DNA from: Megasphaera hutchinsoni
GTDB lineage: Bacteria; Bacillota; Negativicutes; Veillonellales; Megasphaeraceae
Assembly (NCBI RefSeq): GCF_001553405.1
Contig: NZ_KQ960928.1
Coordinates: forward strand, 1-64,000
Length of the DNA stretch: 64,000 bases
Direction of reading: 5' to 3'
Positions 1 through 64,000 of this stretch are shown piece by piece. The notes below the pieces were generated by a model. That model did no database searches. It worked only from the letters and a program-made list of their open reading frames with translations, and was not told the DNA's origin. Numbering within the stretch: the first letter of the stretch is position 1; each line of letters opens with the position of its first letter. Position numbers and translations under genes: made by a program.

Positions 1-48
1 TGGGAACACCACAAGGCGGACACATGGGAACACCGCAAGGCAGAGACA
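1..48 (+). repeat. 24-bp tandem repeat inside TonB receptor gene
   Basis: Two adjacent 24-bp units (1-24 and 25-48) differ at only three positions by eye, and a third unit begins with TGG at 49. Each unit is exactly eight codons (GTPQGGHM / GTPQGRDM), so copy changes keep the frame. More copies may lie to the left of the window. Confidence 0.75.
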
Positions 49-1433
49 TGGATGAATGGGGATCTATTACAGATGGTTATGAGTCTAATATGTATGGTAT
101 GCATCGTTTATTCCATGGTACGGCTATTTATGATTTTGAAAATAACAATAAGAATAAAATTCGGTTTGATATCTTTCATATGAATGATGATTTTCAAGCA
201 GAATTTCCGAATATGACAAGTTTGTCGAAACGTATATTTTATAATAAAGATAAAAAAGAATGGTACCATTATGATAAAAATGAATATAGTATAGAGTATA
301 TAGGAAAAAATGAAAAAAATTCCTATCAGATACGTACATATTATAGTCGTTTGAATAAAGAATCAAATTTAATTAATAAGAGGGAAACATTTTCTAAGGA
401 TTTAGAAAAAAGAAAGGGGGGTAAGCATCCGAAGGCAGATATGGATTCGGCTGTATATATCAACTGGATTGTAGAAGGTAAAAATACGGCATATATAGGG
501 GAGCATCACAATGTGACATATGGTGCAGAATATCGTAATGTTTTTTATGAAGGCACCCGCCTCGGCGGTTCGCCGGCAGGATTGAATAAAGTGAAAAAAG
601 CACATAGTGTAAAATCATATGCCGGATTTGTGGAAGATGTATGGCAAGTAACTGATCGTCTTGTGTTTATACCAGCTATACGATATGAATATAATGAACG
701 CTTTGGTTCAGAAATTACACCGAAAATTGGCATGACCTATGAGTTGGAACCACATGTACGCCTGAAAGTAAATTATGGTAAAGGATATAAAGCACCAACC
801 ATTAGTGAGTTGTATATGGATATGAATCGGGCTATGGGGCCGGCTATTGTAAGTATTAAAGGAAATCCTAATTTAAAGCCTGAGTATGCAACTAGTTATG
901 ATATTACGTTAGAAGGCGAACAGGGAAATCTATTTACAAAGGTTACCTATTTTAATAATAGCGTGTATAACTTAATTGATGCAAAGACAACTAAGCGTGG
1001 GCCTAATGGGATGCCTGCTTTAATTGAGTATTTTAATGTCGGAGAAGTACAAATAAACGGAACTGAATTCACGTTAGGTGTGCATTTCAATCCTCGTGTT
1101 ACGTTAAAAGCCGTATATAATACGATTAATGCGACAGATAAAAAGACGAATGCACGGTTGTCGGGACGTCCCGAAGCGGTAACAACGGTGCAACTTACTT
1201 ATGATGATCATCGTGCCGCTGGTATTATGGCGGTATTATCCGATCGCTTTACGTCTAATTATTATCAAAATCAAAAGAGCTATTCGTATAATATCATGGA
1301 TTTTGTCTTAGAAAAGAAGTGGAGCAAGGATTTCGCTACTATATTTGGTGTGGATAATATCCTTAATAAAAAAGAACCTGTGATGGCTATTGATGGACGG
1401 GAATGGCGAGTTTCAGGACAATGGAAATTTTAG
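1..1433 (+). CDS. TonB-dependent receptor, C-terminal part (5' end cut by window)
   Basis: This is the beta-barrel part of an outer-membrane TonB-dependent receptor, which takes up a bound ligand (iron chelate, cobalamin or similar) using TonB energy. The reading frame is open from position 3, so the apparent ATG at 24 is internal and the plug domain lies off the left edge. Family signs: repeated amphipathic strands, the barrel motif YGKGYKAPTISELY near 790, the late motif around NPNLKPEY near 870, and a C-terminus GVDNILNKKEP...WKF ending in Phe, as outer-membrane barrels usually do. The first 48 bases hold two in-frame 24-bp repeats encoding MGTPQG-type octapeptides. A charged, Lys/Asn-rich stretch follows, probably an extracellular loop. 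The substrate cannot be told from this part. A strong terminator follows directly. Confidence 0.9.
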   Translation, partial: GTPQGGHMGTPQGRDMDEWGSITDGYESNMYGMHRLFHGTAIYDFENNNKNKIRFDIFHMNDDFQAEFPNMTSLSKRIFYNKDKKEWYHYDKNEYSIEYIGKNEKNSYQIRTYYSRLNKESNLINKRETFSKDLEKRKGGKHPKADMDSAVYINWIVEGKNTAYIGEHHNVTYGAEYRNVFYEGTRLGGSPAGLNKVKKAHSVKSYAGFVEDVWQVTDRLVFIPAIRYEYNERFGSEITPKIGMTYELEPHVRLKVNYGKGYKAPTISELYMDMNRAMGPAIVSIKGNPNLKPEYATSYDITLEGEQGNLFTKVTYFNNSVYNLIDAKTTKRGPNGMPALIEYFNVGEVQINGTEFTLGVHFNPRVTLKAVYNTINATDKKTNARLSGRPEAVTTVQLTYDDHRAAGIMAVLSDRFTSNYYQNQKSYSYNIMDFVLEKKWSKDFATIFGVDNILNKKEPVMAIDGREWRVSGQWKF

Positions 1434-1440
1434 CACCATA

Positions 1441-1486
1441 ACACACGGGCTGCTTCTTATGGAGCAGCTCGTGTGTTTTCTTTTTC
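1441..1486 (+). terminator. Rho-independent terminator after TonB receptor
   Basis: The arms 1441-1454 and 1463-1476 form a 14-bp stem with one G-U pair and an 8-nt loop, followed by TTTTCTTTTT. It separates the receptor from the ABC exporter gene. Confidence 0.9.
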
Positions 1487-1558
1487 TCATAATAAAAAAT
1501 ATGATATGATACGATAAGAAAAGCGATGAATTTATAAAACATATAAAAGGAGGATAAC

Positions 1559-3274
1559 ATGAGACAGTTATGGTCATGTTATGCACGGTATTATAAGCAG
1601 GTGTTATTTGTTGTCTTGGGATCTTGTGTGACGGCTGCCTTGGATATCACTTTTCCGATGATTGTTCGAAATATTTTAGAAACAGTGCTGCCGTTTGCAA
1701 ATATACAACGGTTATGTTGGCTTAGTGGTTTGTTGTTTATATTATATGGTGTATCGTTATTTTTTTCTTGGGGAATTTATTATTGGGGAAAAAGTATGGG
1801 CAGTGCTATTGAGCATGATTTACGTAGTCAATTATTTGAGCATATAGAACAGTTGCCCTTTTCTTTCTTTGATAATACCCATACAGGGCAGTTATTATCT
1901 CGTATTACTAATGACATATCAGAAATAGGGGAATTTACGTTTCAACTACCTAATTTGCTTATTATTTGTTCTATTACGATGGTGGGGAGTGCGGCGTTAT
2001 TATTTTATATCAATTGGATGCTTGCGATATTGGTGTTGGCGTTGATAGCGATCAAGACAGTAGGTACAATTTACTTTAATCGACAGATGAAGGTTTCTTT
2101 TGTCGCAACGCGCGAAGCAACAGGAGAAATGAATGCACAGGCCGGAGAAAGTTTGAATGCTATTCGTTTGGTACAAGCATTCGCAAATGAACGACTTGAG
2201 CTGGAGAAGTTTATCTATCGTAGCAATTGTTTGCGAACGGCAAAAGAGAAGACGTTTCGTATAGGTGCATATATGATGAGTAGTGTGTTGTTTTTTTCTA
2301 ACTTAATCAATTTAGCCATTATTGGTGGGGGTGCTTTTTTGATTTTACGCGGCGAACTTCGTGTTGGCGATTTAGTTGCTTTTTTAATGTATTTATTAGT
2401 CTTTATTAAGCCTATTTTTCAGCTAACGTCTTTAACAGAACAATATCAGCGGGGCTTAGCTGGATATAATCGGTATGAAGAACTTATGGCTATTCAATCA
2501 GCGATTATAGATAAACCAACGGCGACATATCACCAGGTAACGAAGGGACAGGTGTCTTTTTCCCATATTTCTTTTGCATATGAGCCGGGAGAAATGGTTT
2601 TACAAGATGTATCTATGGATATACAGGCAGGTCAGACCGTGGCACTAGTAGGTACCACGGGGAGTGGTAAATCGAGCTTAGTAAGTTTATTATTGCGTTT
2701 TTATGAACCTTATGGTGGACATATTTATATTGATGGCATTGCGATTGATCAATATACCTTAGCTTCGTTACGGCGACAAATTGGGATTGTTCAGCAAGAT
2801 GTATTTCTTTTTTCAGGAACGGTGCGAGAAAATATTTTATATGGTAATCCTCAGGCAACAGATGAGGCCATTATACAGGCCGCTATGTTAGCGGATGCAG
2901 ATTCTTTTATTCGAGAATTGCCACAGGGATATGATAGTGTTATTGGCGAACGAGGCGTTAAATTATCGGGCGGTCAAAAGCAACGACTAGCTATTGCACG
3001 TGTTTTTTTAAAAAATCCCCCTATTTTAGTATTGGATGAGGCTACGTCGGCATTGGATAATGAAACAGAACGTAAAATACAACGTTCATTACAGCGGTTA
3101 TCTGAATCTCGGACAACCTTAGTGATTGCCCATCGGTTAGGAACTATTCGTAATGCCGATGTGATTGTGGTGTTAGAAAACGGTCGGATTGTAGAACAAG
3201 GAAATCATGAAACGTTGATGAATTATCAGGGTAAATACTATGAATTATATATGTCTCAATTTAAAAAAAGTTGA
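1559..3274 (+). CDS. ABC exporter, fused permease and ATPase (MsbA/MdlB type)
   Basis: This is a half-size ABC exporter of 571 residues, the usual length, expected to work as a homodimer in the inner membrane. The N-terminal 300 residues hold about six hydrophobic segments (ABC transmembrane type 1). The nucleotide-binding domain has Walker A GTTGSGKSS near residue 365, a Q-loop at GIVQQDVFLFSGT, the signature LSGGQKQR near 469, Walker B ILVLDEATSALD and the switch His in IAHRLGT. The ATG follows AGGAGG by a good distance. It sits alone, with a terminator before it and about 270 bp of non-coding DNA after it, so the cargo cannot be read from neighbours. A lipid A or lipid exporter is possible in an outer-membrane organism, but a drug or peptide exporter fits equally well. 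Confidence 0.93.
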   Translation: MRQLWSCYARYYKQVLFVVLGSCVTAALDITFPMIVRNILETVLPFANIQRLCWLSGLLFILYGVSLFFSWGIYYWGKSMGSAIEHDLRSQLFEHIEQLPFSFFDNTHTGQLLSRITNDISEIGEFTFQLPNLLIICSITMVGSAALLFYINWMLAILVLALIAIKTVGTIYFNRQMKVSFVATREATGEMNAQAGESLNAIRLVQAFANERLELEKFIYRSNCLRTAKEKTFRIGAYMMSSVLFFSNLINLAIIGGGAFLILRGELRVGDLVAFLMYLLVFIKPIFQLTSLTEQYQRGLAGYNRYEELMAIQSAIIDKPTATYHQVTKGQVSFSHISFAYEPGEMVLQDVSMDIQAGQTVALVGTTGSGKSSLVSLLLRFYEPYGGHIYIDGIAIDQYTLASLRRQIGIVQQDVFLFSGTVRENILYGNPQATDEAIIQAAMLADADSFIRELPQGYDSVIGERGVKLSGGQKQRLAIARVFLKNPPILVLDEATSALDNETERKIQRSLQRLSESRTTLVIAHRLGTIRNADVIVVLENGRIVEQGNHETLMNYQGKYYELYMSQFKKS

Positions 3275-3451
3275 ACTGGTATAAGTAGCGATATTAATTT
3301 CTTTTAAAACGGAAAATAATACTGAAATTATTTTCATATAAAAAATAGAATGTTGGGAAAATTTTGCAGTGTATATTCTTTATTTTTGATATATATCAAA
3401 AGGAGTTACGGTATATTTTCTATTGTATTAGAAAATATGTTAAAAATAGCA

Positions 3452-3480
3452 TTGACAATACTTATGACATACCATATAAT
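3452..3480 (+). promoter_or_regulatory. Strong sigma-70 promoter for the DUF2325 gene
   Basis: TTGACA at 3452-3457 and TATAAT at 3475-3480 are both exact consensus hexamers with a 17-bp spacer. The start codon lies 64 bp after the -10 box. Confidence 0.85.
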
Positions 3481-3544
3481 ATATACATGATAAATGAAGA
3501 TGATTATCGAAATTAATTTGTATATGTGTAAAGGAGAGAGGGTC

Positions 3545-3850
3545 ATGAGTGTTGTTATCGTAGGAGGTAACGACTGTATGGTTTGTCAATATAAAACGAT
3601 TTGTAAGAAATATTCTTATAAAGCGAAGGTATTTACACAAGTTCCTAGTGATTTTAAATCAAAAATAGGATCGCCTGATTTAGTTGTGTTATTTACCAGT
3701 ACCGTCAGTCATAGTATGGTGCGATGTGCATTAAAAGAGGCACAGCGTAAAAATGTAGAAGTTGTTCGTTCACATACGAGTAGTTCCAATGCATTAAAAT
3801 GTATTTTAGAAGCTCGTAATAATGGTAATGAGTATGTCGTGAATGAGTAA
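3545..3850 (+). CDS. DUF2325 domain protein
   Basis: This 101-residue protein matches the DUF2325 family of short Firmicutes proteins: it opens with MSVVIVGGNDCMVCQYKTIC and carries a Rossmann-like core ending in the typical SHTSSSNALKCIL. Its role in the cell is not established. Three cysteines near the N-terminus (CMVCQYKTIC, spacing C-x2-C-x5-C) and one near the C-terminus could bind a metal, cofactor or take part in redox; this is inference. The ATG at 3545 was chosen over an in-frame upstream codon at 3494 because AAAGGAGAG precedes it. It is monocistronic, with a near-perfect promoter in front and a terminator behind, which suggests high expression. It lies just upstream of etfBA. Confidence 0.85.
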   Translation: MSVVIVGGNDCMVCQYKTICKKYSYKAKVFTQVPSDFKSKIGSPDLVVLFTSTVSHSMVRCALKEAQRKNVEVVRSHTSSSNALKCILEARNNGNEYVVNE

Positions 3851-3875
3851 GTACATTGCAATGAAGTCAATAAAG

Positions 3876-3908
3876 AAGCTTATCAACATAGTTGGTAAGC
3901 TTTTTTTG
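3876..3908 (+). terminator. Terminator after DUF2325 gene
   Basis: An 11-bp stem (3876-3886 with 3892-3902, one G-U pair) and a 5-nt loop run into a tract of seven or more T. Confidence 0.88.
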
Positions 3909-3995
3909 ATATGTAAAAACGAAACATGGTATAAAACGGAAGAGAAAATTATTCTTTCAATATAAATAGAAATAATTATTAATTAAAAATAATAG

Positions 3996-4024
3996 TTGAT
4001 ATAAATGGCATAATATGTCATAAT
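3996..4024 (+). promoter_or_regulatory. Probable promoter for etfBA
   Basis: TTGATA at 3996-4001 and CATAAT at 4019-4024 have a 17-bp spacer. They lie in the AT-rich gap between the previous terminator and etfB, about 65 bp before the start codon. Confidence 0.5.
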
Positions 4025-4088
4025 TGCTTATAACACTATTACATATATCAGTATGATAAATAGGGAGTTATAAAAGGAGGTATGAAAT

Positions 4089-4877
4089 ATGAACATAGTT
4101 GTTTTAGTAAAACAAGTACCAGCGATTTCAGATATTCAATTAGATGAAAAAGATAATAATTTGGTTCGTGTAGGAGCACCATCCATGTTAAATCCAGTGG
4201 ATATGCATGCGATTGAAGCAGCATTAGCCGTGAAAGATATATGTCCTGATGCGACAATTACGTTAGTTACGATGGGACCGTCTACGGCAGGGGAAGTAAT
4301 GCGTGAAGGTATTGCTATTGGAGCGGATCGGGGTATTTTGATTTCTGATGAAAAGATGGCTGGTTCGGATACGGTAGTAACGGCTCGCATTTTGAGTAAG
4401 GCTATTGAAAAGTTAGGCGGTGCCGATTTGATATTTGCGGGCAATCGTTCTAATGATGGCGATACAGGACAGATTCCGCCATCGTTAGCAGAAATGTTAC
4501 ATATGTCGTTATTATCACATGTGGATAGTGTATCTTTGGATGGTACGGAATTAAAGGGAACACGTAAAAATAGAGGTGGCATTGAAACAATTGCTGTTTC
4601 ATTACCCGCGGTATGTTCAGTTACGGAAAAAGTGAATACACCAAGACAGGCTCGAATTAAGGGAAAAATGGCAGCCAAAAAGGCGGTTTTTGATGTATGG
4701 CGTACGGATACGTTAGGTTTGCAGGCTGAAGAAGTGGGCAGTACTGGTTCGGTTACCCATGTGACGAATCTTTTTGCACCAGAAGCTCATACGGTTGGAA
4801 AGATGATAGCTGGTGATACGATGGCTCAAGCTGTAGATACGTTGATAAAAGAGCTTGTAGCGGAAAAATTGATATAA
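4089..4877 (+). CDS. etfB: Electron transfer flavoprotein beta subunit
   Basis: EtfB binds AMP or a second FAD and, with EtfA, passes electrons between acyl-CoA dehydrogenases or NADH and other carriers in the cytoplasm. The 262 residues match the family length. Visible marks are the start MNIVVLVKQVP, the segment LNPVDMHAIEAAL, the nucleotide-binding stretch around FAGNRSNDGDTGQIPPSLAEML, and ARIKGKMAAKKA, which is the usual recognition-loop region. The ATG follows AAAGGAGG. etfA begins 13 bp after its stop, so the two form one operon. The sequence alone does not show whether this ETF bifurcates electrons, as the Megasphaera and clostridial ones do. Confidence 0.95.
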   Translation: MNIVVLVKQVPAISDIQLDEKDNNLVRVGAPSMLNPVDMHAIEAALAVKDICPDATITLVTMGPSTAGEVMREGIAIGADRGILISDEKMAGSDTVVTARILSKAIEKLGGADLIFAGNRSNDGDTGQIPPSLAEMLHMSLLSHVDSVSLDGTELKGTRKNRGGIETIAVSLPAVCSVTEKVNTPRQARIKGKMAAKKAVFDVWRTDTLGLQAEEVGSTGSVTHVTNLFAPEAHTVGKMIAGDTMAQAVDTLIKELVAEKLI

Positions 4878-4890
4878 GGGGGCGTTTGAA

Positions 4891-5892
4891 ATGGAGTTAA
4901 AAAATAGCATATTTGTATATATGGAACAAGAAAAAGATGCTTTAACCAAATTAAGTGTACAAGTACTGGGAAAAGCAAGAGAAATGGCTGATTCTTGTCC
5001 TCACAAGGTGGTTGCTTTATTGATTGGTAAAGGGGTAAAGACATTAGCCCCGAAAGCAATTGGTTATGGTGCAGATGCTGTTATCGTTGTAGATCAAGAT
5101 GAGCTGGACACATTTGATTCGCAAGTGTATGCAAAAATAGCGGCAGAAGTCATTAAACAGTATGAACCATCAGTATTTTTATTAGGAGCTACGAATGATA
5201 GTCGAGATATTGGCGGACGCTTATCGGCATCATTGCAACTGGGTTTAGTTGCAGATTGTATTGATGCAACTTTTGAAGGTGCGGATGACACGGTTATGTG
5301 GATTCGTCCCGCTTATACGGGAAAATTGTTTGTTAAGATTATGACGAAGACAAGACCTCAATTGGCGACAGCAAGTGAAGATATATTCTTACATACTACC
5401 TTTGATGATAAAAGACAGGGTGACGTTATTGAGTTGACTGTTGATGTCGGCGATATAGCTAAAACGCAAAAAGTATTGTCTTTTGAAGAAGTCGCTGCTG
5501 AAAAAATGACGTATTCATTGGAAGATGCAGAAATCATTGTGGGTGCTGGTCGTGGTGTAGGTGATATTGATGGCATGAATGCGGTACAAGATTTTGCTGC
5601 TTCGATTGGTGCTGGGTTTGGAGTTACTAAACCGTTAGTTGATGCTGGCTGGATTGATCATGAAGCTCAAATTGGTATTACTGGTAAAAAGGTAGCACCT
5701 AAAATTTATATTGCGTTGGGCATATCTGGAGCATTACAACATAAATTAGGGATTAAGGATGCAGAAATTATTATTGCTGTTAATAAAGATCCCGATGCAC
5801 CTATTTTTAAATTTGCTCACTATGGTATTGTGGGGGATTTATTTGAAGCGATGCCCGAACTCGCTGCGAAGATTGCTCAATTAAAAGCATAA
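4891..5892 (+). CDS. etfA: Electron transfer flavoprotein alpha subunit
   Basis: EtfA carries the FAD domain of the ETF heterodimer. The 333 residues fit the family. The C-terminal FAD-binding part is clear: VGAGRGVG, GFGVTKPLVDAGW, QIGITGKKVAPKIYIALGIS and INKDP-like AVNKDPDAPIF, ending with GDLFEAMPELAAKI. The N-terminal domain resembles EtfB, as is normal. It is co-transcribed with etfB and followed by a hairpin. A partner acyl-CoA dehydrogenase is encoded about 45 kb away at 50436, and pathway genes for 4-hydroxybutyrate lie at 12.5-15 kb. Confidence 0.95.
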   Translation: MELKNSIFVYMEQEKDALTKLSVQVLGKAREMADSCPHKVVALLIGKGVKTLAPKAIGYGADAVIVVDQDELDTFDSQVYAKIAAEVIKQYEPSVFLLGATNDSRDIGGRLSASLQLGLVADCIDATFEGADDTVMWIRPAYTGKLFVKIMTKTRPQLATASEDIFLHTTFDDKRQGDVIELTVDVGDIAKTQKVLSFEEVAAEKMTYSLEDAEIIVGAGRGVGDIDGMNAVQDFAASIGAGFGVTKPLVDAGWIDHEAQIGITGKKVAPKIYIALGISGALQHKLGIKDAEIIIAVNKDPDAPIFKFAHYGIVGDLFEAMPELAAKIAQLKA

Positions 5893-5913
5893 TAGTGTAA
5901 CTATTTTTATATA

Positions 5914-5947
5914 AGCACGTTCTTTATGTAGGAAGAACGTGCTTTCT
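5914..5947 (+). terminator. Terminator after etfBA
   Basis: A perfect 11-bp stem (5914-5924 with 5933-5943) with an 8-nt loop is followed by a T-rich run (TTCTTT). Confidence 0.8.
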
Positions 5948-6036
5948 TTATAAGAAAACCTTCTTTTATTAATAGAAGTAGTGATTGAAATAAAAGAACA
6001 AATCCTGTACAATAACCTTTGGAGAGTGATTATAAT

Positions 6037-6522
6037 ATGCATATCGTTATGGTAGAACCTGAAATTCCGGGGAATACAGGAAATGTTGCGCGGTTGTGTG
6101 CAGCAAATCATATGACGTTACATTTGGTTAAGCCCTTAGGGTTTTCTTTAGAAGATAAGTATTTAAAGCGAGCTGGTTTGGATTATTGGCCTTTAGTGGA
6201 TGTACGCGTGCATGAAAATGTGGCAGAAGTATTAGATGCATATGCTGGGCATAATATGTATTATTTAACAACTAAATCGGATCAGTGTTATGCCGATATT
6301 TCTTTTGCACAAGATGACTTGTTGTTTTTTGGTAAAGAAACAAAGGGGTTACCTGAAGAGATGTTAAAAGCACATCCGGAACGGTGTTTTCGCATACCTA
6401 TGGTAGAGGCGGCTAGAAGTTTAAATTTATCAAATTCGGTTGCAATTGTGGCGTACGAAGCACTACGGCAATTGCGGTTTCCTCAGTTAACAGGAGGAAT
6501 AGGTATTTCTAATTTAACATAA
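6037..6522 (+). CDS. trmL: tRNA (cytidine(34)-2'-O)-methyltransferase, SPOUT family
   Basis: TrmL methylates the ribose of the wobble nucleotide in tRNA-Leu isoacceptors using S-adenosylmethionine. The 161 residues match the short TrmL/CspR type. Motifs include MVEPEIPGNTGNVARLCA at the N-terminus, the FGKETKGLPEEML knot segment, and RSLNLSNSVAIVAYEALRQL at the C-terminus, which form the SPOUT trefoil knot. The ATG at 6037 is preferred over an in-frame TTG at 6019 because GGAGAG lies about 10 bp upstream and the protein then starts MHIVMVEP as in relatives. It leads a tight run with ylbF and murB. Confidence 0.93.
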   Translation: MHIVMVEPEIPGNTGNVARLCAANHMTLHLVKPLGFSLEDKYLKRAGLDYWPLVDVRVHENVAEVLDAYAGHNMYYLTTKSDQCYADISFAQDDLLFFGKETKGLPEEMLKAHPERCFRIPMVEAARSLNLSNSVAIVAYEALRQLRFPQLTGGIGISNLT

Positions 6523-6536
6523 TATGAGGTGGCATA

Positions 6537-6884
6537 ATGAAATTATATGATCAGGCAAACGTGTTAGCAAAGGCTATTAAAGAATGTAAAGAGTATCAGG
6601 ATGTTATCGAAGCGGGTAAGGAATTAAAAAAAGATGAAAAAACAAAGCAAATGGTCAAGGAGTTTTTGATCTTACAAGCAGAACTAGCATATGCACAATC
6701 TATGGGGGGGAAGGAAGACAAACAAAAAGTAGATCGATTAAATGATATGTCTGTTTTGATTAAAAATAACGCACAGGCCCAATCTTATTTGCAAAAATAT
6801 CGTGCATGGCAAACGATAGCGGGAGAAGTGTTTCAAATTATTCAGAATGCCATGGCGGAAGGAATGAGTATTCTTGATAAATAA
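6537..6884 (+). CDS. YlbF family protein
   Basis: This is a 115-residue, almost fully helical protein of the YlbF/YmcA family. Bacillus members form a complex that affects RNase Y-dependent mRNA processing and, through that, competence and biofilm genes. The evidence is the family pattern VLAKAIKECKEYQDVIEAGKEL at the start, the charged helix rich in Lys and Gln, and the C-terminal FQIIQNAMAEGMSI. The gene starts 14 bp after trmL and its end overlaps the probable TTG start of murB, so the three are one transcript. Whether the Bacillus role holds here is unknown. Confidence 0.85.
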   Translation: MKLYDQANVLAKAIKECKEYQDVIEAGKELKKDEKTKQMVKEFLILQAELAYAQSMGGKEDKQKVDRLNDMSVLIKNNAQAQSYLQKYRAWQTIAGEVFQIIQNAMAEGMSILDK

Positions 6885-7800
6885 GGAGGTCCTTACGTCA
6901 TATCTCGCACGGATGCAACGGTATATTGCGAAAGAACGTTTGTTGGAGAATGAGCCTATGCGCCAACATACCACGTTTGCTGTTGGGGGACCAGCAGATA
7001 TACTGGTTTTGCCTACATCGATAGAAGAAATTGTCTTAGCTGTGCGATATGCTCGTGAATTAAATTTACCGCTGACTATTTTAGGGGGCGGATCGAATGT
7101 ATTAGTGTTAGATGGGGGCATTCGTGGGATAGTTATTCAGTTGCAGAATATGAAAGCGACCTTGCAATGTCAGGAGAAATTGGTGGTAGCAAGTGCGGGT
7201 TTTATGTTAGCAGATGTATGTCAATTTGCACAGAAAAATGGGTTAGGCGGAGCGTCTTTTTCTTGTGGCATTCCTGGAACAATTGGTGGTGCTGTTTTTA
7301 TGAATGCGGGTGCCTATGAGGGTGAAATGAGTCAAATTGTTTCGCATGTTCGTACGGTAAATGAAAAAGGCGAAGTATGTTCGTATGATGCAACCGCTTG
7401 TGCTTTTTCCTATCGTCATAGTCGTTTTCAGGAAACAAATGAAATTATTGTAGAAGTGGAGCTAGCGTTAAAAAAAGAAGATCCCTTGGTTATTCAACAA
7501 CGGATGGATGAATTAATGAAGCGTCGACGGAGTAAGCAACCGTTAGAGATGGCTAGTGCAGGAAGTACATTTAAACGACCGCAGGGTCATTTTGCGGGCA
7601 CGTTAATTGACCATGCTGGATTAAAGGGCCTAACGTATGGAGGGGCACAAGTATCGACTAAACATGCTGGTTTTGTCGTTAATACGGGTAAGGCAACCGC
7701 ACAGGATGTATTGACAGTAATTCGCATGGTACAAGAGCGAGTGGCTTCAGTGCACGGTGTGCAGTTGGAAACAGAAGTGCGTATTCTGGGCGAAGCATAA
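6874..7800 (+). CDS. murB: UDP-N-acetylmuramate dehydrogenase
   Basis: MurB reduces UDP-GlcNAc-enolpyruvate to UDP-MurNAc with NADPH and FAD in the cytoplasm. The 308 residues carry the FAD-binding marks HTTFAVGGPADILVLP, LGGGSNVL and CGIPGTIGGAVFMNAGAYEGE, and the catalytic Ser in AGSTFKRP; this is the shorter type II form. The start is uncertain. A strong AAGGAGG at 6883-6889 has no ATG, GTG or TTG in frame at normal distance behind it. The options are a TTG at 6874 that overlaps the ylbF stop and is preceded by GGAAGGA, or an ATG at 6913. The TTG gives an N-terminus (MINKEVLTSYL) typical of relatives. It lies away from the main mur cluster and is followed by a terminator. Confidence 0.93.
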   Translation: MINKEVLTSYLARMQRYIAKERLLENEPMRQHTTFAVGGPADILVLPTSIEEIVLAVRYARELNLPLTILGGGSNVLVLDGGIRGIVIQLQNMKATLQCQEKLVVASAGFMLADVCQFAQKNGLGGASFSCGIPGTIGGAVFMNAGAYEGEMSQIVSHVRTVNEKGEVCSYDATACAFSYRHSRFQETNEIIVEVELALKKEDPLVIQQRMDELMKRRRSKQPLEMASAGSTFKRPQGHFAGTLIDHAGLKGLTYGGAQVSTKHAGFVVNTGKATAQDVLTVIRMVQERVASVHGVQLETEVRILGEA

Positions 7801-7830
7801 AGAAGATTCGATAACGAATCTTCTTTTTTT
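7801..7830 (+). terminator. Terminator after murB
   Basis: A perfect 10-bp stem (7801-7810 with 7815-7824) and a 4-nt loop are followed by six T. Confidence 0.92.
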
Positions 7831-8138
7831 GGGTCTAAGATAAATTTAATCGTTTGTATATGGTTGTTATTTGCAGCTAGAATTGGCGTAGGGATGATCT
7901 TGGCAGAACTTATGATAGAAAATATGCTGTATGGTGAGGTTAGTTCCACCGCATAGAAGGGCCTGCGGTGGAGGTGTTATTGTATTTTGGCTAGCAGGGC
8001 AAAGATGTATTAAGCAAGTGACTATATTTTTTTGTATTGAGAAAAAAAGTATTCACGAATAAAAACTTTTGTGATATAATAAATAAGTTATATACTTCAA
8101 TAAATTTCAATTTGGATTTTGTATAGGAGAGAGTTTTA
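7831..8138 (+). other. Intergenic region murB-typA
   Basis: About 300 bp with no gene that I can support. It holds a 9-bp perfect inverted repeat (7945-7953 with 7964-7972) without a T tract, and the typA promoter: TTCACG at 8052-8057 and TATAAT at 8075-8080, 17 bp apart. One frame around 7860-7953 reads as a short hydrophobic peptide starting with TTG, but it lacks a good ribosome binding site. Confidence 0.6.
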
Positions 8139-9944
8139 ATGGAACGTACAGATATTCGCAATATTGCAATTATTGCCCACGTTGACCATGGTAAAACTAC
8201 TTTGGTTGATGCGATGTTAAAACAGAGCCATATTTTCCGTACTAATGAAAAGGTGGCTGAACGGGTTATGGACTCGGGTGATATCGAACGAGAACGGGGT
8301 ATTACAATATTGTCAAAAAATACATCCGTCATGCATAATGGCGTGAAAATTAATATTGTTGATACGCCTGGGCATGCTGATTTTGGCGGTGAAGTAGAAC
8401 GTGTTTTAAATATGGTTGATGGTGTATTATTATTGGTTGATGCTTTTGAAGGACCTATGCCACAAACTAAATATGTATTGCGAAAGGCTTTAGAACAAAA
8501 ATTAAAGCCGATTGTAGTTATCAATAAAATAGATAAACCAGGGGCTCGTGTTGCCGAAGTGGAAGATGAAGTATTAGAGTTATTTATGGAATTGGATGCA
8601 ACGGATGAACAATTGGATTTCCCTGTAGTATATGCAAATGGTCGCGATGGGATTGCTAAACTTTCGATGGATGACGATAGCCAAGATTTAGAACCATTAT
8701 TTCAGACGATTGTAGAGCATTGCCCAAGTCCACAAGGGGATATAGAAGGACCATTGCAATTTATGGTTACGACCTTAGATTATGATGATTATGTAGGGAA
8801 AATTGCTGTCGGTCGCGTTGTGCGCGGTAAGATGATGCCGAATCAAAGTGTCGTGATTACCGATGGTGAAGGACAACGACGTGGTAAAATTGGTCGTGTT
8901 TATACATATGAAGGCTTAAAACGCACCGAACAGACAGAAGCAGCGATGGGAGAAATAGCTTGTATTGCTGGTATTAGTGATTTGAAAATCGGTGAAACCG
9001 TTACGGATCCTCAAAATCCAGAAGCTTTACCTAAAATTGATATTGATGAACCAACGTTATCAATGATTTTTTATGTTAACGATAGTCCTTTTGCGGGACA
9101 AGAAGGCGATTATGTAACGAGTCGTCATTTGCGTGATCGTTTGTTTAAAGAAGTACAGACGAACGTTTCCTTGCGAGTGGAAGAAACGGATAGTGCTGAT
9201 GCCTTTAAGGTATCGGGGCGTGGTGAACTTCATATTGCGGTGTTGATTGAAGAAATGCGCCGTGAAGGCTATGAATTACAAATCGGTAAGCCCAGTGTTA
9301 TTACGAAACAAATTAACGGACAAAAATGTGAACCATTAGAAGCATTGACAATTGATGTACCACAAGAATTTATGGGTGCAGTTATGGAAAAATTAGGAAC
9401 ACGTAAAGCTGAAATGGTTAATATGACGGAAGTTTCTGGATACACGCGGTTAGAATTTATTATTCCTGCTCGTGGGTTGATTGGCTTTCGTAGTGAATTT
9501 TTAACGGCAACGAAGGGGAATGGCATTATGTATCATGTATTCCATGGCTATGCACCATGGAAAGGCGATATTCCTGGTCGCACACGAGGCAGTTTAGTTG
9601 CTTTTGAATCGGGGACAACAACGGGATATGGTATTTTTAATTTGCAAGATCGTGGCATTATGTTCATCAAGCCTGCTCAAGAAATTTATTTAGGCCAAGT
9701 GGTTGGAGAAAGCAATCGCGATGTTGATATTGATGTGAATCCTTGCAAGAAGAAGCATTTGACAAATACTCGTTCGTCGTCTTCAGATGAAGCTTTACGG
9801 CTAGTTCCACCACAGGATATGGGACTAGAAAAATCCTTAGAATGGATTAATGATGATGAATTGGTGGAAGTTACACCGCAAAGTATTCGTATTCGTAAGG
9901 CTATTTTGGATAAACATGATCGGAAAAAAGCAATGCGTAAATAA
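8139..9944 (+). CDS. typA: Ribosome-associated translational GTPase TypA/BipA
   Basis: TypA/BipA binds 70S ribosomes and supports 50S assembly and growth under stress. The 601 residues match the family. The G domain has AHVDHGKTT, the switch [23 protein letters not shown] and NKIDKPGAR; later come the beta-barrel domain, two EF-G-like domains and the BipA-specific C-terminal domain with GRTRGSLVAFESG and NPCKKKHLTNTRSS, which separate it from LepA and EF-G. The ATG follows AGGAGAG. It is a single-gene unit with a -10 box of TATAAT about 60 bp upstream and a long hairpin downstream. Confidence 0.97.
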   Translation: MERTDIRNIAIIAHVDHGKTTLVDAMLKQSHIFRTNEKVAERVMDSGDIERERGITILSKNTSVMHNGVKINIVDTPGHADFGGEVERVLNMVDGVLLLVDAFEGPMPQTKYVLRKALEQKLKPIVVINKIDKPGARVAEVEDEVLELFMELDATDEQLDFPVVYANGRDGIAKLSMDDDSQDLEPLFQTIVEHCPSPQGDIEGPLQFMVTTLDYDDYVGKIAVGRVVRGKMMPNQSVVITDGEGQRRGKIGRVYTYEGLKRTEQTEAAMGEIACIAGISDLKIGETVTDPQNPEALPKIDIDEPTLSMIFYVNDSPFAGQEGDYVTSRHLRDRLFKEVQTNVSLRVEETDSADAFKVSGRGELHIAVLIEEMRREGYELQIGKPSVITKQINGQKCEPLEALTIDVPQEFMGAVMEKLGTRKAEMVNMTEVSGYTRLEFIIPARGLIGFRSEFLTATKGNGIMYHVFHGYAPWKGDIPGRTRGSLVAFESGTTTGYGIFNLQDRGIMFIKPAQEIYLGQVVGESNRDVDIDVNPCKKKHLTNTRSSSSDEALRLVPPQDMGLEKSLEWINDDELVEVTPQSIRIRKAILDKHDRKKAMRK

Positions 9945-9974
9945 CTTATTACAATAGGTGTATAGGTATAGATT

Positions 9975-10026
9975 AAAAAAGATCTCAAGAGAAGGAAAAA
10001 AGCCTTCTTGATGAGATCTTTTTTCT
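9975..10026 (+). terminator. Long hairpin terminator after typA
   Basis: An outer 13-bp stem (9975-9987 with 10012-10024) encloses a smaller GAAGG/CCTTC helix. The A tract before and T tract after allow it to end transcription in either direction. Confidence 0.85.
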
Positions 10027-10472
10027 TATAAATGAGAATGAAAAGGTGGGGGGGAGAAGTGACTGTTGTTGTTTTTTTGTATACTTTGGCAACGTATATC
10101 GTTATACTTTTTTTGCAATATAAGCCATTAAAAATACGTAATTATTGAGAATACACGATAAAATGTTTTTTTTGTCAAGGAAGAATGGACTTTTTAAATA
10201 TACTTGGTAGTAATTTTATTGGAAAAATAATTATTGTGAAAATAATAACTAAGTTTCATAATTTAAATTAGGCACATAAAAGTGTAGTATCAAAAGAAAG
10301 AAAAAATGCATAAAAATTGATAAAATGAGGGTATGTATGTTGCAGTTATGATATACGTTAGAAGGGGAGAAAGCTGGTCTATTTTCAGTAGTTATGGTAA
10401 GATATATAGAAAGAGAGTATAAGTGAATGTAGTTTTATACGTGGTATAAACAATCATATAGATACGGGATGA

Positions 10473-10513
10473 AAAAATAATTTCATTTTATTTGAAAAAA
10501 TGAAATTATTTTT
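10473..10513. promoter_or_regulatory. 17-bp perfect AT-rich inverted repeat
   Basis: The arms 10473-10489 and 10497-10513 are perfectly complementary over 17 bases, with a 7-nt loop. Only one base pair per arm is G-C. The ends are A5 and T5, so it could act as a terminator for a leader transcript on either strand, or as a protein-binding palindrome. The function is not known. Confidence 0.6.
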
Positions 10514-10688
10514 ACTCTGTGAGGTGATGGGGTACAATAAAATTGTAGGAGAAATACGTGAAATTATTTGTCATGTATTTTTTGAATATGATATATCTAT
10601 AATTACGAAGATTAATTTCAAAAAAAATATAGTAATTGGCATGAATTTGTATTACCATATGAAAAGGATATTGTATAATTAAGATAAA

Positions 10689-10722
10689 TTAACGAATGAG
10701 ATCGATTCGTTAATGTGTTTTT
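10689..10722 (+). promoter_or_regulatory. Inverted repeat just upstream of hydrogenase
   Basis: TTAACGAAT at 10689-10697 and ATTCGTTAA at 10705-10713 form a perfect 9-bp inverted repeat with a 7-nt spacer, followed by TGTGTTTTT. It ends 26 bp before the ATG. It could be an attenuator-like hairpin or an operator. Confidence 0.5.
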
Positions 10723-10739
10723 ATGAAAGGATATACGTT

Positions 10740-12209
10740 ATGACTGAATTTCATTCTCGTTTTGAACAATTGCAGCGTCGAGTTCCTATTGATGAACATA
10801 ATTGTTCGGTACAGTTTGATGTGAAAAAGTGTAAAAATTGCACGATGTGTTTACGAGCATGCTGTAATACGCAGACTATTATGGATTATTATTATTTACC
10901 TAGTACAGGCGATATGCCCATTTGTGTGCATTGTGGTCAATGTGCCAATGCCTGTCCATTTGGTGCGATTACAGAAGTTAACGATGTTGAGCGCGTAAAG
11001 GCGGCATTGCAAGATCCGGATAAAATAGTTATTTTTCAGACGGCTCCAGCCGTTCGCGTTGGTCTTGGCGAGGCGTTTGGAATGGATCCGGGTACCTTTG
11101 TAGAAGGGAAAATGGTTGCCTCCTTGCGTTCGTTAGGTGCTGATTTTGTCTTTGACACCGATTTTGGTGCGGATATGACCATTATGGAAGAAGCAACTGA
11201 ATTAATGCATCGGGTGCAGTCGGATGAAATTCCTACTCCACAGTTTACGAGTTGTTGTCCTGGTTGGGTAGAATTTGCTGAAATTTATTATCCTGAAATC
11301 ATACCGAACCTTTCTACTACGAAAAGTCCGATTAGTATTTTTAGTCCGATTATTAAAACGTGGTTTGCTAAGAATAAAGAAATTGATGTCAAAAAAATGG
11401 TGGTTGTTTGTGTTACTCCTTGTACGGCAAAGAAATCGGAAATTATTCGTCCTCAATTAAATGCTTCTAGCGATTATTGGGACGATCCGACTTTGGTTGA
11501 TACAGATATTTGTATTACGACGCGGGAGTTAGCCAATTGGATAAAAGAAGAAAATATTGATTTTAACGCACTTGAAGATAGTGCCTTTGATAAAGTTTTT
11601 GGACAATCTTCTGGCGGGGGTAAGATATTTGGTAATACCGGTGGCGTTATGGAATCGGCTTTACGGTCAGCGTATTATTTCCAAACAGGTGAAAATGCAC
11701 CCGCCGAATTTATTCCGTTTGAACCAGTTCGCGGTCTAAATGGAATTAAAGAAGCGGATGTGACGATTGGCGATTATACGTTGAAGATTGCTGCTATTAG
11801 TGGGTTGGGCAATGTTCGTAAATTTTTAGATTTACATATGGGTGATAATACATTGACTGATTACGCTTTTGTTGAAGTCATGGCCTGTCCGGGCGGATGC
11901 ATTGGTGGTGGCGGTCAGCCTTTGGTAAAAATGCCACAAGTTAAAAAAGTACAAGAAGCACGAATGGCTTCTTTGTATCAATCTGATACAGATGCGGCGG
12001 TAAAAGCTAGCTGGGAAAATCCGGAAATTAAGGATTTATATAATGATTTCTTAGAAAAGCCGTTATCAGAACGGTCAGAAGAATTTTTGCATACGTATTA
12101 TCAAAATCAATCGGAGTTACTCGGTCCGATGAAACATGTTACGCCGCAAACGAATCCCATGTCGAAGCAATATAAACCACCAACACCACCAGCAGATGAA
12201 AAAGCATAA
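10740..12209 (+). CDS. Monomeric [FeFe] hydrogenase
   Basis: This cytoplasmic iron hydrogenase (489 residues) makes or oxidises H2 with ferredoxin-type electrons. Near the N-terminus are two 4Fe-4S motifs, CKNCTMCLRAC and CVHCGQCANAC. The H-cluster ligand motifs follow: TSCCPGW (L1), TPCTAKKSE (L2) and EVMACPGGCIGGGGQP (L3). L2 has Thr where the best-studied group A enzymes have Met, which may place it in another subgroup. The C-terminus is Pro-rich. The ATG at 10740 has AAAGGA upstream and is preferred over an in-frame GTG at 10713 inside the inverted repeat. No maturase genes (hydE, hydF, hydG) are in the window. It is monocistronic, with a terminator after it. Confidence 0.93.
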   Translation: MTEFHSRFEQLQRRVPIDEHNCSVQFDVKKCKNCTMCLRACCNTQTIMDYYYLPSTGDMPICVHCGQCANACPFGAITEVNDVERVKAALQDPDKIVIFQTAPAVRVGLGEAFGMDPGTFVEGKMVASLRSLGADFVFDTDFGADMTIMEEATELMHRVQSDEIPTPQFTSCCPGWVEFAEIYYPEIIPNLSTTKSPISIFSPIIKTWFAKNKEIDVKKMVVVCVTPCTAKKSEIIRPQLNASSDYWDDPTLVDTDICITTRELANWIKEENIDFNALEDSAFDKVFGQSSGGGKIFGNTGGVMESALRSAYYFQTGENAPAEFIPFEPVRGLNGIKEADVTIGDYTLKIAAISGLGNVRKFLDLHMGDNTLTDYAFVEVMACPGGCIGGGGQPLVKMPQVKKVQEARMASLYQSDTDAAVKASWENPEIKDLYNDFLEKPLSERSEEFLHTYYQNQSELLGPMKHVTPQTNPMSKQYKPPTPPADEKA

Positions 12210-12235
12210 TAATTAGTGTAATAAATTAGTGAATG

Positions 12236-12279
12236 AAACCGTCTTTTATTTTTGGTATACTATAAAGGGCGGTTTTTTT
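12236..12279 (+). terminator. Terminator after hydrogenase gene
   Basis: An imperfect stem (arms near 12237-12246 and 12264-12273, with a bulge) is followed by seven T. Confidence 0.75.
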
Positions 12280-12373
12280 ATGTGATAAAGGAGGTGAAAC
12301 TTTTTCATTCATATTTATTGGACATCCTTTTTTTGTTGTTGGGGGATTAAATTGGGGCATTGGTAGTCGTTTT

Positions 12374-12403
12374 ATTGTGAAAAACTACACGATATTTTAC
12401 AAT
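12374..12403. promoter_or_regulatory. Spaced inverted repeat upstream of sucD
   Basis: ATTGTGAAA at 12374-12382 and TTTTACAAT at 12395-12403 are inverted copies with one mismatch, 12 bp apart. The half-sites recall redox operators such as Rex sites, but the Rex spacing is shorter. It lies about 75 bp before sucD and could be an operator. Confidence 0.3.
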
Positions 12404-12477
12404 ACAGCCATAAGGCAATGCAGGAATAATATAAATGCCTAAAACTTATAGTTTCCAAAAGAAAGGGTGTTGTAATT

Positions 12478-13836
12478 ATGGCAGTTAATATGGATGAGTA
12501 TGTAGCAAGAGCGAAAGTCGCTCAACAAGAATTTTCCACATACACGCAGGAACAAGTAGATGCGGTGGTTCGTGTGATTGGGCGAGTGGTATATGAAAAT
12601 GCAGAATTACTTGGTCCCATGGCAGCAGAAGAAACGGGAATGGGTGTAGCTGCAGATAAAATCGCAAAGTGTCGCGGTAAATCTGGTATGATTTGGAATT
12701 ATTTAAAAGATAAAAAAAGCGTGGGTATTATTGAACGTGATGAAGCACGTGGACTTTTATATGTAGCAAAACCCGTTGGTGTAGTAGGTGCTATTCAGCC
12801 ATGTACAAATCCAGTTGTAACACCGATGATGAATAGTATGTCCGCATTAAAAGGGCGTAACGCCATTATTATTTCGCCCCATCCGGCATCAGTAAAATGT
12901 AGTATTAAAACGGTAGAAATGATTAATGAAGCATTGGATAAAGTAGGTGCACCGAAACATTTAGTTCAAATTATTCCAGAAGCAAGTATTCAAGCCTCTA
13001 ATGATTTGATGAAAGCTTGTGATGTTGTAGTAGCAACAGGTGGTCCTGGAATGGTTACTGCTGCATACAGTAGTGGTAAACCTTCGTTAGGTGTAGGTCC
13101 TGGTAACACGCAAGTTATTATTGACCGTGATGTAGATATTACGGAAGCTGTTCCTATGATTATTAATGGTAGAAAGTTTGATAATGGTATTATTTGTTCG
13201 GGTGAACAATGTGTATTTATTCCTAATGATAAATATGATGCTATTATTAATGAATTTAAATTAGATGGAGCTTTTGTCATTAGCGATGAAGCTACTCGTC
13301 AAAAAATGCGTGATGTTATCTTCCCTGGTGGAGTGATGAATAAAAAATTGGTTGGTAAATCACCGGCTGTAATTGCTGCAGAAGCAGGATTAACGATTCC
13401 TGAAGGTACAAAAGTATTCTTAATTGAATTGGATAAACATGGAAAAGATGAAATCTTATGCGATGAAAAACTTTGCCCCGTTTTGGTGTGCGTGAAGTAT
13501 CATACGTTTGATGAAGCTATTAAAATGGCTAATGATAATTATCTTTTCAAGGGTGCAGGTCATACGGCATCGGTACATTCATTTAATGATAAACATATTG
13601 AAGCAGCTGGCACGAAATTACCAGTTAGCCGTGTAACCGTAAATCAACCATGCTCTTCTACGGCTGGTGGAAGCTATACAAATGGCTTGAATCCGACAAC
13701 TACGTTGGGCTGTGGCAGCTGGGGCGGTAACAGTATGTCAGAAAATATTACGTATAAGCATTTTCTGAATATTTCACGCGTTGCGTATGTGATTAAAGAT
13801 GCTAAAATTCCTACTACCAAAGAATTGTGGGACTAA
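12478..13836 (+). CDS. sucD: CoA-dependent succinate semialdehyde dehydrogenase
   Basis: SucD reduces succinyl-CoA to succinate semialdehyde with NAD(P)H. The 452 residues belong to the acylating aldehyde dehydrogenases. Motifs are VAKPVGVVGAIQPCTNPVVTP, SPHPASVKCS, ATGGPGMV, GVGPGNTQVIID, and NGIICSGEQ with the catalytic Cys. The tail TTLGCGSWGGNSMSENITY matches the Clostridium kluyveri SucD group as I remember it. The next gene is a 4-hydroxybutyrate dehydrogenase, the known partner, which supports this choice over an acetaldehyde or butyraldehyde enzyme. The ATG follows AAGAAAGGG. A hairpin in the gap to the next gene may tune the ratio of the two products. Confidence 0.88.
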   Translation: MAVNMDEYVARAKVAQQEFSTYTQEQVDAVVRVIGRVVYENAELLGPMAAEETGMGVAADKIAKCRGKSGMIWNYLKDKKSVGIIERDEARGLLYVAKPVGVVGAIQPCTNPVVTPMMNSMSALKGRNAIIISPHPASVKCSIKTVEMINEALDKVGAPKHLVQIIPEASIQASNDLMKACDVVVATGGPGMVTAAYSSGKPSLGVGPGNTQVIIDRDVDITEAVPMIINGRKFDNGIICSGEQCVFIPNDKYDAIINEFKLDGAFVISDEATRQKMRDVIFPGGVMNKKLVGKSPAVIAAEAGLTIPEGTKVFLIELDKHGKDEILCDEKLCPVLVCVKYHTFDEAIKMANDNYLFKGAGHTASVHSFNDKHIEAAGTKLPVSRVTVNQPCSSTAGGSYTNGLNPTTTLGCGSWGGNSMSENITYKHFLNISRVAYVIKDAKIPTTKELWD

Positions 13837-13850
13837 TTTCTTCCGGTATA

Positions 13851-13879
13851 TGTGCAGTGGTGGTTGCTATCACTGCACA
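13851..13879 (+). other. Intercistronic hairpin sucD-4hbD
   Basis: A perfect 9-bp stem (13851-13859 with 13871-13879) and an 11-nt loop, with no T tract. This suggests an RNA-stability or processing element rather than a terminator. Confidence 0.5.
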
Positions 13880-13901
13880 CCATTAGAAAGGGATGAGAGC
13901 A

Positions 13902-15014
13902 ATGATTGAATTACAATTAAAACCAACTATTTATACGTATGAGTCATGCCAAGAGTTTGTTAATGAATTAAAAATTGGACAAGGTGATTTGATCGTTACG
14001 AATGAATACATTTATGAACCCAATTTTGGCGACATGAATCTTCCTTGTGCGGTTATTTTTCAAGAAAAATATGGTATGGGTGAACCTTCAGATGAAATGG
14101 CAGAAGCGATGTATCGGGACATGCCGAAAGATGTAACGCGCATTATCGGTATTGGTGGCGGTACGATCATGGATTTATGTAAACTATTTTCGTTACGTCA
14201 TGTAAGTCCTATATTAGATTTGTTTGACGGAAAGAAACCCATTGAAAAAGGAAAAGAACTTATTTTAATTCCGACTACTTGCGGTACTGGTAGTGAAGTG
14301 ACCAATGTTTCGGTTATGGCACTTATTAGTCGTAATACCAAAAAAGGTATTGCTGATGATGCGATGTATGCTGATAAGGCCGTATTGATTACACAGTTAT
14401 TAAAAACATTGCCTTTTAAAGTATTTGCTACAAGTTCGATTGATGCTTTAGTGCATGCTGTTGAATCAGCATTATCGCCGCATTCCACACCGAGTTTCCG
14501 CCTTTTCAGCTATCATGCAATTGATTTGATTTTACATGGATATATGGAAATGCGAGAAAAAGGATTAGAGGCACGGGGTCCGTTGATGAAAAACTTTTTG
14601 TTAGCAAGCAACTGGGCGGGGATTGCTTTTAGTACTCCTGGATGTGCAGCTGTTCATGCTATGAGTTATCCTTTTGGTGCAAAATATCACGTTCCACACG
14701 GAGAATCTAATTATGTTATCTTCATCGGCGTTATGAATTGTTACATGTCTATCAAGTCGGATGGAGAAATTGCACGTCTTAATGCGTTTATTGCAGAAAT
14801 TTTAGGCTGTGATGTGGATCATGTATATGAAGAATTAGAAAATTTATTAAATACAATTTTACCGAAAAAAGCGTTGCATGAATATGGTGTAACGGAAGAA
14901 GATTTGGCTGAATTTGCCGATTCCGTTATGAAAAATCAAGGTCGGTTAATGTCGCATAACTTTGTAGAATTGGATTATGATAAAGTGTATAGTATCTATA
15001 AAGCATTGTATTGA
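13902..15014 (+). CDS. 4hbD: 4-hydroxybutyrate dehydrogenase (iron-type alcohol dehydrogenase)
   Basis: This NAD-dependent group III alcohol dehydrogenase of 370 residues reduces succinate semialdehyde to 4-hydroxybutyrate. It shows GIGGGTIMDLCK (nucleotide loop), IPTTCGTGSEVTNVSV, SSIDALVHAVESALSP with metal ligands, and HAMSYPFGAKYHVPHGESNY with the His ligands. The segments VFQEKYGMGEPSDEM and GQxRLM near the end match the C. kluyveri 4HbD group from memory. ATG 13902 is chosen over ATG 13893 because AAAGGGATGAG lies at the right distance only for the former. The pair with sucD makes a succinyl-CoA to 4-hydroxybutyrate module. The 4-hydroxybutyrate CoA-transferase and dehydratase are not in the window. 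Confidence 0.88.
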   Translation: MIELQLKPTIYTYESCQEFVNELKIGQGDLIVTNEYIYEPNFGDMNLPCAVIFQEKYGMGEPSDEMAEAMYRDMPKDVTRIIGIGGGTIMDLCKLFSLRHVSPILDLFDGKKPIEKGKELILIPTTCGTGSEVTNVSVMALISRNTKKGIADDAMYADKAVLITQLLKTLPFKVFATSSIDALVHAVESALSPHSTPSFRLFSYHAIDLILHGYMEMREKGLEARGPLMKNFLLASNWAGIAFSTPGCAAVHAMSYPFGAKYHVPHGESNYVIFIGVMNCYMSIKSDGEIARLNAFIAEILGCDVDHVYEELENLLNTILPKKALHEYGVTEEDLAEFADSVMKNQGRLMSHNFVELDYDKVYSIYKALY

Positions 15015-15038
15015 TAGGTAAAATCATCATAAGAATTA

Positions 15039-15096
15039 AGGGATAAAACAATAGATTGCGGCATATAGTGTGCAACCTTTGTTTTATCCTTTTCTT
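15039..15096 (+). terminator. Terminator after 4hbD
   Basis: An outer 11-bp stem (15042-15052 with 15080-15090) and an inner TTGC/GCAA helix are followed by TTTTCTT. Confidence 0.85.
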
Positions 15097-15179
15097 ATGT
15101 ATAAAAGAATGCTGATACTTGTTTTTTAATAATTTAGCTTAAATAAAAATGAAATAACCATTCGTAATAGGAATTTAAG

Positions 15180-15207
15180 TTGCTTTTTATTAAAATAAAA
15201 ATATGAT
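15180..15207 (+). promoter_or_regulatory. Possible promoter for the LytS/LytR-type operon
   Basis: TTGCTT at 15180-15185 and TATGAT at 15202-15207 are 16 bp apart in an AT-rich gap. This leaves a leader of about 90 nt before the kinase start. Confidence 0.35.
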
Positions 15208-15297
15208 AAAATAAAATTGATAATTGAGAAAAATAATGAGAAAACAAATGTTTTCTAAATAAATAATTTATCTCTATAGCCTGGAGTGTAGTGGGTG

Positions 15298-16908
15298 ATG
15301 GATGTGAATGGACTGGTATTAGAAATTACAAAAAATCTTTCGGTTATTGCCCTTGCCGTATATCTGATTACCCAGTGGAAACCGTTTAGACGAGCCATGA
15401 ATCAATCATCTTATTCATATAAGGATAAATGGGCATTATTAGTGGTATTTGGTATGTTATCGGCTGTTGGCAATTATCTAAATGTACCGTTTCAACAGGA
15501 TGGCATGGTACATACTCGGTTAGTCGGAACGATTATTGGAGGTTTATTTGGGGGGCCGTTAGTAGGTGTAGGTGCGTCTATTATCGGTATGATACCGCGA
15601 TACTTTATTTCGGTTAGTGCTATTCCTATTATTGTAGTAGCTGGTATTGCTAATATTATTATTGGTATAGTTGCGGGCTATATAAATAAACGATATGGTG
15701 CACGACAAATTTCCTTAAAGATAGCTTGTTTAGTAGGACTATTATCTGAAGTGATTTTGCGAATAGGCGTGTTGTGGCAATCTCAATCGGTAGATGTGTT
15801 TTGTGTAGAAAAAACGATAGCTTTGCCAGCGGGGATGGCTACTTGTCTAGGTGTGATGATCGCTGTATATATTATTCGTGGGGTCTATCAAGATGAAGAT
15901 ATTCATAAGGCGAAAGCAGCTAAAAAAGTCATTGATATTATTTTTTGCACGCGGGGTGTTTTTCGTCAGCAAGGATTTACACAAGAGGCAGCTTATCATA
16001 TTGCAAAAACCATGTACGATATTCTTACGGTAGATTATGTGGCGATTTCATCGCCTCAGGGAATATGGGCAGCGTGCATGCAAGGTAAAGATAAAAAAAA
16101 TAGCCCCAATACGATTAGCTTACCCTTAATTTTGGCGGATAAAAAAATTGCAGAAATTTATGTATCGCGACCAGGTTTGCGTTCGTTTAGAAGCTATGAA
16201 AAGCAGTGGTTGTTGCGTTTTGCTGAATTATTAAGTTTGGAATTGTATCAAATGGAATTAGATCGAAAGGCTGTATTACTTTCACAGGCAGAGGTGGCTG
16301 TTTTAAAATCACAAATTAGACCGCATTTTATTTTTAATATGTTGAGTACAATAAAAGCTATTGTCAGTACAGAACCAGAACAGGCAAAAGATTTGATCTG
16401 CGATTTATCTTCTTTTTTACGAAATAGATTGCATCATGCATCTGATACGATTTGTTTAAAGGATGAGTTAGAAGCGGTAGAAACATATATTCGTTTAGAA
16501 AAAATGAGGTATGGTGAAAGGTTGCAAGTAATACAGCATATACAGGTGGAAACTTGGATGCAAAGGGTACCTTGTTTTGTATTACAAATGTTGGTAGAAA
16601 ATGCGATTAAACACGGTATTTTTAAGAAGAAATATGGTGGTACTATACAAATTTGTGCTATGCGCAAGCAAGACCAGTTGATTTTATCTGTTCAAGATGA
16701 TGGGATGGGGATGGATCAGGCGATATTACAACAAGTCAATCATTTTTCTATAGATCATGATATTGAAATGAAGTCAGAAAGTACGGGTATTGGCTTGAAA
16801 AACATTTATGATCGGATGCATCAATTATATGGTGAACGGGGAAAATTTTTGGTAGAAAATCTGAAAGAGGGAGGTACGTGTGTGTCTATTATCATTCCTT
16901 GGGGGTAA
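15298..16908 (+). CDS. LytS-type sensor histidine kinase
   Basis: This membrane sensor kinase has about 536 residues. Residues 1-195 carry six or so hydrophobic segments with the 5TM-5TMR_LYT pattern (GTIIGGLFGGPLVGVGASIIG). A GAF-like region follows at roughly 215-320. The kinase has the H-box SQIRPHFIFNMLSTIKAIV, the N-box QMLVENAIKHGI and the G-box STGIGLKNIYDRM, typical of the LytS/YehU class. The start was set at ATG 15298; a GTG one codon upstream is also possible. It is cotranscribed with a LytTR regulator. Family members in other bacteria sense pyruvate or membrane potential and control lrgAB or transport genes. No lrgAB is visible, so the stimulus is unknown; the 4-hydroxybutyrate genes are the nearest neighbours. 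Confidence 0.9.
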   Translation: MDVNGLVLEITKNLSVIALAVYLITQWKPFRRAMNQSSYSYKDKWALLVVFGMLSAVGNYLNVPFQQDGMVHTRLVGTIIGGLFGGPLVGVGASIIGMIPRYFISVSAIPIIVVAGIANIIIGIVAGYINKRYGARQISLKIACLVGLLSEVILRIGVLWQSQSVDVFCVEKTIALPAGMATCLGVMIAVYIIRGVYQDEDIHKAKAAKKVIDIIFCTRGVFRQQGFTQEAAYHIAKTMYDILTVDYVAISSPQGIWAACMQGKDKKNSPNTISLPLILADKKIAEIYVSRPGLRSFRSYEKQWLLRFAELLSLELYQMELDRKAVLLSQAEVAVLKSQIRPHFIFNMLSTIKAIVSTEPEQAKDLICDLSSFLRNRLHHASDTICLKDELEAVETYIRLEKMRYGERLQVIQHIQVETWMQRVPCFVLQMLVENAIKHGIFKKKYGGTIQICAMRKQDQLILSVQDDGMGMDQAILQQVNHFSIDHDIEMKSESTGIGLKNIYDRMHQLYGERGKFLVENLKEGGTCVSIIIPWG

Positions 16909-16977
16909 GGAACCAATAGCTTATTTATGGATAAAGTGACAAGCAGATTATACTGCTGGGGGATGAAGGTGAAGACA

Positions 16978-17721
16978 ATGATTCGATTAATGATAGTAGA
17001 AGATGAAAAGGCAACGGCTGCTGATTTAAAACAAATGGTAGAAGGACTTTGCTCGGATATGGAAGTCTGTAGTGTTTGTTATGATGGCGAAACGGCGTTA
17101 AAAGATATTCAGCAAGTCTGTCCCGATGTGATTTTTTTGGATGTGGAATTACCAGGGTTACGGGGGATTGAAGTAGCCCAAGCATTACAAGAGATGGAAA
17201 AAATACCGCTTATTGTGTTTGTTACGGCATATGTAGATTTTGCGGTACAAGCATTTTCCGTTAATGCTCTTGATTATATGGTTAAACCTGTTAGTAAGCG
17301 ATGCTTGGCAAGAGTGTTATTGAAGATTAAAAAACGGATGCAGCAAATCAAATCTTCTCGTGTTGGCAAAGAAAGTGATAGTTATTTGCGTAAATTAACG
17401 ATTAATAAAGGAGATCGGTTGGAAATTATAGATTGTCAAGATATTCGGTTGATTTATGGTAAAAATAGACAGGTTTTTATTATGACTAAAGATGATGAAG
17501 TCTGTCGGGTGAAAATTACGTTGCAAGAATTTGAAGAACGATTGGCGGGAACATCTTTTTTTCGATGTCATCGGAATTATATTGTGAATGTTGATGAAAT
17601 AAAACAAATTACAACATGGTTTAAACAACGGTATTTATTGATTTTAAAGGGAAAGAAAAATTTAGAAATACCTGTTGGTAGAGCGTATGTTAATAATTTA
17701 CGTCAACATGTGGAATTTTAA
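16978..17721 (+). CDS. LytR/AlgR-type response regulator with LytTR domain
   Basis: This cytoplasmic DNA-binding response regulator has about 247 residues. The N-terminal receiver domain shows the acidic pair VEDE near residue 7 and the phospho-acceptor Asp in VIFLDVELPG, with a conserved Thr in VFVTAY and Lys in DYMVKPVS. The C-terminal LytTR domain spans roughly residues 140-247 (INKGDRLEII, FFRCHRNYIVNVD, LEIPVGRAYVNNLR). The ATG at 16978 follows GAAGGTGAAG; an upstream TTG-type start would add a poorly conserved tail. It lies about 70 bp after the sensor kinase and is its likely partner. A terminator follows. Confidence 0.92.
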   Translation: MIRLMIVEDEKATAADLKQMVEGLCSDMEVCSVCYDGETALKDIQQVCPDVIFLDVELPGLRGIEVAQALQEMEKIPLIVFVTAYVDFAVQAFSVNALDYMVKPVSKRCLARVLLKIKKRMQQIKSSRVGKESDSYLRKLTINKGDRLEIIDCQDIRLIYGKNRQVFIMTKDDEVCRVKITLQEFEERLAGTSFFRCHRNYIVNVDEIKQITTWFKQRYLLILKGKKNLEIPVGRAYVNNLRQHVEF

Positions 17722-17725
17722 TAAA

Positions 17726-17756
17726 AAAAAGACCATTGCTAGACAATGGTCTTTTT
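17726..17756. terminator. Bidirectional terminator between response regulator and tRNA-Lys
   Basis: AAAAAGACCATTG at 17726-17738 and its complement at 17744-17756 form a perfect 13-bp stem with a 5-nt loop. The A and T tracts let it serve both the plus-strand operon and the minus-strand tRNA. Confidence 0.9.
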
Positions 17757-17759
17757 GTG

Positions 17760-17835
17760 TGGTGGATCATCAGGGGGTCGAACCCTGGACACCCTGATTA
17801 AGAGTCAGGTGCTCTACCAACTGAGCTAATGATCC
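17760..17835 (-). tRNA. tRNA-Lys (anticodon CTT)
   Basis: Read on the minus strand, the sequence folds into a full cloverleaf: a 7-bp acceptor stem (GGATCAT/ATGATCC), a D arm with AGCTCAGTTGGTAGAGC, an anticodon arm CCTGA-CTCTTAA-TCAGG and a T arm with GGTTCGACC. The CCA end is encoded. The anticodon CTT reads AAG. A promoter lies upstream on the minus strand. Confidence 0.96.
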
Positions 17836-17859
17836 AAGACGTTTTTTAGTACAATAAGT

Positions 17860-17888
17860 ATATTACACTAATTTTAGTGTTTTGGCAA
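17860..17888 (-). promoter_or_regulatory. Promoter of tRNA-Lys
   Basis: On the minus strand TTGCCA (17888-17883) and TAATAT (17865-17860) are separated by 17 bp, placing transcription start about 18 bp before the tRNA. Confidence 0.6.
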
Positions 17889-17977
17889 GCTTTTTATTTG
17901 TAGCGTTTGGAGAAGATATAGGAAATTTAATTTTTTTTGGTGTGATTTTTAATAAAAAGAAAATACGGTGCGATTTC

Positions 17978-18006
17978 TTGACTTTGCAAATAAAGGAGCA
18001 TATTAT
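17978..18006 (+). promoter_or_regulatory. Promoter of the aminotransferase gene
   Basis: TTGACT at 17978-17983 and TATTAT at 18001-18006 with a 17-bp spacer lie 85 bp before the start codon. Confidence 0.65.
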
Positions 18007-18090
18007 ATAAAAAATATAAGAAAAAGGTGTATGTATTTGTTGCAGGAAATAAGTAAATAGATAACATACTTGAGGTGGAAAAGATATATT

Positions 18091-19206
18091 ATGAAATATC
18101 GAATTCGTCATTCTTTGCAGAACTATCATAGTATAGGATATTTACATGGAGATGAGGGGATAACTTGTACGGATGTGATAGATTGTTCATTAGGTATTAA
18201 TCCGCTAGGGTTTTCACCTCGGATTACACAGGAGGTATTTTTAGAGGCGTATGATCGCATTTATGCGTATCCTGATTATCCATATGAAGGGTTGCGGCGT
18301 TGTATTTGTAAATACATGGAATCAGTTGCTACGATTACACCTGAACAAGTGCGATTTTACGGTGGATCGATGGGGGCTATTTGGAATATCAATAAGTTGC
18401 TTATTGACGAAAAAACCTGTATTCTTACATTTATACCAGGTTTTTCTTCTACTCTTAGTGATATGCGTTCGTTAGGTGGAACGATTGATGCGGTACCATT
18501 GACAGAAAAAGATCGTTTTTTAATTGATCTATATCAATTGATTTATCATCTCAAGCCACAACATCATCTAGTGTATTTAGATAATCCCAATAATCCGACA
18601 GGGCAGGTTATTCCTATTGAGGCGTTACGGCGTTTAGCACATAAAGCATTAGCACAAGATACGTATGTTTTAATAGATGAAGCATATGGAGAATTTATGC
18701 CATTGGAAAACTCGGCTGTGACGCTTATTGCAGAATATCCGAATGTACTTGTTGTGAAATCCTTCTCAAAAGGGTTTGGGCTGGCTGGATTACGTACAGG
18801 TTATGTTGTGATGCATCCTGATTTTATTCCATATATGTCACATTATCCTGGCGAGATGACTGTAAATGGGATTGCTTCGGCGATACTTCCTGTTGCGTTG
18901 TCTGATATGGATCATCTTGCTCGGAGTCGTCAGATTATGGCAGAAAATAAGCGACAAATAATAAATTGTCTTACGGAATTAAACGTAAGTGTAACGGATG
19001 AGGAAACCCCGATTTTATTATTATATACATCGCAGACGCTTGATTTATATCAGCTATTGCTGTCACAGGGAATAAAAACAGAGCGAGGAGAAGATTTTGA
19101 TGGTTTAGGGAAAGCCTATGTGCGTTTGCGAATTCCGGCTACCGTAACCGAATGTATTACTCGCTTGGGACGAATGCAAAAGTTATTGGCAAATGATAAC
19201 AGATAG
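18091..19206 (+). CDS. PLP-dependent aminotransferase, HisC/CobD-like
   Basis: This class I/II aminotransferase of about 371 residues resembles histidinol-phosphate aminotransferase and threonine-phosphate decarboxylase (CobD). Marks are DCSLGINPLGFSP at the N-terminus, YLDNPNNPTGQ, LIDEAYGEFM, and the PLP lysine in VVKSFSKGFGLAGLRTGYV. The opening INPLG is common in CobD-type proteins. No histidine or cobalamin gene is nearby, so the substrate is open. The start at ATG 18091 has GAGGTGG upstream at 12 bp and replaces a TTG-led longer frame. The gene has its own promoter and is followed by the ZTP riboswitch of the next gene. Confidence 0.82.
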   Translation: MKYRIRHSLQNYHSIGYLHGDEGITCTDVIDCSLGINPLGFSPRITQEVFLEAYDRIYAYPDYPYEGLRRCICKYMESVATITPEQVRFYGGSMGAIWNINKLLIDEKTCILTFIPGFSSTLSDMRSLGGTIDAVPLTEKDRFLIDLYQLIYHLKPQHHLVYLDNPNNPTGQVIPIEALRRLAHKALAQDTYVLIDEAYGEFMPLENSAVTLIAEYPNVLVVKSFSKGFGLAGLRTGYVVMHPDFIPYMSHYPGEMTVNGIASAILPVALSDMDHLARSRQIMAENKRQIINCLTELNVSVTDEETPILLLYTSQTLDLYQLLLSQGIKTERGEDFDGLGKAYVRLRIPATVTECITRLGRMQKLLANDNR

Positions 19207-19217
19207 AGAAAAAATGA

Positions 19218-19246
19218 TTGACAAATAAATTAACACTTTGTATACT
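19218..19246 (+). promoter_or_regulatory. Promoter of the ZTP riboswitch transcript
   Basis: TTGACA at 19218-19223 and TATACT at 19241-19246 with a 17-bp spacer; transcription should begin near 19253, at the 5' edge of the riboswitch. Confidence 0.85.
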
Positions 19247-19252
19247 AAATAC

Positions 19253-19347
19253 ATATCATGTGACTGACGGAAGTGGAGTTAACCACGGGGAGCATGAAGA
19301 ATATAGCCGACCGTCTGGGCGATGTATCCAGACGTGTCGGTTTTTTT
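19253..19347 (+). promoter_or_regulatory. ZTP (pfl) riboswitch with intrinsic terminator
   Basis: The sequence matches the pfl/ZTP aptamer as I know it: a GTGACTGACGGAA start, the GGAGTTAACCACGGGGAGCATG part, and the conserved ACCGTCTGGGC pseudoknot segment near 19310. The terminator arms 19307-19318 and 19328-19340 followed by seven T share bases with that conserved segment, so ligand binding would prevent termination. ZTP signals folate shortage. The downstream gene is an AICAR transformylase, a classic target. Confidence 0.95.
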
Positions 19348-19365
19348 GTTTTTAGGAGGTAGATC

Positions 19366-20541
19366 ATGCAGAAATTGTCTTTAAAATATGGATGTAATCC
19401 CAATCAATCGTCGGCTCAAGTTTATATGAAACAAAATCAAGAATTGCCTTTTACTGTATTGAATGGAACGCCTGGATATATTAATTTATTAGACGCACTT
19501 AATGCTTTTCAATTAGTACGAGAATTACAAGCAGCAACGGGAAAACCAGCAGCGACATCTTTTAAACATGTTAGTCCGGCTGGGGCGGCGATTGCTACGG
19601 ATATGAGTGATACTTTAAAAAAAATATATTATGTTGATGATTTGGTATTAAGTCCACTTGCTAGTGCGTATGCTTGTGCTCGTGGGGCGGATCGGATGAG
19701 CTCATATGGTGATTTTGTAGCTTTATCGGCATGTTGTGATGAGTCTACAGCTAGGGTCTTACAACGAGAAGTTTCGGATGGTATTATCGCACCAGCGTAT
19801 ACGCCAGAAGCATTGGATATATTAAAGAAAAAGAAAAAAGGAAAGTATTGTATATTGCAAATAGATCCATTATATACACCGCAAGTAATTGAACAAAAAG
19901 ATGTTTTCGGTATTACTTTTGAACAAGAACGGAATCAAGTGAAACTTACCGCATCGGTGTTGCAGAATAGACCAACTCAAAATAAGGAGATTCCTTTGAC
20001 CGCACAACAGGATTTATTGATTGCTTTGATTACGTTGAAATATACTCAATCTAATTCGGTATGTTATGTAAAAGATGGTATGACCATTGGTGTAGGTGCG
20101 GGACAACAATCGCGTATTCACTGTACTCGTTTAGCTGGGAATAAAGCTGATATATGGTGGTTGCGTCAGCATCCTATGGTGATGGCATTACCTTTTCGGG
20201 AAGATATTAAAAGAGCAGATCGGGATAATGCTATTGATATTTATATTTCTCCCGATCAAGAAGATCTTTTGGTAGATGGCATTTGGCAAGCATTGTTTAC
20301 ACAGCGTCCGCCTGTGTTAGAACAAGCAGATAAGAAAGCTTGGTTGATGAAGTTACAGGGGGTTAGTTTGGGAAGTGATGCGTTTTTTCCCTTTGGTGAT
20401 AATGTTGAACGAGCATATCGGAGTGGCGTAGCCTATATTGCTCAAGCGGGTGGTTCTATTCGTGATGATCATGTGATTGCTACGTGTGATAAATATGGCA
20501 TTGCTATGGCTTGTACGGGAATACGGTTATTTCATCATTAA
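19366..20541 (+). CDS. Stand-alone AICAR transformylase (PurH C-terminal domain type)
   Basis: This enzyme transfers a formyl group from 10-formyl-tetrahydrofolate to AICAR in purine synthesis. The 391 residues cover only the transformylase half of normal PurH (about 510 residues); the MGS-like IMP cyclohydrolase domain is absent. Motifs include LKYGCNPNQ at the start, TSFKHVSPAGAA with the catalytic Lys-His, LSPLASAYACARGADRMSSYGDF, SNSVCYVKDGMTIGVGAGQQSRIHCTR, and the C-terminal GSDAFFPFGDNVERA and GGSIRDD. AGGAGGT precedes the ATG. Expression is controlled by the ZTP riboswitch. The cell would need a separate IMP cyclohydrolase (PurO or another), which is not in this window. Confidence 0.93.
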   Translation: MQKLSLKYGCNPNQSSAQVYMKQNQELPFTVLNGTPGYINLLDALNAFQLVRELQAATGKPAATSFKHVSPAGAAIATDMSDTLKKIYYVDDLVLSPLASAYACARGADRMSSYGDFVALSACCDESTARVLQREVSDGIIAPAYTPEALDILKKKKKGKYCILQIDPLYTPQVIEQKDVFGITFEQERNQVKLTASVLQNRPTQNKEIPLTAQQDLLIALITLKYTQSNSVCYVKDGMTIGVGAGQQSRIHCTRLAGNKADIWWLRQHPMVMALPFREDIKRADRDNAIDIYISPDQEDLLVDGIWQALFTQRPPVLEQADKKAWLMKLQGVSLGSDAFFPFGDNVERAYRSGVAYIAQAGGSIRDDHVIATCDKYGIAMACTGIRLFHH

Positions 20542-20542
20542 G

Positions 20543-20710
20543 TTGTTCTTGCAACGGGAGACTACATAACATTAATGTTATATCGGAATATTCTGATACC
20601 CCCCTTGAATTAAATTGATGGTATGTGGCTTTGGTAACTTCTATACACATAGAAAACAAACTCGTTGCAAGAATAAAAAGCTCAGCAAGTATTATTGCTG
20701 AGCTTTTTTT
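20543..20710 (+). ncRNA. Candidate structured RNA, 6S-like fold
   Basis: The sequence folds by eye into a rod. A 14-bp closing stem (20543-20556 with 20663-20676, two outer A-U pairs and one G-U) encloses a short 5' strand GGAGA. An inner 15-position helix follows (20562-20576 with 20614-20628, one mismatch), and on the 3' side there is a 34-nt strand that contains a small hairpin (20639-20644 with 20649-20654). An intrinsic terminator comes next. A closing stem, an open central bubble with a hairpin on the 3' strand and a terminal stem-loop are the layout of 6S RNA. I see no strong promoter, so it might be processed from the purine transcript, and it is short for 6S. Identity is inference. 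Confidence 0.4.
20675..20710. terminator. Bidirectional terminator between convergent genes
   Basis: A perfect stem (AAAAAGCTCAGCAA at 20675-20688 with its complement from 20695) has a 6-nt loop and seven or more T. It serves the plus-strand transcript and the minus-strand phosphodiesterase gene, whose stop lies at its edge. Confidence 0.9.
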
Positions 20711-21257
20711 ATAAGCAAAGTTGGTGATACGGCTTTCCCTCTAAGGTTTTCCAAGTTAGGTTATGATCTTCTAAGAGTAGATAGCTATGGGGACTTTCTT
20801 CTTTTGGGATAGAGATAGACCCTGGATTAATATATAAATTGTCATCGCCAAAGGATTTCCATGCAGGAACATGGGTATGGCCATGTAATAAAATATCGCC
20901 CTTTTTTAGAGAAGGAGGTAAATGGTTCAAATTAAATAGATGTCCATGGGTAATAAATACTTGCCGTTTTGTTAGGTATAAAAAGGCATAGTCACTTAAT
21001 ATAGAGAAAGAAAGTACCATTTGATCTACTTCGGAGTCACAATTTCCTCGTACACATAATATACGGCTGGGACAGTTGTTTAGCAATGTAATGACTTCCT
21101 TGGGGTGATAGTTTTTTGGCAGATCATTGCGGGGACCATGATAAAGCAGATCCCCCAATAGCAATAAAGTATCTGGTTTTTCTATGGCTAGTTGGTGCAT
21201 TAGGGCTTGACAATAATAAGCAGAGCCATGGATATCAGAAGCAATTAATAATTTCAT
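20709..21257 (-). CDS. YfcE/MJ0936-type metallophosphodiesterase
   Basis: This small calcineurin-like phosphoesterase has 182 residues. It has the full set of metal-binding motifs in order: ASDIHGS near residue 6, LLGDLLYHGPRND, VRGNCDSE, FITHGHLF and LLHGHTHVP, then NPGSISIPKEES, which is typical of the YfcE/MJ0936 group. Members hydrolyse phosphodiesters in vitro, and the true substrate is unknown. The start follows AAGGAG on the minus strand. It runs in the same direction as the orphan gene upstream and ends in the shared terminator. Confidence 0.93.
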   Translation of the reverse strand: MKLLIASDIHGSAYYCQALMHQLAIEKPDTLLLLGDLLYHGPRNDLPKNYHPKEVITLLNNCPSRILCVRGNCDSEVDQMVLSFSILSDYAFLYLTKRQVFITHGHLFNLNHLPPSLKKGDILLHGHTHVPAWKSFGDDNLYINPGSISIPKEESPHSYLLLEDHNLTWKTLEGKPYHQLCL

Positions 21258-21320
21258 TATTAGGAACTCCTTGTATAATAGAGAGCAAATGATAGACGCT
21301 TATTCATGTCTAGGTAGTAG

Positions 21321-21839
21321 TTAGGAAAAAAAATTTTTATAATGGCCACATAATTTATCATTTAACGAACGAAGTTTATAGATATATTGTCCATACGTCA
21401 ATACTGATAATACAGGGGTAGAAACGGTAGCTTGATTGATATGGAAAGTACATATTAGATCATAAATACGCTGTTGTAACCGTTCATCTCGTTTATAGTC
21501 ATCGGTGTAAATGGATAGATGGGTCATATAATTGAATTTTTCTTGTTGTAAGGCAAGTGCGAGTTGTTTATAATCTTGCCAATTTGCGTGTTGTAAGGAT
21601 AAGGAATGTATGGAATGAATGATATCGACTATACCACTCATGATACCGCTACAAATACTACTATATACATTGATAAATTGCAAATAAGATGCGGTAAACG
21701 TTAATAATTGTAAGCACGTTATTAATAATTTTTCCGTTTGAGTATATCCTATATAGTATATGTAATTACGAGAACTTTCGAGGGTATAATAATAAATTTT
21801 TTCTTCCATATGCAGTACAACAGGGGTTTTTGATTTCAT
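21321..21839 (-). CDS. Hypothetical protein
   Basis: I do not recognise this protein of about 172 residues. The start at 21839 (MKSKTPVVLHMEEKIYYY) has GAAAGGA upstream and is preferred over a longer frame starting at 21965. It is rich in Tyr, Leu, Ile and Gln, with a moderately hydrophobic stretch in the middle (around LLTFTASYLQFINVYSSICSGIMSGI) that could be a membrane-associated or buried helix, and a charged helical region after it. There is no signal peptide. It lies between tRNA-Arg (same strand, upstream) and the phosphodiesterase gene, about 60 bp before the latter, so the two may be cotranscribed. Confidence 0.7.
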   Translation of the reverse strand: MKSKTPVVLHMEEKIYYYTLESSRNYIYYIGYTQTEKLLITCLQLLTFTASYLQFINVYSSICSGIMSGIVDIIHSIHSLSLQHANWQDYKQLALALQQEKFNYMTHLSIYTDDYKRDERLQQRIYDLICTFHINQATVSTPVLSVLTYGQYIYKLRSLNDKLCGHYKNFFS

Positions 21840-21943
21840 GCAGTATCCTTTCTTTGGATTTTGGGAATCATTATCTATTATTTCTTTTATCATACTACAT
21901 AATAGAGAAAAATCAATACTTTGGCTTAGAACCCGTGTTGTAT

Positions 21944-21970
21944 AAAAAAAGGCCTTGCTATGCAAGACCT
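21944..21970 (-). terminator. Terminator after tRNA-Arg
   Basis: On the minus strand a 9-bp stem (21970-21962 with 21958-21950, one G-U pair) and a 3-nt loop are followed by seven T. It lies directly after the tRNA. Confidence 0.85.
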
Positions 21971-21973
21971 TGA

Positions 21974-22048
21974 TGGTGCGCCTAGAAGGATTCGAACCTT
22001 CGCACCCGGTTCCGGAGACCGGTGCTCTATCCCCTGAGCTATAGGCGC
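21974..22048 (-). tRNA. tRNA-Arg (anticodon CCG)
   Basis: The minus strand folds into a cloverleaf: acceptor stem GCGCCTA/TAGGCGC, D arm AGCTCAGGGGATAGAGC, anticodon arm CCGGT-CTCCGGA-ACCGG and T arm with GGTTCGAATCC. CCA is encoded. The anticodon CCG reads CGG. Confidence 0.96.
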
Positions 22049-22073
22049 ATGTTGTATAAAAGAATACTTTCCT

Positions 22074-22102
22074 ATCATAGCATGTATTTTTATATCTGAC
22101 AA
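22074..22102 (-). promoter_or_regulatory. Promoter of tRNA-Arg
   Basis: On the minus strand TTGTCA (22102-22097) and TATGAT (22079-22074) are 17 bp apart, about 25 bp before the tRNA. Confidence 0.7.
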
Positions 22103-22220
22103 GAAAGATTTTTTTATTAGGAAGAAAGAGGGAAAAGGGACAAACGCACGGTGATGACTAGCCGAAACAAGACAAAGATGGTATTATTAGATACATAGCG
22201 ATATAGGGTAGGAGAAAAGA

Positions 22221-22859
22221 ATGATTAAACATGTTATTTTTGATTTAGATGGCACATTGACTGATTCTAAAGAAGGTATTATACGATCTGTTGAGTACGC
22301 ATTGCAAAAAGCGGGCGAAACGACAGCCCATCGGTTGTCATCGGAGATTATTGTAGGACCGCCTTTGTTGACGACGTTTCAAGAAACATATGGCTTTTCA
22401 GAGAAAAAAGCTCGTGCTATTTATGCATTTTTTCAAGAGCGATATAGTACTATTGGCAAATTTGAAAATCGATTATTTCCGGGTATTATACAGTTGATGA
22501 AAGCACTAGCAACTAGGCATATCCGTTCGTATGTAGCAACGTCAAAACCAGAAATTCATGCACGAGAAATTTGTCAACATTTTCAACTTTTGCCATATTT
22601 AGCCGCTATTGCGGGCCCAACTGTAGGAGGAAAAGAAACTAAGATCGATTGCATTAACCGCATTATACGTTGTATTGGGACTAAACAAGAGGTGGTTATG
22701 GTAGGTGATCGTAAATATGATATAGATGGGGCACATATTGTAGGAATACAAAGTGTAGCCGTAGCATATGGGTATGGTAGCGAAAGAGAGATACAAGCAT
22801 GTAAACCAGATTTTACGGCATATAGTGTAGATGAATTAGCCAAATGGTTGCTTCGCTGA
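22221..22859 (+). CDS. HAD-family phosphatase, phosphoglycolate phosphatase-like
   Basis: This haloacid-dehalogenase superfamily phosphatase has 212 residues. Motif I is FDLDGTLTDSKEGI near residue 8, motif II the Thr/Ser in YVATSKP, motif III a Lys near GGKETK, and motif IV VMVGDRKYDIDGA. The helical cap between motifs I and II (subclass IA) fits the Gph/PpaX/YjjG-type enzymes, which act on small phosphate esters. The exact substrate cannot be told. The ATG follows GTAGGAG. The M16 peptidase gene begins 18 bp later, so they probably share a transcript. Confidence 0.88.
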   Translation: MIKHVIFDLDGTLTDSKEGIIRSVEYALQKAGETTAHRLSSEIIVGPPLLTTFQETYGFSEKKARAIYAFFQERYSTIGKFENRLFPGIIQLMKALATRHIRSYVATSKPEIHAREICQHFQLLPYLAAIAGPTVGGKETKIDCINRIIRCIGTKQEVVMVGDRKYDIDGAHIVGIQSVAVAYGYGSEREIQACKPDFTAYSVDELAKWLLR

Positions 22860-22877
22860 TAAAAGAAAAGAGGGATT

Positions 22878-25802
22878 ATGATGGAGTTAAAGAAAGCGTG
22901 TATGGTACATGGATTTCGTGTTATCCGAGGGGAATATGTTAACGAAATTGCAAGTCAGGTATATGAATTGCAGCATGAAAAATCGGGAGCACGTGTATTA
23001 TATATTCAAAATGAAGATGATAATAAGGTCTTTTCTATTTCCTTTAGAACGACCCCGATGGATAGCACGGGAGTACCACATATATGTGAACATTCTACAT
23101 TATGTGGCTCACGGAAATTTCCACTCAAAGAACCGTTTGTAGAATTAGTTAAAGGCTCGTTAAATACCTTTTTAAATGCGATGACTTTTCCCGATAAAAC
23201 AATGTATCCAGTAGCTAGTCGCAATGCTCAAGATTTTCATAATTTAATGGATGTTTATTTGGATGCGGTCTTTTTTCCAAACATGTTGCATGATCGGCAA
23301 GTATTGATGCAGGAAGGATGGCATTACGAATTGGAGAGTGCCACCGCGCCTTTAACTTATAGTGGGGTTGTATATAATGAAATGAAAGGAGTATTTTCTT
23401 CACCGGATTCTCAATTAGAACGTCATGTTATGGCATCGTTATTCCCGCAGACTACATATGGTGTGGAATCGGGCGGAGATCCAGATGATATCCCTACGCT
23501 CACATTTGAAGGATTTACGAATTTTTATCGTACATATTATCATCCATCAAATAGTTATATTTTTTTATATGGTGATATGGATATTGAAAACACCTTGGCA
23601 TTTATTGATAGCGAGTATTTACATCATTTTGATAAGCAAAAAATTGATTCGGCTGTTACACGGCAACATTGCCTTAAGGCGATTACGAAGACATTTCCTT
23701 ATGGTGTAGCTTCTGATGAAAATACAACCCAAAAGACGTTACATAGTTTAACTTATGTTATAGACGATGCCTTGGATACAACGTTGGGATTAGCACTTAA
23801 AGTATTGACTTATGTGTTGGTAACATCACCAGCAGCACCGTTAAAGAAAGCATTGTTAGATGCTCAAGTAGGGAAAGATATTTCTGCTGATTTTCAAGAT
23901 GGCGTTTTACAGCCTATGTGGTCTCTATCTGTGCATGGTTCGGATCCGGACGATCAAGCAAAGATTATACCTATTGTACAGAATGTTTTACAAGAATGCA
24001 TTACAACTGGTTTAGATCGTAAAGCGTTGACGGGAGCATTAAATCGGGTAGAATTTCTCTTGCGGGAGGCCGATTTTGCAGGACGTCCAAAAGGGTTGAT
24101 TTATGGTATTCGGTGTATGGATACATGGTTATATGATAAAGATCCCTTGGATTCTTTGCGGTATGAAGAAAGTTTAAAAGTATTGCGTAATGGATTACAT
24201 ACACGGTATTATGAAGAAATTTTAAAAAAATATATATTGGATAATTCTTATTATGCATTGGTATCGTTAGTACCAGAATCAGGATTAACAGAAAAACATG
24301 ATCAAGCACAGGCACAAGCATTAGCTGAATATAAAAAAACGTTGTCTGCAGCGAAAATTGAACAGATTATTGCCGATACTAAGGCGTTAAAAAAACGACA
24401 AGCTGCACCAGATTCACCAGAAGCATTGGCGACTATTCCTATCTTATCGCGAGATGATTTATCGAAACAAATAGAAAAAATTGAACGACGTGAATATATG
24501 CATGATGGGGTAAAGGTCATTCATATTCCAGCGGTTACGAATGATATTACCTATCTTTCGGCATATTTTGATTTGCATGGGTTTACGGTTGATGAGTTGC
24601 CATATGTATATTTGCTAAGTGATTTGTTAGGTGAAATAGATACAGCTCAGCAATCTTATGAAACATTAGCTATGCAGGTGGATTTAGTGACGGGTGGATT
24701 AGATTTTTCCGTAGAAGCTATTGCTGATTATCAAGATAATACGGTATATACACCTGTCCTTAAAGTAAAGGCAAAGGGATTGACGTCTAATTTCGCAGCT
24801 ATTGGTGATTTACTGCGTGAGGTTACGCTGGAAACGATTTTTACTCGTAAAGAACGCTTGATTGAACTGGTAGAAGAAGTAAAGGCGAATTGGGATATGG
24901 ACGCTTTTCGGCGTGGAAATATTTTGGTAACACATCGCTTATTATCCTATGTGTCACAAGTAGAAGCGTTTTGTGATGCTGGTGAAATGACATATTATCA
25001 ATTTATTTCACAGTTAGCAGATAATATCGAACAAGAGGTCGATTCACTTGCAAATACGTTGCAAAAAATATTGCAAAAAGTGATGACTAAATCGGCTTTG
25101 ACCATAGCGATAACTGGTAGTGATGCGGATTATCAAGATGCACTTTCGGCGTTAGCCCCATGGATAAAATCGTTGCCTGCTGGGAGTAAAAAAACGACGT
25201 TATGCCAGTTTGCATTGCGACAGCGCAATGAAGGAATTGTGACTAGTGGTAAAGTGCAATATGTGGCTAAAGGCGGTAATATTCGCTCACATGGATTTGA
25301 TTATACGGGTGCATTAGCCATTTTAGATACGATTTTACAATATGGTTATTTGTGGACGAAGGTTCGCGTACAAGGCGGCGCATATGGTGCGATGACTCGT
25401 TTTTCTGGTAATGGGGACATGATCTTTTGTTCTTATCGAGATCCTAATTTAGGTAGTACGTTGGATGTATATGATACAGTCGCTGATTATTTAGAAGGTT
25501 TTGCTGTATCAGAACGAGAAATGACAAAATATGTTATTGGGACGTTGAGTAGAGTTGATATCCCTTTGACGCCATCATTGCGAGGTGAAAAGGCGATGCG
25601 TCAATATTTTTCCGGGCTAACAGATGAAGTAGCTCAGCATAGACGAGATCAATTGCTGCAAGTAACCGTAGCGGATATTCGTCAGTTAGCACCATTAATT
25701 CGTGCTGTAATGGCTGAAAATAATGTATGTGTCATGGGAAATGAGGGTAAAATAAAAGAAGCGGCTGCACGATTTTCGCAGGTTATTCCGTTGACGAAGT
25801 AG
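22878..25802 (+). CDS. M16C insulinase-family metallopeptidase (presequence-protease type)
   Basis: This large cytoplasmic zinc peptidase has 974 residues, the usual length of the M16C/PreP group. The inverted zinc motif HICEH lies near residue 73, followed by the typical stretch KEPFVELVKGSLNTFLNAMTFPDKTMYPVAS and the distal Glu ligand around VVYNEMKGVFSS. Four homologous halves of the family are suggested by length, with a second catalytic-like domain in the C-terminal half (YTGALAILDTILQYGYLWTKVR). Family members degrade short unfolded peptides. It is placed between a HAD phosphatase and gluQ in a close run with gaps under 20 bp. Confidence 0.93.
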   Translation: MMELKKACMVHGFRVIRGEYVNEIASQVYELQHEKSGARVLYIQNEDDNKVFSISFRTTPMDSTGVPHICEHSTLCGSRKFPLKEPFVELVKGSLNTFLNAMTFPDKTMYPVASRNAQDFHNLMDVYLDAVFFPNMLHDRQVLMQEGWHYELESATAPLTYSGVVYNEMKGVFSSPDSQLERHVMASLFPQTTYGVESGGDPDDIPTLTFEGFTNFYRTYYHPSNSYIFLYGDMDIENTLAFIDSEYLHHFDKQKIDSAVTRQHCLKAITKTFPYGVASDENTTQKTLHSLTYVIDDALDTTLGLALKVLTYVLVTSPAAPLKKALLDAQVGKDISADFQDGVLQPMWSLSVHGSDPDDQAKIIPIVQNVLQECITTGLDRKALTGALNRVEFLLREADFAGRPKGLIYGIRCMDTWLYDKDPLDSLRYEESLKVLRNGLHTRYYEEILKKYILDNSYYALVSLVPESGLTEKHDQAQAQALAEYKKTLSAAKIEQIIADTKALKKRQAAPDSPEALATIPILSRDDLSKQIEKIERREYMHDGVKVIHIPAVTNDITYLSAYFDLHGFTVDELPYVYLLSDLLGEIDTAQQSYETLAMQVDLVTGGLDFSVEAIADYQDNTVYTPVLKVKAKGLTSNFAAIGDLLREVTLETIFTRKERLIELVEEVKANWDMDAFRRGNILVTHRLLSYVSQVEAFCDAGEMTYYQFISQLADNIEQEVDSLANTLQKILQKVMTKSALTIAITGSDADYQDALSALAPWIKSLPAGSKKTTLCQFALRQRNEGIVTSGKVQYVAKGGNIRSHGFDYTGALAILDTILQYGYLWTKVRVQGGAYGAMTRFSGNGDMIFCSYRDPNLGSTLDVYDTVADYLEGFAVSEREMTKYVIGTLSRVDIPLTPSLRGEKAMRQYFSGLTDEVAQHRRDQLLQVTVADIRQLAPLIRAVMAENNVCVMGNEGKIKEAAARFSQVIPLTK

Positions 25803-25811
25803 GGATTTATC

Positions 25812-26756
25812 ATGCGCGGAAGATTTGCTCCTAGTCCTACGGGAGAGTTGCATTTGGGAAATGTATGGACCGCGTTTTTATCATGGCTGCAAGTACGGAA
25901 GTATCAAGGCACGTGGGTATTGCGGATTGAAGATATTGATGAACAACGTGCTAAGCCAGTATATACGCGAAAAATTTTGTTTGATTTGTTGTGGCTCGGA
26001 TTGACTTGGGATGAGGGACCGCAGCGTGGAGGCCCCTATGCTCCTTATCGACAACAGCAGCGGTATGCACATTATGAGCTTTTGTTGGAGATATTGCGAG
26101 AAAAACAATTGTTATATCCTTGTTATTGTACACGGAGTAGGTTACAACATATTGATGCACCCCATGCTGGCGAATATCGCACCTATGATGGACATTGTTA
26201 CAAACGATGGCAAGCACATGTATTTGATGAAACGAAGACACCTTCTTGGCGTGTTCATATTCCTGATGGTACGATTTCTTTTGTGGATGGTGTCTTTGGG
26301 TTACAGAAAGTATCATTTGCCAATGCGACAAGTGATTTTGTTGTGCGACGAGCGGATGGCTTGTATTCTTATCAATTAGCGGTGGTAGCTGATGATGGTG
26401 CTATGGATATTACACATGTTGTACGGGGACACGATTTGTTGGCGTGGACCGCAGTGCAATGTTGGCTTTTTGGTGAATTGGGTTATGGTATACCTTGTTA
26501 TACGCATGTACCTCTTTTAGTGGATCCAGAGGGAAATCGATATTCTAAACGCCAACAGGGGATTACGATTGATTCTTTGCGTCAATGCGGCATTAGACCA
26601 ACCCAGATTCTCTCTTATTTAGCATGGCGAGGTGGACTCGTGAGAGAAAAACGCTGTTATACGCTTGATGAATTGATTCAGAATAGTGAATGGAAGTGTT
26701 TATCTACACAAGATATAGTTATCACGAATCTTGTAGATGAGCTGAAAAATATATAA
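25812..26756 (+). CDS. gluQ: Glutamyl-Q tRNA(Asp) synthetase
   Basis: GluQ-RS activates glutamate and attaches it to queuosine at position 34 of tRNA-Asp. The 314 residues match this truncated GluRS paralogue, which lacks the anticodon-binding domain. It has GRFAPSPTGELHLGN (HIGH-like), LRIEDIDEQR, the zinc ligands CYC and a later Cys in YDGHC, and YSKRQQG (KMSKS-like). The start lies 9 bp after the peptidase stop. Its presence implies queuosine-modified tRNA in this organism. A terminator follows. Confidence 0.92.
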   Translation: MRGRFAPSPTGELHLGNVWTAFLSWLQVRKYQGTWVLRIEDIDEQRAKPVYTRKILFDLLWLGLTWDEGPQRGGPYAPYRQQQRYAHYELLLEILREKQLLYPCYCTRSRLQHIDAPHAGEYRTYDGHCYKRWQAHVFDETKTPSWRVHIPDGTISFVDGVFGLQKVSFANATSDFVVRRADGLYSYQLAVVADDGAMDITHVVRGHDLLAWTAVQCWLFGELGYGIPCYTHVPLLVDPEGNRYSKRQQGITIDSLRQCGIRPTQILSYLAWRGGLVREKRCYTLDELIQNSEWKCLSTQDIVITNLVDELKNI

Positions 26757-26797
26757 TAGCTAAAAAGAATAAGACGCTTGATAATTATTCTAATTTA

Positions 26798-26835
26798 GAA
26801 ATCACTGTAAAAAAAACAGTGATTTCTTTTTTTTT
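26798..26835 (+). terminator. Terminator before the dcw cluster
   Basis: A perfect 11-bp stem (26798-26808 with 26816-26826) has an A-rich 7-nt loop and nine T. Confidence 0.93.
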
Positions 26836-26857
26836 ATATAAAAAATTTATCCTATTA

Positions 26858-26902
26858 TTGTCATTTAGTGTGTAAATGTGGTAAAATGTGGTGGAAAGTG
26901 AA
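26858..26902 (+). promoter_or_regulatory. Promoter with array of MraZ boxes
   Basis: TTGTCA (26858-26863) and TAAAAT (26882-26887) form a promoter with an 18-bp spacer. Overlapping it are four direct GTG-starting repeats exactly 10 bp apart, at 26868 (GTGTG), 26878 (GTGGT), 26888 (GTGGT) and 26898 (GTGAA). MraZ is known to bind such 10-bp-spaced repeats and repress its own operon. Confidence 0.75.
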
Positions 26903-26917
26903 AGAGGTGATAGACAA

Positions 26918-27358
26918 ATGTTCATGGGTGAGTATACACATAGTATTGATGCTAAAGGAAGAGTTATTTTGCCTGCGAAGTTCCGTGAAGAACTTGGCAT
27001 TCATTGTGTTGTCACGCGTGGATTAGAAGGATGTCTATCCGTATATACGGCTGATCATTGGATGGCGTTGGCGAATGGAATGAAACAGTTGAAAGCCTCA
27101 AAAGAAAGCGTACGAGCATTTAAACGGTTTTTATTTGGGAGTGCGGCTGAAGTGGAATTTGACAAACAGGGACGAGTACTTATTCCCAGTACACTTCGCG
27201 AATATGCTAAGCTGAATAAAGATGTCACGGTGTTAGGGACTGGCGATAAAATTGAAATTTGGGATAAAAAAGCGTATGAAGAATACGCGTCTCGTGTTGT
27301 TCCTGATATGGAAGAGATAGCCGAAAGTTTAGACGAAACATTAGCGTTGGATTTTTAG
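26918..27358 (+). CDS. mraZ: Transcriptional regulator MraZ
   Basis: MraZ is an AbrB-like DNA-binding protein that regulates the division and cell-wall cluster it heads. The 146 residues have the two DXXXR repeats: DAKGRVILPAKFRE near residue 11 and DKQGRVLIPSTLRE near residue 85. The ATG at 26918 has AGAGGTGA upstream; the earlier GTG frame overlaps the operator and is rejected. It is followed after 8 bp by rsmH, as usual. Repeated GTG boxes in front suggest autorepression. Confidence 0.97.
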   Translation: MFMGEYTHSIDAKGRVILPAKFREELGIHCVVTRGLEGCLSVYTADHWMALANGMKQLKASKESVRAFKRFLFGSAAEVEFDKQGRVLIPSTLREYAKLNKDVTVLGTGDKIEIWDKKAYEEYASRVVPDMEEIAESLDETLALDF

Positions 27359-27366
27359 GAGGCTGT

Positions 27367-28302
27367 ATGGATTTTCATCATGTTAGTGTGTTATGTTCGG
27401 CAACAGTAAAGGCTGTATTAGGTCCGACCAATGGAGTGTATGTAGATTGCACTTTGGGGGGCGGTGGTCATGCGGCGACATTAGGTATGTTATTAGATAA
27501 TGAAGCATGGTTGATCGGCTTAGATCAAGATAAAGAGGCTTTAAAAGCGGCGAAAACACGATTAGATAAAACGGTGTCTTGTCATGTTACTTGTGTGCAA
27601 CGTAATTTTCGAGAAGTGAAAGAGACGTTATATGAATTAGGTGTTGACGCAGTGGATGGCATTATTTTTGATTTAGGTGTTTCCAGTTATCAACTAGATA
27701 TGCCCGAACGTGGTTTTTCGTATATGCATGATGGTCCTTTGGATATGCGTATGAATCAAGAAAATAAGAAAACAGCAGCCGATATTGTTAATACGTATAG
27801 GGAAGAAGAATTATATCGTATTATCAAAGACTATGGCGAAGAACGATGGGCAAAACGAATTGCTATGTTTATTGTGGCTGCGAGGAAAGAAAAAACCTTC
27901 ACACGGACACAAGAATTGGTGCAGGTTATTAAGCAAGCAATTCCTGCGGGGGCTAGAAAAGAAGGACCTCATCCAGCAAAACGTACATTTCAAGCTATTC
28001 GTATAGAGGTAAATGGGGAGCTATCTATTTTACAGCAGTCTTTAGAAGCTGCGGTTTCTTGTTTAAAACGGGGCGGCAAAATAGGTGTTATCACTTTTCA
28101 TTCCTTGGAGGATAGAATTACAAAACGCACGTTTAAACAGTTGGCGACAGAGTGTATTTGTCCTCCTCATATGCCAGTATGTACTTGTGATCATCATGCT
28201 AGTTTAAAAATAACAAATAAGGTGATTGTACCATCGCCAGAAGAGATTATGCATAATCCACGGGCACGCAGTGCTAAATTGCGTATCGGTGTTCGAATAT
28301 AA
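27367..28302 (+). CDS. rsmH: 16S rRNA (cytosine(1402)-N4)-methyltransferase
   Basis: RsmH (MraW) methylates N4 of C1402 in the 16S rRNA decoding centre. The 311 residues have the SAM loop VDCTLGGGGHA, LIGLDQDKEAL, FDLGVSSYQLDMPERGFSY, and the C-terminal GGKIGVITFHSLEDR and NPRARSAKLR. It lies in its standard place between mraZ and ftsL. Confidence 0.98.
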   Translation: MDFHHVSVLCSATVKAVLGPTNGVYVDCTLGGGGHAATLGMLLDNEAWLIGLDQDKEALKAAKTRLDKTVSCHVTCVQRNFREVKETLYELGVDAVDGIIFDLGVSSYQLDMPERGFSYMHDGPLDMRMNQENKKTAADIVNTYREEELYRIIKDYGEERWAKRIAMFIVAARKEKTFTRTQELVQVIKQAIPAGARKEGPHPAKRTFQAIRIEVNGELSILQQSLEAAVSCLKRGGKIGVITFHSLEDRITKRTFKQLATECICPPHMPVCTCDHHASLKITNKVIVPSPEEIMHNPRARSAKLRIGVRI

Positions 28303-28325
28303 GAAAAAAGAGGAAGTGTTAAAAT

Positions 28326-28715
28326 ATGTTGGCCAGAAATCCAGAATATATGGGATATCGTGTAAAAAAGCAACCGTCGTTTTCGATACCACTACGTACT
28401 ACCGAATCATGCATGACGATAAATTGTAAACGAATAGTGAAAGCAATTGGTTTGGCAGCTGTCTTTTTGGTTTTATATGTAAATTTATCGGCTATTAAAA
28501 CGTCTAATGAGTACGCTTTGTCGAATATAAAATTACAAACTAAACAATTACAACAGGAAAATGATAATTTACGCGTTGATATTGCCCAGTTGGAAGCCCC
28601 AGAACGGATTTATACCATGGCCACGACTGAATTAGGTATGGTATCACCAGCATATATTTTATATAACCAGAAGAATCAAGGAAATGTAACAAACGAAGAG
28701 ATGGCAAATCGCTGA
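28326..28715 (+). CDS. ftsL: FtsL-like cell division protein
   Basis: This is a 129-residue bitopic membrane protein: a cytoplasmic N-terminal part of about 38 residues, one transmembrane helix (AIGLAAVFLVLYVNLSAI), then a periplasmic coiled coil (LQTKQLQQENDNLRVDIAQLEAP) and a short ERIYTMATTELGM segment typical of FtsL/DivIC. Position after rsmH supports FtsL, a scaffold for FtsQ, FtsB and FtsI. Sequence conservation is weak in this family, so identity rests on layout and location. A hairpin follows, and the usual ftsI gene does not. Confidence 0.85.
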   Translation: MLARNPEYMGYRVKKQPSFSIPLRTTESCMTINCKRIVKAIGLAAVFLVLYVNLSAIKTSNEYALSNIKLQTKQLQQENDNLRVDIAQLEAPERIYTMATTELGMVSPAYILYNQKNQGNVTNEEMANR

Positions 28716-28724
28716 GGATATACG

Positions 28725-28744
28725 AGCAGCCTTTTTAGGCTGCT
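28725..28744 (+). other. Hairpin between ftsL and murE
   Basis: AGCAGCC (28725-28731) and GGCTGCT (28738-28744) form a perfect 7-bp stem with a T-rich loop. Only a weak T-rich run follows, so it is at most a partial terminator or attenuator. It stands exactly where ftsI is expected. Confidence 0.5.
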
Positions 28745-28796
28745 ATTGTTGTACACTATTCTTATTGACGGATAGATGATATAAGGAGGATTATTC

Positions 28797-30293
28797 ATGA
28801 AAACAATACAGGAACTTTGTGCTAAGATACAAGGTGCATATACACTACAAGGAAATGAAACGGGTGTTATTACAGGTATTGTGGCCGATTCTCGCGAGGT
28901 GGAAAAGGGAAATTTATTTGTTTGTGTAGCAGGAGCTCATGTAGACGGGGGGGATTTTGCTATTCAGGCAATAGAAAAAGGGGCAATAGCTGTTTTAACG
29001 GTAAAGCCGTTAGCACTACCTTCGACGATTACGCAAATTGTTGTTCCGGATGTTCATGTCGCAGTAGAACAGATGGTGCCATATTTTTATGATTATCCAG
29101 GGAAAAAGATGAGAATGATCGGTGTCACGGGGACGAATGGAAAAACGACTACAACGCATATGATTGCACATATGTTGCGTATGGCAGGACATCATGTAGG
29201 CGTATTGGGAACGATTCATGCTTTATTAGATGATGAAGAATTACCCATTCATAACACCACACCCGATGTGGTTGAGTTACAGCGATTTTTATCATTGATG
29301 TATGATAAAGGAATGTCCCATGTTGTCATGGAGGTTTCCAGTCACGCATTGGCATTGCATCGGGTGGCAGGAATTGAATTTGATACAGCTGTATTCACGA
29401 ATTTAACACAAGATCATTTGGATTTTCATAAAACGATGGAACGATATGTGGCTGCTAAGGCAGAACTGTTTCGAGGGTTGACGGAAAATCGTGAACAGAA
29501 ACAGGGAAAAACAGCAATTATTAATGTGGATGATGAATGGGCACAACAAATACTAGATGCTTGTGGAACGGCGAAAGTGCTTACGTATGGAATAGAACAA
29601 AAAGCCGATTTGCGTGGAGAAAATGTTCGTGTTGAATTAAAAAAAGCATCATTTACGGTGCAAGGTAATTTTGTAAATGCTTCGTTAGAAATGCCCGTGA
29701 CGGGGATGTTCAATGTATATAATACCCTTGCTGCTATGGGTGCTGCACATGCTGAAGGAGTAGATACGGCGGTAATTGAACAAGCTGTACGGAATTTTCA
29801 TGCTGTCCCAGGAAGATTTGAGTTAGTTGAAGCAGGTCAGGATTTTGCGATTGTTGTCGATTATTCTCATACACCGGATAGTTTGGAAAAAGCACTAGTT
29901 ACAGCACGAGCATTAAATCCACAACGAGTATTAGTGGTATTTGGTTGTGGTGGTGATCGAGATCGCACGAAACGTCCTATTATGGGGAGGATTGCTGCAC
30001 AACATGCAGATATATCAATTGTTACATCGGACAATCCGCGCTCTGAAGATCCAGAAACCATTGTAAAAGAAATTGAAGTAGGGGTTAAAGAAGCGATAAC
30101 CGCTGGTAAAACCTATAAGGTAATTGTCGATCGACGGAAAGCTATTCAAAAAGCAGTTGGCTTGGCACGGAGTGGCGATATTATTATTATTGCTGGCAAA
30201 GGGCATGAAACATACCAGATTTTATGTGATAAAACGATTCATTTTGATGATCGAGAAGAGGCTCGTCAGGCCGTATTGGCGTTGAAGAGGTAA
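28797..30293 (+). CDS. murE: UDP-MurNAc-tripeptide synthetase, meso-DAP-adding
   Basis: MurE adds the third amino acid to UDP-MurNAc-L-Ala-D-Glu with ATP. The 498 residues have the P-loop GVTGTNGKTTTTHM near residue 108, the YSHTPDSLEK segment, the FGCGGDRDRTKRP loop, and SDNPRSEDP. The DNPR motif marks meso-diaminopimelate specificity, which fits the outer-membrane Firmicutes. AAGGAGG precedes the ATG. It opens a tight run of mur genes with gaps of 4 to 28 bp. Confidence 0.97.
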   Translation: MKTIQELCAKIQGAYTLQGNETGVITGIVADSREVEKGNLFVCVAGAHVDGGDFAIQAIEKGAIAVLTVKPLALPSTITQIVVPDVHVAVEQMVPYFYDYPGKKMRMIGVTGTNGKTTTTHMIAHMLRMAGHHVGVLGTIHALLDDEELPIHNTTPDVVELQRFLSLMYDKGMSHVVMEVSSHALALHRVAGIEFDTAVFTNLTQDHLDFHKTMERYVAAKAELFRGLTENREQKQGKTAIINVDDEWAQQILDACGTAKVLTYGIEQKADLRGENVRVELKKASFTVQGNFVNASLEMPVTGMFNVYNTLAAMGAAHAEGVDTAVIEQAVRNFHAVPGRFELVEAGQDFAIVVDYSHTPDSLEKALVTARALNPQRVLVVFGCGGDRDRTKRPIMGRIAAQHADISIVTSDNPRSEDPETIVKEIEVGVKEAITAGKTYKVIVDRRKAIQKAVGLARSGDIIIIAGKGHETYQILCDKTIHFDDREEARQAVLALKR

Positions 30294-30297
30294 AATT

Positions 30298-31674
30298 ATG
30301 GCAACATTTACAGTACAGGAAGTAAAGGAAGTAACAAAAGCACAAGTGCTGATGGCACCTAAATCGCGGTCAGAAGTTTTTCAACATGTAGATACGGATA
30401 CACGTACATTGGCACAACAATCGTTATTTGTGGCGTTAACAGGAGACCGGTTCAATGGTCATGACTTTGTTTTGGAGGCGGTGAAAAAAGGAGCAACGGG
30501 TATCGTTGTTTCTGAAAATAGACCGGAATATAGGTCTTTGGATGCGATTGTCTTTTTGGTAGCTGATACGTTGCAAGCATATCAGCAGTTAGCACAGTTT
30601 CATCGGCGGAGATTTTCTATACCGGTTATTGCGGTTACGGGATCAGTAGGAAAAACATCAACACGCAATATTATTTCAACTGTTTTATCGCAAAAGTTCA
30701 ATGTATGCCAAACGGAGAAGAATTTTAATAATGAAATTGGTTTACCGAAAACGTTATTGCAGTTAGATAAAACACATGAGGTTTGTGTGGTTGAAATGGG
30801 AATGCGTGGATTAGGACAAATCGCAGCACTGGCTTCTATTGCTGAACCCACCGTTGGGGTAGTCACGAATGTGGGAAAAAGCCATATTGAGTTATTAGGT
30901 TCTATTGAAAATATTGCACGGGCAAAAGCTGAATTGGTAGAAGCACTGTCGGAAGAAGGAATAGCGATTTTGAATCAGGATGATTCTCGTGTTGCTGCTA
31001 TGTCAAATGTATGTAAAGGGAAGGTTATTGGCTATGGGGTATCGTGTGAAGCGGCTGTGCAGGCAGAACGAATACGGGTCAGTGAAAAAGGTGTTTCGTT
31101 TATGTGTCGGTGTTTTGATCAAGGATTTGAAGTTAAAATACCTGTGCTAGGAAAACACCATGTCTATAATGCTTTGGCGGCAATTGCTACGGGAAGGCTA
31201 TTAGGATTAAGTGAAAATCAAATGATACGTGGATTAAGTGAATATAAAGGTGTTCCCATGCGGGAAGAATTAATACATATTGGTTCATATACGTTTATTA
31301 ATGACGCGTATAATGCCAATCCTGCTTCCATGATGGCGGCAATTCAAACCTTGTCGATGTTACCGAGAGGGAAAAAGATAGCCGTACTGGGGGGCATGTT
31401 AGAATTGGGAGAGTGGTCTGTGAGTGAACACGAAGCACTTGGGGCTGCCGTGGTACAAGCGAATATTGATGTGTTAATTACGTTAGGAGAACTAGCAGCT
31501 GCAAGTGCTAGAGCAGCGAGAAAAGCGGGTATGACAGCGGTATATGAAGTGAAAACACATCAAGAAGCAGCAAGTAAAATAAAAGAGCATTTGTCGCCGG
31601 GAGCAATTATATTATTAAAAGGCTCGCGCGGATTTAGTATGGAAAAAGTACTTGCGTATTTTGAAGGGATGTAG
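30298..31674 (+). CDS. murF: UDP-MurNAc-tripeptide-D-Ala-D-Ala ligase
   Basis: MurF adds D-Ala-D-Ala to complete the UDP-MurNAc-pentapeptide. The 458 residues have AVTGSVGKTSTRN near residue 112, the EKNFNNEIGLPKTLL segment typical of MurF, VVEMGMRGLGQI, and NDAYNANPASMMAA near 334. It starts 4 bp after murE. Confidence 0.97.
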   Translation: MATFTVQEVKEVTKAQVLMAPKSRSEVFQHVDTDTRTLAQQSLFVALTGDRFNGHDFVLEAVKKGATGIVVSENRPEYRSLDAIVFLVADTLQAYQQLAQFHRRRFSIPVIAVTGSVGKTSTRNIISTVLSQKFNVCQTEKNFNNEIGLPKTLLQLDKTHEVCVVEMGMRGLGQIAALASIAEPTVGVVTNVGKSHIELLGSIENIARAKAELVEALSEEGIAILNQDDSRVAAMSNVCKGKVIGYGVSCEAAVQAERIRVSEKGVSFMCRCFDQGFEVKIPVLGKHHVYNALAAIATGRLLGLSENQMIRGLSEYKGVPMREELIHIGSYTFINDAYNANPASMMAAIQTLSMLPRGKKIAVLGGMLELGEWSVSEHEALGAAVVQANIDVLITLGELAAASARAARKAGMTAVYEVKTHQEAASKIKEHLSPGAIILLKGSRGFSMEKVLAYFEGM

Positions 31675-31679
31675 AATGT

Positions 31680-32657
31680 ATGATAGCCATATTGCTATTT
31701 GGATTTTTGGCTAGCCTGGTTATTTCATTATTTTTGGGTAGGCCACTTATACAACAATTAAAAAAAGCAAAAGCACGTCAGTCTGAACGTTTAGAGGGTC
31801 CAGCGAGTCATAAGCAAAAAGAGGGAACGCCAACGATGGGTGGTATTTTACTTATTGGATCTACGCTGATAACCATGGTTTTGGCGATGTTTATTTTTCA
31901 TTCTGTGGAAAGTCGTCAATGGTTAGCGATGATTTTGTTTTTAGGCAATGGGGCAATTGGTTTTTTTGATGATGGAATTAAAGCAATAAAACATAGAAAT
32001 TTAGGGCTAACGGCAAAACAAAAATTATGCGGACAAGCACTTGTTGCAATTGTTTTTTGTGTATTATTGCACTTGACAACACCATTTTCAACGACACTGG
32101 TTATTCCTGGAACTTCTTTGCAGTTAGATTTAGGCGATTTTTATTATTTTTTTGTCTTTCTTATGATTGTAGGATCTAGTAATGCTGTTAATTTAACTGA
32201 TGGATTAGATGGATTGGCTGCGGGGTCATGTGCGATTACTTCTGCTGCTTATGTGATTATTGCATTTACCTTAGGATATACGCAATTTTCTTTATTTCCT
32301 ATGGTAATTACGGGAGCTTGTTTAGGCTTTCTGTATTTTAATCAGCATCCAGCAAAGGTTTTTATGGGTGATACAGGATCCCTGGCATTAGGGGGGGCAT
32401 TAGCAGCAATGGCAATAGTAACGAAAACGGAGTTATTGTTATTGCTGGTTGGTGCATTGTATGTGCTAGAGGCATTATCGGTTATTTTACAAGTTCTTTC
32501 TTTTAAATTGAGAGGGGTTCGGATTTTTAAAATGAGTCCGATTCATCATCATTTTGAATTATCTGGATGGAGTGAAGTAAAAGTAGTTTCGGCTTTTTGG
32601 TTCTTTTCTGCTGTAGTAGCGATTTTTTCTATTTTATTAGTGGTATGGCGTTATTGA
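31680..32657 (+). CDS. mraY: Phospho-MurNAc-pentapeptide translocase
   Basis: MraY moves phospho-MurNAc-pentapeptide to undecaprenyl phosphate to make lipid I in the inner membrane. The 325 residues form about ten hydrophobic segments. The catalytic motifs are GTPTMGG, GFFDDGIK, NLTDGLDGLAAG, GDTGSLALGGAL and SPIHHHFELSGW. Position between murF and murD is standard. Confidence 0.98.
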   Translation: MIAILLFGFLASLVISLFLGRPLIQQLKKAKARQSERLEGPASHKQKEGTPTMGGILLIGSTLITMVLAMFIFHSVESRQWLAMILFLGNGAIGFFDDGIKAIKHRNLGLTAKQKLCGQALVAIVFCVLLHLTTPFSTTLVIPGTSLQLDLGDFYYFFVFLMIVGSSNAVNLTDGLDGLAAGSCAITSAAYVIIAFTLGYTQFSLFPMVITGACLGFLYFNQHPAKVFMGDTGSLALGGALAAMAIVTKTELLLLLVGALYVLEALSVILQVLSFKLRGVRIFKMSPIHHHFELSGWSEVKVVSAFWFFSAVVAIFSILLVVWRY

Positions 32658-32688
32658 TGCGATAGTTCATATAAAGTGGGTGTACAAG

Positions 32689-34053
32689 ATGAGTATAATG
32701 GATTTTTCAGGCAAACGAGTACTTGTTTTAGGTGCGGGGATTAGCGGTCGGTCTGCGGCAGTGGCAATAGCTCAACATGGAGGAACGGTGTTGCTAAATG
32801 ATGCAAAGCTACAGGATATAGCGGAAGAACCGTGGAAGGGATTTACAGAATTAGGCATTCAGTGTGTTTTTGGTACCCAAGATATATCTTTGTTGGCAGA
32901 TGTAGATATTGTTGTTCCGTCACCAGTCATTTCTCTTGACATGGATATATTGCAAGAGGCAAAAAAACGACATATGCTTATTTGGAGTGAAGTGGATGTG
33001 GCTTGCCAGTTGACGAATGCGACTATTTTAGGTGTCACAGGAACAAATGGCAAAACAACGACAACAACGTTGTTAGGTGAAATGATAAAAGCGGCAGGAA
33101 GACAAACTGTTGTAGGTGGGAATATCGGAATCGGATTGTCAGAGCATGTGATGGATTTACCTAACACAGCAGTAGTTGTTGCAGAATTATCGAGCTTTCA
33201 ATTGGAGTGCACTCATTTTTTACATGCCAAGGGGGCTACCGTTTTAAATATAACACCCGATCATTTAGAACGACATCATACGATGGAAGCTTATGCGGCG
33301 GCGAAGGAAAGAATTTTTCAAAATCAAGAAAAAACAGACGCAGCGGTTTTAAATTATGATGATACACGAGTACGAGAAATGGCAGCACATGTGGTTGGGC
33401 AAGTGTATTATTTTTCTACGGAAGGCCCTGTGCCAGAAGGTGCTTTTTATGAAAATAATCAATTAGTCATACGTCATAATGGAGCAGATATGGTAATCTG
33501 TCAGGCTGATACGTTACCATTATTAGGAAAACATAATATACAAAATTATTTAGCTGCAACGGTATTGGCACTTGTGGCAGGTGTACCATTAGATACGATT
33601 CGTCAGGTTATAATGAATTTTTCTGGTGTAGAACATCGTCTAGAAAAAGTGCGTGTTATTCATGGCGTTCCATATTATAATGATTCCAAAGGTACTAATG
33701 TGGATGCATCGATTAAAGCCTTAGAAGCATTTTCAGGAAATCTTATTTTAATTGCCGGTGGACATGATAAAATGACATCTCTTGATGAGTTTATGAAGCT
33801 TGTAAAAGAAAAAGTGGACACCTTACTTCTTATCGGAGAAGCATCTTCTCGTTTTGCTCAAGCAGCACAAGCGGCTGGCGTTAAGGATATTCGTCTGATG
33901 GGAAACAGTATGGAACGGGCTATTATGGAAGCACGTTCTATTGCTAAAGCACCTCAGGCAGTAGTGTTATCTCCGGCTTGCTCTAGTTTTGATATGTATG
34001 ATAATTATGAACAACGAGGTCGTGTCTTTAAAGGGATTGTAAATGCTCTATAA
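32689..34053 (+). CDS. murD: UDP-MurNAc-L-Ala-D-Glu ligase
   Basis: MurD adds D-glutamate to UDP-MurNAc-L-Ala. The protein has about 454 residues, with the Rossmann start GKRVLVLGAGISGRSAA, the P-loop GVTGTNGKTTTTT near residue 116, ELSSFQLE, NITPDHLERHH, and VLSPACSSFDMYDNYEQRG at the end. The ATG at 32689 has AAGTGGG upstream; an in-frame GTG three codons earlier is less likely. ftsW, often next, is absent; murG follows after 28 bp. Confidence 0.97.
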   Translation: MSIMDFSGKRVLVLGAGISGRSAAVAIAQHGGTVLLNDAKLQDIAEEPWKGFTELGIQCVFGTQDISLLADVDIVVPSPVISLDMDILQEAKKRHMLIWSEVDVACQLTNATILGVTGTNGKTTTTTLLGEMIKAAGRQTVVGGNIGIGLSEHVMDLPNTAVVVAELSSFQLECTHFLHAKGATVLNITPDHLERHHTMEAYAAAKERIFQNQEKTDAAVLNYDDTRVREMAAHVVGQVYYFSTEGPVPEGAFYENNQLVIRHNGADMVICQADTLPLLGKHNIQNYLAATVLALVAGVPLDTIRQVIMNFSGVEHRLEKVRVIHGVPYYNDSKGTNVDASIKALEAFSGNLILIAGGHDKMTSLDEFMKLVKEKVDTLLLIGEASSRFAQAAQAAGVKDIRLMGNSMERAIMEARSIAKAPQAVVLSPACSSFDMYDNYEQRGRVFKGIVNAL

Positions 34054-34081
34054 GGGGCGTAAATAGTAGGGAGGACAAAAG

Positions 34082-35200
34082 ATGCGTCGAGTCATTATTT
34101 CTGGGGGTGGAACGGGAGGCCATATTTATCCCGCAATTACCATCGCCCGTGCTATTGCGGAATTGGAAAAAACAGAATTTTTATATGTTGGTTCGCGTCA
34201 AGGACTGGAAAATACCTTGATTCCCAAAGAAAATATTCCTTTTGTTACGTTAGATGTGCGAGGATTAGAACGAAAAATTTCGTGGAAAAATGTGGTTACG
34301 TTGGGGCGAACTGGTAAGAGCGTTATTCAAGCTATGCATATTATTCATCAATTTAAACCAAATGTTGTGATAGGTACAGGCGGATTTGTTTGTGGACCCG
34401 TGTTATTAGCAGCCAGTATGCGGAAGATACCTACGCTTATTCAGGAACAAAATGTGATTCCTGGGGTTACGAATACCATTTTAAGCAGATTTGTTAGTTG
34501 TATTGCTTTGGGGTATGAGGCTGCGGCAGAGAGATTTTCCCATAAAGATCGATTAATTTATACGGGTAATCCTGTGCGTAAAGAAGTACTTACGGTAACA
34601 AAAGAACAGGGGAGAGCTGCATTATCTTTAAAAAAAGATACGTTTACTCTCTTGATTGCTGGTGGTAGTAGAGGTGCTCGTTCTATTAATACAGCGGCCC
34701 TTATGGTACATGAATATTTTAAGGATATGGATGATATTCAAATTATTCATGTTACGGGAGAAGGGGAATATCAACGAGTTGTACAGGCACTTGCGGAAGT
34801 GGATGAAAAAGGAAGGTATGGTCGAGGTAGTCTTATTATTCCTTATTTGCATCAGATGCCAGAGGCATTGGCCGCAGCAGATCTAGTGGTGTATCGTGCT
34901 GGGGCGGTAGGATTAGCTGAAGTGACAGTGCGAGGTGTGCCCTCTATTTTAATCCCTTACCCCTATGCAGCAGAAGATCATCAACGTTATAATGCACTTG
35001 AATTAGTAAAACAGGGGGCAGCGAAGATGATTTTAGATAAGATGCTCACGGGAAAAGAATTATTAGATGAAGTATTGCGGTTAAAAGAAAATACAAATGC
35101 GTTATTGGCGATGGCAAAAGCAAGCAAGGCATTAGGAAAACCACAAGCAGCACATGATATTGCTCAATTAGCATTGACAATGGCAAACCGTCGTAGCTGA
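34082..35200 (+). CDS. murG: UDP-GlcNAc:lipid I GlcNAc transferase
   Basis: MurG converts lipid I to lipid II at the inner face of the membrane. The 372 residues have the glycine-rich N-terminal loop SGGGTGGHIYPA, the second G loop VIGTGGFVCGP, AGGSRGARSIN, and the UDP-GlcNAc site YRAGAVGLAEVT and PYPYAAEDHQRYNA. In most MurG proteins the penultimate motif reads SRAGA; here it is YRAGA. AGGGAGG precedes the ATG. Confidence 0.97.
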   Translation: MRRVIISGGGTGGHIYPAITIARAIAELEKTEFLYVGSRQGLENTLIPKENIPFVTLDVRGLERKISWKNVVTLGRTGKSVIQAMHIIHQFKPNVVIGTGGFVCGPVLLAASMRKIPTLIQEQNVIPGVTNTILSRFVSCIALGYEAAAERFSHKDRLIYTGNPVRKEVLTVTKEQGRAALSLKKDTFTLLIAGGSRGARSINTAALMVHEYFKDMDDIQIIHVTGEGEYQRVVQALAEVDEKGRYGRGSLIIPYLHQMPEALAAADLVVYRAGAVGLAEVTVRGVPSILIPYPYAAEDHQRYNALELVKQGAAKMILDKMLTGKELLDEVLRLKENTNALLAMAKASKALGKPQAAHDIAQLALTMANRRS

Positions 35201-35223
35201 AGATAAGAGGAGTGGATATATAC

Positions 35224-36606
35224 GTGGTAGATTTACATACAATACGAAAAATTCATTTTATTGGTATTGGCGGAGCAGGTATGCGAGCAATTGCGAATAT
35301 TTTTATTGCTAAAGGATATGACGTATCTGGATCGGATAGTGTACGATCTGATATTACTGATCGATTTGCACAACAGGGTGCACGCATATGTATAGGCCAA
35401 CGACCTGAAAATTTACAAGATGCAGAAGTGGTAGTGGTTTCAACAGCGATTCATCAGGATAATTGTGAGTTGGTTGCAGCTAGAGAAAAACAGCTTCCTA
35501 TTATTCATCGTTCTGATGCATTGGTTTATATTATGAGCTGGGGAAAATCGATTGCTGTTGCCGGGGCACATGGAAAAACAACGACATCATCTATGTTGGG
35601 GCAAGTTTTTATCGAAAGTAAAATGGATCCTACTATTGTCATTGGTGGCGAAGTAGACTACTTACATAGTAATTCTACATTAGGTGCAGGTGAATATAGT
35701 ATTGTTGAAGCGGATGAAAGTGACGGCACGTTTTTGAAGGAAAAACCATATATTGCAGTGGTAACAAATATTGATGCCGATCATATGGACCATTATGGTT
35801 CGATAGAACATGTGGTAGATGCATTTAAGGATTTCATTCAACGTGTAGATCCCGTACAAGGATTGGCGGTTCTTTGTTTTGAAAACGAACGCATTCGTGC
35901 ACTTGCGAAAACGATAGGACGGCATTATATTTCTTATGGTTTTTCGGATGATGTTGAATATCAGGCACGAGGATTGCGATATGAAAAGGGATTGCATTAT
36001 TTTGATGTATATCACAAGCAGACGTTAGTGGGAACGGCCTGCCTTCGTATACCAGGTACGCATAATGTGCTTAATGCATTGGCTACCATTGCAGTTGCAT
36101 TACATTGTGGAATTTCCTTTACAGATATACGTGCAGCACTTAGTCATTTTCGTGGAGCGAAACGGCGTTTTCAAACGAAGGGAATTGTACATGATATCTG
36201 GGTTGTCGATGATTATGCACATCATCCTACTGAAATTAATGCAACACTTACGGCAGCACGTGATATGGGAACACATAGGGTAATATGTTTATTTCAACCG
36301 CATCGGTATTCGAGAACGAAATTATTGTTAGAACAATTTGGTAGTGCATTTTTACAAGCGGATATTTTGATTATTACTGATATTTATGGTGCCGATGAAG
36401 ATCCCATGCCAGGGGTAACGGGCAAGTTAATCGTTGATAAAATTAAAGAACAAACGGGAAAAGAGGCTATCTATATCCCTCATAAAGAAGATATTATTCC
36501 TTTCTTACAAGCACATGTGCAGCCCTTTGATTTAGTTTTAACTATGGGGGCTGGAGACATTTATAAAGTAGGCGAAGCATATATATCGTTACTGAAAGGG
36601 GAATAG
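35224..36606 (+). CDS. murC: UDP-MurNAc:L-alanine ligase
   Basis: MurC attaches L-alanine to UDP-MurNAc. About 460 residues with HFIGIGGAGMRAIANI, the P-loop AVAGAHGKTTTSSM, EADESDGTFL, NIDADHMDHYG, VDDYAHHPTEI and FQPHRYSRTK. No ATG opens this frame: candidates are GTG 35212 and GTG 35224. The ribosome binding site AAGAGGAG overlaps the first, so the second is preferred. It is followed closely by ddl. Confidence 0.97.
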   Translation: MVDLHTIRKIHFIGIGGAGMRAIANIFIAKGYDVSGSDSVRSDITDRFAQQGARICIGQRPENLQDAEVVVVSTAIHQDNCELVAAREKQLPIIHRSDALVYIMSWGKSIAVAGAHGKTTTSSMLGQVFIESKMDPTIVIGGEVDYLHSNSTLGAGEYSIVEADESDGTFLKEKPYIAVVTNIDADHMDHYGSIEHVVDAFKDFIQRVDPVQGLAVLCFENERIRALAKTIGRHYISYGFSDDVEYQARGLRYEKGLHYFDVYHKQTLVGTACLRIPGTHNVLNALATIAVALHCGISFTDIRAALSHFRGAKRRFQTKGIVHDIWVVDDYAHHPTEINATLTAARDMGTHRVICLFQPHRYSRTKLLLEQFGSAFLQADILIITDIYGADEDPMPGVTGKLIVDKIKEQTGKEAIYIPHKEDIIPFLQAHVQPFDLVLTMGAGDIYKVGEAYISLLKGE

Positions 36607-36612
36607 ACTTAT

Positions 36613-37551
36613 ATGAAATTTGATGAAAAAAGTCGTATCGCTGTTGTAGTAGGCGGTCCATCAACAGAAGCGGCTGTATCACGACGTACAGGCGCTGCTA
36701 TTGCAGCCGCATTGCAAGGTAAGGGATATCACTTAGACATATTGGAATTAGAACCAAGACAATTAGCACAGCAATTGAAAGAATTACAGATTGATGTGGT
36801 CTTTAATGCTTTACATGGAAAATACGGAGAAGATGGTGTATTGCAGGGATTATGTGAAATGCTTGAAATTCCTTATACGGGTTCGGGCGTTATGGCTAGT
36901 GCCGTAGGGATGAACAAAGTGATGAGTAAATGTGCCTTTGTTGGTGCCGGTATCCCAACGGCTCCTTTTGCGTATTATTTTTCAACACAATCTATACAAT
37001 CAATACAGCAAGACGTGATACAACATTTTTCTTTTCCTGTTGTCGTTAAATCAGCTGGTCAAGGATCTAGTATTGGTACGGTAATTGTTCGGCGAGCAGA
37101 AGATTTACGAGCTGCTTTAGAAGAAGCCTTTTCTTATAATGATTCTATTGTAGTTGAATCATTTATTGATGGAGATGAATTTACCGTAGCGGTTATGGGA
37201 AAGGTAATATTTCCTGTTATTCAAATCGTTTCTGAAACAGGGCGATATGATTATTATTCAAAATATACGCCAGGAATAGCAAAACATTTGTGTCCAGCAC
37301 CTATTTCAGAAGAAAAAACAAAAGAAATGCAGGAATTAGCTTATCGGGTATTTCAAATTTGCCATGCACGTGGGGTGGCTCGGGTTGATATGATGATGGA
37401 TCGCGAGGGACAACCTTTTGTATTAGAAATTAATACTGTGCCAGGTATGACTGAAACGAGTTTGGTGCCAGATGCGGCACGTGCTATGGGGGTATCTTTT
37501 GAAGACTTATGTGAACAAATTCTTCAAGAGGCTTCATTTGGTAAATTTTAA
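36613..37551 (+). CDS. ddl: D-alanine-D-alanine ligase
   Basis: Ddl joins two D-alanines with ATP. The 312 residues form an ATP-grasp enzyme of the short DdlB type, with VVGGPSTEAAVSRRTG, NALHGKYGEDGVLQGL, PYTGSGVMASAVGMNKVMSK, VVKSAGQGSSIGT and EINTVPGMTETSLVPDAA. The residue after YTGSG and the Tyr/Phe that set D-Ala versus D-lactate use were not analysed. It starts 6 bp after murC. No murB is here; that gene lies at 6.9 kb. Confidence 0.96.
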   Translation: MKFDEKSRIAVVVGGPSTEAAVSRRTGAAIAAALQGKGYHLDILELEPRQLAQQLKELQIDVVFNALHGKYGEDGVLQGLCEMLEIPYTGSGVMASAVGMNKVMSKCAFVGAGIPTAPFAYYFSTQSIQSIQQDVIQHFSFPVVVKSAGQGSSIGTVIVRRAEDLRAALEEAFSYNDSIVVESFIDGDEFTVAVMGKVIFPVIQIVSETGRYDYYSKYTPGIAKHLCPAPISEEKTKEMQELAYRVFQICHARGVARVDMMMDREGQPFVLEINTVPGMTETSLVPDAARAMGVSFEDLCEQILQEASFGKF

Positions 37552-37568
37552 GTATATGGGATAAGACA

Positions 37569-38429
37569 ATGAAATATACAGACGATAATAATAGATGGAT
37601 GACTGAGTCAGATACATTCAATGAGGTTATGACAAGGGGGGAATATGATTCTTCCTTTGGTCATAAAAAAATAGAAACGCATACTTCTGTACCACGGCAA
37701 GGTCTTTCAACAAGGAGAATAAGAAAAAGAAAACCCTTAGTTAAGCGAAAGGTATGGCTTGTAATTGCTGTTTTTTTGATAGGATGGTGTTTGTTGCGAT
37801 TGGCTCCTATTCCTTTTGGTACAGTTGAAGTGCATGGCAATGAAACGATGAAACAAAGTGATGTGTATCGTGCGGCGGGAGTGGGTAAACCTGTTAATGT
37901 AGTACAATTATCGCCAAATCAAATGGAAAACAGATTACATGAGGATTTGCGTGTTGGGAAGGTAACGGTTACGCGCAAATTTCCCTTTACGATTGCGATA
38001 CAGCTTACCGAGCGAAAACCGATTGCCCTTGTTATGACGATGTTTGGATTTGCTTATATAGATGATACGGGCATGATTATTCAAACTGCATCACAAATCA
38101 AAGGGGTGTCGGCACCAATTATTACGGGGAAAAAAGTGGGTGCCGTATTATTAGGAGATACGTTAGATGATGCAACTATACAGGGTGTATTGCAATATAT
38201 AAAGATATTACCAGTAGCTGTGCAAGAAAAAATTACGGAAGTAAACATGGCGGATACAGCGGATATTGTTGTATATACGAGTGATAGCATCGCAATTCAT
38301 CTGGGCAAGGCTGATCATCCACGCGAACGGGCAGATATTACGATGGATTTATTGCGACAAGTGGAACAACAGCAATTGCATGTGCAATATATTGATACAG
38401 ATATTCGTGCTCCTTTAATAAAACGGTAA
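37569..38429 (+). CDS. ftsQ: Cell division protein FtsQ/DivIB
   Basis: FtsQ is a bitopic inner-membrane protein that scaffolds the divisome. The 286 residues have a long, charged cytoplasmic tail of about 60 residues (basic near KRKPLVKRK), one transmembrane helix (VWLVIAVFLIGWCLLRLAP), then a POTRA domain beginning PFGTVEVHGNETMKQSDVYRAAGV, and a FtsQ beta domain around IALVMTMFGFAYIDDTGMI. It lies directly before ftsZ; no ftsA lies between them. Confidence 0.92.
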   Translation: MKYTDDNNRWMTESDTFNEVMTRGEYDSSFGHKKIETHTSVPRQGLSTRRIRKRKPLVKRKVWLVIAVFLIGWCLLRLAPIPFGTVEVHGNETMKQSDVYRAAGVGKPVNVVQLSPNQMENRLHEDLRVGKVTVTRKFPFTIAIQLTERKPIALVMTMFGFAYIDDTGMIIQTASQIKGVSAPIITGKKVGAVLLGDTLDDATIQGVLQYIKILPVAVQEKITEVNMADTADIVVYTSDSIAIHLGKADHPRERADITMDLLRQVEQQQLHVQYIDTDIRAPLIKR

Positions 38430-38549
38430 AGGACAGAAGAATAGTGTTTTATTTGAATTAATTATAGAAAAATTTTTCAAGATAGTGTACAATAAAAAAG
38501 AATATAATCTGCGCAGAATGGGTGCGGTCTTGAAGGAGGAAATTTGAAC

Positions 38550-39575
38550 ATGGCAGAATTTGCAAATATAAAAGTAATTGGTGTCGGTGGAGGCGGTAAT
38601 AATGCCGTTAATAGAATGATTGAAAGTGGGTTGCAAGGGGTTCAATTTATTTCCGTAAATACGGAAGATCAAGTGCTGGAAGTATCTCGTGCGGATGTAA
38701 AAATTCAAATTGGTGAAAAATTAACCCGCGGACTAGGAGCTGGAGCCAATCCGCAAGTAGGTGAACAGGCAGCATTAGAAAGTAAAGAAGAAATTATGAA
38801 GGCGTTGCAAGGTGCTGATATGGTTTTTGTTACTGCTGGTATGGGCGGTGGTACTGGTACGGGTGCAGCTCCTATTGTGGCAGAATGTGCTAAAGAAATG
38901 GGTGCTTTAACTGTAGCTGTCGTAACAAAGCCGTTTGCTTTTGAGGGAAAAAGAAGAAAAGAACAGGCTGAAAAAGGGGCTGCTTATTTAAAAGAAAAAG
39001 TAGATACAATTATTACGATTCCTAATGATAAGTTGCTGCAGATTATTGATAAAAAAACGCCGTTGAAAGAAGCGTTTTTAGTAGCTGATGATGTATTGCG
39101 TCAAGGGGTACAGGGAATTTCTGATTTAATTACGACTACGGGGCTGATTAACTTAGATTTTGCTGATGTAAAAACGATTATGTCTGATCAAGGTGAAGCA
39201 ATTATGGGTATCGGCATTGCATCGGGAGAAAATAGAGCCATTGATGCTGTTGATAGTGCTATTCATAGTGCTTTATTAGAAACAAGTATTGATGGTGCTC
39301 AGAGTATTTTAATTAATGTAACGGGGGGACAAGATATTAGCTTATATGAAGTTAATGAAGCGGCTGAAAAAGTTGCTGAAGCGGTGGATCCGGATGCTAA
39401 TATTATTTTTGGTTCAGTTATTGATCCCGATATGGAAGACTCCATTCGTATTACTGTTGTTGCAACAGGATTTGGAAAAGAGCCTACTTCGATTCCTAGT
39501 TTTGGACAAAATAGCACAAGTAATATTGATTCCAAAAATTCAGCGGGTGTGGAAATTCCAGCTTGGATGAGATAA
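38550..39575 (+). CDS. ftsZ: Cell division protein FtsZ
   Basis: FtsZ is the tubulin-like GTPase that forms the Z ring. About 341 residues, slightly short. It has [26 protein letters not shown]-like [11 protein letters not shown], the signature [27 protein letters not shown], and the T7 loop region [16 protein letters not shown]. The linker is very short and ends in the conserved peptide EIPAWMR, which usually binds FtsA or ZipA-like anchors. ATG 38550 has AAGGAGG at a good distance; a TTG two codons earlier is rejected. A terminator closes the cluster. Confidence 0.98.
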
Positions 39576-39577
39576 AT

Positions 39578-39610
39578 AAAAAGCGGATCCCGATAGGATC
39601 TGCTTTTTTT
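39578..39610 (+). terminator. Terminator after ftsZ
   Basis: A 13-bp stem (39578-39590 with 39596-39608, one G-U pair), a 5-nt loop and a T tract end the dcw cluster. Confidence 0.92.
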
Positions 39611-39631
39611 GTGATATAGGAGGGACAATTC

Positions 39632-40099
39632 ATGAGATGTCCATTTTGCAAAAGTGCAGAGACAAAAGTTACTGATTCTCGTGCTACTGATGAAGGTAGT
39701 GCAATTCGTCGGCGCCGTGAATGCCAAGTGTGTCGCCGGCGGTTTACTACCTATGAAATGGTGGAAGAAGTGCCATTAGTTGTAATAAAACGAACGGGTG
39801 ATCGAGAGTTATTTGATCGGAATAAAATTATTAATGGACTATTACGTGCATGTAATAAAAGACGCGTTACGAGACAACAAATAGAAGATATTGTAAATAG
39901 GGTGGAACGGACTATTCGAAATTTGTTGTTACAGGAAATTAGTAGCGAGAAAATAGGCGAAATCGTGTTGAATGAATTGAAGACAGTAGATGAAGTAGCT
40001 TATATTCGTTTTGCTTCTGTATATAGACAGTTTGCGGATTTGGATAGTTTTATGGCAGAATTGAAGCATTTAATGGGGAGTAAGGAAGATAACTCATAA
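39632..40099 (+). CDS. nrdR: Ribonucleotide reductase regulator NrdR
   Basis: NrdR represses ribonucleotide reductase genes when dATP is high. The 155 residues have the N-terminal zinc ribbon (CPFCKSAETKVTDSR ... CQVCRRRFTTYE) and an ATP-cone domain (VIKRTGDRELFDRNKIINGLLRAC). The ATG follows AGGAGG. hldE begins 15 bp after, so it may be cotranscribed with LPS genes. No nrd gene is in the window. Confidence 0.97.
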   Translation: MRCPFCKSAETKVTDSRATDEGSAIRRRRECQVCRRRFTTYEMVEEVPLVVIKRTGDRELFDRNKIINGLLRACNKRRVTRQQIEDIVNRVERTIRNLLLQEISSEKIGEIVLNELKTVDEVAYIRFASVYRQFADLDSFMAELKHLMGSKEDNS

Positions 40100-40114
40100 A
40101 TAGTGGAGCGTAAA

Positions 40115-41614
40115 ATGGGGCAATATATTGATGAATTTTTAAAATATACTTTATCGCAGTTGCGTATTGCCGTGATAGGGGATGTTATGCTCGATAAGTA
40201 TGTATTTGGTAAAGTGCAACGCATTTCCCCTGAAGCACCAGTACCCGTGAATAAGGTTGAATACACGAAAGCTGTTTTGGGTGGGGCTGCAAATGTAGCA
40301 GCTAATTTGGCTTTTTTACATTGTCAGGTTGCTTTGGCGGGAACGATAGGCGATGATGAAAATGCATGTATTTTTAGTGAAATAGTTAAGCATGCTAATA
40401 TCGAAAGTTCAGGGGTGCTTGTACGTAAACACTGTATGATGACAACCAAAATGCGTGTTTTGGGGGCACAACAACAGATGCTGAGGTTGGATTTCGAAGC
40501 TTATACGGATAGTACAGCTGAAGAAGAAAAATATTTTATATCTTGGTTGCAAGCACATATACAGGCAGGATTAGATGGACTTATTATTTCTGATTATCAA
40601 AAGGGTGTATTGACACCGAACCTGACTCAAACATTAATTCATATGGCAAAAAAAGCGGGTATACTAGTATTGGTTGATCCTAAAGGTGTGGATTGGCTAA
40701 AATATGTGGGTGCTGATTTTATTACTCCCAATATTAAAGAAGTGGCGCAATGTTTGGGGAATGACATAGAAAATACCAATGAAGATGTTGTGCAAGCGGG
40801 GATGAATATACATGAGCAATATCGGGTGAAGCATGTCCTGGTTACGCGTTCGGAAAAGGGGTTAACCTTGATTCGTGACGACGGAAAGGTGTGGAATAAT
40901 GCAGCGACCGCACAAGAAGTATTTGATGTGTCTGGTGCTGGTGATACGGTAGCAGCGGTGTTTATGGCCGCTATGGTGGGACATTTATCAATTCAAGCGG
41001 GTTTGCTTTTATCCAATGTTGCTGCAGGGATAGCTGTATCTAAAGTGGGAACATATCCTATTCATCAAGAAGATTTATTGCAATGGTGGCAACAGCATTT
41101 TGCACGTAAGAATCAAAATAATCACATGTCATCTTGGCAAGAAGTAGCGGAAAAAATAAAGAACTGGCAACGTGCAGGTGAAACGGTAGTTTTTACTAAT
41201 GGTTGTTTTGATTTAGTTCATCGCGGACATATTGTATATTTACAAGAAGCTGCATTGTTGGGAGACCATTTAGTAATCGGTGTGAATTCAGATGCGTCGG
41301 TGCGGCGGCTAAAGGGAAAAACAAGACCCTTTATAAAGGAAGAAGATCGGCTTTTATTATTACGTTCGTTACGGTGTGTCGATGAAGCGGTACTGTTTAC
41401 GGAAGATACGCCAGAAAAGGTATTGTCGGTATTAAAACCAGATATATTGGTAAAAGGTGGAGATTATCAACGCGATGAAGTGGTAGGCAAAGAATTTGTT
41501 AAATCGGTTGAAATTATGCCGTTTTCTCCAGGATATTCAACAACGGCATTGGTTCAAAAAATTTACGCTGTACAAAAAAAAGAAAGACAAGAAAAACAAG
41601 AAAAACAAGAATAG
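40115..41614 (+). CDS. hldE: Bifunctional heptose 7-phosphate kinase / heptose 1-phosphate adenylyltransferase
   Basis: HldE makes ADP-heptose precursors for LPS core. About 499 residues in two domains: a PfkB-type kinase (VIGDVMLDKYVFGKVQRISPEAPVPV; GGAANVAANLA; DPKG; FDVSGAGDTVAA near 270) and a C-terminal nucleotidyltransferase from about residue 345 (FTNGCFDLVHRGHIVYLQEA; GVNSDASVRRLKG; KGGDYQRDEVVG). The tail KKERQEKQEKQE comes from short DNA repeats. The ATG at 40115 follows a GGAG. HldE plus the next gene gmhB covers three of the steps to ADP-D-glycero-D-manno-heptose; gmhA and hldD are not here. ADP-heptose intermediates are also known innate-immune ligands. Confidence 0.95.
   Translation: MGQYIDEFLKYTLSQLRIAVIGDVMLDKYVFGKVQRISPEAPVPVNKVEYTKAVLGGAANVAANLAFLHCQVALAGTIGDDENACIFSEIVKHANIESSGVLVRKHCMMTTKMRVLGAQQQMLRLDFEAYTDSTAEEEKYFISWLQAHIQAGLDGLIISDYQKGVLTPNLTQTLIHMAKKAGILVLVDPKGVDWLKYVGADFITPNIKEVAQCLGNDIENTNEDVVQAGMNIHEQYRVKHVLVTRSEKGLTLIRDDGKVWNNAATAQEVFDVSGAGDTVAAVFMAAMVGHLSIQAGLLLSNVAAGIAVSKVGTYPIHQEDLLQWWQQHFARKNQNNHMSSWQEVAEKIKNWQRAGETVVFTNGCFDLVHRGHIVYLQEAALLGDHLVIGVNSDASVRRLKGKTRPFIKEEDRLLLLRSLRCVDEAVLFTEDTPEKVLSVLKPDILVKGGDYQRDEVVGKEFVKSVEIMPFSPGYSTTALVQKIYAVQKKERQEKQEKQE
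41582..41611 (+). repeat. 9-bp repeats at the 3' end of hldE
   Basis: Three near-copies of GAAAAACAA (first copy GAAAGACAA) encode a QEK-type tail just before the stop. Copy-number change would lengthen or shorten the tail in frame. Confidence 0.6.
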
Positions 41615-41622
41615 GGATAGAT

Positions 41623-41660
41623 AAAAAGAAACAATATGTTATATGGATTGTTTCTTTTTT
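41623..41660 (+). terminator. Terminator after hldE
   Basis: A perfect 13-bp AT-rich stem (41623-41635 with 41647-41659) with an 11-nt loop and a T tract. Confidence 0.8.
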
Positions 41661-41703
41661 ATCATAGTGTCTATGGAGATAAAAATTAAAAAAGGAGTAA
41701 AAT

Positions 41704-42225
41704 ATGCGAAAGGCTGCGTTTTTTGATCGGGACGGTGTATTAAATATTGATTCAGGATACGTCGGGACAACGGAGCAATTTTGCTGGCTTCCAGGAGCTA
41801 AAGAAACATTGCAAAGGCTAACTTTATTAGGGTATACTAATATTGTAGTAACGAATCAGAGTGGCGTTGCTCGAGGATATTATACTGAAGAGGCTGTACG
41901 GCAATTGCATCGTTGGATGTGTAGCGAGGTAGCACGAGCAGGAGGAAACATTGCAGCAGTATATTATTGTCCTTATTTAGAGGGAGCCTTGATACCTGCT
42001 TATAATAAGAAAAGTGATTGGCGTAAACCTGAACCAGGCATGGTATTACAAGCATGTAAAGATTATGATATTGATAAAACAAGATCTTTTCTTATTGGTG
42101 ATAGTGTACGTGATATACAGTGTGGTCAACGGGCTGGTGTGGAGTCTTATCTATTTATGGGGGACAATTTATATGAATTTGTAAATAGAATTTTGGCAGA
42201 AAGGAAGAAACGTGGAATCATATAA
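41704..42225 (+). CDS. gmhB: Heptose 1,7-bisphosphate 7-phosphatase-like HAD enzyme
   Basis: GmhB removes the 7-phosphate between the two HldE reactions. The 173 residues have AAFFDRDGVLNIDSGYV, VVTNQSGVARGYYTE, the catalytic Lys region WRKPEPGMVLQA, and LIGDSVRDIQCGQRAG. The zinc loop found in most GmhB enzymes (a Cys-x-His and a later Cys-x-Cys) is reduced here: only one Cys (in YYCPYLEG) remains, and SDW stands where Cys-x-Cys is expected. It may be a zinc-free form, as in some related histidinol phosphatases. Context beside hldE and a heptosyltransferase supports the role. Confidence 0.88.
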   Translation: MRKAAFFDRDGVLNIDSGYVGTTEQFCWLPGAKETLQRLTLLGYTNIVVTNQSGVARGYYTEEAVRQLHRWMCSEVARAGGNIAAVYYCPYLEGALIPAYNKKSDWRKPEPGMVLQACKDYDIDKTRSFLIGDSVRDIQCGQRAGVESYLFMGDNLYEFVNRILAERKKRGII

Positions 42226-43246
42226 GAATATATTGATTATTCGCATGAGTTCGTTAGGAGATATTATTCATACTTTACCGACTTTATATGCAATACGAAA
42301 TAATTGGCCACAAGCACGCATTGTTTGGGCTGTGCATAAACAATTTCGCGATATTTTACCAGGAAAACCTTATATTGATGAAGTTGTATATATTGATGAA
42401 CGGCAGTTTATAAATCCTTTATATTGGTGGAACCTGCATAAACAATTACGGGCTTATGATTTTGATCTTTCCTTAGATTTGCAAGGATGGGCTAAAAGTG
42501 GTGGCGTTGCTTTGTGTAGTGGCGCAAAACGAAGAGTAGGGTTTTGGGAATTACAAGAAGGGAGTGCTGCGATTAGTACCCCGTTGATTGGAAAATATCA
42601 ACATGGAAATTTGATTGAACGTTATTTGGATACAGTGCGTGTGTTGGGGGGGAAGGTGAATACGGTGGCATTCCCTTTGCCTGATTTTGCAAAAGAAAAG
42701 AAAACTATGACATACCGTTTACAAAAAGATGGTTTACATAAACCATATGTTGTTATTGTGCCAGGAAGTCGCTGGGAGTTAAAAGAGTGGCCTGTTTTAT
42801 ATTGGCGGCAGTTTATACAGCGACTTATTTCGCAGCAAGTATCGGTGGTTTTATTAGGCAGTAAAGGCGATAAGAAAAAAGGAGATGTCTTACTAGAAGG
42901 TCTTCAGCATCCTTTTATTAAAAACTATATGGGGAAAACAACGATAAAAGAAATGATGGCGGTTATCCAGCAAGGGGCTTTATTTATTAGTGCTGATACA
43001 GGTCCATTGCATATTGCTAATGCACTAAAACGACCGTTAATTGCGTTATTTGGTACGACTTGTGCAGAACGAAGTGCACCCTATTATGGAACTGATAATG
43101 CACATATTCATACTATTATATCACCGACATCTAGAGCTACCGTTTGGCATCCTAAAATAAAAGATGCACAGTGTATGGCACAAATTACAGTAGATCAGGT
43201 ATGGCATATGTATAAGCAATGTTGTATGGAAAATGGAATAGCATAA
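42212..43246 (+). CDS. Glycosyltransferase family 9, heptosyltransferase-like
   Basis: This GT9 protein of 344 residues would add heptose to the LPS inner core at the cytoplasmic face of the inner membrane. It has ILIIRMSSLGDIIHTLP at the start, DLQGWAKSGG, VPGSRWELKEWP, and the ADP-heptose site ISADTGPLHIANAL. This pattern is that of WaaC/RfaF-type enzymes. The GTG start at 42212 has AAGGAAG upstream and overlaps the gmhB end by 14 bp, so translation is probably coupled. Whether it is transferase I or II cannot be said. Confidence 0.9.
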   Translation: MESYKNILIIRMSSLGDIIHTLPTLYAIRNNWPQARIVWAVHKQFRDILPGKPYIDEVVYIDERQFINPLYWWNLHKQLRAYDFDLSLDLQGWAKSGGVALCSGAKRRVGFWELQEGSAAISTPLIGKYQHGNLIERYLDTVRVLGGKVNTVAFPLPDFAKEKKTMTYRLQKDGLHKPYVVIVPGSRWELKEWPVLYWRQFIQRLISQQVSVVLLGSKGDKKKGDVLLEGLQHPFIKNYMGKTTIKEMMAVIQQGALFISADTGPLHIANALKRPLIALFGTTCAERSAPYYGTDNAHIHTIISPTSRATVWHPKIKDAQCMAQITVDQVWHMYKQCCMENGIA

Positions 43247-43312
43247 TACTTTATATTTTCGTTAGGATAGAGTATACTAAATGTAGTATTATATGCGTGG
43301 GAGGGTATTGAT

Positions 43313-43894
43313 ATGAAAAGGATATTGTTAGCGGGTACAGTAGTAATAGGACTCATGGGTAGTACAATGGGGTTATATTCTGTAAATGCAGCTGCACCGG
43401 GTACGTTAAAAGTAAATGTAAATTATGGATTACAGCAAAAAGAGGGATCCCGTCCAGCAAATAATCATTTTGCAGGTGGCGATGTTATCTATACGGTGAC
43501 ACCTAAATGGAATGTACAGTATAGTCATCATTATGCCCGTGGAAATACGGGAAATCATATTCAAGAACAATATGTAACTGGCGGATATCATTTGACGGAT
43601 AATCTTACTGCCTATGCTGGTGGGGCGTATATCCAAACGGAAGTTGAGGGGACTTATCGGAGTGCTTCGGGATACCAATTTGGGGTACGGGGAGAAATGG
43701 ACTTACCTTATCGATTCAAAGGATATGCTAATATTGGCTTAGGAAATCGAACCCAATCGTATGTAGTTGGTGTGGGATATCCCGTATTACCTGGTATTGA
43801 TGCACATGTTCAATATCGTAATAGCAAGGTGGATGCGGCAGGATATAAGGATACGGTCAAAGGAGTACAAGTAGGGGTAGGATATAGCTTTTAA
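43313..43894 (+). CDS. Small outer-membrane beta-barrel protein
   Basis: This protein of 193 residues has a clear signal peptide (MKRILLAGTVVIGLMGSTMG, cleavage probably after VNAAA near residue 29). The rest is alternating polar/aromatic strands such as WNVQYSHHYARG, NLTAYAGGAYIQTE and FKGYANIGLG, and it ends VQVGVGYSF with a terminal Phe. The pattern suggests an eight-strand barrel like OmpA or OmpW types, but I do not recognise the family. It lies after LPS genes, with TATACT at 43273-43278 as a possible -10 box, and a hairpin follows. Confidence 0.8.
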   Translation: MKRILLAGTVVIGLMGSTMGLYSVNAAAPGTLKVNVNYGLQQKEGSRPANNHFAGGDVIYTVTPKWNVQYSHHYARGNTGNHIQEQYVTGGYHLTDNLTAYAGGAYIQTEVEGTYRSASGYQFGVRGEMDLPYRFKGYANIGLGNRTQSYVVGVGYPVLPGIDAHVQYRNSKVDAAGYKDTVKGVQVGVGYSF

Positions 43895-43911
43895 TACATA
43901 GGAAGAATAAG

Positions 43912-43946
43912 AGGATCCGCTTCCAAGGAAACGGGTCCTTTATTTG
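43912..43946 (+). terminator. Terminator after outer-membrane protein gene
   Basis: A stem of 12 pairs with one C-A mismatch (43912-43924 with 43927-43939) and a 2-nt turn (in practice a 4- to 6-nt loop) is followed by TTTATTT. Confidence 0.7.
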
Positions 43947-44007
43947 TATCACTTGATATAAATTGGCTTGGTTAGGTTATGGAAGAGAGGAATTTAAAAA
44001 ATATATA

Positions 44008-45159
44008 ATGGAACGAATTTATTTGGATTATGCGGCGGCAACGCCTTTAGATAAACAGGTATTAGAGGATATGCTTCCTTATTTAACCGCACAATATGGA
44101 AATCCATCGAGTCTGCATTATTTTGGACAGCAAGCACGTGCAGCTGTTCAACGGTCAAGAGAAATTGTTGCAAAGGCTTTAGCTGTAAAAAATCAGGATA
44201 TTGTTTTCACGGCAGGGGGAACAGAAGCTGATAATTTAGCTATTTTAGGATATTTGCGTGCTAATTTTCCTAAAGGTGGTCATATTATAACCACGGCTAT
44301 TGAACATCATGCAGTGTTACGTACCTTTGAGTGGTTAGCTACACAAGGTTATGAAGTTACGTTTTTGCCAGTTCAGGCGGATGGACGCGTAGACATACAG
44401 ACAGTTAGAGCGGCTTGTCAGAAAAATACAGTACTTATTTCGGTTATGGCCGTAAATAACGAAACTGGCATGATTCAGCCGATAAAACAAATTGGCATGT
44501 TAGCACATGAATTGGGCATTGCTTTTCACGTAGATGCCGTACAAGCATTTGGATATATCAATATACAGCCAAAGCGTATGCATATTGATTTGTTGACGAT
44601 TTGTGGACACAAAATATACGGACCTAAAGGTATAGGTGTGTTGTATATTCGACCAGGCATACAGGTACATGCTAATTCCTTTGGCGGACCACAAGAACAT
44701 CGGTTGCATGCGGGAACAGAAAATGTACCAGCAATTGTTGGTCTTGGCTCGGCTGTTAAGTTGGTAGAAGCCCATCGTCAAGAATGGTCTGAACACGTAT
44801 TTCGGTTAAAAAAACGTATTTTCCAAGAATTTATTGTATCTACCAAGAATGTACGTTATAATGGAACTTTAGAGAATAGTGCACCCCATATTATGAATTT
44901 TAGTATGGCTGAATGTGATAGTGCCGTTTTATTGATTCGTCTGGATCGAGCAGGGATTGCTGTATCGGCTGGGTCTGCGTGTGAAGCGGGAGCAGCTCAA
45001 GCTTCACATGTATTACAAGCGATGGGGATATCTTCAAAGTGGTTAAAGGGAAGTTTGCGTATTTCGCTAGGAAAAGAAACAACGGAGACGGAAGTGGATC
45101 GCTTTATTGCGGTTATGAAAGATATCGCCGCGGTTTTTGATAAAGGAGCAAGGATATGA
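44008..45159 (+). CDS. Cysteine desulfurase (NifS/IscS type)
   Basis: This PLP enzyme takes sulfur from cysteine for Fe-S clusters and tRNA thiolation. About 383 residues, with IYLDYAAATPLD, NPSSLHYFGQ, FTAGGTEADNLA, the PLP Lys in TICGHKIYGPKGIG, and the active Cys loop SAGSACEAGAAQASHVL. ATG 44008 is preferred; the nearest GAGAGG is rather far (about 17 bp), so the start is not certain. Its stop overlaps the mnmA start (ATGA), which points to a role as sulfur donor for MnmA. Whether it also serves Fe-S assembly is open. Confidence 0.93.
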   Translation: MERIYLDYAAATPLDKQVLEDMLPYLTAQYGNPSSLHYFGQQARAAVQRSREIVAKALAVKNQDIVFTAGGTEADNLAILGYLRANFPKGGHIITTAIEHHAVLRTFEWLATQGYEVTFLPVQADGRVDIQTVRAACQKNTVLISVMAVNNETGMIQPIKQIGMLAHELGIAFHVDAVQAFGYINIQPKRMHIDLLTICGHKIYGPKGIGVLYIRPGIQVHANSFGGPQEHRLHAGTENVPAIVGLGSAVKLVEAHRQEWSEHVFRLKKRIFQEFIVSTKNVRYNGTLENSAPHIMNFSMAECDSAVLLIRLDRAGIAVSAGSACEAGAAQASHVLQAMGISSKWLKGSLRISLGKETTETEVDRFIAVMKDIAAVFDKGARI

Positions 45160-46244
45160 AACAATGTGTAGCAGTAGCAATGAGTGGTGGGGTGGATAGC
45201 TCTGTTACGGCTGGCTTATTAAAGAAACAAGGTTTTGATGTGATTGGGATTACTTTACGGTTATGGGAAGAAGAGAATACTTGTGTTGTAACCGATAATA
45301 TTCATGCGTGCTGTTCTCTCGCATCTGTAGATGATGCGAAAGAAGTGGCTGATGTATTAGGAATTCCTCATTATACTTTAGATTTTCGACAGGTTTTTTC
45401 GCAAGATGTTATTTCTTATTTTGTAGAAGCGTATACGCAGGGGAAAACGCCGAATCCATGTATTGCTTGTAATAAGTGGATTAAATTTGGTTTGTTGTGG
45501 GAACAAGCAAAGCAATTTGGTGCGGATTTTTTAGCTACGGGGCATTATGCACGCATTGTTTACGATAAGGATAGACAAGTATATTCGTTGCTACGAGGAG
45601 CGGATCGCAAAAAAGATCAATCGTATGTTTTATATCAGTTGACTCAAGAAGTATTGCCTCATTTGTTGTTTCCTATGGCGGACTTTGCGAAGGCAGATAC
45701 GCGGGCGTTGGCAGCAGAATGGAAATTACCTGTATTCAATAAACCGGAGAGTCAAGATATTTGTTTTATTCCAGATAATGATTATAAATCTTTTTTACGT
45801 AAACGTGTTCCTGCCTGTTTTCAGCCAGGTGATTTTGTGGACACGACGGGAAAAGTTATAGGTAGACATCAAGGCATTCCTTGTTATACGATAGGACAAA
45901 GACGAGGCTTACAGTTAGGGGGACCAGGAGGCCCTTATTATGTTATTGCCTTAAATGTAGCTCATAATCAGGTTATTGTTGGTTCTGAAAAAGAATTGTT
46001 TACGACACATGTTCCTATTCATGAGGTTTCGTGGGTAGAAGAAATTCCAACGAAACCCTTTGTTGCATTAGGGAAAATTCGATATGCTGCAAAGGAAGCG
46101 TTGTGTCAAGTATATCCGTCAACAGAAGGAATGACATACGTTGAATTTCAGCAACCGCAACGGGCAGTTACATCTGGTCAGGCCTTAGTATTGTATGATG
46201 TCCAAACGGGAGAGCGTGTATTGGGTGGCGGTATTATTAAATAA
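45156..46244 (+). CDS. mnmA: tRNA-specific 2-thiouridylase
   Basis: MnmA thiolates U34 of tRNA-Lys, -Glu and -Gln using persulfide sulfur and ATP. The 362 residues have the PP-loop [10 protein letters not shown] near residue 8, [13 protein letters not shown] with the first catalytic Cys, [18 protein letters not shown] with the second catalytic Cys, and [13 protein letters not shown]. Its ATG overlaps the stop of the cysteine desulfurase, so the pair is translated together. Confidence 0.97.
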
Positions 46245-46258
46245 AAGGAGTAATAACG

Positions 46259-48061
46259 GTGACGACGAAATATATTCGTAATTTTTCTATTATTGCACAT
46301 ATTGATCATGGTAAATCAACATTGGCAGATCGCTTATTAGAACGAACAGGAACGGTATCACAACGCGAAATGGAAGCACAGCTATTAGATACGATGGATT
46401 TAGAGCGTGAACGAGGTATAACAATTAAAGCACAGTCAGCACGGCTGATATATGATGCGAAAGATGGACAACAGTATTGCTTGAATTTAATTGATACGCC
46501 TGGGCATGTTGATTTTAACTATGAAGTATCGCGTAGTTTGGCTGCGTGTGAAGGTGCTTTATTGATTGTCGATGCGACACAAGGGGTAGAGGCACAAACA
46601 CTAGCCAATGTATATTTAGCATTAGAACATGATTTAGAAATTATTCCTGTCATAAATAAAATTGACCTACCTAGTGCTGATCCAGAACGGGTACGACATG
46701 AAATAGAAGATGTTATTGGCTTGGATGCTTCTGAGGCTATTCTTGTGAGTGCTAAAACCGGAGAAGGTATCGATGAGGTGCTAGAGGCGATTGTAACGCA
46801 TATTCCAGCACCACCTGAAGCGAGTGATAAACCATTGAGAGCATTAATTTTTGACTCCCATTTTGATTCTTACAAGGGAGCTATTGCCAATGTGCGTGTT
46901 ATGGAAGGGAGTATCCGACCAGGTCAAAAAATTCGTATGATGGCAACGAATAAAACTTTTGAAGTCATTGAAACGGGCGTATTTTTACCACAAATGCATG
47001 CAGTTTCTTCACTGGAATGTGGGAGTGTAGGATATTTTGCTGCGAGCATGAAAAATGTTCGTGACTGCCGTGTAGGGGATACGGTTACGTTAGTTGATAA
47101 ACCGGCGGCTGAACCGCTTCCAGGATATCGTAAAGCTGTGCCGATGGTGTATTGTGGCTTATATCCTATTGAAACGAATGAATACGATGCGCTACGGGAT
47201 GCTTTGGAAAAGTTACATCTCAATGATGCGGCTTTGTTATTTGAACCAGAAACATCTACGGCTTTAGGGTTTGGTTTTAGATGTGGTTTTTTGGGTTTGT
47301 TGCATATGGATGTTATTCGTGAGCGGTTAGAACGAGAATATGGATTGACGCTAATCACTACGGCACCATCGGTTATTTATCATGTATATTGTACTGATGG
47401 GACGATGGTTCCTGTCGATAATCCCTCGCTTATGCCGGATATGACAAAGGTAGATCATGTGGAAGAGCCGTTGGTAAAAACAACCATTATTATTCCTAAA
47501 GAAATGGTCGGAACAGTAATGGAAATTTCACAACATCGTCGTGGTCAGTATATTACCATGGATTATTTAGATGATACTCGTGTTTCCTTAGTATATGATT
47601 TGCCTTTATGTGAAATTTTATATGATTATTTTGACACATTAAAATCAGCTACGAGAGGGTATGCTTCGTTAGATTATGCGTTACATGGGTATCAAGAATC
47701 ACCGATGGTGAAGATGGACGTTCTTTTAAATGGCGAAGTAGTGGATGCATTAAGTGTTATTGTTCATCGTGATTTTGCGGCTCGGCGTGGGCGTGCATTA
47801 GTTGAAAAATTGCGAAGTCTTATACCGCGGCAACTGTTTCAAATTCCTGTACAAGCAGCTATTGGTAATAAGATTATCGCCCGTGAAAATGTGGCTGCAC
47901 TGCGAAAGGATGTCTTGGCTAAATGTTATGGCGGAGATATAACACGTAAACGTAAGCTTTTAGAAAAGCAAAAGGAAGGCAAAAAACGGATGAAACAGTT
48001 TGGGACGGTAGAAATTCCGCAAGAAGCCTTTATGGCGGTATTAAAGGTTGATGAATCGTGA
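46259..48061 (+). CDS. lepA: Elongation factor 4 (LepA)
   Basis: LepA/EF4 is a ribosomal GTPase that affects initiation and back-translocation under stress. The 600 residues have the P-loop [47 protein letters not shown], and the LepA-specific C-terminus [27 protein letters not shown]. The start is GTG with AAAGGAG upstream. Its stop overlaps the hemW start (GTGA). Confidence 0.98.
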
Positions 48062-49185
48062 TTGGGGTGTATGTTCACATTCCATTTTGTATTAGCAAGT
48101 GTGCCTATTGCGATTTTCCCTCGTATAGTGGCTGTGAATCACTGTACGAGGAATATATTCAGGCCGTATGTCGAGAAATCGAAACATATCAGGGGGAACG
48201 GCACGCTGATACAATTTATTTTGGCGGGGGAACACCATCTCTTTTGCCAGTGGCTCTATTAGAAAAAGTACTGGTTTGTTTACGGCACCAATTTATTGTG
48301 TCCGAAGATGCGGAAATTACAGTAGAAGCTAATCCCGATAGTCTTACGCTTGATATGTGTCGTCAGTTAGCGACAATCGGTGTCAATCGCCTTTCGGTGG
48401 GGGTACAATCTTTTCAAGATGATGTATTACGATATTTAGGTCGCCCTCATACAGGGAAGATGGCATATCAACTGTTTGAAGGGATTCCTAAAACGGGGAT
48501 TACGAATATTTCTTTAGATTTGATGTATGGGTTACCTGAACAAACCGTGGAAATGTTTCAACAAGACATCGAGATGATTCCCACTATTCCCGTGACTCAT
48601 GCGTCTATTTACAGCCTTATTGTAGAAGAACATACCTTATTATACCGGCAAGTGCAACAAGGTAGTATATTGTTGCCAATGGAAGAGACGGTAGAGCAAA
48701 TGAAAACTATCTTATTTTCTAAAATGGCTGAATGGGGATTTTATCATTATGAAATCTCGTCTTATGCTAAAGAAAACTATGAATCTATTCACAATAGTAA
48801 GTATTGGAAATATCTTCCTTATATTGGCTTTGGTGCAGCGGCACATTCTTTTGATGGAAGGCGGCGCTGGGAAAATGTACGCAGTATAGCACAATATATT
48901 CGTTATAGTAATCAAGATAAATGTATTTTTCATCAATTTGAGGTTTCTCCTCAACAGGGGATGGAAGATTTTTGTTATTTAGCTTTGCGTATGCAGCGGG
49001 GGATATCTTATCAAGCGTTTTATAAGCAGTTTCAGACGAATATAGAAGATGAATTTGGGAAGGAAATAGAGCGTTTATGTACGCAAGGATTATTGGAGAA
49101 AACACAAGATGGAGTTTGTCTTAGCGATTTGGGGTTGGCCTATGGAAATTATGTGTTTAGTCAATTTATCCGTGTATCCTCATAA
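48058..49185 (+). CDS. hemW: Radical SAM heme chaperone HemW-like
   Basis: This is a radical SAM protein of 375 residues related to HemN. It has [17 protein letters not shown] with the CxxxCxxC cluster site near residue 11, [28 protein letters not shown] and [11 protein letters not shown]. It is the shorter HemW type, often next to lepA in Firmicutes. HemW passes heme to acceptors; it is not a coproporphyrinogen oxidase. The GTG start overlaps the lepA stop by 4 bp. The next element is an ncRNA promoter 25 bp after its stop. Confidence 0.94.
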
Positions 49186-49209
49186 GTTTATAAGGTATAG
49201 CGTATTATC

Positions 49210-49239
49210 TTGACAATATATTTATGTATTACGTATACT
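49210..49239 (+). promoter_or_regulatory. Promoter of the 49.25-kb RNA
   Basis: TTGACA at 49210-49215 is exact consensus and TATACT at 49234-49239 is near consensus, with an 18-bp spacer. Start of transcription should fall near 49246. Confidence 0.8.
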
Positions 49240-49245
49240 AAAGAA

Positions 49246-49480
49246 GATACGTGTTTGTGGTTGAAAGTCGATGCCAGTCGCAGGCAAAGCGATCCACGTA
49301 AGGAATTTTAGAAAATTCCGATCATAGTGCGGCCTAGAAGTAAGTCCTGCCGTATAAAACGAGAGAGTGAGTAGTGGGGGATGAACATCTAAGAGCGAAA
49401 GTTCCAGCAGGCGAGTGTGGGGGTAAAGACCAGGTCAAGCGTATTGGAAAAAGCTGTGTTTCGACATAGCTTTTTTTTTT
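49246..49480 (+). ncRNA. Unassigned structured non-coding RNA, about 235 nt
   Basis: A stretch visibly richer in G and C than its flanks lies between a strong promoter and a strong terminator, with no open frame having a ribosome binding site. Helices seen: TACGTG/CACGTA (49248-49253 with 49295-49300) enclosing TCG..CGA and TGCC/GGCA; a perfect 8-bp hairpin (49302-49309 with 49312-49319); a long-range CCTGC/GCAGG pair (49346-49350 with 49407-49411); and a GAGC-GAAA-GTTC GNRA hairpin (49393-49404). It lacks the conserved parts of RNase P RNA, SRP RNA, tmRNA and T-boxes. It could belong to a known Firmicutes class such as raiA RNA; I cannot confirm this. Confidence 0.75.
49449..49480 (+). terminator. 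Terminator of the 49.25-kb RNA
   Basis: A 12-bp stem with one G-U pair and a TTCG loop, followed by ten T, ends the RNA. Confidence 0.92.
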
Positions 49481-49489
49481 GCTTTAAAT

Positions 49490-49518
49490 TTGACGTTTTA
49501 TACTACGTATAGTAAAAT
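49490..49518 (+). promoter_or_regulatory. Promoter of the thioesterase / acyl-CoA dehydrogenase operon
   Basis: TTGACG at 49490-49495 and TAAAAT at 49513-49518 are 17 bp apart, 35 bp before the first ATG. Confidence 0.7.
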
Positions 49519-49552
49519 AAAAAAGTGTTTATTTACTTGCAGGGGGATATTT

Positions 49553-49969
49553 ATGAAAATAGATATCAAGTTATTAAATGCAGAAATACAACAAAATCCA
49601 TTTGATTCTTTTATGCATTTTCAAGTGATAGAAGCAGAAGATGATAAGTTGGTTCTGACATTTCACAATAAAGGGGTAACTTGGAATAATCCTAATCAAA
49701 CTATGTATGGTGGCGTTTTGTATGCAATGGCTGATTCGGCGATGGCATTAGCTTGTAAGGCTTGCGGTAAAGTTGTAGTGACGTTAGATTTGGCAATGAA
49801 TTATTTGTCGCCAGCATTACAAGATACAATTATTTATGCACATGTCCATTTAATTCATCAAGGTAGAACGACTGTCGTAGGTCTTTGTGATTTTTATGAT
49901 AATAACAAACGGTATTTAGCACATGGACGTGGTACTTTTTTTGTTATGTCTACGACGGCAAATGGGTGA
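49553..49969 (+). CDS. PaaI-type hotdog thioesterase 1
   Basis: This single hotdog-fold protein has about 138 residues, probably an acyl-CoA thioesterase acting as a dimer or tetramer. It has NQTMYGGVLYAMADSAMALACKA, the usual active-site helix with Asp in place of the catalytic acid, and TLDLAMNYLSPA in the central strand. ATG 49553 follows AGGGGGAT. It is the first gene of an operon with a second hotdog protein and an acyl-CoA dehydrogenase, so a role in short-chain acyl-CoA turnover is likely. The substrate is unknown. Confidence 0.85.
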   Translation: MKIDIKLLNAEIQQNPFDSFMHFQVIEAEDDKLVLTFHNKGVTWNNPNQTMYGGVLYAMADSAMALACKACGKVVVTLDLAMNYLSPALQDTIIYAHVHLIHQGRTTVVGLCDFYDNNKRYLAHGRGTFFVMSTTANG

Positions 49970-49973
49970 AGGT

Positions 49974-50420
49974 ATGAATATAGAAGAAAAGAGAGAGCAA
50001 GAAAAAAAGATTTGGGAATATATTACACATGAAATAATCAATAAGGCCCCTTATTATAAGCAGTTACCATTTGTTTTTAAACGGTTATCGCGAGGGTTAG
50101 CTATTTTAGAATTTCGTATTGTACCCAAATTTGTTAATACGCAGGGAATTGCATCAGGTGGCATTTTGGCATCTTTTTGTGATAGCGTGATGGGGATCGC
50201 TTGTCGAACATTAGGGCATCATGTGACAACGCTTGAAATTAATATGAATTATATTCGTCCTATTTCTGTGGAAAGTCGAATATTAGGGGTTGGTAAGGTA
50301 CTCCGTGAAGGAACACGGACGGTTGTTGTAGAATGTGAGTTTTTTAATGAACGAACAGAGTTAGTGGTAAAGGGACGTGCGTCCTTTTATATATTACAAA
50401 AAGACAAAAAAGGGAATTAA
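49974..50420 (+). CDS. PaaI-type hotdog thioesterase 2
   Basis: This second hotdog protein has about 148 residues: TQGIASGGILASFCDSVMGIACRTLG and TLEINMNYIRPI align with the first, so they are distant paralogues. The N-terminus is longer and strongly charged (NIEEKREQEKKIWEYI). ATG 49974 lies 4 bp after the previous stop, with GAAGG upstream inside that gene's end, so translation is coupled. The two may form a hetero-oligomer; that is inference. The acyl-CoA dehydrogenase begins 15 bp after it. Confidence 0.83.
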   Translation: MNIEEKREQEKKIWEYITHEIINKAPYYKQLPFVFKRLSRGLAILEFRIVPKFVNTQGIASGGILASFCDSVMGIACRTLGHHVTTLEINMNYIRPISVESRILGVGKVLREGTRTVVVECEFFNERTELVVKGRASFYILQKDKKGN

Positions 50421-50435
50421 AGGAAGGTTGGTAAA

Positions 50436-51578
50436 ATGATAAATTTTTCGTATACGGAAGAACAACAAGATATAATTCGTACGGTGCGTGCACTGGTGGA
50501 AAAGGAAATAGCTCCCTATGCGGCAGAAATGGATGAAACGGAAAAACTTCATGACGGCCTTTTAGAAAAATTAGCAGCACAAGGGTTGCTAGGTGTAGTT
50601 ATTCCTGAAGAGTATGGCGGAATTGGATTAGATACGGTTACTATTGCTGCACTGTATGAAGAATTAGGTAAGGGATGTGCTGGTGTTGCTACGACTGTAG
50701 CAGCTAATGCTTTGGCATCGTATCCGGTTATTATTGCAGGGACAGCGGAACAAAAGAAACAATATTTTGATGTGATTAATGGTGAACGGTTAGCGGCTTT
50801 TGCCTTGACGGAACCGGGAACAGGATCAGATGCAGGTTCTGTATCTACGCGGGCAATAAAGACAGATGATGGCAGTGGCTATGTTTTAAATGGAACGAAG
50901 TGTTTTATTACCAATGGTGCTTTGGCAGAAATGTTTGTCGTGTTTGCTAATACGCGTAAAACTGGTGGCATACGTGGCTTGACAGCGTTTATTGTACGTA
51001 AGGGTACACCTGGATTTATGATTGGTAAAGCGGAAAATAAAATGGGGATTCGCGCTTCTAATACGACCGAATTAATTTTTCAAGATTGCTTTATTCCCGT
51101 AGAACAGCGTTTGGGAAGAGAAGGACAGGGATTTAGAATTGCTATGAACACATTAGATGCAGCACGTCCTTTAGTCGGTGCTGTATCCGTCGGTATTGCT
51201 GATGCAGCATTTAAAGCGTGTAGTGAATATGCTAAGGTGCGGGTACAATTTGGTAAACCTATTGCATCTTTTGAAATGGTACAGCAGATGATAGCGGATA
51301 TGGCGATTGAAGTAGAGGCGGCACGTATGATGGTGCAAAAAGCATGCTGGATGCGTGATCAAGGTGTTGATTTTAGTCGACAGGCAGCTATGGCAAAATG
51401 CTATGCATCAGATGTAGCTATGCGTGTTACTACTAATGCTGTACAAGTTATGGGTGGATATGGATATATGAAAGATTATCCTGTTGAAAAATACATGCGT
51501 GATGCTAAAATTATGCAAATTTACGAAGGTACTAACCAAATTCAGCGAATGGTTATTGCTAATAAGACATTATATTGA
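50436..51578 (+). CDS. Acyl-CoA dehydrogenase, short-chain / butyryl-CoA type
   Basis: This FAD enzyme of 380 residues reduces or oxidises short acyl-CoA with ETF as partner. It has FALTEPGTGSDAGSVSTRA, NGTKCFITNGALAEMFVVFA, MGIRASNTTELIFQDCFIP, RVQFGKPIASFEMVQQMIADM, and QVMGGYGYMKDYPVEKYMRDAK, then the catalytic Glu in IYEGTNQIQRMVIA. This is the short-chain/Bcd pattern. Together with etfBA (4.1 kb) and the 4-hydroxybutyrate genes (12.5 kb), it fits a crotonyl-CoA to butyryl-CoA step. AGGAAGG precedes the ATG. Confidence 0.92.
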   Translation: MINFSYTEEQQDIIRTVRALVEKEIAPYAAEMDETEKLHDGLLEKLAAQGLLGVVIPEEYGGIGLDTVTIAALYEELGKGCAGVATTVAANALASYPVIIAGTAEQKKQYFDVINGERLAAFALTEPGTGSDAGSVSTRAIKTDDGSGYVLNGTKCFITNGALAEMFVVFANTRKTGGIRGLTAFIVRKGTPGFMIGKAENKMGIRASNTTELIFQDCFIPVEQRLGREGQGFRIAMNTLDAARPLVGAVSVGIADAAFKACSEYAKVRVQFGKPIASFEMVQQMIADMAIEVEAARMMVQKACWMRDQGVDFSRQAAMAKCYASDVAMRVTTNAVQVMGGYGYMKDYPVEKYMRDAKIMQIYEGTNQIQRMVIANKTLY

Positions 51579-51610
51579 TATAATAACTACAATATGGTTA
51601 ATATAGTGAT

Positions 51611-51820
51611 GATAAAGAGGGTATAAGATATTTTCGCGATACAGGAAAAGCGTTCATTGATTGAGAAACGTTACGTTGAAATCTTATACGTTCACTTTTG
51701 AGCTTTTTGTTGAATGGAGTAGGCAAAACGGGAGCTCCCGTTATTGAGCACCTGAGAATTTGTTAGGGTGGTACCGCAGAATAGATTTCTGCCCCTTGAG
51801 GGGTAGAAATCTTTTTTTTT
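51611..51820 (+). promoter_or_regulatory. T-box leader (tRNA-Phe sensing) with terminator
   Basis: The core T-box sequence AGGGTGGTACCGC is at 51765-51777, and the terminator (51783-51795 with 51800-51812, then T tract) overlaps the antiterminator partner. Stem I is formed around GTATAAGAT (51621-51629) and ATCTTATAC (51681-51689). A TTC triplet at 51691-51693 is a likely Phe specifier codon, which fits the pheST genes behind it. Uncharged tRNA-Phe should favour read-through. A weak promoter (TTGATA 51575, TAATAT 51599) lies upstream. Confidence 0.95.
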
Positions 51821-51833
51821 AGGAGGTAGGAAT

Positions 51834-52856
51834 ATGCAGACAAATATGGAAAACCTCAAGGCAGAGGTAAAAAAACAACTAGCCGCATGTAAAAAAATAC
51901 AGGATGTACAAGACATACGGGTTAAGTATTTAGGTAAAAAAGGGGAAATTACGGGATTGATGAAAAACATGAAAAATTTGTCCCCTGAAGAACGCCCTGC
52001 CTTTGGACAGTTGGTTAATGCGACACGTACTGAAGTGGAACAATGGATTGAAGCACGTCGTGAAGAAGTAAAGGCACAAGAATTAGCCCAACGCTTGCAA
52101 TCAGAAACGATAGATATTACCTTACCTGGAAGAATTTCCGCAATAGGACATGAACATCCTTTGCATATTACGCGGAAAAAGATGGAACAGGCTTTTTTGC
52201 GAATGGGATTTTCCTTAGTAGAAGGCCCGGAAATAGAAACAGATTATTATAATTTTCAATGTTTGAATTTTCCTGATGATCATCCTGCAAGAGATATGCA
52301 AGATTCGATGTATATTACTGATTCTATTTTGTTGCGTACGCATACATCGCCTATGCAAGCCCGCGTATTACAGCAGCACGCAGCGAATGAAGCGGTGAAA
52401 GTTATTGTACCTGGAAAGGTATACCGCTGGGATTATGATGCTACCCATTCACCGGTCTTTCAACAAATGGAAGGACTTATTGTAGATAAGCACATCCGTT
52501 TTTCTGATTTAAAAGGTATGTTAGAAGATTTTTTACGTGAAATCTTTGGCGCATCAACGAAAGTTCGTTTTCGTGCGAGTTATTTTCCCTTTACGGAACC
52601 TAGTGCAGAAGTGGATATTTCTTGTGTCATGTGTGGTGGTTCGGGCTGCCGCGTATGCTCGCATACAGGGTGGTTAGAAATTTTAGGTTGTGGTATGGTT
52701 CATCCTAATGTTTTACGACTGAATGGGTATGATCCGACCGTTGTCAATGGATTTGCCTTTGGTATGGGTGTAGAACGCATTGCGATGCTTACATATGGTA
52801 TTGATGATTTACGGCTGTTTTATGAAAATGACATGCGTTTTTTGGCACAGTTTTAA
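51834..52856 (+). CDS. pheS: Phenylalanyl-tRNA synthetase alpha subunit
   Basis: PheS is the catalytic subunit of the (alpha-beta)2 enzyme. The 340 residues have an N-terminal coiled-coil arm, then [21 protein letters not shown], motif 1 [21 protein letters not shown], motif 2 [19 protein letters not shown], and motif 3 [19 protein letters not shown] Cys-rich [15 protein letters not shown] segment near residue 270 could bind zinc, as in some class II relatives. AGGAGGTAGG precedes the ATG. T-box control is upstream, and pheT follows after 17 bp. Confidence 0.98.
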
Positions 52857-52873
52857 GGTAGGGAGGAAGTCAT

Positions 52874-55300
52874 ATGAAAAGTTCATTACAATGGATGAAA
52901 GAATATGTAAATATAGATTATATTACAGATCCGCAACAATTTGCAGATACGTTGACGATTGCTGGCATTCCTGTGGAACAGGTAGAATATTGGGGACAAG
53001 ATATTAGTAAAGTATATAGTGGAAAAATCAATACGATTGAAAAACATCCTGATGCGGATAAATTATTGATTTGCCAAGTTGATATGGGAAAAGAAACCCT
53101 ACAAATTGTAACAGGGGCACATAATATTCAAGAAGGCGATATTGTTCCTGTTGCTGTGCATGGAGCACATTTACCTGGGGGTGTAAAGATTAAAAAATCA
53201 AAATTGAGGGGAATATTATCGCAAGGGATGTTTTGTTCGGCGAAAGAATTTGGTTTTGATGATACGGTATTGTTGCCTGAAGAACGTGAAGGTATTTGGA
53301 TTTTACCGGCGGATACACCCGTAGGAGAAGATTTGGTAACGTATTTGGGTATTGCCGATACTGTTTATGAATATGAATTAACACCCAATCGGGCCGATTG
53401 TTTTTCCATGGTGGGATTAAGCCGAGAATTTGCTGTTTTGGGTAAAGCACAAGCAACGTATCCTAATATTACGTTAACTGAATCGGCAGACCCAGTTGAT
53501 TCTTATTTGACTGTATCTGTGCAAGATGCGGATTTATGTTCCCGTTATACTGCACGTGTTCTTACGCATGTTAAGATTGGTGCATCTCCTTTATGGTTAC
53601 AAATGCGATTGCGTAAATCAGGGGTACGTCCGATTAATAATATAGTTGACGTAACGAATTATGTCATGTTGGAATTAGGTATCCCTTTGCATGCGTATGA
53701 TTATGATAAAATAAAAGATCATCATCTTGTGGTACGTCGTGCTGCTGAAGGGGAAGAGATTCAGACCTTAGATGAAACAAAACGCATTTTACATAAAGAT
53801 ATGTTAGTTATTGGAGATACGGAAAAAGCAGCCTGTGTAGCTGGAATTATGGGTGGTTTGGCTACGGAAGTTACGGCAGAAACGAAAACCGTAATTTTGG
53901 AATGTGCCTCTTTTAAGGGATCTAATATTCGGCATACTGGACGTACTTTGGGATTGCGTTCGGAAGCATCTGCACGTTTTGAACGGGGACTTGATGCGGA
54001 AGGATGTATTGCTTCGTTAAATCGTTGCGTTCAATTATTACAACAAATAGCGGTTTGTGAAACGGCAGCTGGTATTGTTGATGTTTATCCACATAAACAA
54101 GAAGTAAGACATATTACTTGTTCCGCTACACAGATTAACGAGTTTTTAGGTACAGATATTGCCGAAGAACAAATGATTTCTATTTTGCAAACATTGCATT
54201 TTATTGTCCAAAAAGAAGGTAACGTGTTTAACGTTACGGTTCCTTCTTATCGTGGTGATTGTACTGAAATGCCTGATATTGCAGAAGAAGTAGCTCGTAT
54301 TTATGGCTATGAAAATATTCCATCGACTCGTCCATGGAGTCATATTACGGAAGGAACGGAAACACGTTCACATCAGTTGCGAGAAAAAGTTTCTGATGTA
54401 TTAAGTCGTTATGGGCTAAGTGAAACAGTAACTTTTAGCTTTATGAATACCTCGTCTTTGGAAAAATTATTATTTCAGAAAGACGATAAAGTATATCAGG
54501 CTGTTCCTATTTTAAATCCGATTACAGAAGAATATCCTTACATGCGGACTACCTTATTACCTTCTTTGATGGATGTTTTAGCGAGAAATCAAGCGGTTAA
54601 AAATCCTACTGTTGCTATTTATGAAATAGGGGCAGTATACATACCGAAAGCATTGCCTTTGGTAGAACAACCGGAAGAACATCAGCAAGTGATGGGACTT
54701 TTATATGGAAAACGAATAGGCCAAGTTTGGAACGATGTGGCACAAGAATATGATTTTTATGATGTAAAAGGAATTGTTGAGTATGTTCTGCATACCTTTG
54801 GCATTCAAGCAACGTTACGGCGTTCTACATTTGCCCCGTTGCATCCGGGAAAAGCAGCGGAATATGTGATAGATGATCACGTTTTATGCCGTTTTGGAGA
54901 GCTGCATCCGCAAGGGGTGGATCAATATGATGTGGACGGTCCTGTTTATATGTTTGAATTTGACATCGACACGTTGTTGCCATATGTTCAATTTTTACCG
55001 AATTATCAAAAGATAGATAAATTCCCTGCTATGAGTAGAGATTTAGCTTTTCTTGTTCCTGAAATGGTTTCGCATCAACAAATTATGGATATTATCCAAA
55101 AAGAAGGCGGCTCTTATTTAGAATCAGTTACTTTATTTGATTCTTATCAAGGGGAACAAGTACCTAAAGGGTATAAAAGTTTGGCATATGCATTAGTATT
55201 TAGATCAAGCGAAGGAACACTTACGGAAACGGATATTCAAGGCGATTTAGACCGCATTATACAAACGTTGAAAGAACAATTCGCTTGTGAATTAAGATAA
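52874..55300 (+). CDS. pheT: Phenylalanyl-tRNA synthetase beta subunit
   Basis: PheT edits mischarged Tyr and binds tRNA-Phe. The 808 residues have the N-terminal tRNA-binding domain (HPDADKLLICQVDMG; SQGMFCSAKEFG), the B3/B4 editing domain (TPNRADCFSMVGLSREFA), B5 (NEFLGTDIAEEQM; YRGDCTEMPDIAEEVARIYGYENIP), the catalytic-like core, and the C-terminal anticodon-binding FDX-ACB domain (KFPAMSRDLAFLVPE; FDSYQGEQVPKGYKSLAYAL). It is the usual length. A perfect terminator follows. Confidence 0.98.
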   Translation: MKSSLQWMKEYVNIDYITDPQQFADTLTIAGIPVEQVEYWGQDISKVYSGKINTIEKHPDADKLLICQVDMGKETLQIVTGAHNIQEGDIVPVAVHGAHLPGGVKIKKSKLRGILSQGMFCSAKEFGFDDTVLLPEEREGIWILPADTPVGEDLVTYLGIADTVYEYELTPNRADCFSMVGLSREFAVLGKAQATYPNITLTESADPVDSYLTVSVQDADLCSRYTARVLTHVKIGASPLWLQMRLRKSGVRPINNIVDVTNYVMLELGIPLHAYDYDKIKDHHLVVRRAAEGEEIQTLDETKRILHKDMLVIGDTEKAACVAGIMGGLATEVTAETKTVILECASFKGSNIRHTGRTLGLRSEASARFERGLDAEGCIASLNRCVQLLQQIAVCETAAGIVDVYPHKQEVRHITCSATQINEFLGTDIAEEQMISILQTLHFIVQKEGNVFNVTVPSYRGDCTEMPDIAEEVARIYGYENIPSTRPWSHITEGTETRSHQLREKVSDVLSRYGLSETVTFSFMNTSSLEKLLFQKDDKVYQAVPILNPITEEYPYMRTTLLPSLMDVLARNQAVKNPTVAIYEIGAVYIPKALPLVEQPEEHQQVMGLLYGKRIGQVWNDVAQEYDFYDVKGIVEYVLHTFGIQATLRRSTFAPLHPGKAAEYVIDDHVLCRFGELHPQGVDQYDVDGPVYMFEFDIDTLLPYVQFLPNYQKIDKFPAMSRDLAFLVPEMVSHQQIMDIIQKEGGSYLESVTLFDSYQGEQVPKGYKSLAYALVFRSSEGTLTETDIQGDLDRIIQTLKEQFACELR

Positions 55301-55313
55301 TACAGACCACAAT

Positions 55314-55350
55314 AAAAACCGCTATGATCATGTAGGTCATAGCGGTTTTT
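55314..55350 (+). terminator. Terminator after pheST
   Basis: A perfect 14-bp stem (55314-55327 with 55337-55350) has a 9-nt loop and A/T tracts on both sides, so it may also serve the minus-strand permease gene. Confidence 0.92.
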
Positions 55351-55429
55351 GTGTTCTTGTGTAAACGTTTTCCGTCAGGCGTTTGTTTTTTTCTTGTGGA
55401 ACCGGTCCGGCGGATTCGGCGTTAGGTAG

Positions 55430-56824
55430 TTACAAGACAACATATTTAAAGGCAAAAATGATAGCTAAAATATACATTAAAGGGCTAATTTTTTTGTAGT
55501 GTCCAGTAGCTAAATTAATGATTACATAAGAAATAATGCCGAAGGAAATGCCTTCAGAAATACTATAACAAAACGGCATGCTGATGATGGTAATGTATGC
55601 CGGAATTGATTCGCTGAAATCATTGAAATCAATGCCCGTTACCGAGGTCAACATGAGGAAGCCCACAATGACTAATGCCGGGGCTGTTGCAAAGGCAGGA
55701 ATAGCCATAAAAATCGGTGCCAGAAACAGCGAAAGTGCAAAGAATATGGCTACAAATACAGCTGTTAAGCCCGTGCGTCCGCCTTCACTGACGCCGGTAG
55801 CACTTTCTACATAGGTGGTAGTGGTACTGGCACCTATTAAGGCACCTATGGAAGTGGCTACGGCATCGGACATTAAAGCACCTTTAATACGGGGTAATTT
55901 TCCTTCTTTATCCAGCATATTGGCTTTGGAAGATACGCCGATTAATGTTCCCAAAGTGTCGAAGATGTCTACAAAAAGGAAGGCAAAAACGACAACTGCA
56001 AAGTCTAAGGAAAAGAAGCGAGTAAAATCGAGTTTGCCCAGCAGAGGAGATAAACTGACGGGCGTAAAGGAGGCGATACCGGCGGAAAGATTGGGAATGA
56101 CACTATACATATGAAGTTCGGGATTCGGTACATACCAGCCTATTAATTCACAAATGACAGCCAGAATCCAAGTAAAGAGAATACCCAAAAGAATATTGCC
56201 ACGCACTTTTCGAACAATTAATGCCGCTGTTAATAAAATTCCGATCATGGCAATGAGGACGGTAATGCCGACGGTATGAAAGGAGCCGTTGAGTAAAGAA
56301 TGTTTAAAGGAAAATAAAGATATTTTTGTGGCAGGATTGGCAACAATAATTTGTGCATTTAAGAGACCGATAAGGGCAATAAATAAACCAATCCCTGCAG
56401 AAACGGCTTTTTTTAAGGTTAGGGGAATTGCATTAAAAATAGCTTCACGAACATTGGTTAAGGATAAGACAATAAAAATAATCCCTTCTACGAAAACCGC
56501 TGCTAATGCCATTTCCCAAGTGTATCCCATTTGTAAAACTACCGTATAGGCAAAAAAAGCGTTCAGTCCCATACCGGGAGCCAAAGCAAAGGGATAATTG
56601 GCAAAGATGGCCATGCATAGCGTGCCTACCAAAGAGGCTAAGGCGGTAGCGGTTAGCACGGCACCTTTGTCCATACCGGTAATACTCATAATTGTCGGAT
56701 TGACAGCCAGAATATATGCCATTGTCATAAAGGTCGTAATCCCGGCTAAGAGTTCCGTTTTCACGTTTGTTCCGTTTTCATGTAAATGGAACAAACGATT
56801 CAAAAAACCAGAATTGTTTGTCAT
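55430..56824 (-). CDS. NCS2/AzgA-type purine permease
   Basis: This inner-membrane proton symporter has 464 residues and about 13 hydrophobic segments. It opens with FLNRLFHLHENGTNVKTELLAGITTFMTMAYILAVNP, typical of the AzgA/PbuG (adenine, guanine, hypoxanthine) branch of NCS2. ANYPFALAPGMGLNAFFAY, FVDIFDTLGTLIGVSSKA and GASTTTTYVESATGVSEGGRTGL are the conserved substrate-helix motifs. A promoter with TTGTCC and TATAAT lies upstream on the minus strand; no purine riboswitch was seen. Codon use appears richer in C and G than in the preceding genes. It is the only large minus-strand gene here. Confidence 0.94.
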   Translation of the reverse strand: MTNNSGFLNRLFHLHENGTNVKTELLAGITTFMTMAYILAVNPTIMSITGMDKGAVLTATALASLVGTLCMAIFANYPFALAPGMGLNAFFAYTVVLQMGYTWEMALAAVFVEGIIFIVLSLTNVREAIFNAIPLTLKKAVSAGIGLFIALIGLLNAQIIVANPATKISLFSFKHSLLNGSFHTVGITVLIAMIGILLTAALIVRKVRGNILLGILFTWILAVICELIGWYVPNPELHMYSVIPNLSAGIASFTPVSLSPLLGKLDFTRFFSLDFAVVVFAFLFVDIFDTLGTLIGVSSKANMLDKEGKLPRIKGALMSDAVATSIGALIGASTTTTYVESATGVSEGGRTGLTAVFVAIFFALSLFLAPIFMAIPAFATAPALVIVGFLMLTSVTGIDFNDFSESIPAYITIISMPFCYSISEGISFGIISYVIINLATGHYKKISPLMYILAIIFAFKYVVL

Positions 56825-56868
56825 AGTACACTCTCCTTTGAGAAAAATAATAATAATTGAATATGTGT

Positions 56869-56897
56869 ATTATAGGATATTCTGGTGATTTGGACAA
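56869..56897 (-). promoter_or_regulatory. Promoter of purine permease
   Basis: On the minus strand TTGTCC (56897-56892) and TATAAT (56874-56869) are 17 bp apart, 45 bp before the start codon. Confidence 0.75.
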
Positions 56898-57058
56898 TAG
56901 GTGAAGTAAATTTGCTTGTTGTTCGCTACGTTTTTTTTAGTATATTCGTTTTTATCTATATATGAAAAGATAGACTATTATGGTACATATAATGTATTTT
57001 ATATTATTTATAGGCTATATAGAGATAGACAAAAATAGAATCTATGCAGTTGTGAAAG

Positions 57059-57163
57059 GTGTGTAACAATATAGGGAGAACAAATGATGAAAAACAGCAA
57101 GGCATTTACTATGTGTGGTTACGAGTAGAATTAAATGCACCTTATCAAGTTGTATCTGGTTAA
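57059..57163 (+). pseudogene. Short coding-like remnant
   Basis: One frame from a GTG at 57059 to a TAA at 57161 reads as a natural-looking peptide of 34 residues (core QQGIYYVWLRVELNAPYQVV). It has no proper ribosome binding site and matches no family I know. It may be the tail of a lost gene or a chance frame. Confidence 0.3.
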
Positions 57164-57415
57164 GCTAGCTGCCTAAGCCGCCGTATTTATGTTGTGAAGG
57201 ATGACTAACGGCAAAACGTAAGACGATGTATTACTGAAAACATGGGAGAAAAGAACTCTATAAAATGTCAATATCTAGCAATTTATTAACAGATTGATAT
57301 TGGATATGTAGAATAGATAATAACGCTCTTTGCCATTCTAAAAAATAAAGATACGAGTAAGTCGATATTAACAAACGAAAGTAATTTTCATAGTGACAGA
57401 TACAGAGGGGTTAAA

Positions 57416-57605
57416 ATGATGGAAGAAGGTGATATAGGAAGAGAAAAAAATTCTCATCTTTATCGGCGATCTTGGTTCGGGGAAAAGTAAGATCATTCGA
57501 GATTTATTGAAGCAGACGGGTGGAAAATTTGTTAATTACGGGAGGGTTATAGAGAAAATAGGATATAGGACTTGCATATTTATCAGAAATAATAGTAAAA
57601 TATAA
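57416..57605 (+). pseudogene. Frameshifted P-loop NTPase fragment
   Basis: An ATG at 57416 with AGAGGGG in front starts MMEEGDIGREK, then meets a run of seven A at 57444-57450. In the frame after this run the sequence reads KILIFIGDLGSGKSKIIRDLL, a beta strand plus a Walker A P-loop (GDLGSGKS), and continues to a stop at 57603-57605. A one-base slip at the A run would join the two parts. Only the first 60 or so residues of a P-loop protein remain, so this looks like a decayed gene, or a very short product made by slippage. Confidence 0.55.
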
Positions 57606-57641
57606 AAATATTAGCTTAAAAAACTGTGGAGGTTGTACAGG

Positions 57642-59060
57642 ATGAAAAAAACTGTATGTTGGTGGGCCGTATTGACGGTGATGATGACCGGTACGGTGAC
57701 GGCAAATGATTTATATACATATCGTTATGTTAATTCGGACGGTACGATTGTCAATATTACGGATGCGGGATATACGAAAGTGGGAGAAGTAGCGGCAGCA
57801 GGAAAAACGTATTGGGTGGCCTTTTCGGCGGTACCTAAGTCGCAGGATACGATTATCGGTAAATTGGCAACGAATGTACCGTTGACTCATCACGAGGGCC
57901 TTACGGTTATCAAGCGGATGCCCGATCCGGAGCAGCCGGGGGAGCAGATAACTGAACTGGAGCAAGAAATTCCTCGTAATTTATATGGTGAGGCAAAATG
58001 CCCTCATGCATGGGGAACCACAGACGGAATCGAGGTTTCTGTACCGAAGACTCCGGGAAAAATGGTATTGCTTAATAATGCCGTTCATATAGAGCCTACC
58101 GACAGGGATACAAATGTGGATTTGGCGAAGATCTGTTTACAGAATGGTGAAACCCATGGGAAGGTGTCCGCAGTGACGGAGCCGGCAGCGTGGTGGACCC
58201 ATTATACGTCGGCACATATACAACATGTGCGGGTAGTGGGAAGCAAGCGGTTGTTATGGGAACGAGATGCGGCGGGGAAGTGGAAAACCGAAATGCGGTA
58301 TAATCTGTTTGAGAAAGAAACGCAGCTTCGTGTATGGACCATCGGTAAAAATCGCACAGGGCGTGATAAGAGTGTAAACAGTATGTATTTCTTTTACGGA
58401 CAAGAGGCCGGTCGATATTTCAGGTCGTCCGTTCTTGATGAAAGGATACGGTGGATTACGAATCCGAACGGCTTTCATGTAGCCAATGCCAAGACGGATA
58501 TGTTCGGCGTGGGATTTCGTAAGACTAAACCTTTTTCACATGGGCTGTATGGAGAAGTACTGGGGCAATATGCCGTATTTGACCGTCAGATACATACGGT
58601 AAATGACGGCATATATGGCAGTCAAAAGGCGTCCGTACAGGGATCGGATGTGGGACTGTCGGTGGAAGCGGGGCGGCATATAGAGGTCATGTCTCATGTA
58701 TTTTTACAACCGGAAGTGCAGTATACGTATCATTTGTATGATCAACATGCGTATACGGACAGTTTGCAAAGGAAATTCGGGCGTATATATCGACATGAAG
58801 AAGACATCCGTGTCGGTTTGCAAGTAGCGTATAAGGGTATTTATGCGAAGGTGAACCGATATTTTTCGTGGTATAATCAGTATCGTTTGCCGGCGGCAAC
58901 GGAATATGAAGTCGGGGTGGCACGACATTTTCATCAGAACGGCGAGTTGGGGGCGGCGATTTCCTCCCGCACGATGGTATTATGGCGTTCAAGAAATAGC
59001 GGTAAAACGTATAAAAAACGGCAACAGACCTATCGCTTTTGGGCACAATTTCACTTTTAA
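57642..59060 (+). CDS. Exported protein with autotransporter-like C-terminal barrel (paralogue 1)
   Basis: I do not recognise a named family. The protein has about 472 residues, with a signal peptide (KKTVCWWAVLTVMMTGTVTA, cleavage before NDLYTYRY). Residues 25-170 form an N-terminal part with YVNSDGTIVNITD and YWVAFSAVP. The C-terminal 250 or so residues look like a beta barrel: HGLYGEVLGQYAVF, VGLSVEAGRHIEV, LQPEVQYTYHLYDQHAYTD and RVGLQVAYKGIYAK recall the autotransporter beta domain, and the last residue is Phe. The ATG at 57642 has GGAGG 10 bp upstream. The next gene is a clear paralogue 51 bp downstream. Such a short passenger suggests a surface-exposed barrel rather than a classic secreted passenger. 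Confidence 0.75.
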   Translation: MKKTVCWWAVLTVMMTGTVTANDLYTYRYVNSDGTIVNITDAGYTKVGEVAAAGKTYWVAFSAVPKSQDTIIGKLATNVPLTHHEGLTVIKRMPDPEQPGEQITELEQEIPRNLYGEAKCPHAWGTTDGIEVSVPKTPGKMVLLNNAVHIEPTDRDTNVDLAKICLQNGETHGKVSAVTEPAAWWTHYTSAHIQHVRVVGSKRLLWERDAAGKWKTEMRYNLFEKETQLRVWTIGKNRTGRDKSVNSMYFFYGQEAGRYFRSSVLDERIRWITNPNGFHVANAKTDMFGVGFRKTKPFSHGLYGEVLGQYAVFDRQIHTVNDGIYGSQKASVQGSDVGLSVEAGRHIEVMSHVFLQPEVQYTYHLYDQHAYTDSLQRKFGRIYRHEEDIRVGLQVAYKGIYAKVNRYFSWYNQYRLPAATEYEVGVARHFHQNGELGAAISSRTMVLWRSRNSGKTYKKRQQTYRFWAQFHF

Positions 59061-59111
59061 GCGGTGTGTCGATGGCATCTGTAAAGGAATGACAAGAAAG
59101 GGATAAATCGC

Positions 59112-60512
59112 ATGAAAAAAATGGTATATAGTGTTTTGGTCGCAGCCTGCTTATTCATGACCGAGGTTGCGGCGGCAAATGATTTAAATACATATCGGTA
59201 TATCCATCCGGACGGAACGGTGCATGAACTGACGGATACGGATGATTATACGGAAGTGGGAAGAGAAACAATAGAAGGAAAAGAGTATTGGGTAGCCGTC
59301 ATGATTCGGCCCCAAGATGAGTACACTAACATATATAAGATGAAGACAAATGCACCGATAGATAAGAATAAAACGGTCGGCTTTATTTTGCGTAATCGTA
59401 CGAAGGACCCGAAAGACGGTACGGTCGTGACTGAATTGGAAAGGCCGGTTCTGCGACGGGTATATGGGGGTTGGTTTAGCACCGGTGCTGTAAAGTTGAC
59501 TGTTCATGGGAAAAATTATATGTTTCTCGATAACAAGGGAAGATTTGTATTACTTAATAATGCCGTACACATCCTGCCGTCCGACCCGGATACCGGGCTT
59601 GATTTGGCGAAAGCGGGCATTATGAGTTTGGAGCGGCGAAACGTGGCGGCAGCGGAAAAAGAGAAGAAATCATCGTGGTGGACAACGTATACGACAAACC
59701 GTATACATCGAAAATATTTCGGTACATTTAAGGTACCGACGTGGGAAGTCGATAAAAATGGGAAATGGAAAATAAAGGAAATTCGGAAAGGTTTTTTTAA
59801 GAATTCCTATAGTCAGGTGTTAGGTGTCGGCAGGAATACAATCGGACAGGACGGGAGCCTTACGGGGATATATTTCTTTTATGGGCAAGAAGAGACGCAA
59901 TATTTAGGAAGAACTATCATGGATGAAAATGGTAACTTTATTTATAATAAAGCAGGGTTTCATGTGGCGAATGGAAGTACCAAGATGTTTGGCGGCGGTT
60001 TAAGCAAGACAACGTATTTTTCGCATGGACTGTATGTAGATGCGTTGTGTCAGTATGCAGTTTTCGGCAGAGATATACATACGGTGAATGACGGTGTATA
60101 TCGTAGTCAAAAGGCTTCGGTACGGGCGGATGATATAGGGCTGTCCTTGGAAGTAGGGCGGAAGATTCAGATGCGGAATCATTGGTCGATGCAGCCGGAA
60201 GTACAGTATACATATCATCACTATGTACAGGATCCGTATACGGACAGTTTGCAAAGAAAAATTGCCCGGGCGGATATACGGGATCGAGAATTTAGAGTCG
60301 GTATGAAGGTCATGTATCGGGATATATATGTTAAGTTCAATAAGTATTTGAATTATACAGACGGTAAAAAGATAGATACAGAAACGGCAATCGGGATAGA
60401 TAGGGAAAGAAAAAACAATTATAGCATTCATTCTTCCGTGACGTATCGAACGGGGGTACAGCGAGAGGAAGAGCAGGTACGGCTGAATATTTCAGTAAAA
60501 AAATATTTATAA
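59112..60512 (+). CDS. Exported protein with autotransporter-like C-terminal barrel (paralogue 2)
   Basis: This 466-residue protein aligns along its whole length with the gene before it: signal peptide then NDLNTYRYIHPDGTVHELTD (against NDLYTYRYVNSDGTIVNITD), FVLLNNAVHILPSDPDTGLDLAK, YFFYGQEE, HTVNDGVYRSQKASV, and MQPEVQYTYHHYVQDPYTD. It differs by a more basic middle part and a C-terminus SVKKYL that lacks the usual terminal Phe. Both genes seem to be products of tandem duplication and to encode outer-membrane surface proteins. AAAGGG lies before the ATG. A terminator follows. Confidence 0.75.
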   Translation: MKKMVYSVLVAACLFMTEVAAANDLNTYRYIHPDGTVHELTDTDDYTEVGRETIEGKEYWVAVMIRPQDEYTNIYKMKTNAPIDKNKTVGFILRNRTKDPKDGTVVTELERPVLRRVYGGWFSTGAVKLTVHGKNYMFLDNKGRFVLLNNAVHILPSDPDTGLDLAKAGIMSLERRNVAAAEKEKKSSWWTTYTTNRIHRKYFGTFKVPTWEVDKNGKWKIKEIRKGFFKNSYSQVLGVGRNTIGQDGSLTGIYFFYGQEETQYLGRTIMDENGNFIYNKAGFHVANGSTKMFGGGLSKTTYFSHGLYVDALCQYAVFGRDIHTVNDGVYRSQKASVRADDIGLSLEVGRKIQMRNHWSMQPEVQYTYHHYVQDPYTDSLQRKIARADIRDREFRVGMKVMYRDIYVKFNKYLNYTDGKKIDTETAIGIDRERKNNYSIHSSVTYRTGVQREEEQVRLNISVKKYL

Positions 60513-60546
60513 ACAGGCAAGGGACGTTTTCAAGGGTCCCGGTAAA

Positions 60547-60588
60547 GACGGCAGCTTCGCGGCGAAATGCGAAGCATGCCGTTTTTTT
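60547..60588 (+). terminator. Terminator after tandem barrel genes
   Basis: Arms ACGGCA-CTTCGC and GCGAAG-TGCCGT pair (60547-60559 with 60568-60581) with small bulges, then seven T. Confidence 0.85.
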
Positions 60589-61186
60589 ATGATATGTGCC
60601 GATTGGTTGTAAAAACAACGTCTTGTCGGCAGAGTATTAAAAAATACTAAGCTACAAAATTCAAAAAGCAGACTCGCTTTACCGTTAAGGTACGAGCGAA
60701 CACATTTTCAATACAGGCGTTTGTCTTCCTTTAAGGGAGACAAAAGAATAAAAGCAACAAGCGTAGAAATATAGTAGCAATTAATGAATGGAAAGAAAAA
60801 AACAAAAATTAGAAAAAGAAGTGAAAGCACTAAAAATATTGGTCTATCATTTGATTAAATAAAAGCACTAATGATCTATGTGCAGTATATTAGTTATAGC
60901 GATTATGTAGTTAGATAATAAATAGATGCCGGCCTGTATGTTATAGGTGGCATCCATTTTTTTGTTGCGTTACAATAGGAAGCTTTCATAGACGGTTGTT
61001 TTTTACAAGAATTTTATGGTGGAATATATTGTCATATTATTAATAAAAAATAAAAAATTAGTGAAAAATGTGAGAAAAATGTCGGATTGGATTATTTTAT
61101 GTCCAAATGGAGTAGAAAAAGTACTCGGGGGGGGGTATATTAAAAAGGAAAATAAGAATAATATCATAATGGAGAGAGGGGAGTAT
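60589..61186 (+). other. Intergenic region before SLH porin
   Basis: About 600 bp. It contains a hairpin TGCCGA/TCGGCA (60598-60632) with an inner GTTGT/ACAAC helix, a tiny open frame (60788-60862, 24 residues, Lys/Glu-rich, poor ribosome site), and a terminator-like hairpin with GATGCC/GGCATC arms (60925-60954) followed by seven T. The last implies some short transcript ends here. No clear promoter for the porin was found. Confidence 0.5.
60925..60963 (+). terminator. Terminator of an unknown short transcript
   Basis: Arms GATGCC (60925-60930) and GGCATC (60949-60954) with an inner CCT/AGG helix, followed by a T tract at 60957-60963. Confidence 0.65.
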
Positions 61187-62761
61187 ATGAAAAAGTTTCA
61201 AAAAATAAGCATAACGTTGGCGGTTATGTCATTAATAGGTTTTAGTGGTGCTTATGCAGAAAATCCTTTTGTCGATGTGCCGTCTGACAGTTGGGCATAT
61301 CGGTCCGTGGCAGATCTTGCGAATTCCGGCATCATTCAAGGTGTAAATGGGAAAGAGTTTGAAGGAAATCGGTCTATCACTCGCTATGAAGCCGCAGAAA
61401 TTACGGCGAAAGCTTTAGCACAAGTAACACGGGCGAGCACATCACAACGGCAAGTTATTTATAAATTGGCACGAGAATTTGCTACGGAATTGCAAACACT
61501 GGGGGTACGAGTGGATCAATTAGAATCCCGCGTAGGTACGGTAACCGTATCGGGAGATGCTCGGTTGCGTTGGCGGCATCAGAAAGCTATGTCGGGTCGG
61601 TATGAATTTTTACGGTGGAATTATCCGAATAAAAAGTTTGATAAGCGAGATGAAGCACATTATGAAGTTGATGCAGGATATAGCGGTGAGCGAGCTTGGG
61701 ATTATCAGATGAATTTGCGGGCGGATGCACCCGTAAACGAAAGGGTAAATCTGCATGTGGGGGTTACAACGGATAATCAGCAGTTTAGCAGTAACGAAAC
61801 GGCACAGACCACTAAAACGTTTATTAATCGAGCCTATATCAATTATCGGCCGTTGAAGCAGGTTCTTCTGCAAGTAGGACGATTCGATGATTACACACTG
61901 GGCAAAGGGTATCAGTACGGGGATGTTTTGGACGGTGCGATTATTCGCCATGAAACCGGCCAAGGCGGTCTTACTGCCGGCTATGGTAAATTAAAGAGCG
62001 GCGATACTACGATGGCACGGGTCTATGCTTTTGATGAGCAGGGCAATCAGAAAATGGTGGAATGCCCCGGTGATAAGTGGAGTAAAATATATGGATATAC
62101 AACGGCCCCCCTTCAGGTAAAAACGGCTTTTCTGTCGGGGGATACGGCACTGAATGAAAATACACACATAGGTCTTTATTATAGTCGATTTATGGTGCCG
62201 GCCAAATATCGTTCCTTGCCCGATGGGACGGAAGCACATAAAACCTATCAGTCCGCCTTCCGTGCAACGTCGCTTTGGGGAACGTATTTGGATTTTCTCT
62301 TTCCTCATGAAGGGCGTTTACTCTTAAATTATGAACAGGTACAGCAAAATGATGCGGCAAAAGTGATGGCCGATGAGCGTGGTATGAAAGCCAAACCTGC
62401 CATGTGGTTAGGCCGGTTTACCCTTGGTAACGTACAGGAGAAAGTCGGTTCTTGGGATATGTGGGTTGAATATTTGCATGCCGACAAGGGGGCACAAGTA
62501 GGCGGTTCTTCGGCATCGTGGCGTAAAGATGTTGATAATATCAAATCGGTGGGACTGGGCATGGATTATCGTTTGGCTAAGAACGTGACGCTTTCCGTTG
62601 CACAAACGATTAGTTCCAGTTGGATAAATCGTACACCCGAACGCGTGGCTCCTTGGAAAAAAGATCTTGGTCCTTATGATAATAAAGGTGAAACTATTTA
62701 TCGGGAAAAAACAAGCGAACCGCAAGAATATACGAGTGTTTCCTTAAAGGTAGTATTTTAA
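61187..62761 (+). CDS. SLH-domain porin, OmpM type
   Basis: This outer-membrane porin has about 524 residues. After a signal peptide (KKFQKISITLAVMSLIGFSGAYA) comes one SLH domain, NPFVDVPSDSWAYRSVADL to ITRYEAAEITAKAL, then a helical linker rich in Leu and Gln (LAREFATELQTLGVRVDQLESRVG) and a beta barrel of about 380 residues ending SLKVVF. In Negativicutes such OmpM proteins tether the outer membrane by binding modified peptidoglycan through the SLH domain. ATG 61187 has GAGAGGGGAG upstream; a much longer frame from 61016 lacks support. A TonB receptor gene begins 15 bp downstream. Confidence 0.9.
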   Translation: MKKFQKISITLAVMSLIGFSGAYAENPFVDVPSDSWAYRSVADLANSGIIQGVNGKEFEGNRSITRYEAAEITAKALAQVTRASTSQRQVIYKLAREFATELQTLGVRVDQLESRVGTVTVSGDARLRWRHQKAMSGRYEFLRWNYPNKKFDKRDEAHYEVDAGYSGERAWDYQMNLRADAPVNERVNLHVGVTTDNQQFSSNETAQTTKTFINRAYINYRPLKQVLLQVGRFDDYTLGKGYQYGDVLDGAIIRHETGQGGLTAGYGKLKSGDTTMARVYAFDEQGNQKMVECPGDKWSKIYGYTTAPLQVKTAFLSGDTALNENTHIGLYYSRFMVPAKYRSLPDGTEAHKTYQSAFRATSLWGTYLDFLFPHEGRLLLNYEQVQQNDAAKVMADERGMKAKPAMWLGRFTLGNVQEKVGSWDMWVEYLHADKGAQVGGSSASWRKDVDNIKSVGLGMDYRLAKNVTLSVAQTISSSWINRTPERVAPWKKDLGPYDNKGETIYREKTSEPQEYTSVSLKVVF

Positions 62762-62775
62762 TGAAGGAGAAAAGT

Positions 62776-64000
62776 ATGAATAGACGAGCTTATATGGCCG
62801 TGGTTGCGATCTTATTTAGTAGCATCGGCATGGGCGGCATGCTTGATGCGGCTTCGTATACGACGGGACAGGTCGTAGTAAAGGCGGAAACGGCACGAGA
62901 AATGATTCAAAAAAGACCGAAAACGGTAACCGTTGTCGGCAAAAAAGAAATTAAAGAAAAAAAGATGCAAAACTTACGTGATGTCTTGGAAGCGGTTCCG
63001 GGGATGTCGTTTAGTATTGATCCGATGAATCGAACGAATTATTCTCTGCGAGGAGCAGAAAGTCGGCACGTTCCCATTATGATGGATGGAATGAAAATAA
63101 GCGGAGAACTGGCAAAACTAGCGGGGGCAGCCAATGAATTGGAACGATTTTCAACGGAGGACATTGAACGTGTTGAAATTACACACGGTATTTCCGGTGC
63201 TCGCTATGGTGCGGATGCCATTGGGGGCGTGATTAATATTATTACGAAACGTCCGCAAAAAACGGGTGGTTATCTTGAGGTGGAAGCACGACAGACGGCA
63301 CATGACCATCAAGGGGAACAGCTCTATCACATGGGATATAATTTGGTAGATACGCATAAGCAAGTAAAACTATGGGGGTCGTGGTCTAAAACGGCACCGC
63401 ATTATAATCATGCGTACTGGGATTATGATTTTACCTTAATTGATCCGAATGATAGGTACCATGATTTAAAAAAGTCGGAAATTTTGAAACAAATGGAACC
63501 GGTCAAGACGCCGAAGAAGGCAAGTCAGATTTCCGATAATTATTTTGGTAAGCGCAGTCAGTGGGGAGCGACATTTTATTGGCAACCGCAAGACTCGACC
63601 GAAATCTCTTATGCCTATGATAAGATGATAGACGATACGCAGACGCGTAATTTTTTGGGGCGAATAAATTTGGGGCATCTGAATATAGGTATGGGATGGG
63701 ATTTTGTCAATGATAAAAATAAAGATCTCTTTTGGACGACCTACTTACAGGGCATGAATCATATTATTCGCGATAATCATATGCTGTCGGTGCGTCATTT
63801 TTGGGATAAGGGCGAACTTCGCTTGCGTATAAAAGATTCGATGTATCACAAGCATTTTGCTACCCTCTTGCGGACCGTTATGTATAATAGTTATAAGACT
63901 GATTATATGGAAAGTAATGATCGGACGTATGAACTGACCTGGGAAGGGTATCCCAATCAGCAACATGGGGTCACTTTGACAACCCAAGTGAAGACCAATT
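62776..64000 (+). CDS. TonB-dependent receptor, N-terminal part (3' end cut by window)
   Basis: The frame is open from ATG 62776 (AAGGAG upstream) to the window edge, 408 codons. It starts with a signal peptide (RRAYMAVVAILFSSIGMGG), then a plug domain: KTVTVVGKKEIKEKKMQNLRDVLEAVPGM, NYSLRGAESRHVPIMMDG, DIERVEITHGISGARYGADAIGGVINIITK. The last stretch is the classic end of the plug before the barrel. The first barrel strands follow. It is probably cotranscribed with the SLH porin. It is a different gene from the receptor at the left edge, since both are cut by the window on opposite sides. The ligand is unknown. Confidence 0.93.
   Translation, partial: MNRRAYMAVVAILFSSIGMGGMLDAASYTTGQVVVKAETAREMIQKRPKTVTVVGKKEIKEKKMQNLRDVLEAVPGMSFSIDPMNRTNYSLRGAESRHVPIMMDGMKISGELAKLAGAANELERFSTEDIERVEITHGISGARYGADAIGGVINIITKRPQKTGGYLEVEARQTAHDHQGEQLYHMGYNLVDTHKQVKLWGSWSKTAPHYNHAYWDYDFTLIDPNDRYHDLKKSEILKQMEPVKTPKKASQISDNYFGKRSQWGATFYWQPQDSTEISYAYDKMIDDTQTRNFLGRINLGHLNIGMGWDFVNDKNKDLFWTTYLQGMNHIIRDNHMLSVRHFWDKGELRLRIKDSMYHKHFATLLRTVMYNSYKTDYMESNDRTYELTWEGYPNQQHGVTLTTQVKTN

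What the first reader, a model, noticed from the sequence alone, without database searches (positions are those of the whole stretch)
49246..49480. Free-standing structured RNA with its own promoter and terminator
A 235-nt stretch, visibly richer in G and C than its surroundings, sits between an almost perfect promoter and a strong terminator, and has no translated frame. It shows several nested helices, a GNRA tetraloop hairpin and a long-range pair. It does not contain the conserved parts of RNase P RNA, tmRNA, SRP RNA or a T-box. The strength of the promoter suggests abundant RNA. It may be a known but little understood class (raiA RNA is one to test) or a new one.
Basis: partly seen in the sequence, partly recalled or inferred. 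Interest (0 to 1): 0.75.

Follow-up and report, generated by a model that had tools for sequence, protein, structure and literature searches.

The report
raiA (ModT) RNA in a Veillonellales genome
This is a gene for raiA/ModT RNA, a known, intricately folded bacterial RNA of unsolved function; here it persists as a single free-standing gene in a bacterium with no detectable Spo0A sporulation regulator and no c-di-GMP-making GGDEF domain, so neither of those pathways can be its basic job.

Summary
Window 49244-49447 (+) matches Rfam raiA RNA (RF03072) end to end at 185.7 bits (cut-off 101.3). It lies between a TTGACA-18-TATACT promoter and a UUCG-loop terminator. The genome has one copy, as do all 52 complete genomes tested in the order. 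Helices covary across 58 distinct homologues, including both core pseudoknots; the window's family carries a compensatory G-C to A-U swap in pk-2. The RNA is not a cis-regulator here: it has its own terminator, the next gene has its own conserved promoter, and the downstream neighbour differs between families. The host genome has no Spo0A and no GGDEF domain, so the sporulation and c-di-GMP effects reported in Clostridia are lineage-specific outputs. Best mechanism: an abundant, sigma-A-driven RNA that folds compactly and acts in trans, probably as a ribonucleoprotein, in growth transition (inferred). Two side results: one large Negativicutes family lost the RNA completely, and Thermosediminibacter/Tepidanaerobacter relatives carry a 113-121-nt 'mini-raiA' that keeps P1, P3 and pk-1 but lacks P6-P8, always directly upstream of a zinc-finger gene.

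The parts
49210..49239 (+). sigma-A type promoter of the RNA gene, TTGACA-18-TATACT
   Evidence: 11 of 12 consensus matches; 32 of 36 distinct loci of the order have at least 11 of 12 here
49244..49447 (+). raiA (ModT) RNA, full Rfam model RF03072; transcript start expected near 49246
   Evidence: 185.7 bits, model 1-209; one copy per genome; covariation
49276..49282 (+). 5' half of pseudoknot pk-1 (loop of P3), pairs with 49328-49334
   Evidence: pairs kept in 58 homologues with compensatory changes, e.g. C49279-G49331 to U-A in 5
49325..49326 (+). 5' half of pseudoknot pk-2, pairs with 49424-49425
   Evidence: 49326-49424: A-U in all 7 members of the window's family, G-C in 50 others, 1 exception; 49325-49425: U-A in 53, C-G in 5
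49424..49425 (+). 3' half of pseudoknot pk-2
49446..49477 (+). intrinsic terminator, 14-pair stem with UUCG loop followed by a T run
48058..49185 (+). upstream gene hemW (radical SAM heme chaperone); neighbour only
   Evidence: TIGR00539, 286.9 bits, over cut-off
49490..49518 (+). separate promoter of the downstream thioesterase gene, TTGACG-17-TAAAAT
   Evidence: the same TTGACG...TAGTAAAAT element precedes the thioesterase gene in L029 and L044
49553..49969 (+). downstream hotdog-fold thioesterase gene; neighbour only
   Evidence: PF03061 56.3 bits, TIGR00369 over cut-off

Best explanation
The locus is the single-copy gene of raiA/ModT RNA. SHOWN here: full-length family member, own strong promoter and terminator, conserved helices and both pseudoknots. 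INFERRED from homology to the C. difficile and C. acetobutylicum RNAs: transcribed at high level by sigma-A RNA polymerase during exponential growth, released as a stable ~235-nt RNA that folds into the compact P1-P8/pk-1/pk-2 globule and acts in trans, most likely by binding one or more proteins, to adjust the transition out of rapid growth. SHOWN here: this host has no detectable Spo0A and no GGDEF domain, so the conserved activity cannot run through sporulation control or c-di-GMP synthesis. The C. difficile effects on tRNA/rRNA levels and growth transition are closer to a shared core function (inference).
For: cmscan 185.7 bits over model 1-209, gathering 101.3. One copy in own genome and in 52 of 52 complete genomes of the order. 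Promoter conserved. Covariation: 85.6% of cells paired and 28 pairs with two-sided changes, against 31-47% and 12-18 when partners are slid, and 79% and 21 when shuffled; pk-2 covaries in both of its pairs. Own terminator. Downstream genes differ between families: zinc finger, ABC transporter, cold-shock protein, cysS, a cysE-like gene, thioesterase. Spo0A_C 0 matches and GGDEF 0 matches in G000, with positive controls ringing. PMC11706538: abundant, sigma-A promoter, acts in trans, altered DMS pattern after deproteination. PMC11751092: compact fold with pk-1 and pk-2.
Against: No expression data for this organism. No protein partner is known for the family. The genome is a 32-contig draft at 99.3% completeness, so an absent gene could in principle be missed, although the absence of Spo0A also holds across the order.
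Confidence: 0.93

Rival explanations
1. It is a cis-acting riboswitch or leader that controls the gene downstream, as Rfam's type label ('Cis-reg; riboswitch') says.
For: Rfam type line. In Sporomusa-like Negativicutes and some other Bacillota the RNA lies about 30-45 nt upstream of a zinc-finger gene with no detected terminator in between.
Against: Here a terminator ends the RNA and the downstream gene has its own conserved promoter. The downstream gene differs from family to family. The zinc-finger gene and the RNA are doubly dissociated: family f5 keeps the gene without the RNA, and the window's order keeps the RNA almost always without the gene. Trans complementation in C. difficile rules out a purely cis role (PMC11706538).
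Confidence: 0.04
2. Its conserved role is control of sporulation and/or c-di-GMP signalling, as the knock-out phenotypes in Clostridia suggest.
For: Knock-out phenotypes reported in C. difficile (PMC11706538) and in C. acetobutylicum (as cited there).
Against: Own genome: no Spo0A_C and no GGDEF match. None of the 23 genomes of the order tested has Spo0A, yet all complete ones carry the RNA. Conversely G265 has Spo0A and 22 GGDEF matches but no raiA RNA.
Confidence: 0.05
3. It is a housekeeping ribozyme that processes tRNA or rRNA precursors.
For: Very high sequence conservation in unpaired core positions; raised tRNA and 5S levels in the C. difficile mutant, and the authors' own speculation (PMC11706538).
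Against: No catalytic activity has been reported in the papers read. A whole family of about 72 Negativicutes genomes in the sample lives without it, which is unexpected for an essential processing enzyme.
Confidence: 0.1

Closest known systems
raiA RNA / ModT (Rfam RF03072), C. difficile and C. acetobutylicum
   Same: Full-length model match, promoter type, single copy, P1-P8 with pk-1 and pk-2, free-standing gene
   Different: Flanked by hemW and a thioesterase gene instead of comFC and raiA; one terminator seen instead of two 3' ends; pk-2 has an A-U pair instead of G-C in this family; host lacks Spo0A and GGDEF
6S RNA (RF00013)
   Same: Abundant structured RNA linked to growth phase
   Different: No match at this locus; the genome has its own 6S RNA at G000:C31:106117-106295
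Leader-type raiA RNA upstream of zf_Tbcl (PF13451) genes in Sporomusa-like Negativicutes
   Same: Same RNA family at full length
   Different: No detected terminator there, zinc-finger start codon about 30-45 nt downstream; here free-standing

Membership tests
raiA RNA (RF03072) | Covariance-model score over the curated cut-off across the whole model | tested here: met
   185.7 bits against 101.3, model 1-209
raiA RNA (RF03072) | Conserved P1 and P4-P8 helices with covariation | tested here: met
   28 pairs with two-sided changes in 58 sequences; P5 pairs are poorly aligned in my alignment
raiA RNA (RF03072) | Pseudoknot pk-1 between P3 loop and pk-loop, 7 pairs | tested here: met
   49276-49282 with 49328-49334: 6 standard pairs plus A49276-C49334 in the window (A-U in 52 of 58); compensatory changes
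raiA RNA (RF03072) | Pseudoknot pk-2, 2 pairs | tested here: met
   57 of 58 and 58 of 58 standard pairs, with two-sided changes in both
raiA RNA (RF03072) | Expression as abundant RNA from a sigma-A promoter | tested here: inconclusive
   promoter sequence present and conserved; abundance needs RNA data
raiA RNA (RF03072) | Action in trans | not testable with these tools
   inferred from PMC11706538
raiA RNA (RF03072) | Frequent neighbours comFC and raiA (common, not defining) | tested here: not met
   neighbours are hemW and a thioesterase gene
riboswitch | Conserved regulated gene downstream and an expression platform | tested here: not met
   neighbour varies, own terminator, downstream gene has own promoter
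6S RNA | Match to RF00013 | tested here: not met
   no match at this locus; 6S RNA is elsewhere in the genome

The most novel reading that the evidence does not exclude
In Thermosediminibacter, Fervidicola, Thermovorax and Tepidanaerobacter relatives raiA RNA has shrunk to a 113-121-nt core (P1, P3, pk-1; P6-P8 lost) that forms the 5' leader of a zinc-finger gene. There the 3' strand of P1 can pair with the start codon region instead (7-9 pairs), so the mini-raiA could switch translation in cis. If so, the P1/P3/pk-1 core is the working part of the family and full-length raiA RNA, as in the window, could be a sensor that works in trans.
Probability: 0.25. Interest if true: 0.72.

Novelty: new member of a known kind. 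Interest (0 to 1): 0.38.

Why it matters
raiA RNA is among the most conserved bacterial RNAs without a known biochemical function, and its knock-outs have been studied in spore formers. This locus belongs to a compact-genome lineage that keeps the RNA in every complete genome tested while lacking Spo0A and, here, GGDEF domains. That removes two candidate explanations and points to simple hosts (Veillonella, Dialister, Megasphaera types) for finding the core function. The clean loss in one large Negativicutes family and the mini-raiA lineage are natural deletion experiments.

Tried and rejected
Zinc-finger protein (PF13451) as obligate partner or target: rejected by double dissociation. A split RNA in mini-raiA genomes: a search for the missing core motif TAGAAGTAAGTC found no excess over the reversed control. 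6S RNA replaced by raiA RNA: rejected, 6S is present in 40 of 40 genomes. A shared operator TACGTATASTA in the raiA RNA and thioesterase promoters: two exact copies, but 5 hits against 2.2 expected with one mismatch, so not claimed. Weak Rfam hits sraA, HYMAI and others: far below their cut-offs. The founding knock-out paper in C. acetobutylicum is not held, so I cannot say whether its authors saw the mini form.

Full report
WHAT IS THERE. cmscan of the whole window finds raiA RNA (RF03072) at 49244-49447 (+), 185.7 bits against a gathering score of 101.3, over the complete model. A promoter TTGACA-18-TATACT stands at 49210-49239 and a terminator hairpin with a UUCG loop and a T run at 49446-49477. 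GC is 48.5% against 39% around it, all three forward frames carry stops and the only ORFs are short, and the fold is better than shuffles (z -2.7).

STRUCTURE ACROSS HOMOLOGUES. In 58 distinct homologues, the Rfam pairs plus P3 are formed in 85.6% of cells and 28 pairs show two-sided changes. Sliding the partner by 1-3 columns gives 31-47% and 12-18; shuffling gives 79% and 21. pk-1 changes compensate (C49279-G49331 to U-A in 5 sequences). The two pairs of pk-2, known from the cryo-EM structure (PMC11751092), covary as well: 49326-49424 is A-U in all seven members of the window's family and G-C in 50 others, with one exception; 49325-49425 is U-A in 53 and C-G in 5, the latter in two different families. 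P5 is poorly resolved in my alignment.

DISTRIBUTION. One copy in the own genome (1.57 Mb, 99.3% complete); 52 of 52 complete genomes of the order; 126 of 200 in the class, where it is missing from one large family (f5, about 72 genomes in the sample, none positive) and from G265; 18 of 199 in the phylum. Genome sizes and family structure suggest a small-genome Megasphaera relative of the order Veillonellales (inference).

NEIGHBOURHOOD. Upstream is hemW, downstream a hotdog thioesterase with its own conserved promoter. Among relatives the downstream gene is a thioesterase (window family), ABC transporter lipoprotein (f4, f110), cysS (f2), a cysE-like gene (f3), cold-shock protein (L038, L041, L069) or a zinc-finger gene of type PF13451 (Sporomusa-like genomes, L037, L039, L042), the last with no detected terminator and about 30-45 nt between RNA and start codon (names other than PF13451 and the thioesterase read by eye from the translations). 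The RNA therefore exists in two formats, free-standing and leader. The zinc-finger gene is present in nearly all f5 genomes, which lack the RNA, and absent from nearly all genomes of the window's order, which have it; it is not the obligate partner or target.

FUNCTION. In C. difficile the RNA is abundant, stable, driven by sigma-A, acts in trans, and its loss delays the transition to stationary phase, raises tRNA and 5S RNA, and changes c-di-GMP and sporulation (PMC11706538). In the window's genome there is no Spo0A_C and no GGDEF match, while control genomes ring; none of 23 tested genomes of the order has Spo0A. G265 has Spo0A and 22 GGDEF matches but no raiA RNA. So sporulation and c-di-GMP cannot be the conserved function. 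The best reading is a trans-acting structured RNA, probably in a ribonucleoprotein, that tunes the exit from rapid growth. That step is inferred, not shown.

SIDE RESULT: MINI-RAIA. Short hits of 105-121 nt over model 1-209, below the Rfam cut-off, appear in two families (f36, f81). An exact pattern names them: Thermosediminibacter, Fervidicola, Thermovorax, Tepidanaerobacter and unnamed relatives, 13 contigs. A covariance model from six of them finds matches in 21 of 25 genomes of that class, three of which score far lower; of these the two from sister family f126 that I inspected carry full-length raiA RNA at the same place (L119, L120). So the mini form is a derived reduction. It keeps P1, P3 and the GCCG/CGGC core of pk-1, has lost P6-P8, and is the leader of the zinc-finger gene in every case read. 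The P1 3' strand can pair over 7-9 positions with the start codon region (shuffle fraction at most 0.008), whereas full-length leaders reach 3-6. The sequences are related, so this is a lead, not proof. L052 (G261, same class as the window) shows a different internal deletion.

VERDICT. Interest lies in the host context and the mini form rather than in the locus itself.

Noticed in passing
L032, L033, L034, L035, L054, L055, L101-L118: Mini-raiA RNA (113-121 nt; P1, P3, pk-1 core only) as leader of a zf_Tbcl gene in Thermosediminibacter/Tepidanaerobacter relatives, with possible pairing of P1 3' strand to the start codon.
   Followed up: partly
L052:5007-5111 (-): A different internal deletion of raiA RNA in a Negativicutes genome (G261), keeping P1 and the 3' junction but lacking P3 and P5.
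   Followed up: partly
L072 and other f5 genomes: One large Negativicutes family lacks raiA RNA in all sampled genomes; in L072 the zinc-finger gene stands without any raiA remnant upstream.
   Followed up: partly
L067:5024-5309 (-): raiA RNA of 286 nt with an internal near-duplicate of the pk-loop segment (GCAGCTTAGA-GTAAGTCCTGCCGCAG).
   Followed up: no
window 49230-49240 and 49504-49514: TACGTATACTA and TACGTATAGTA overlap the promoters of the raiA RNA gene and of the next gene; possible shared operator, statistically weak.
   Followed up: partly
window 19250-19327 (+): ZMP/ZTP riboswitch, 58.7 bits against a cut-off of 39.
   Followed up: no
G084, G180, G246, G365: 6S RNA scores are clearly lower (54-58 bits) in four of five genomes of the family that lost raiA RNA than in the other genomes tested (63 bits and more).
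   Followed up: no
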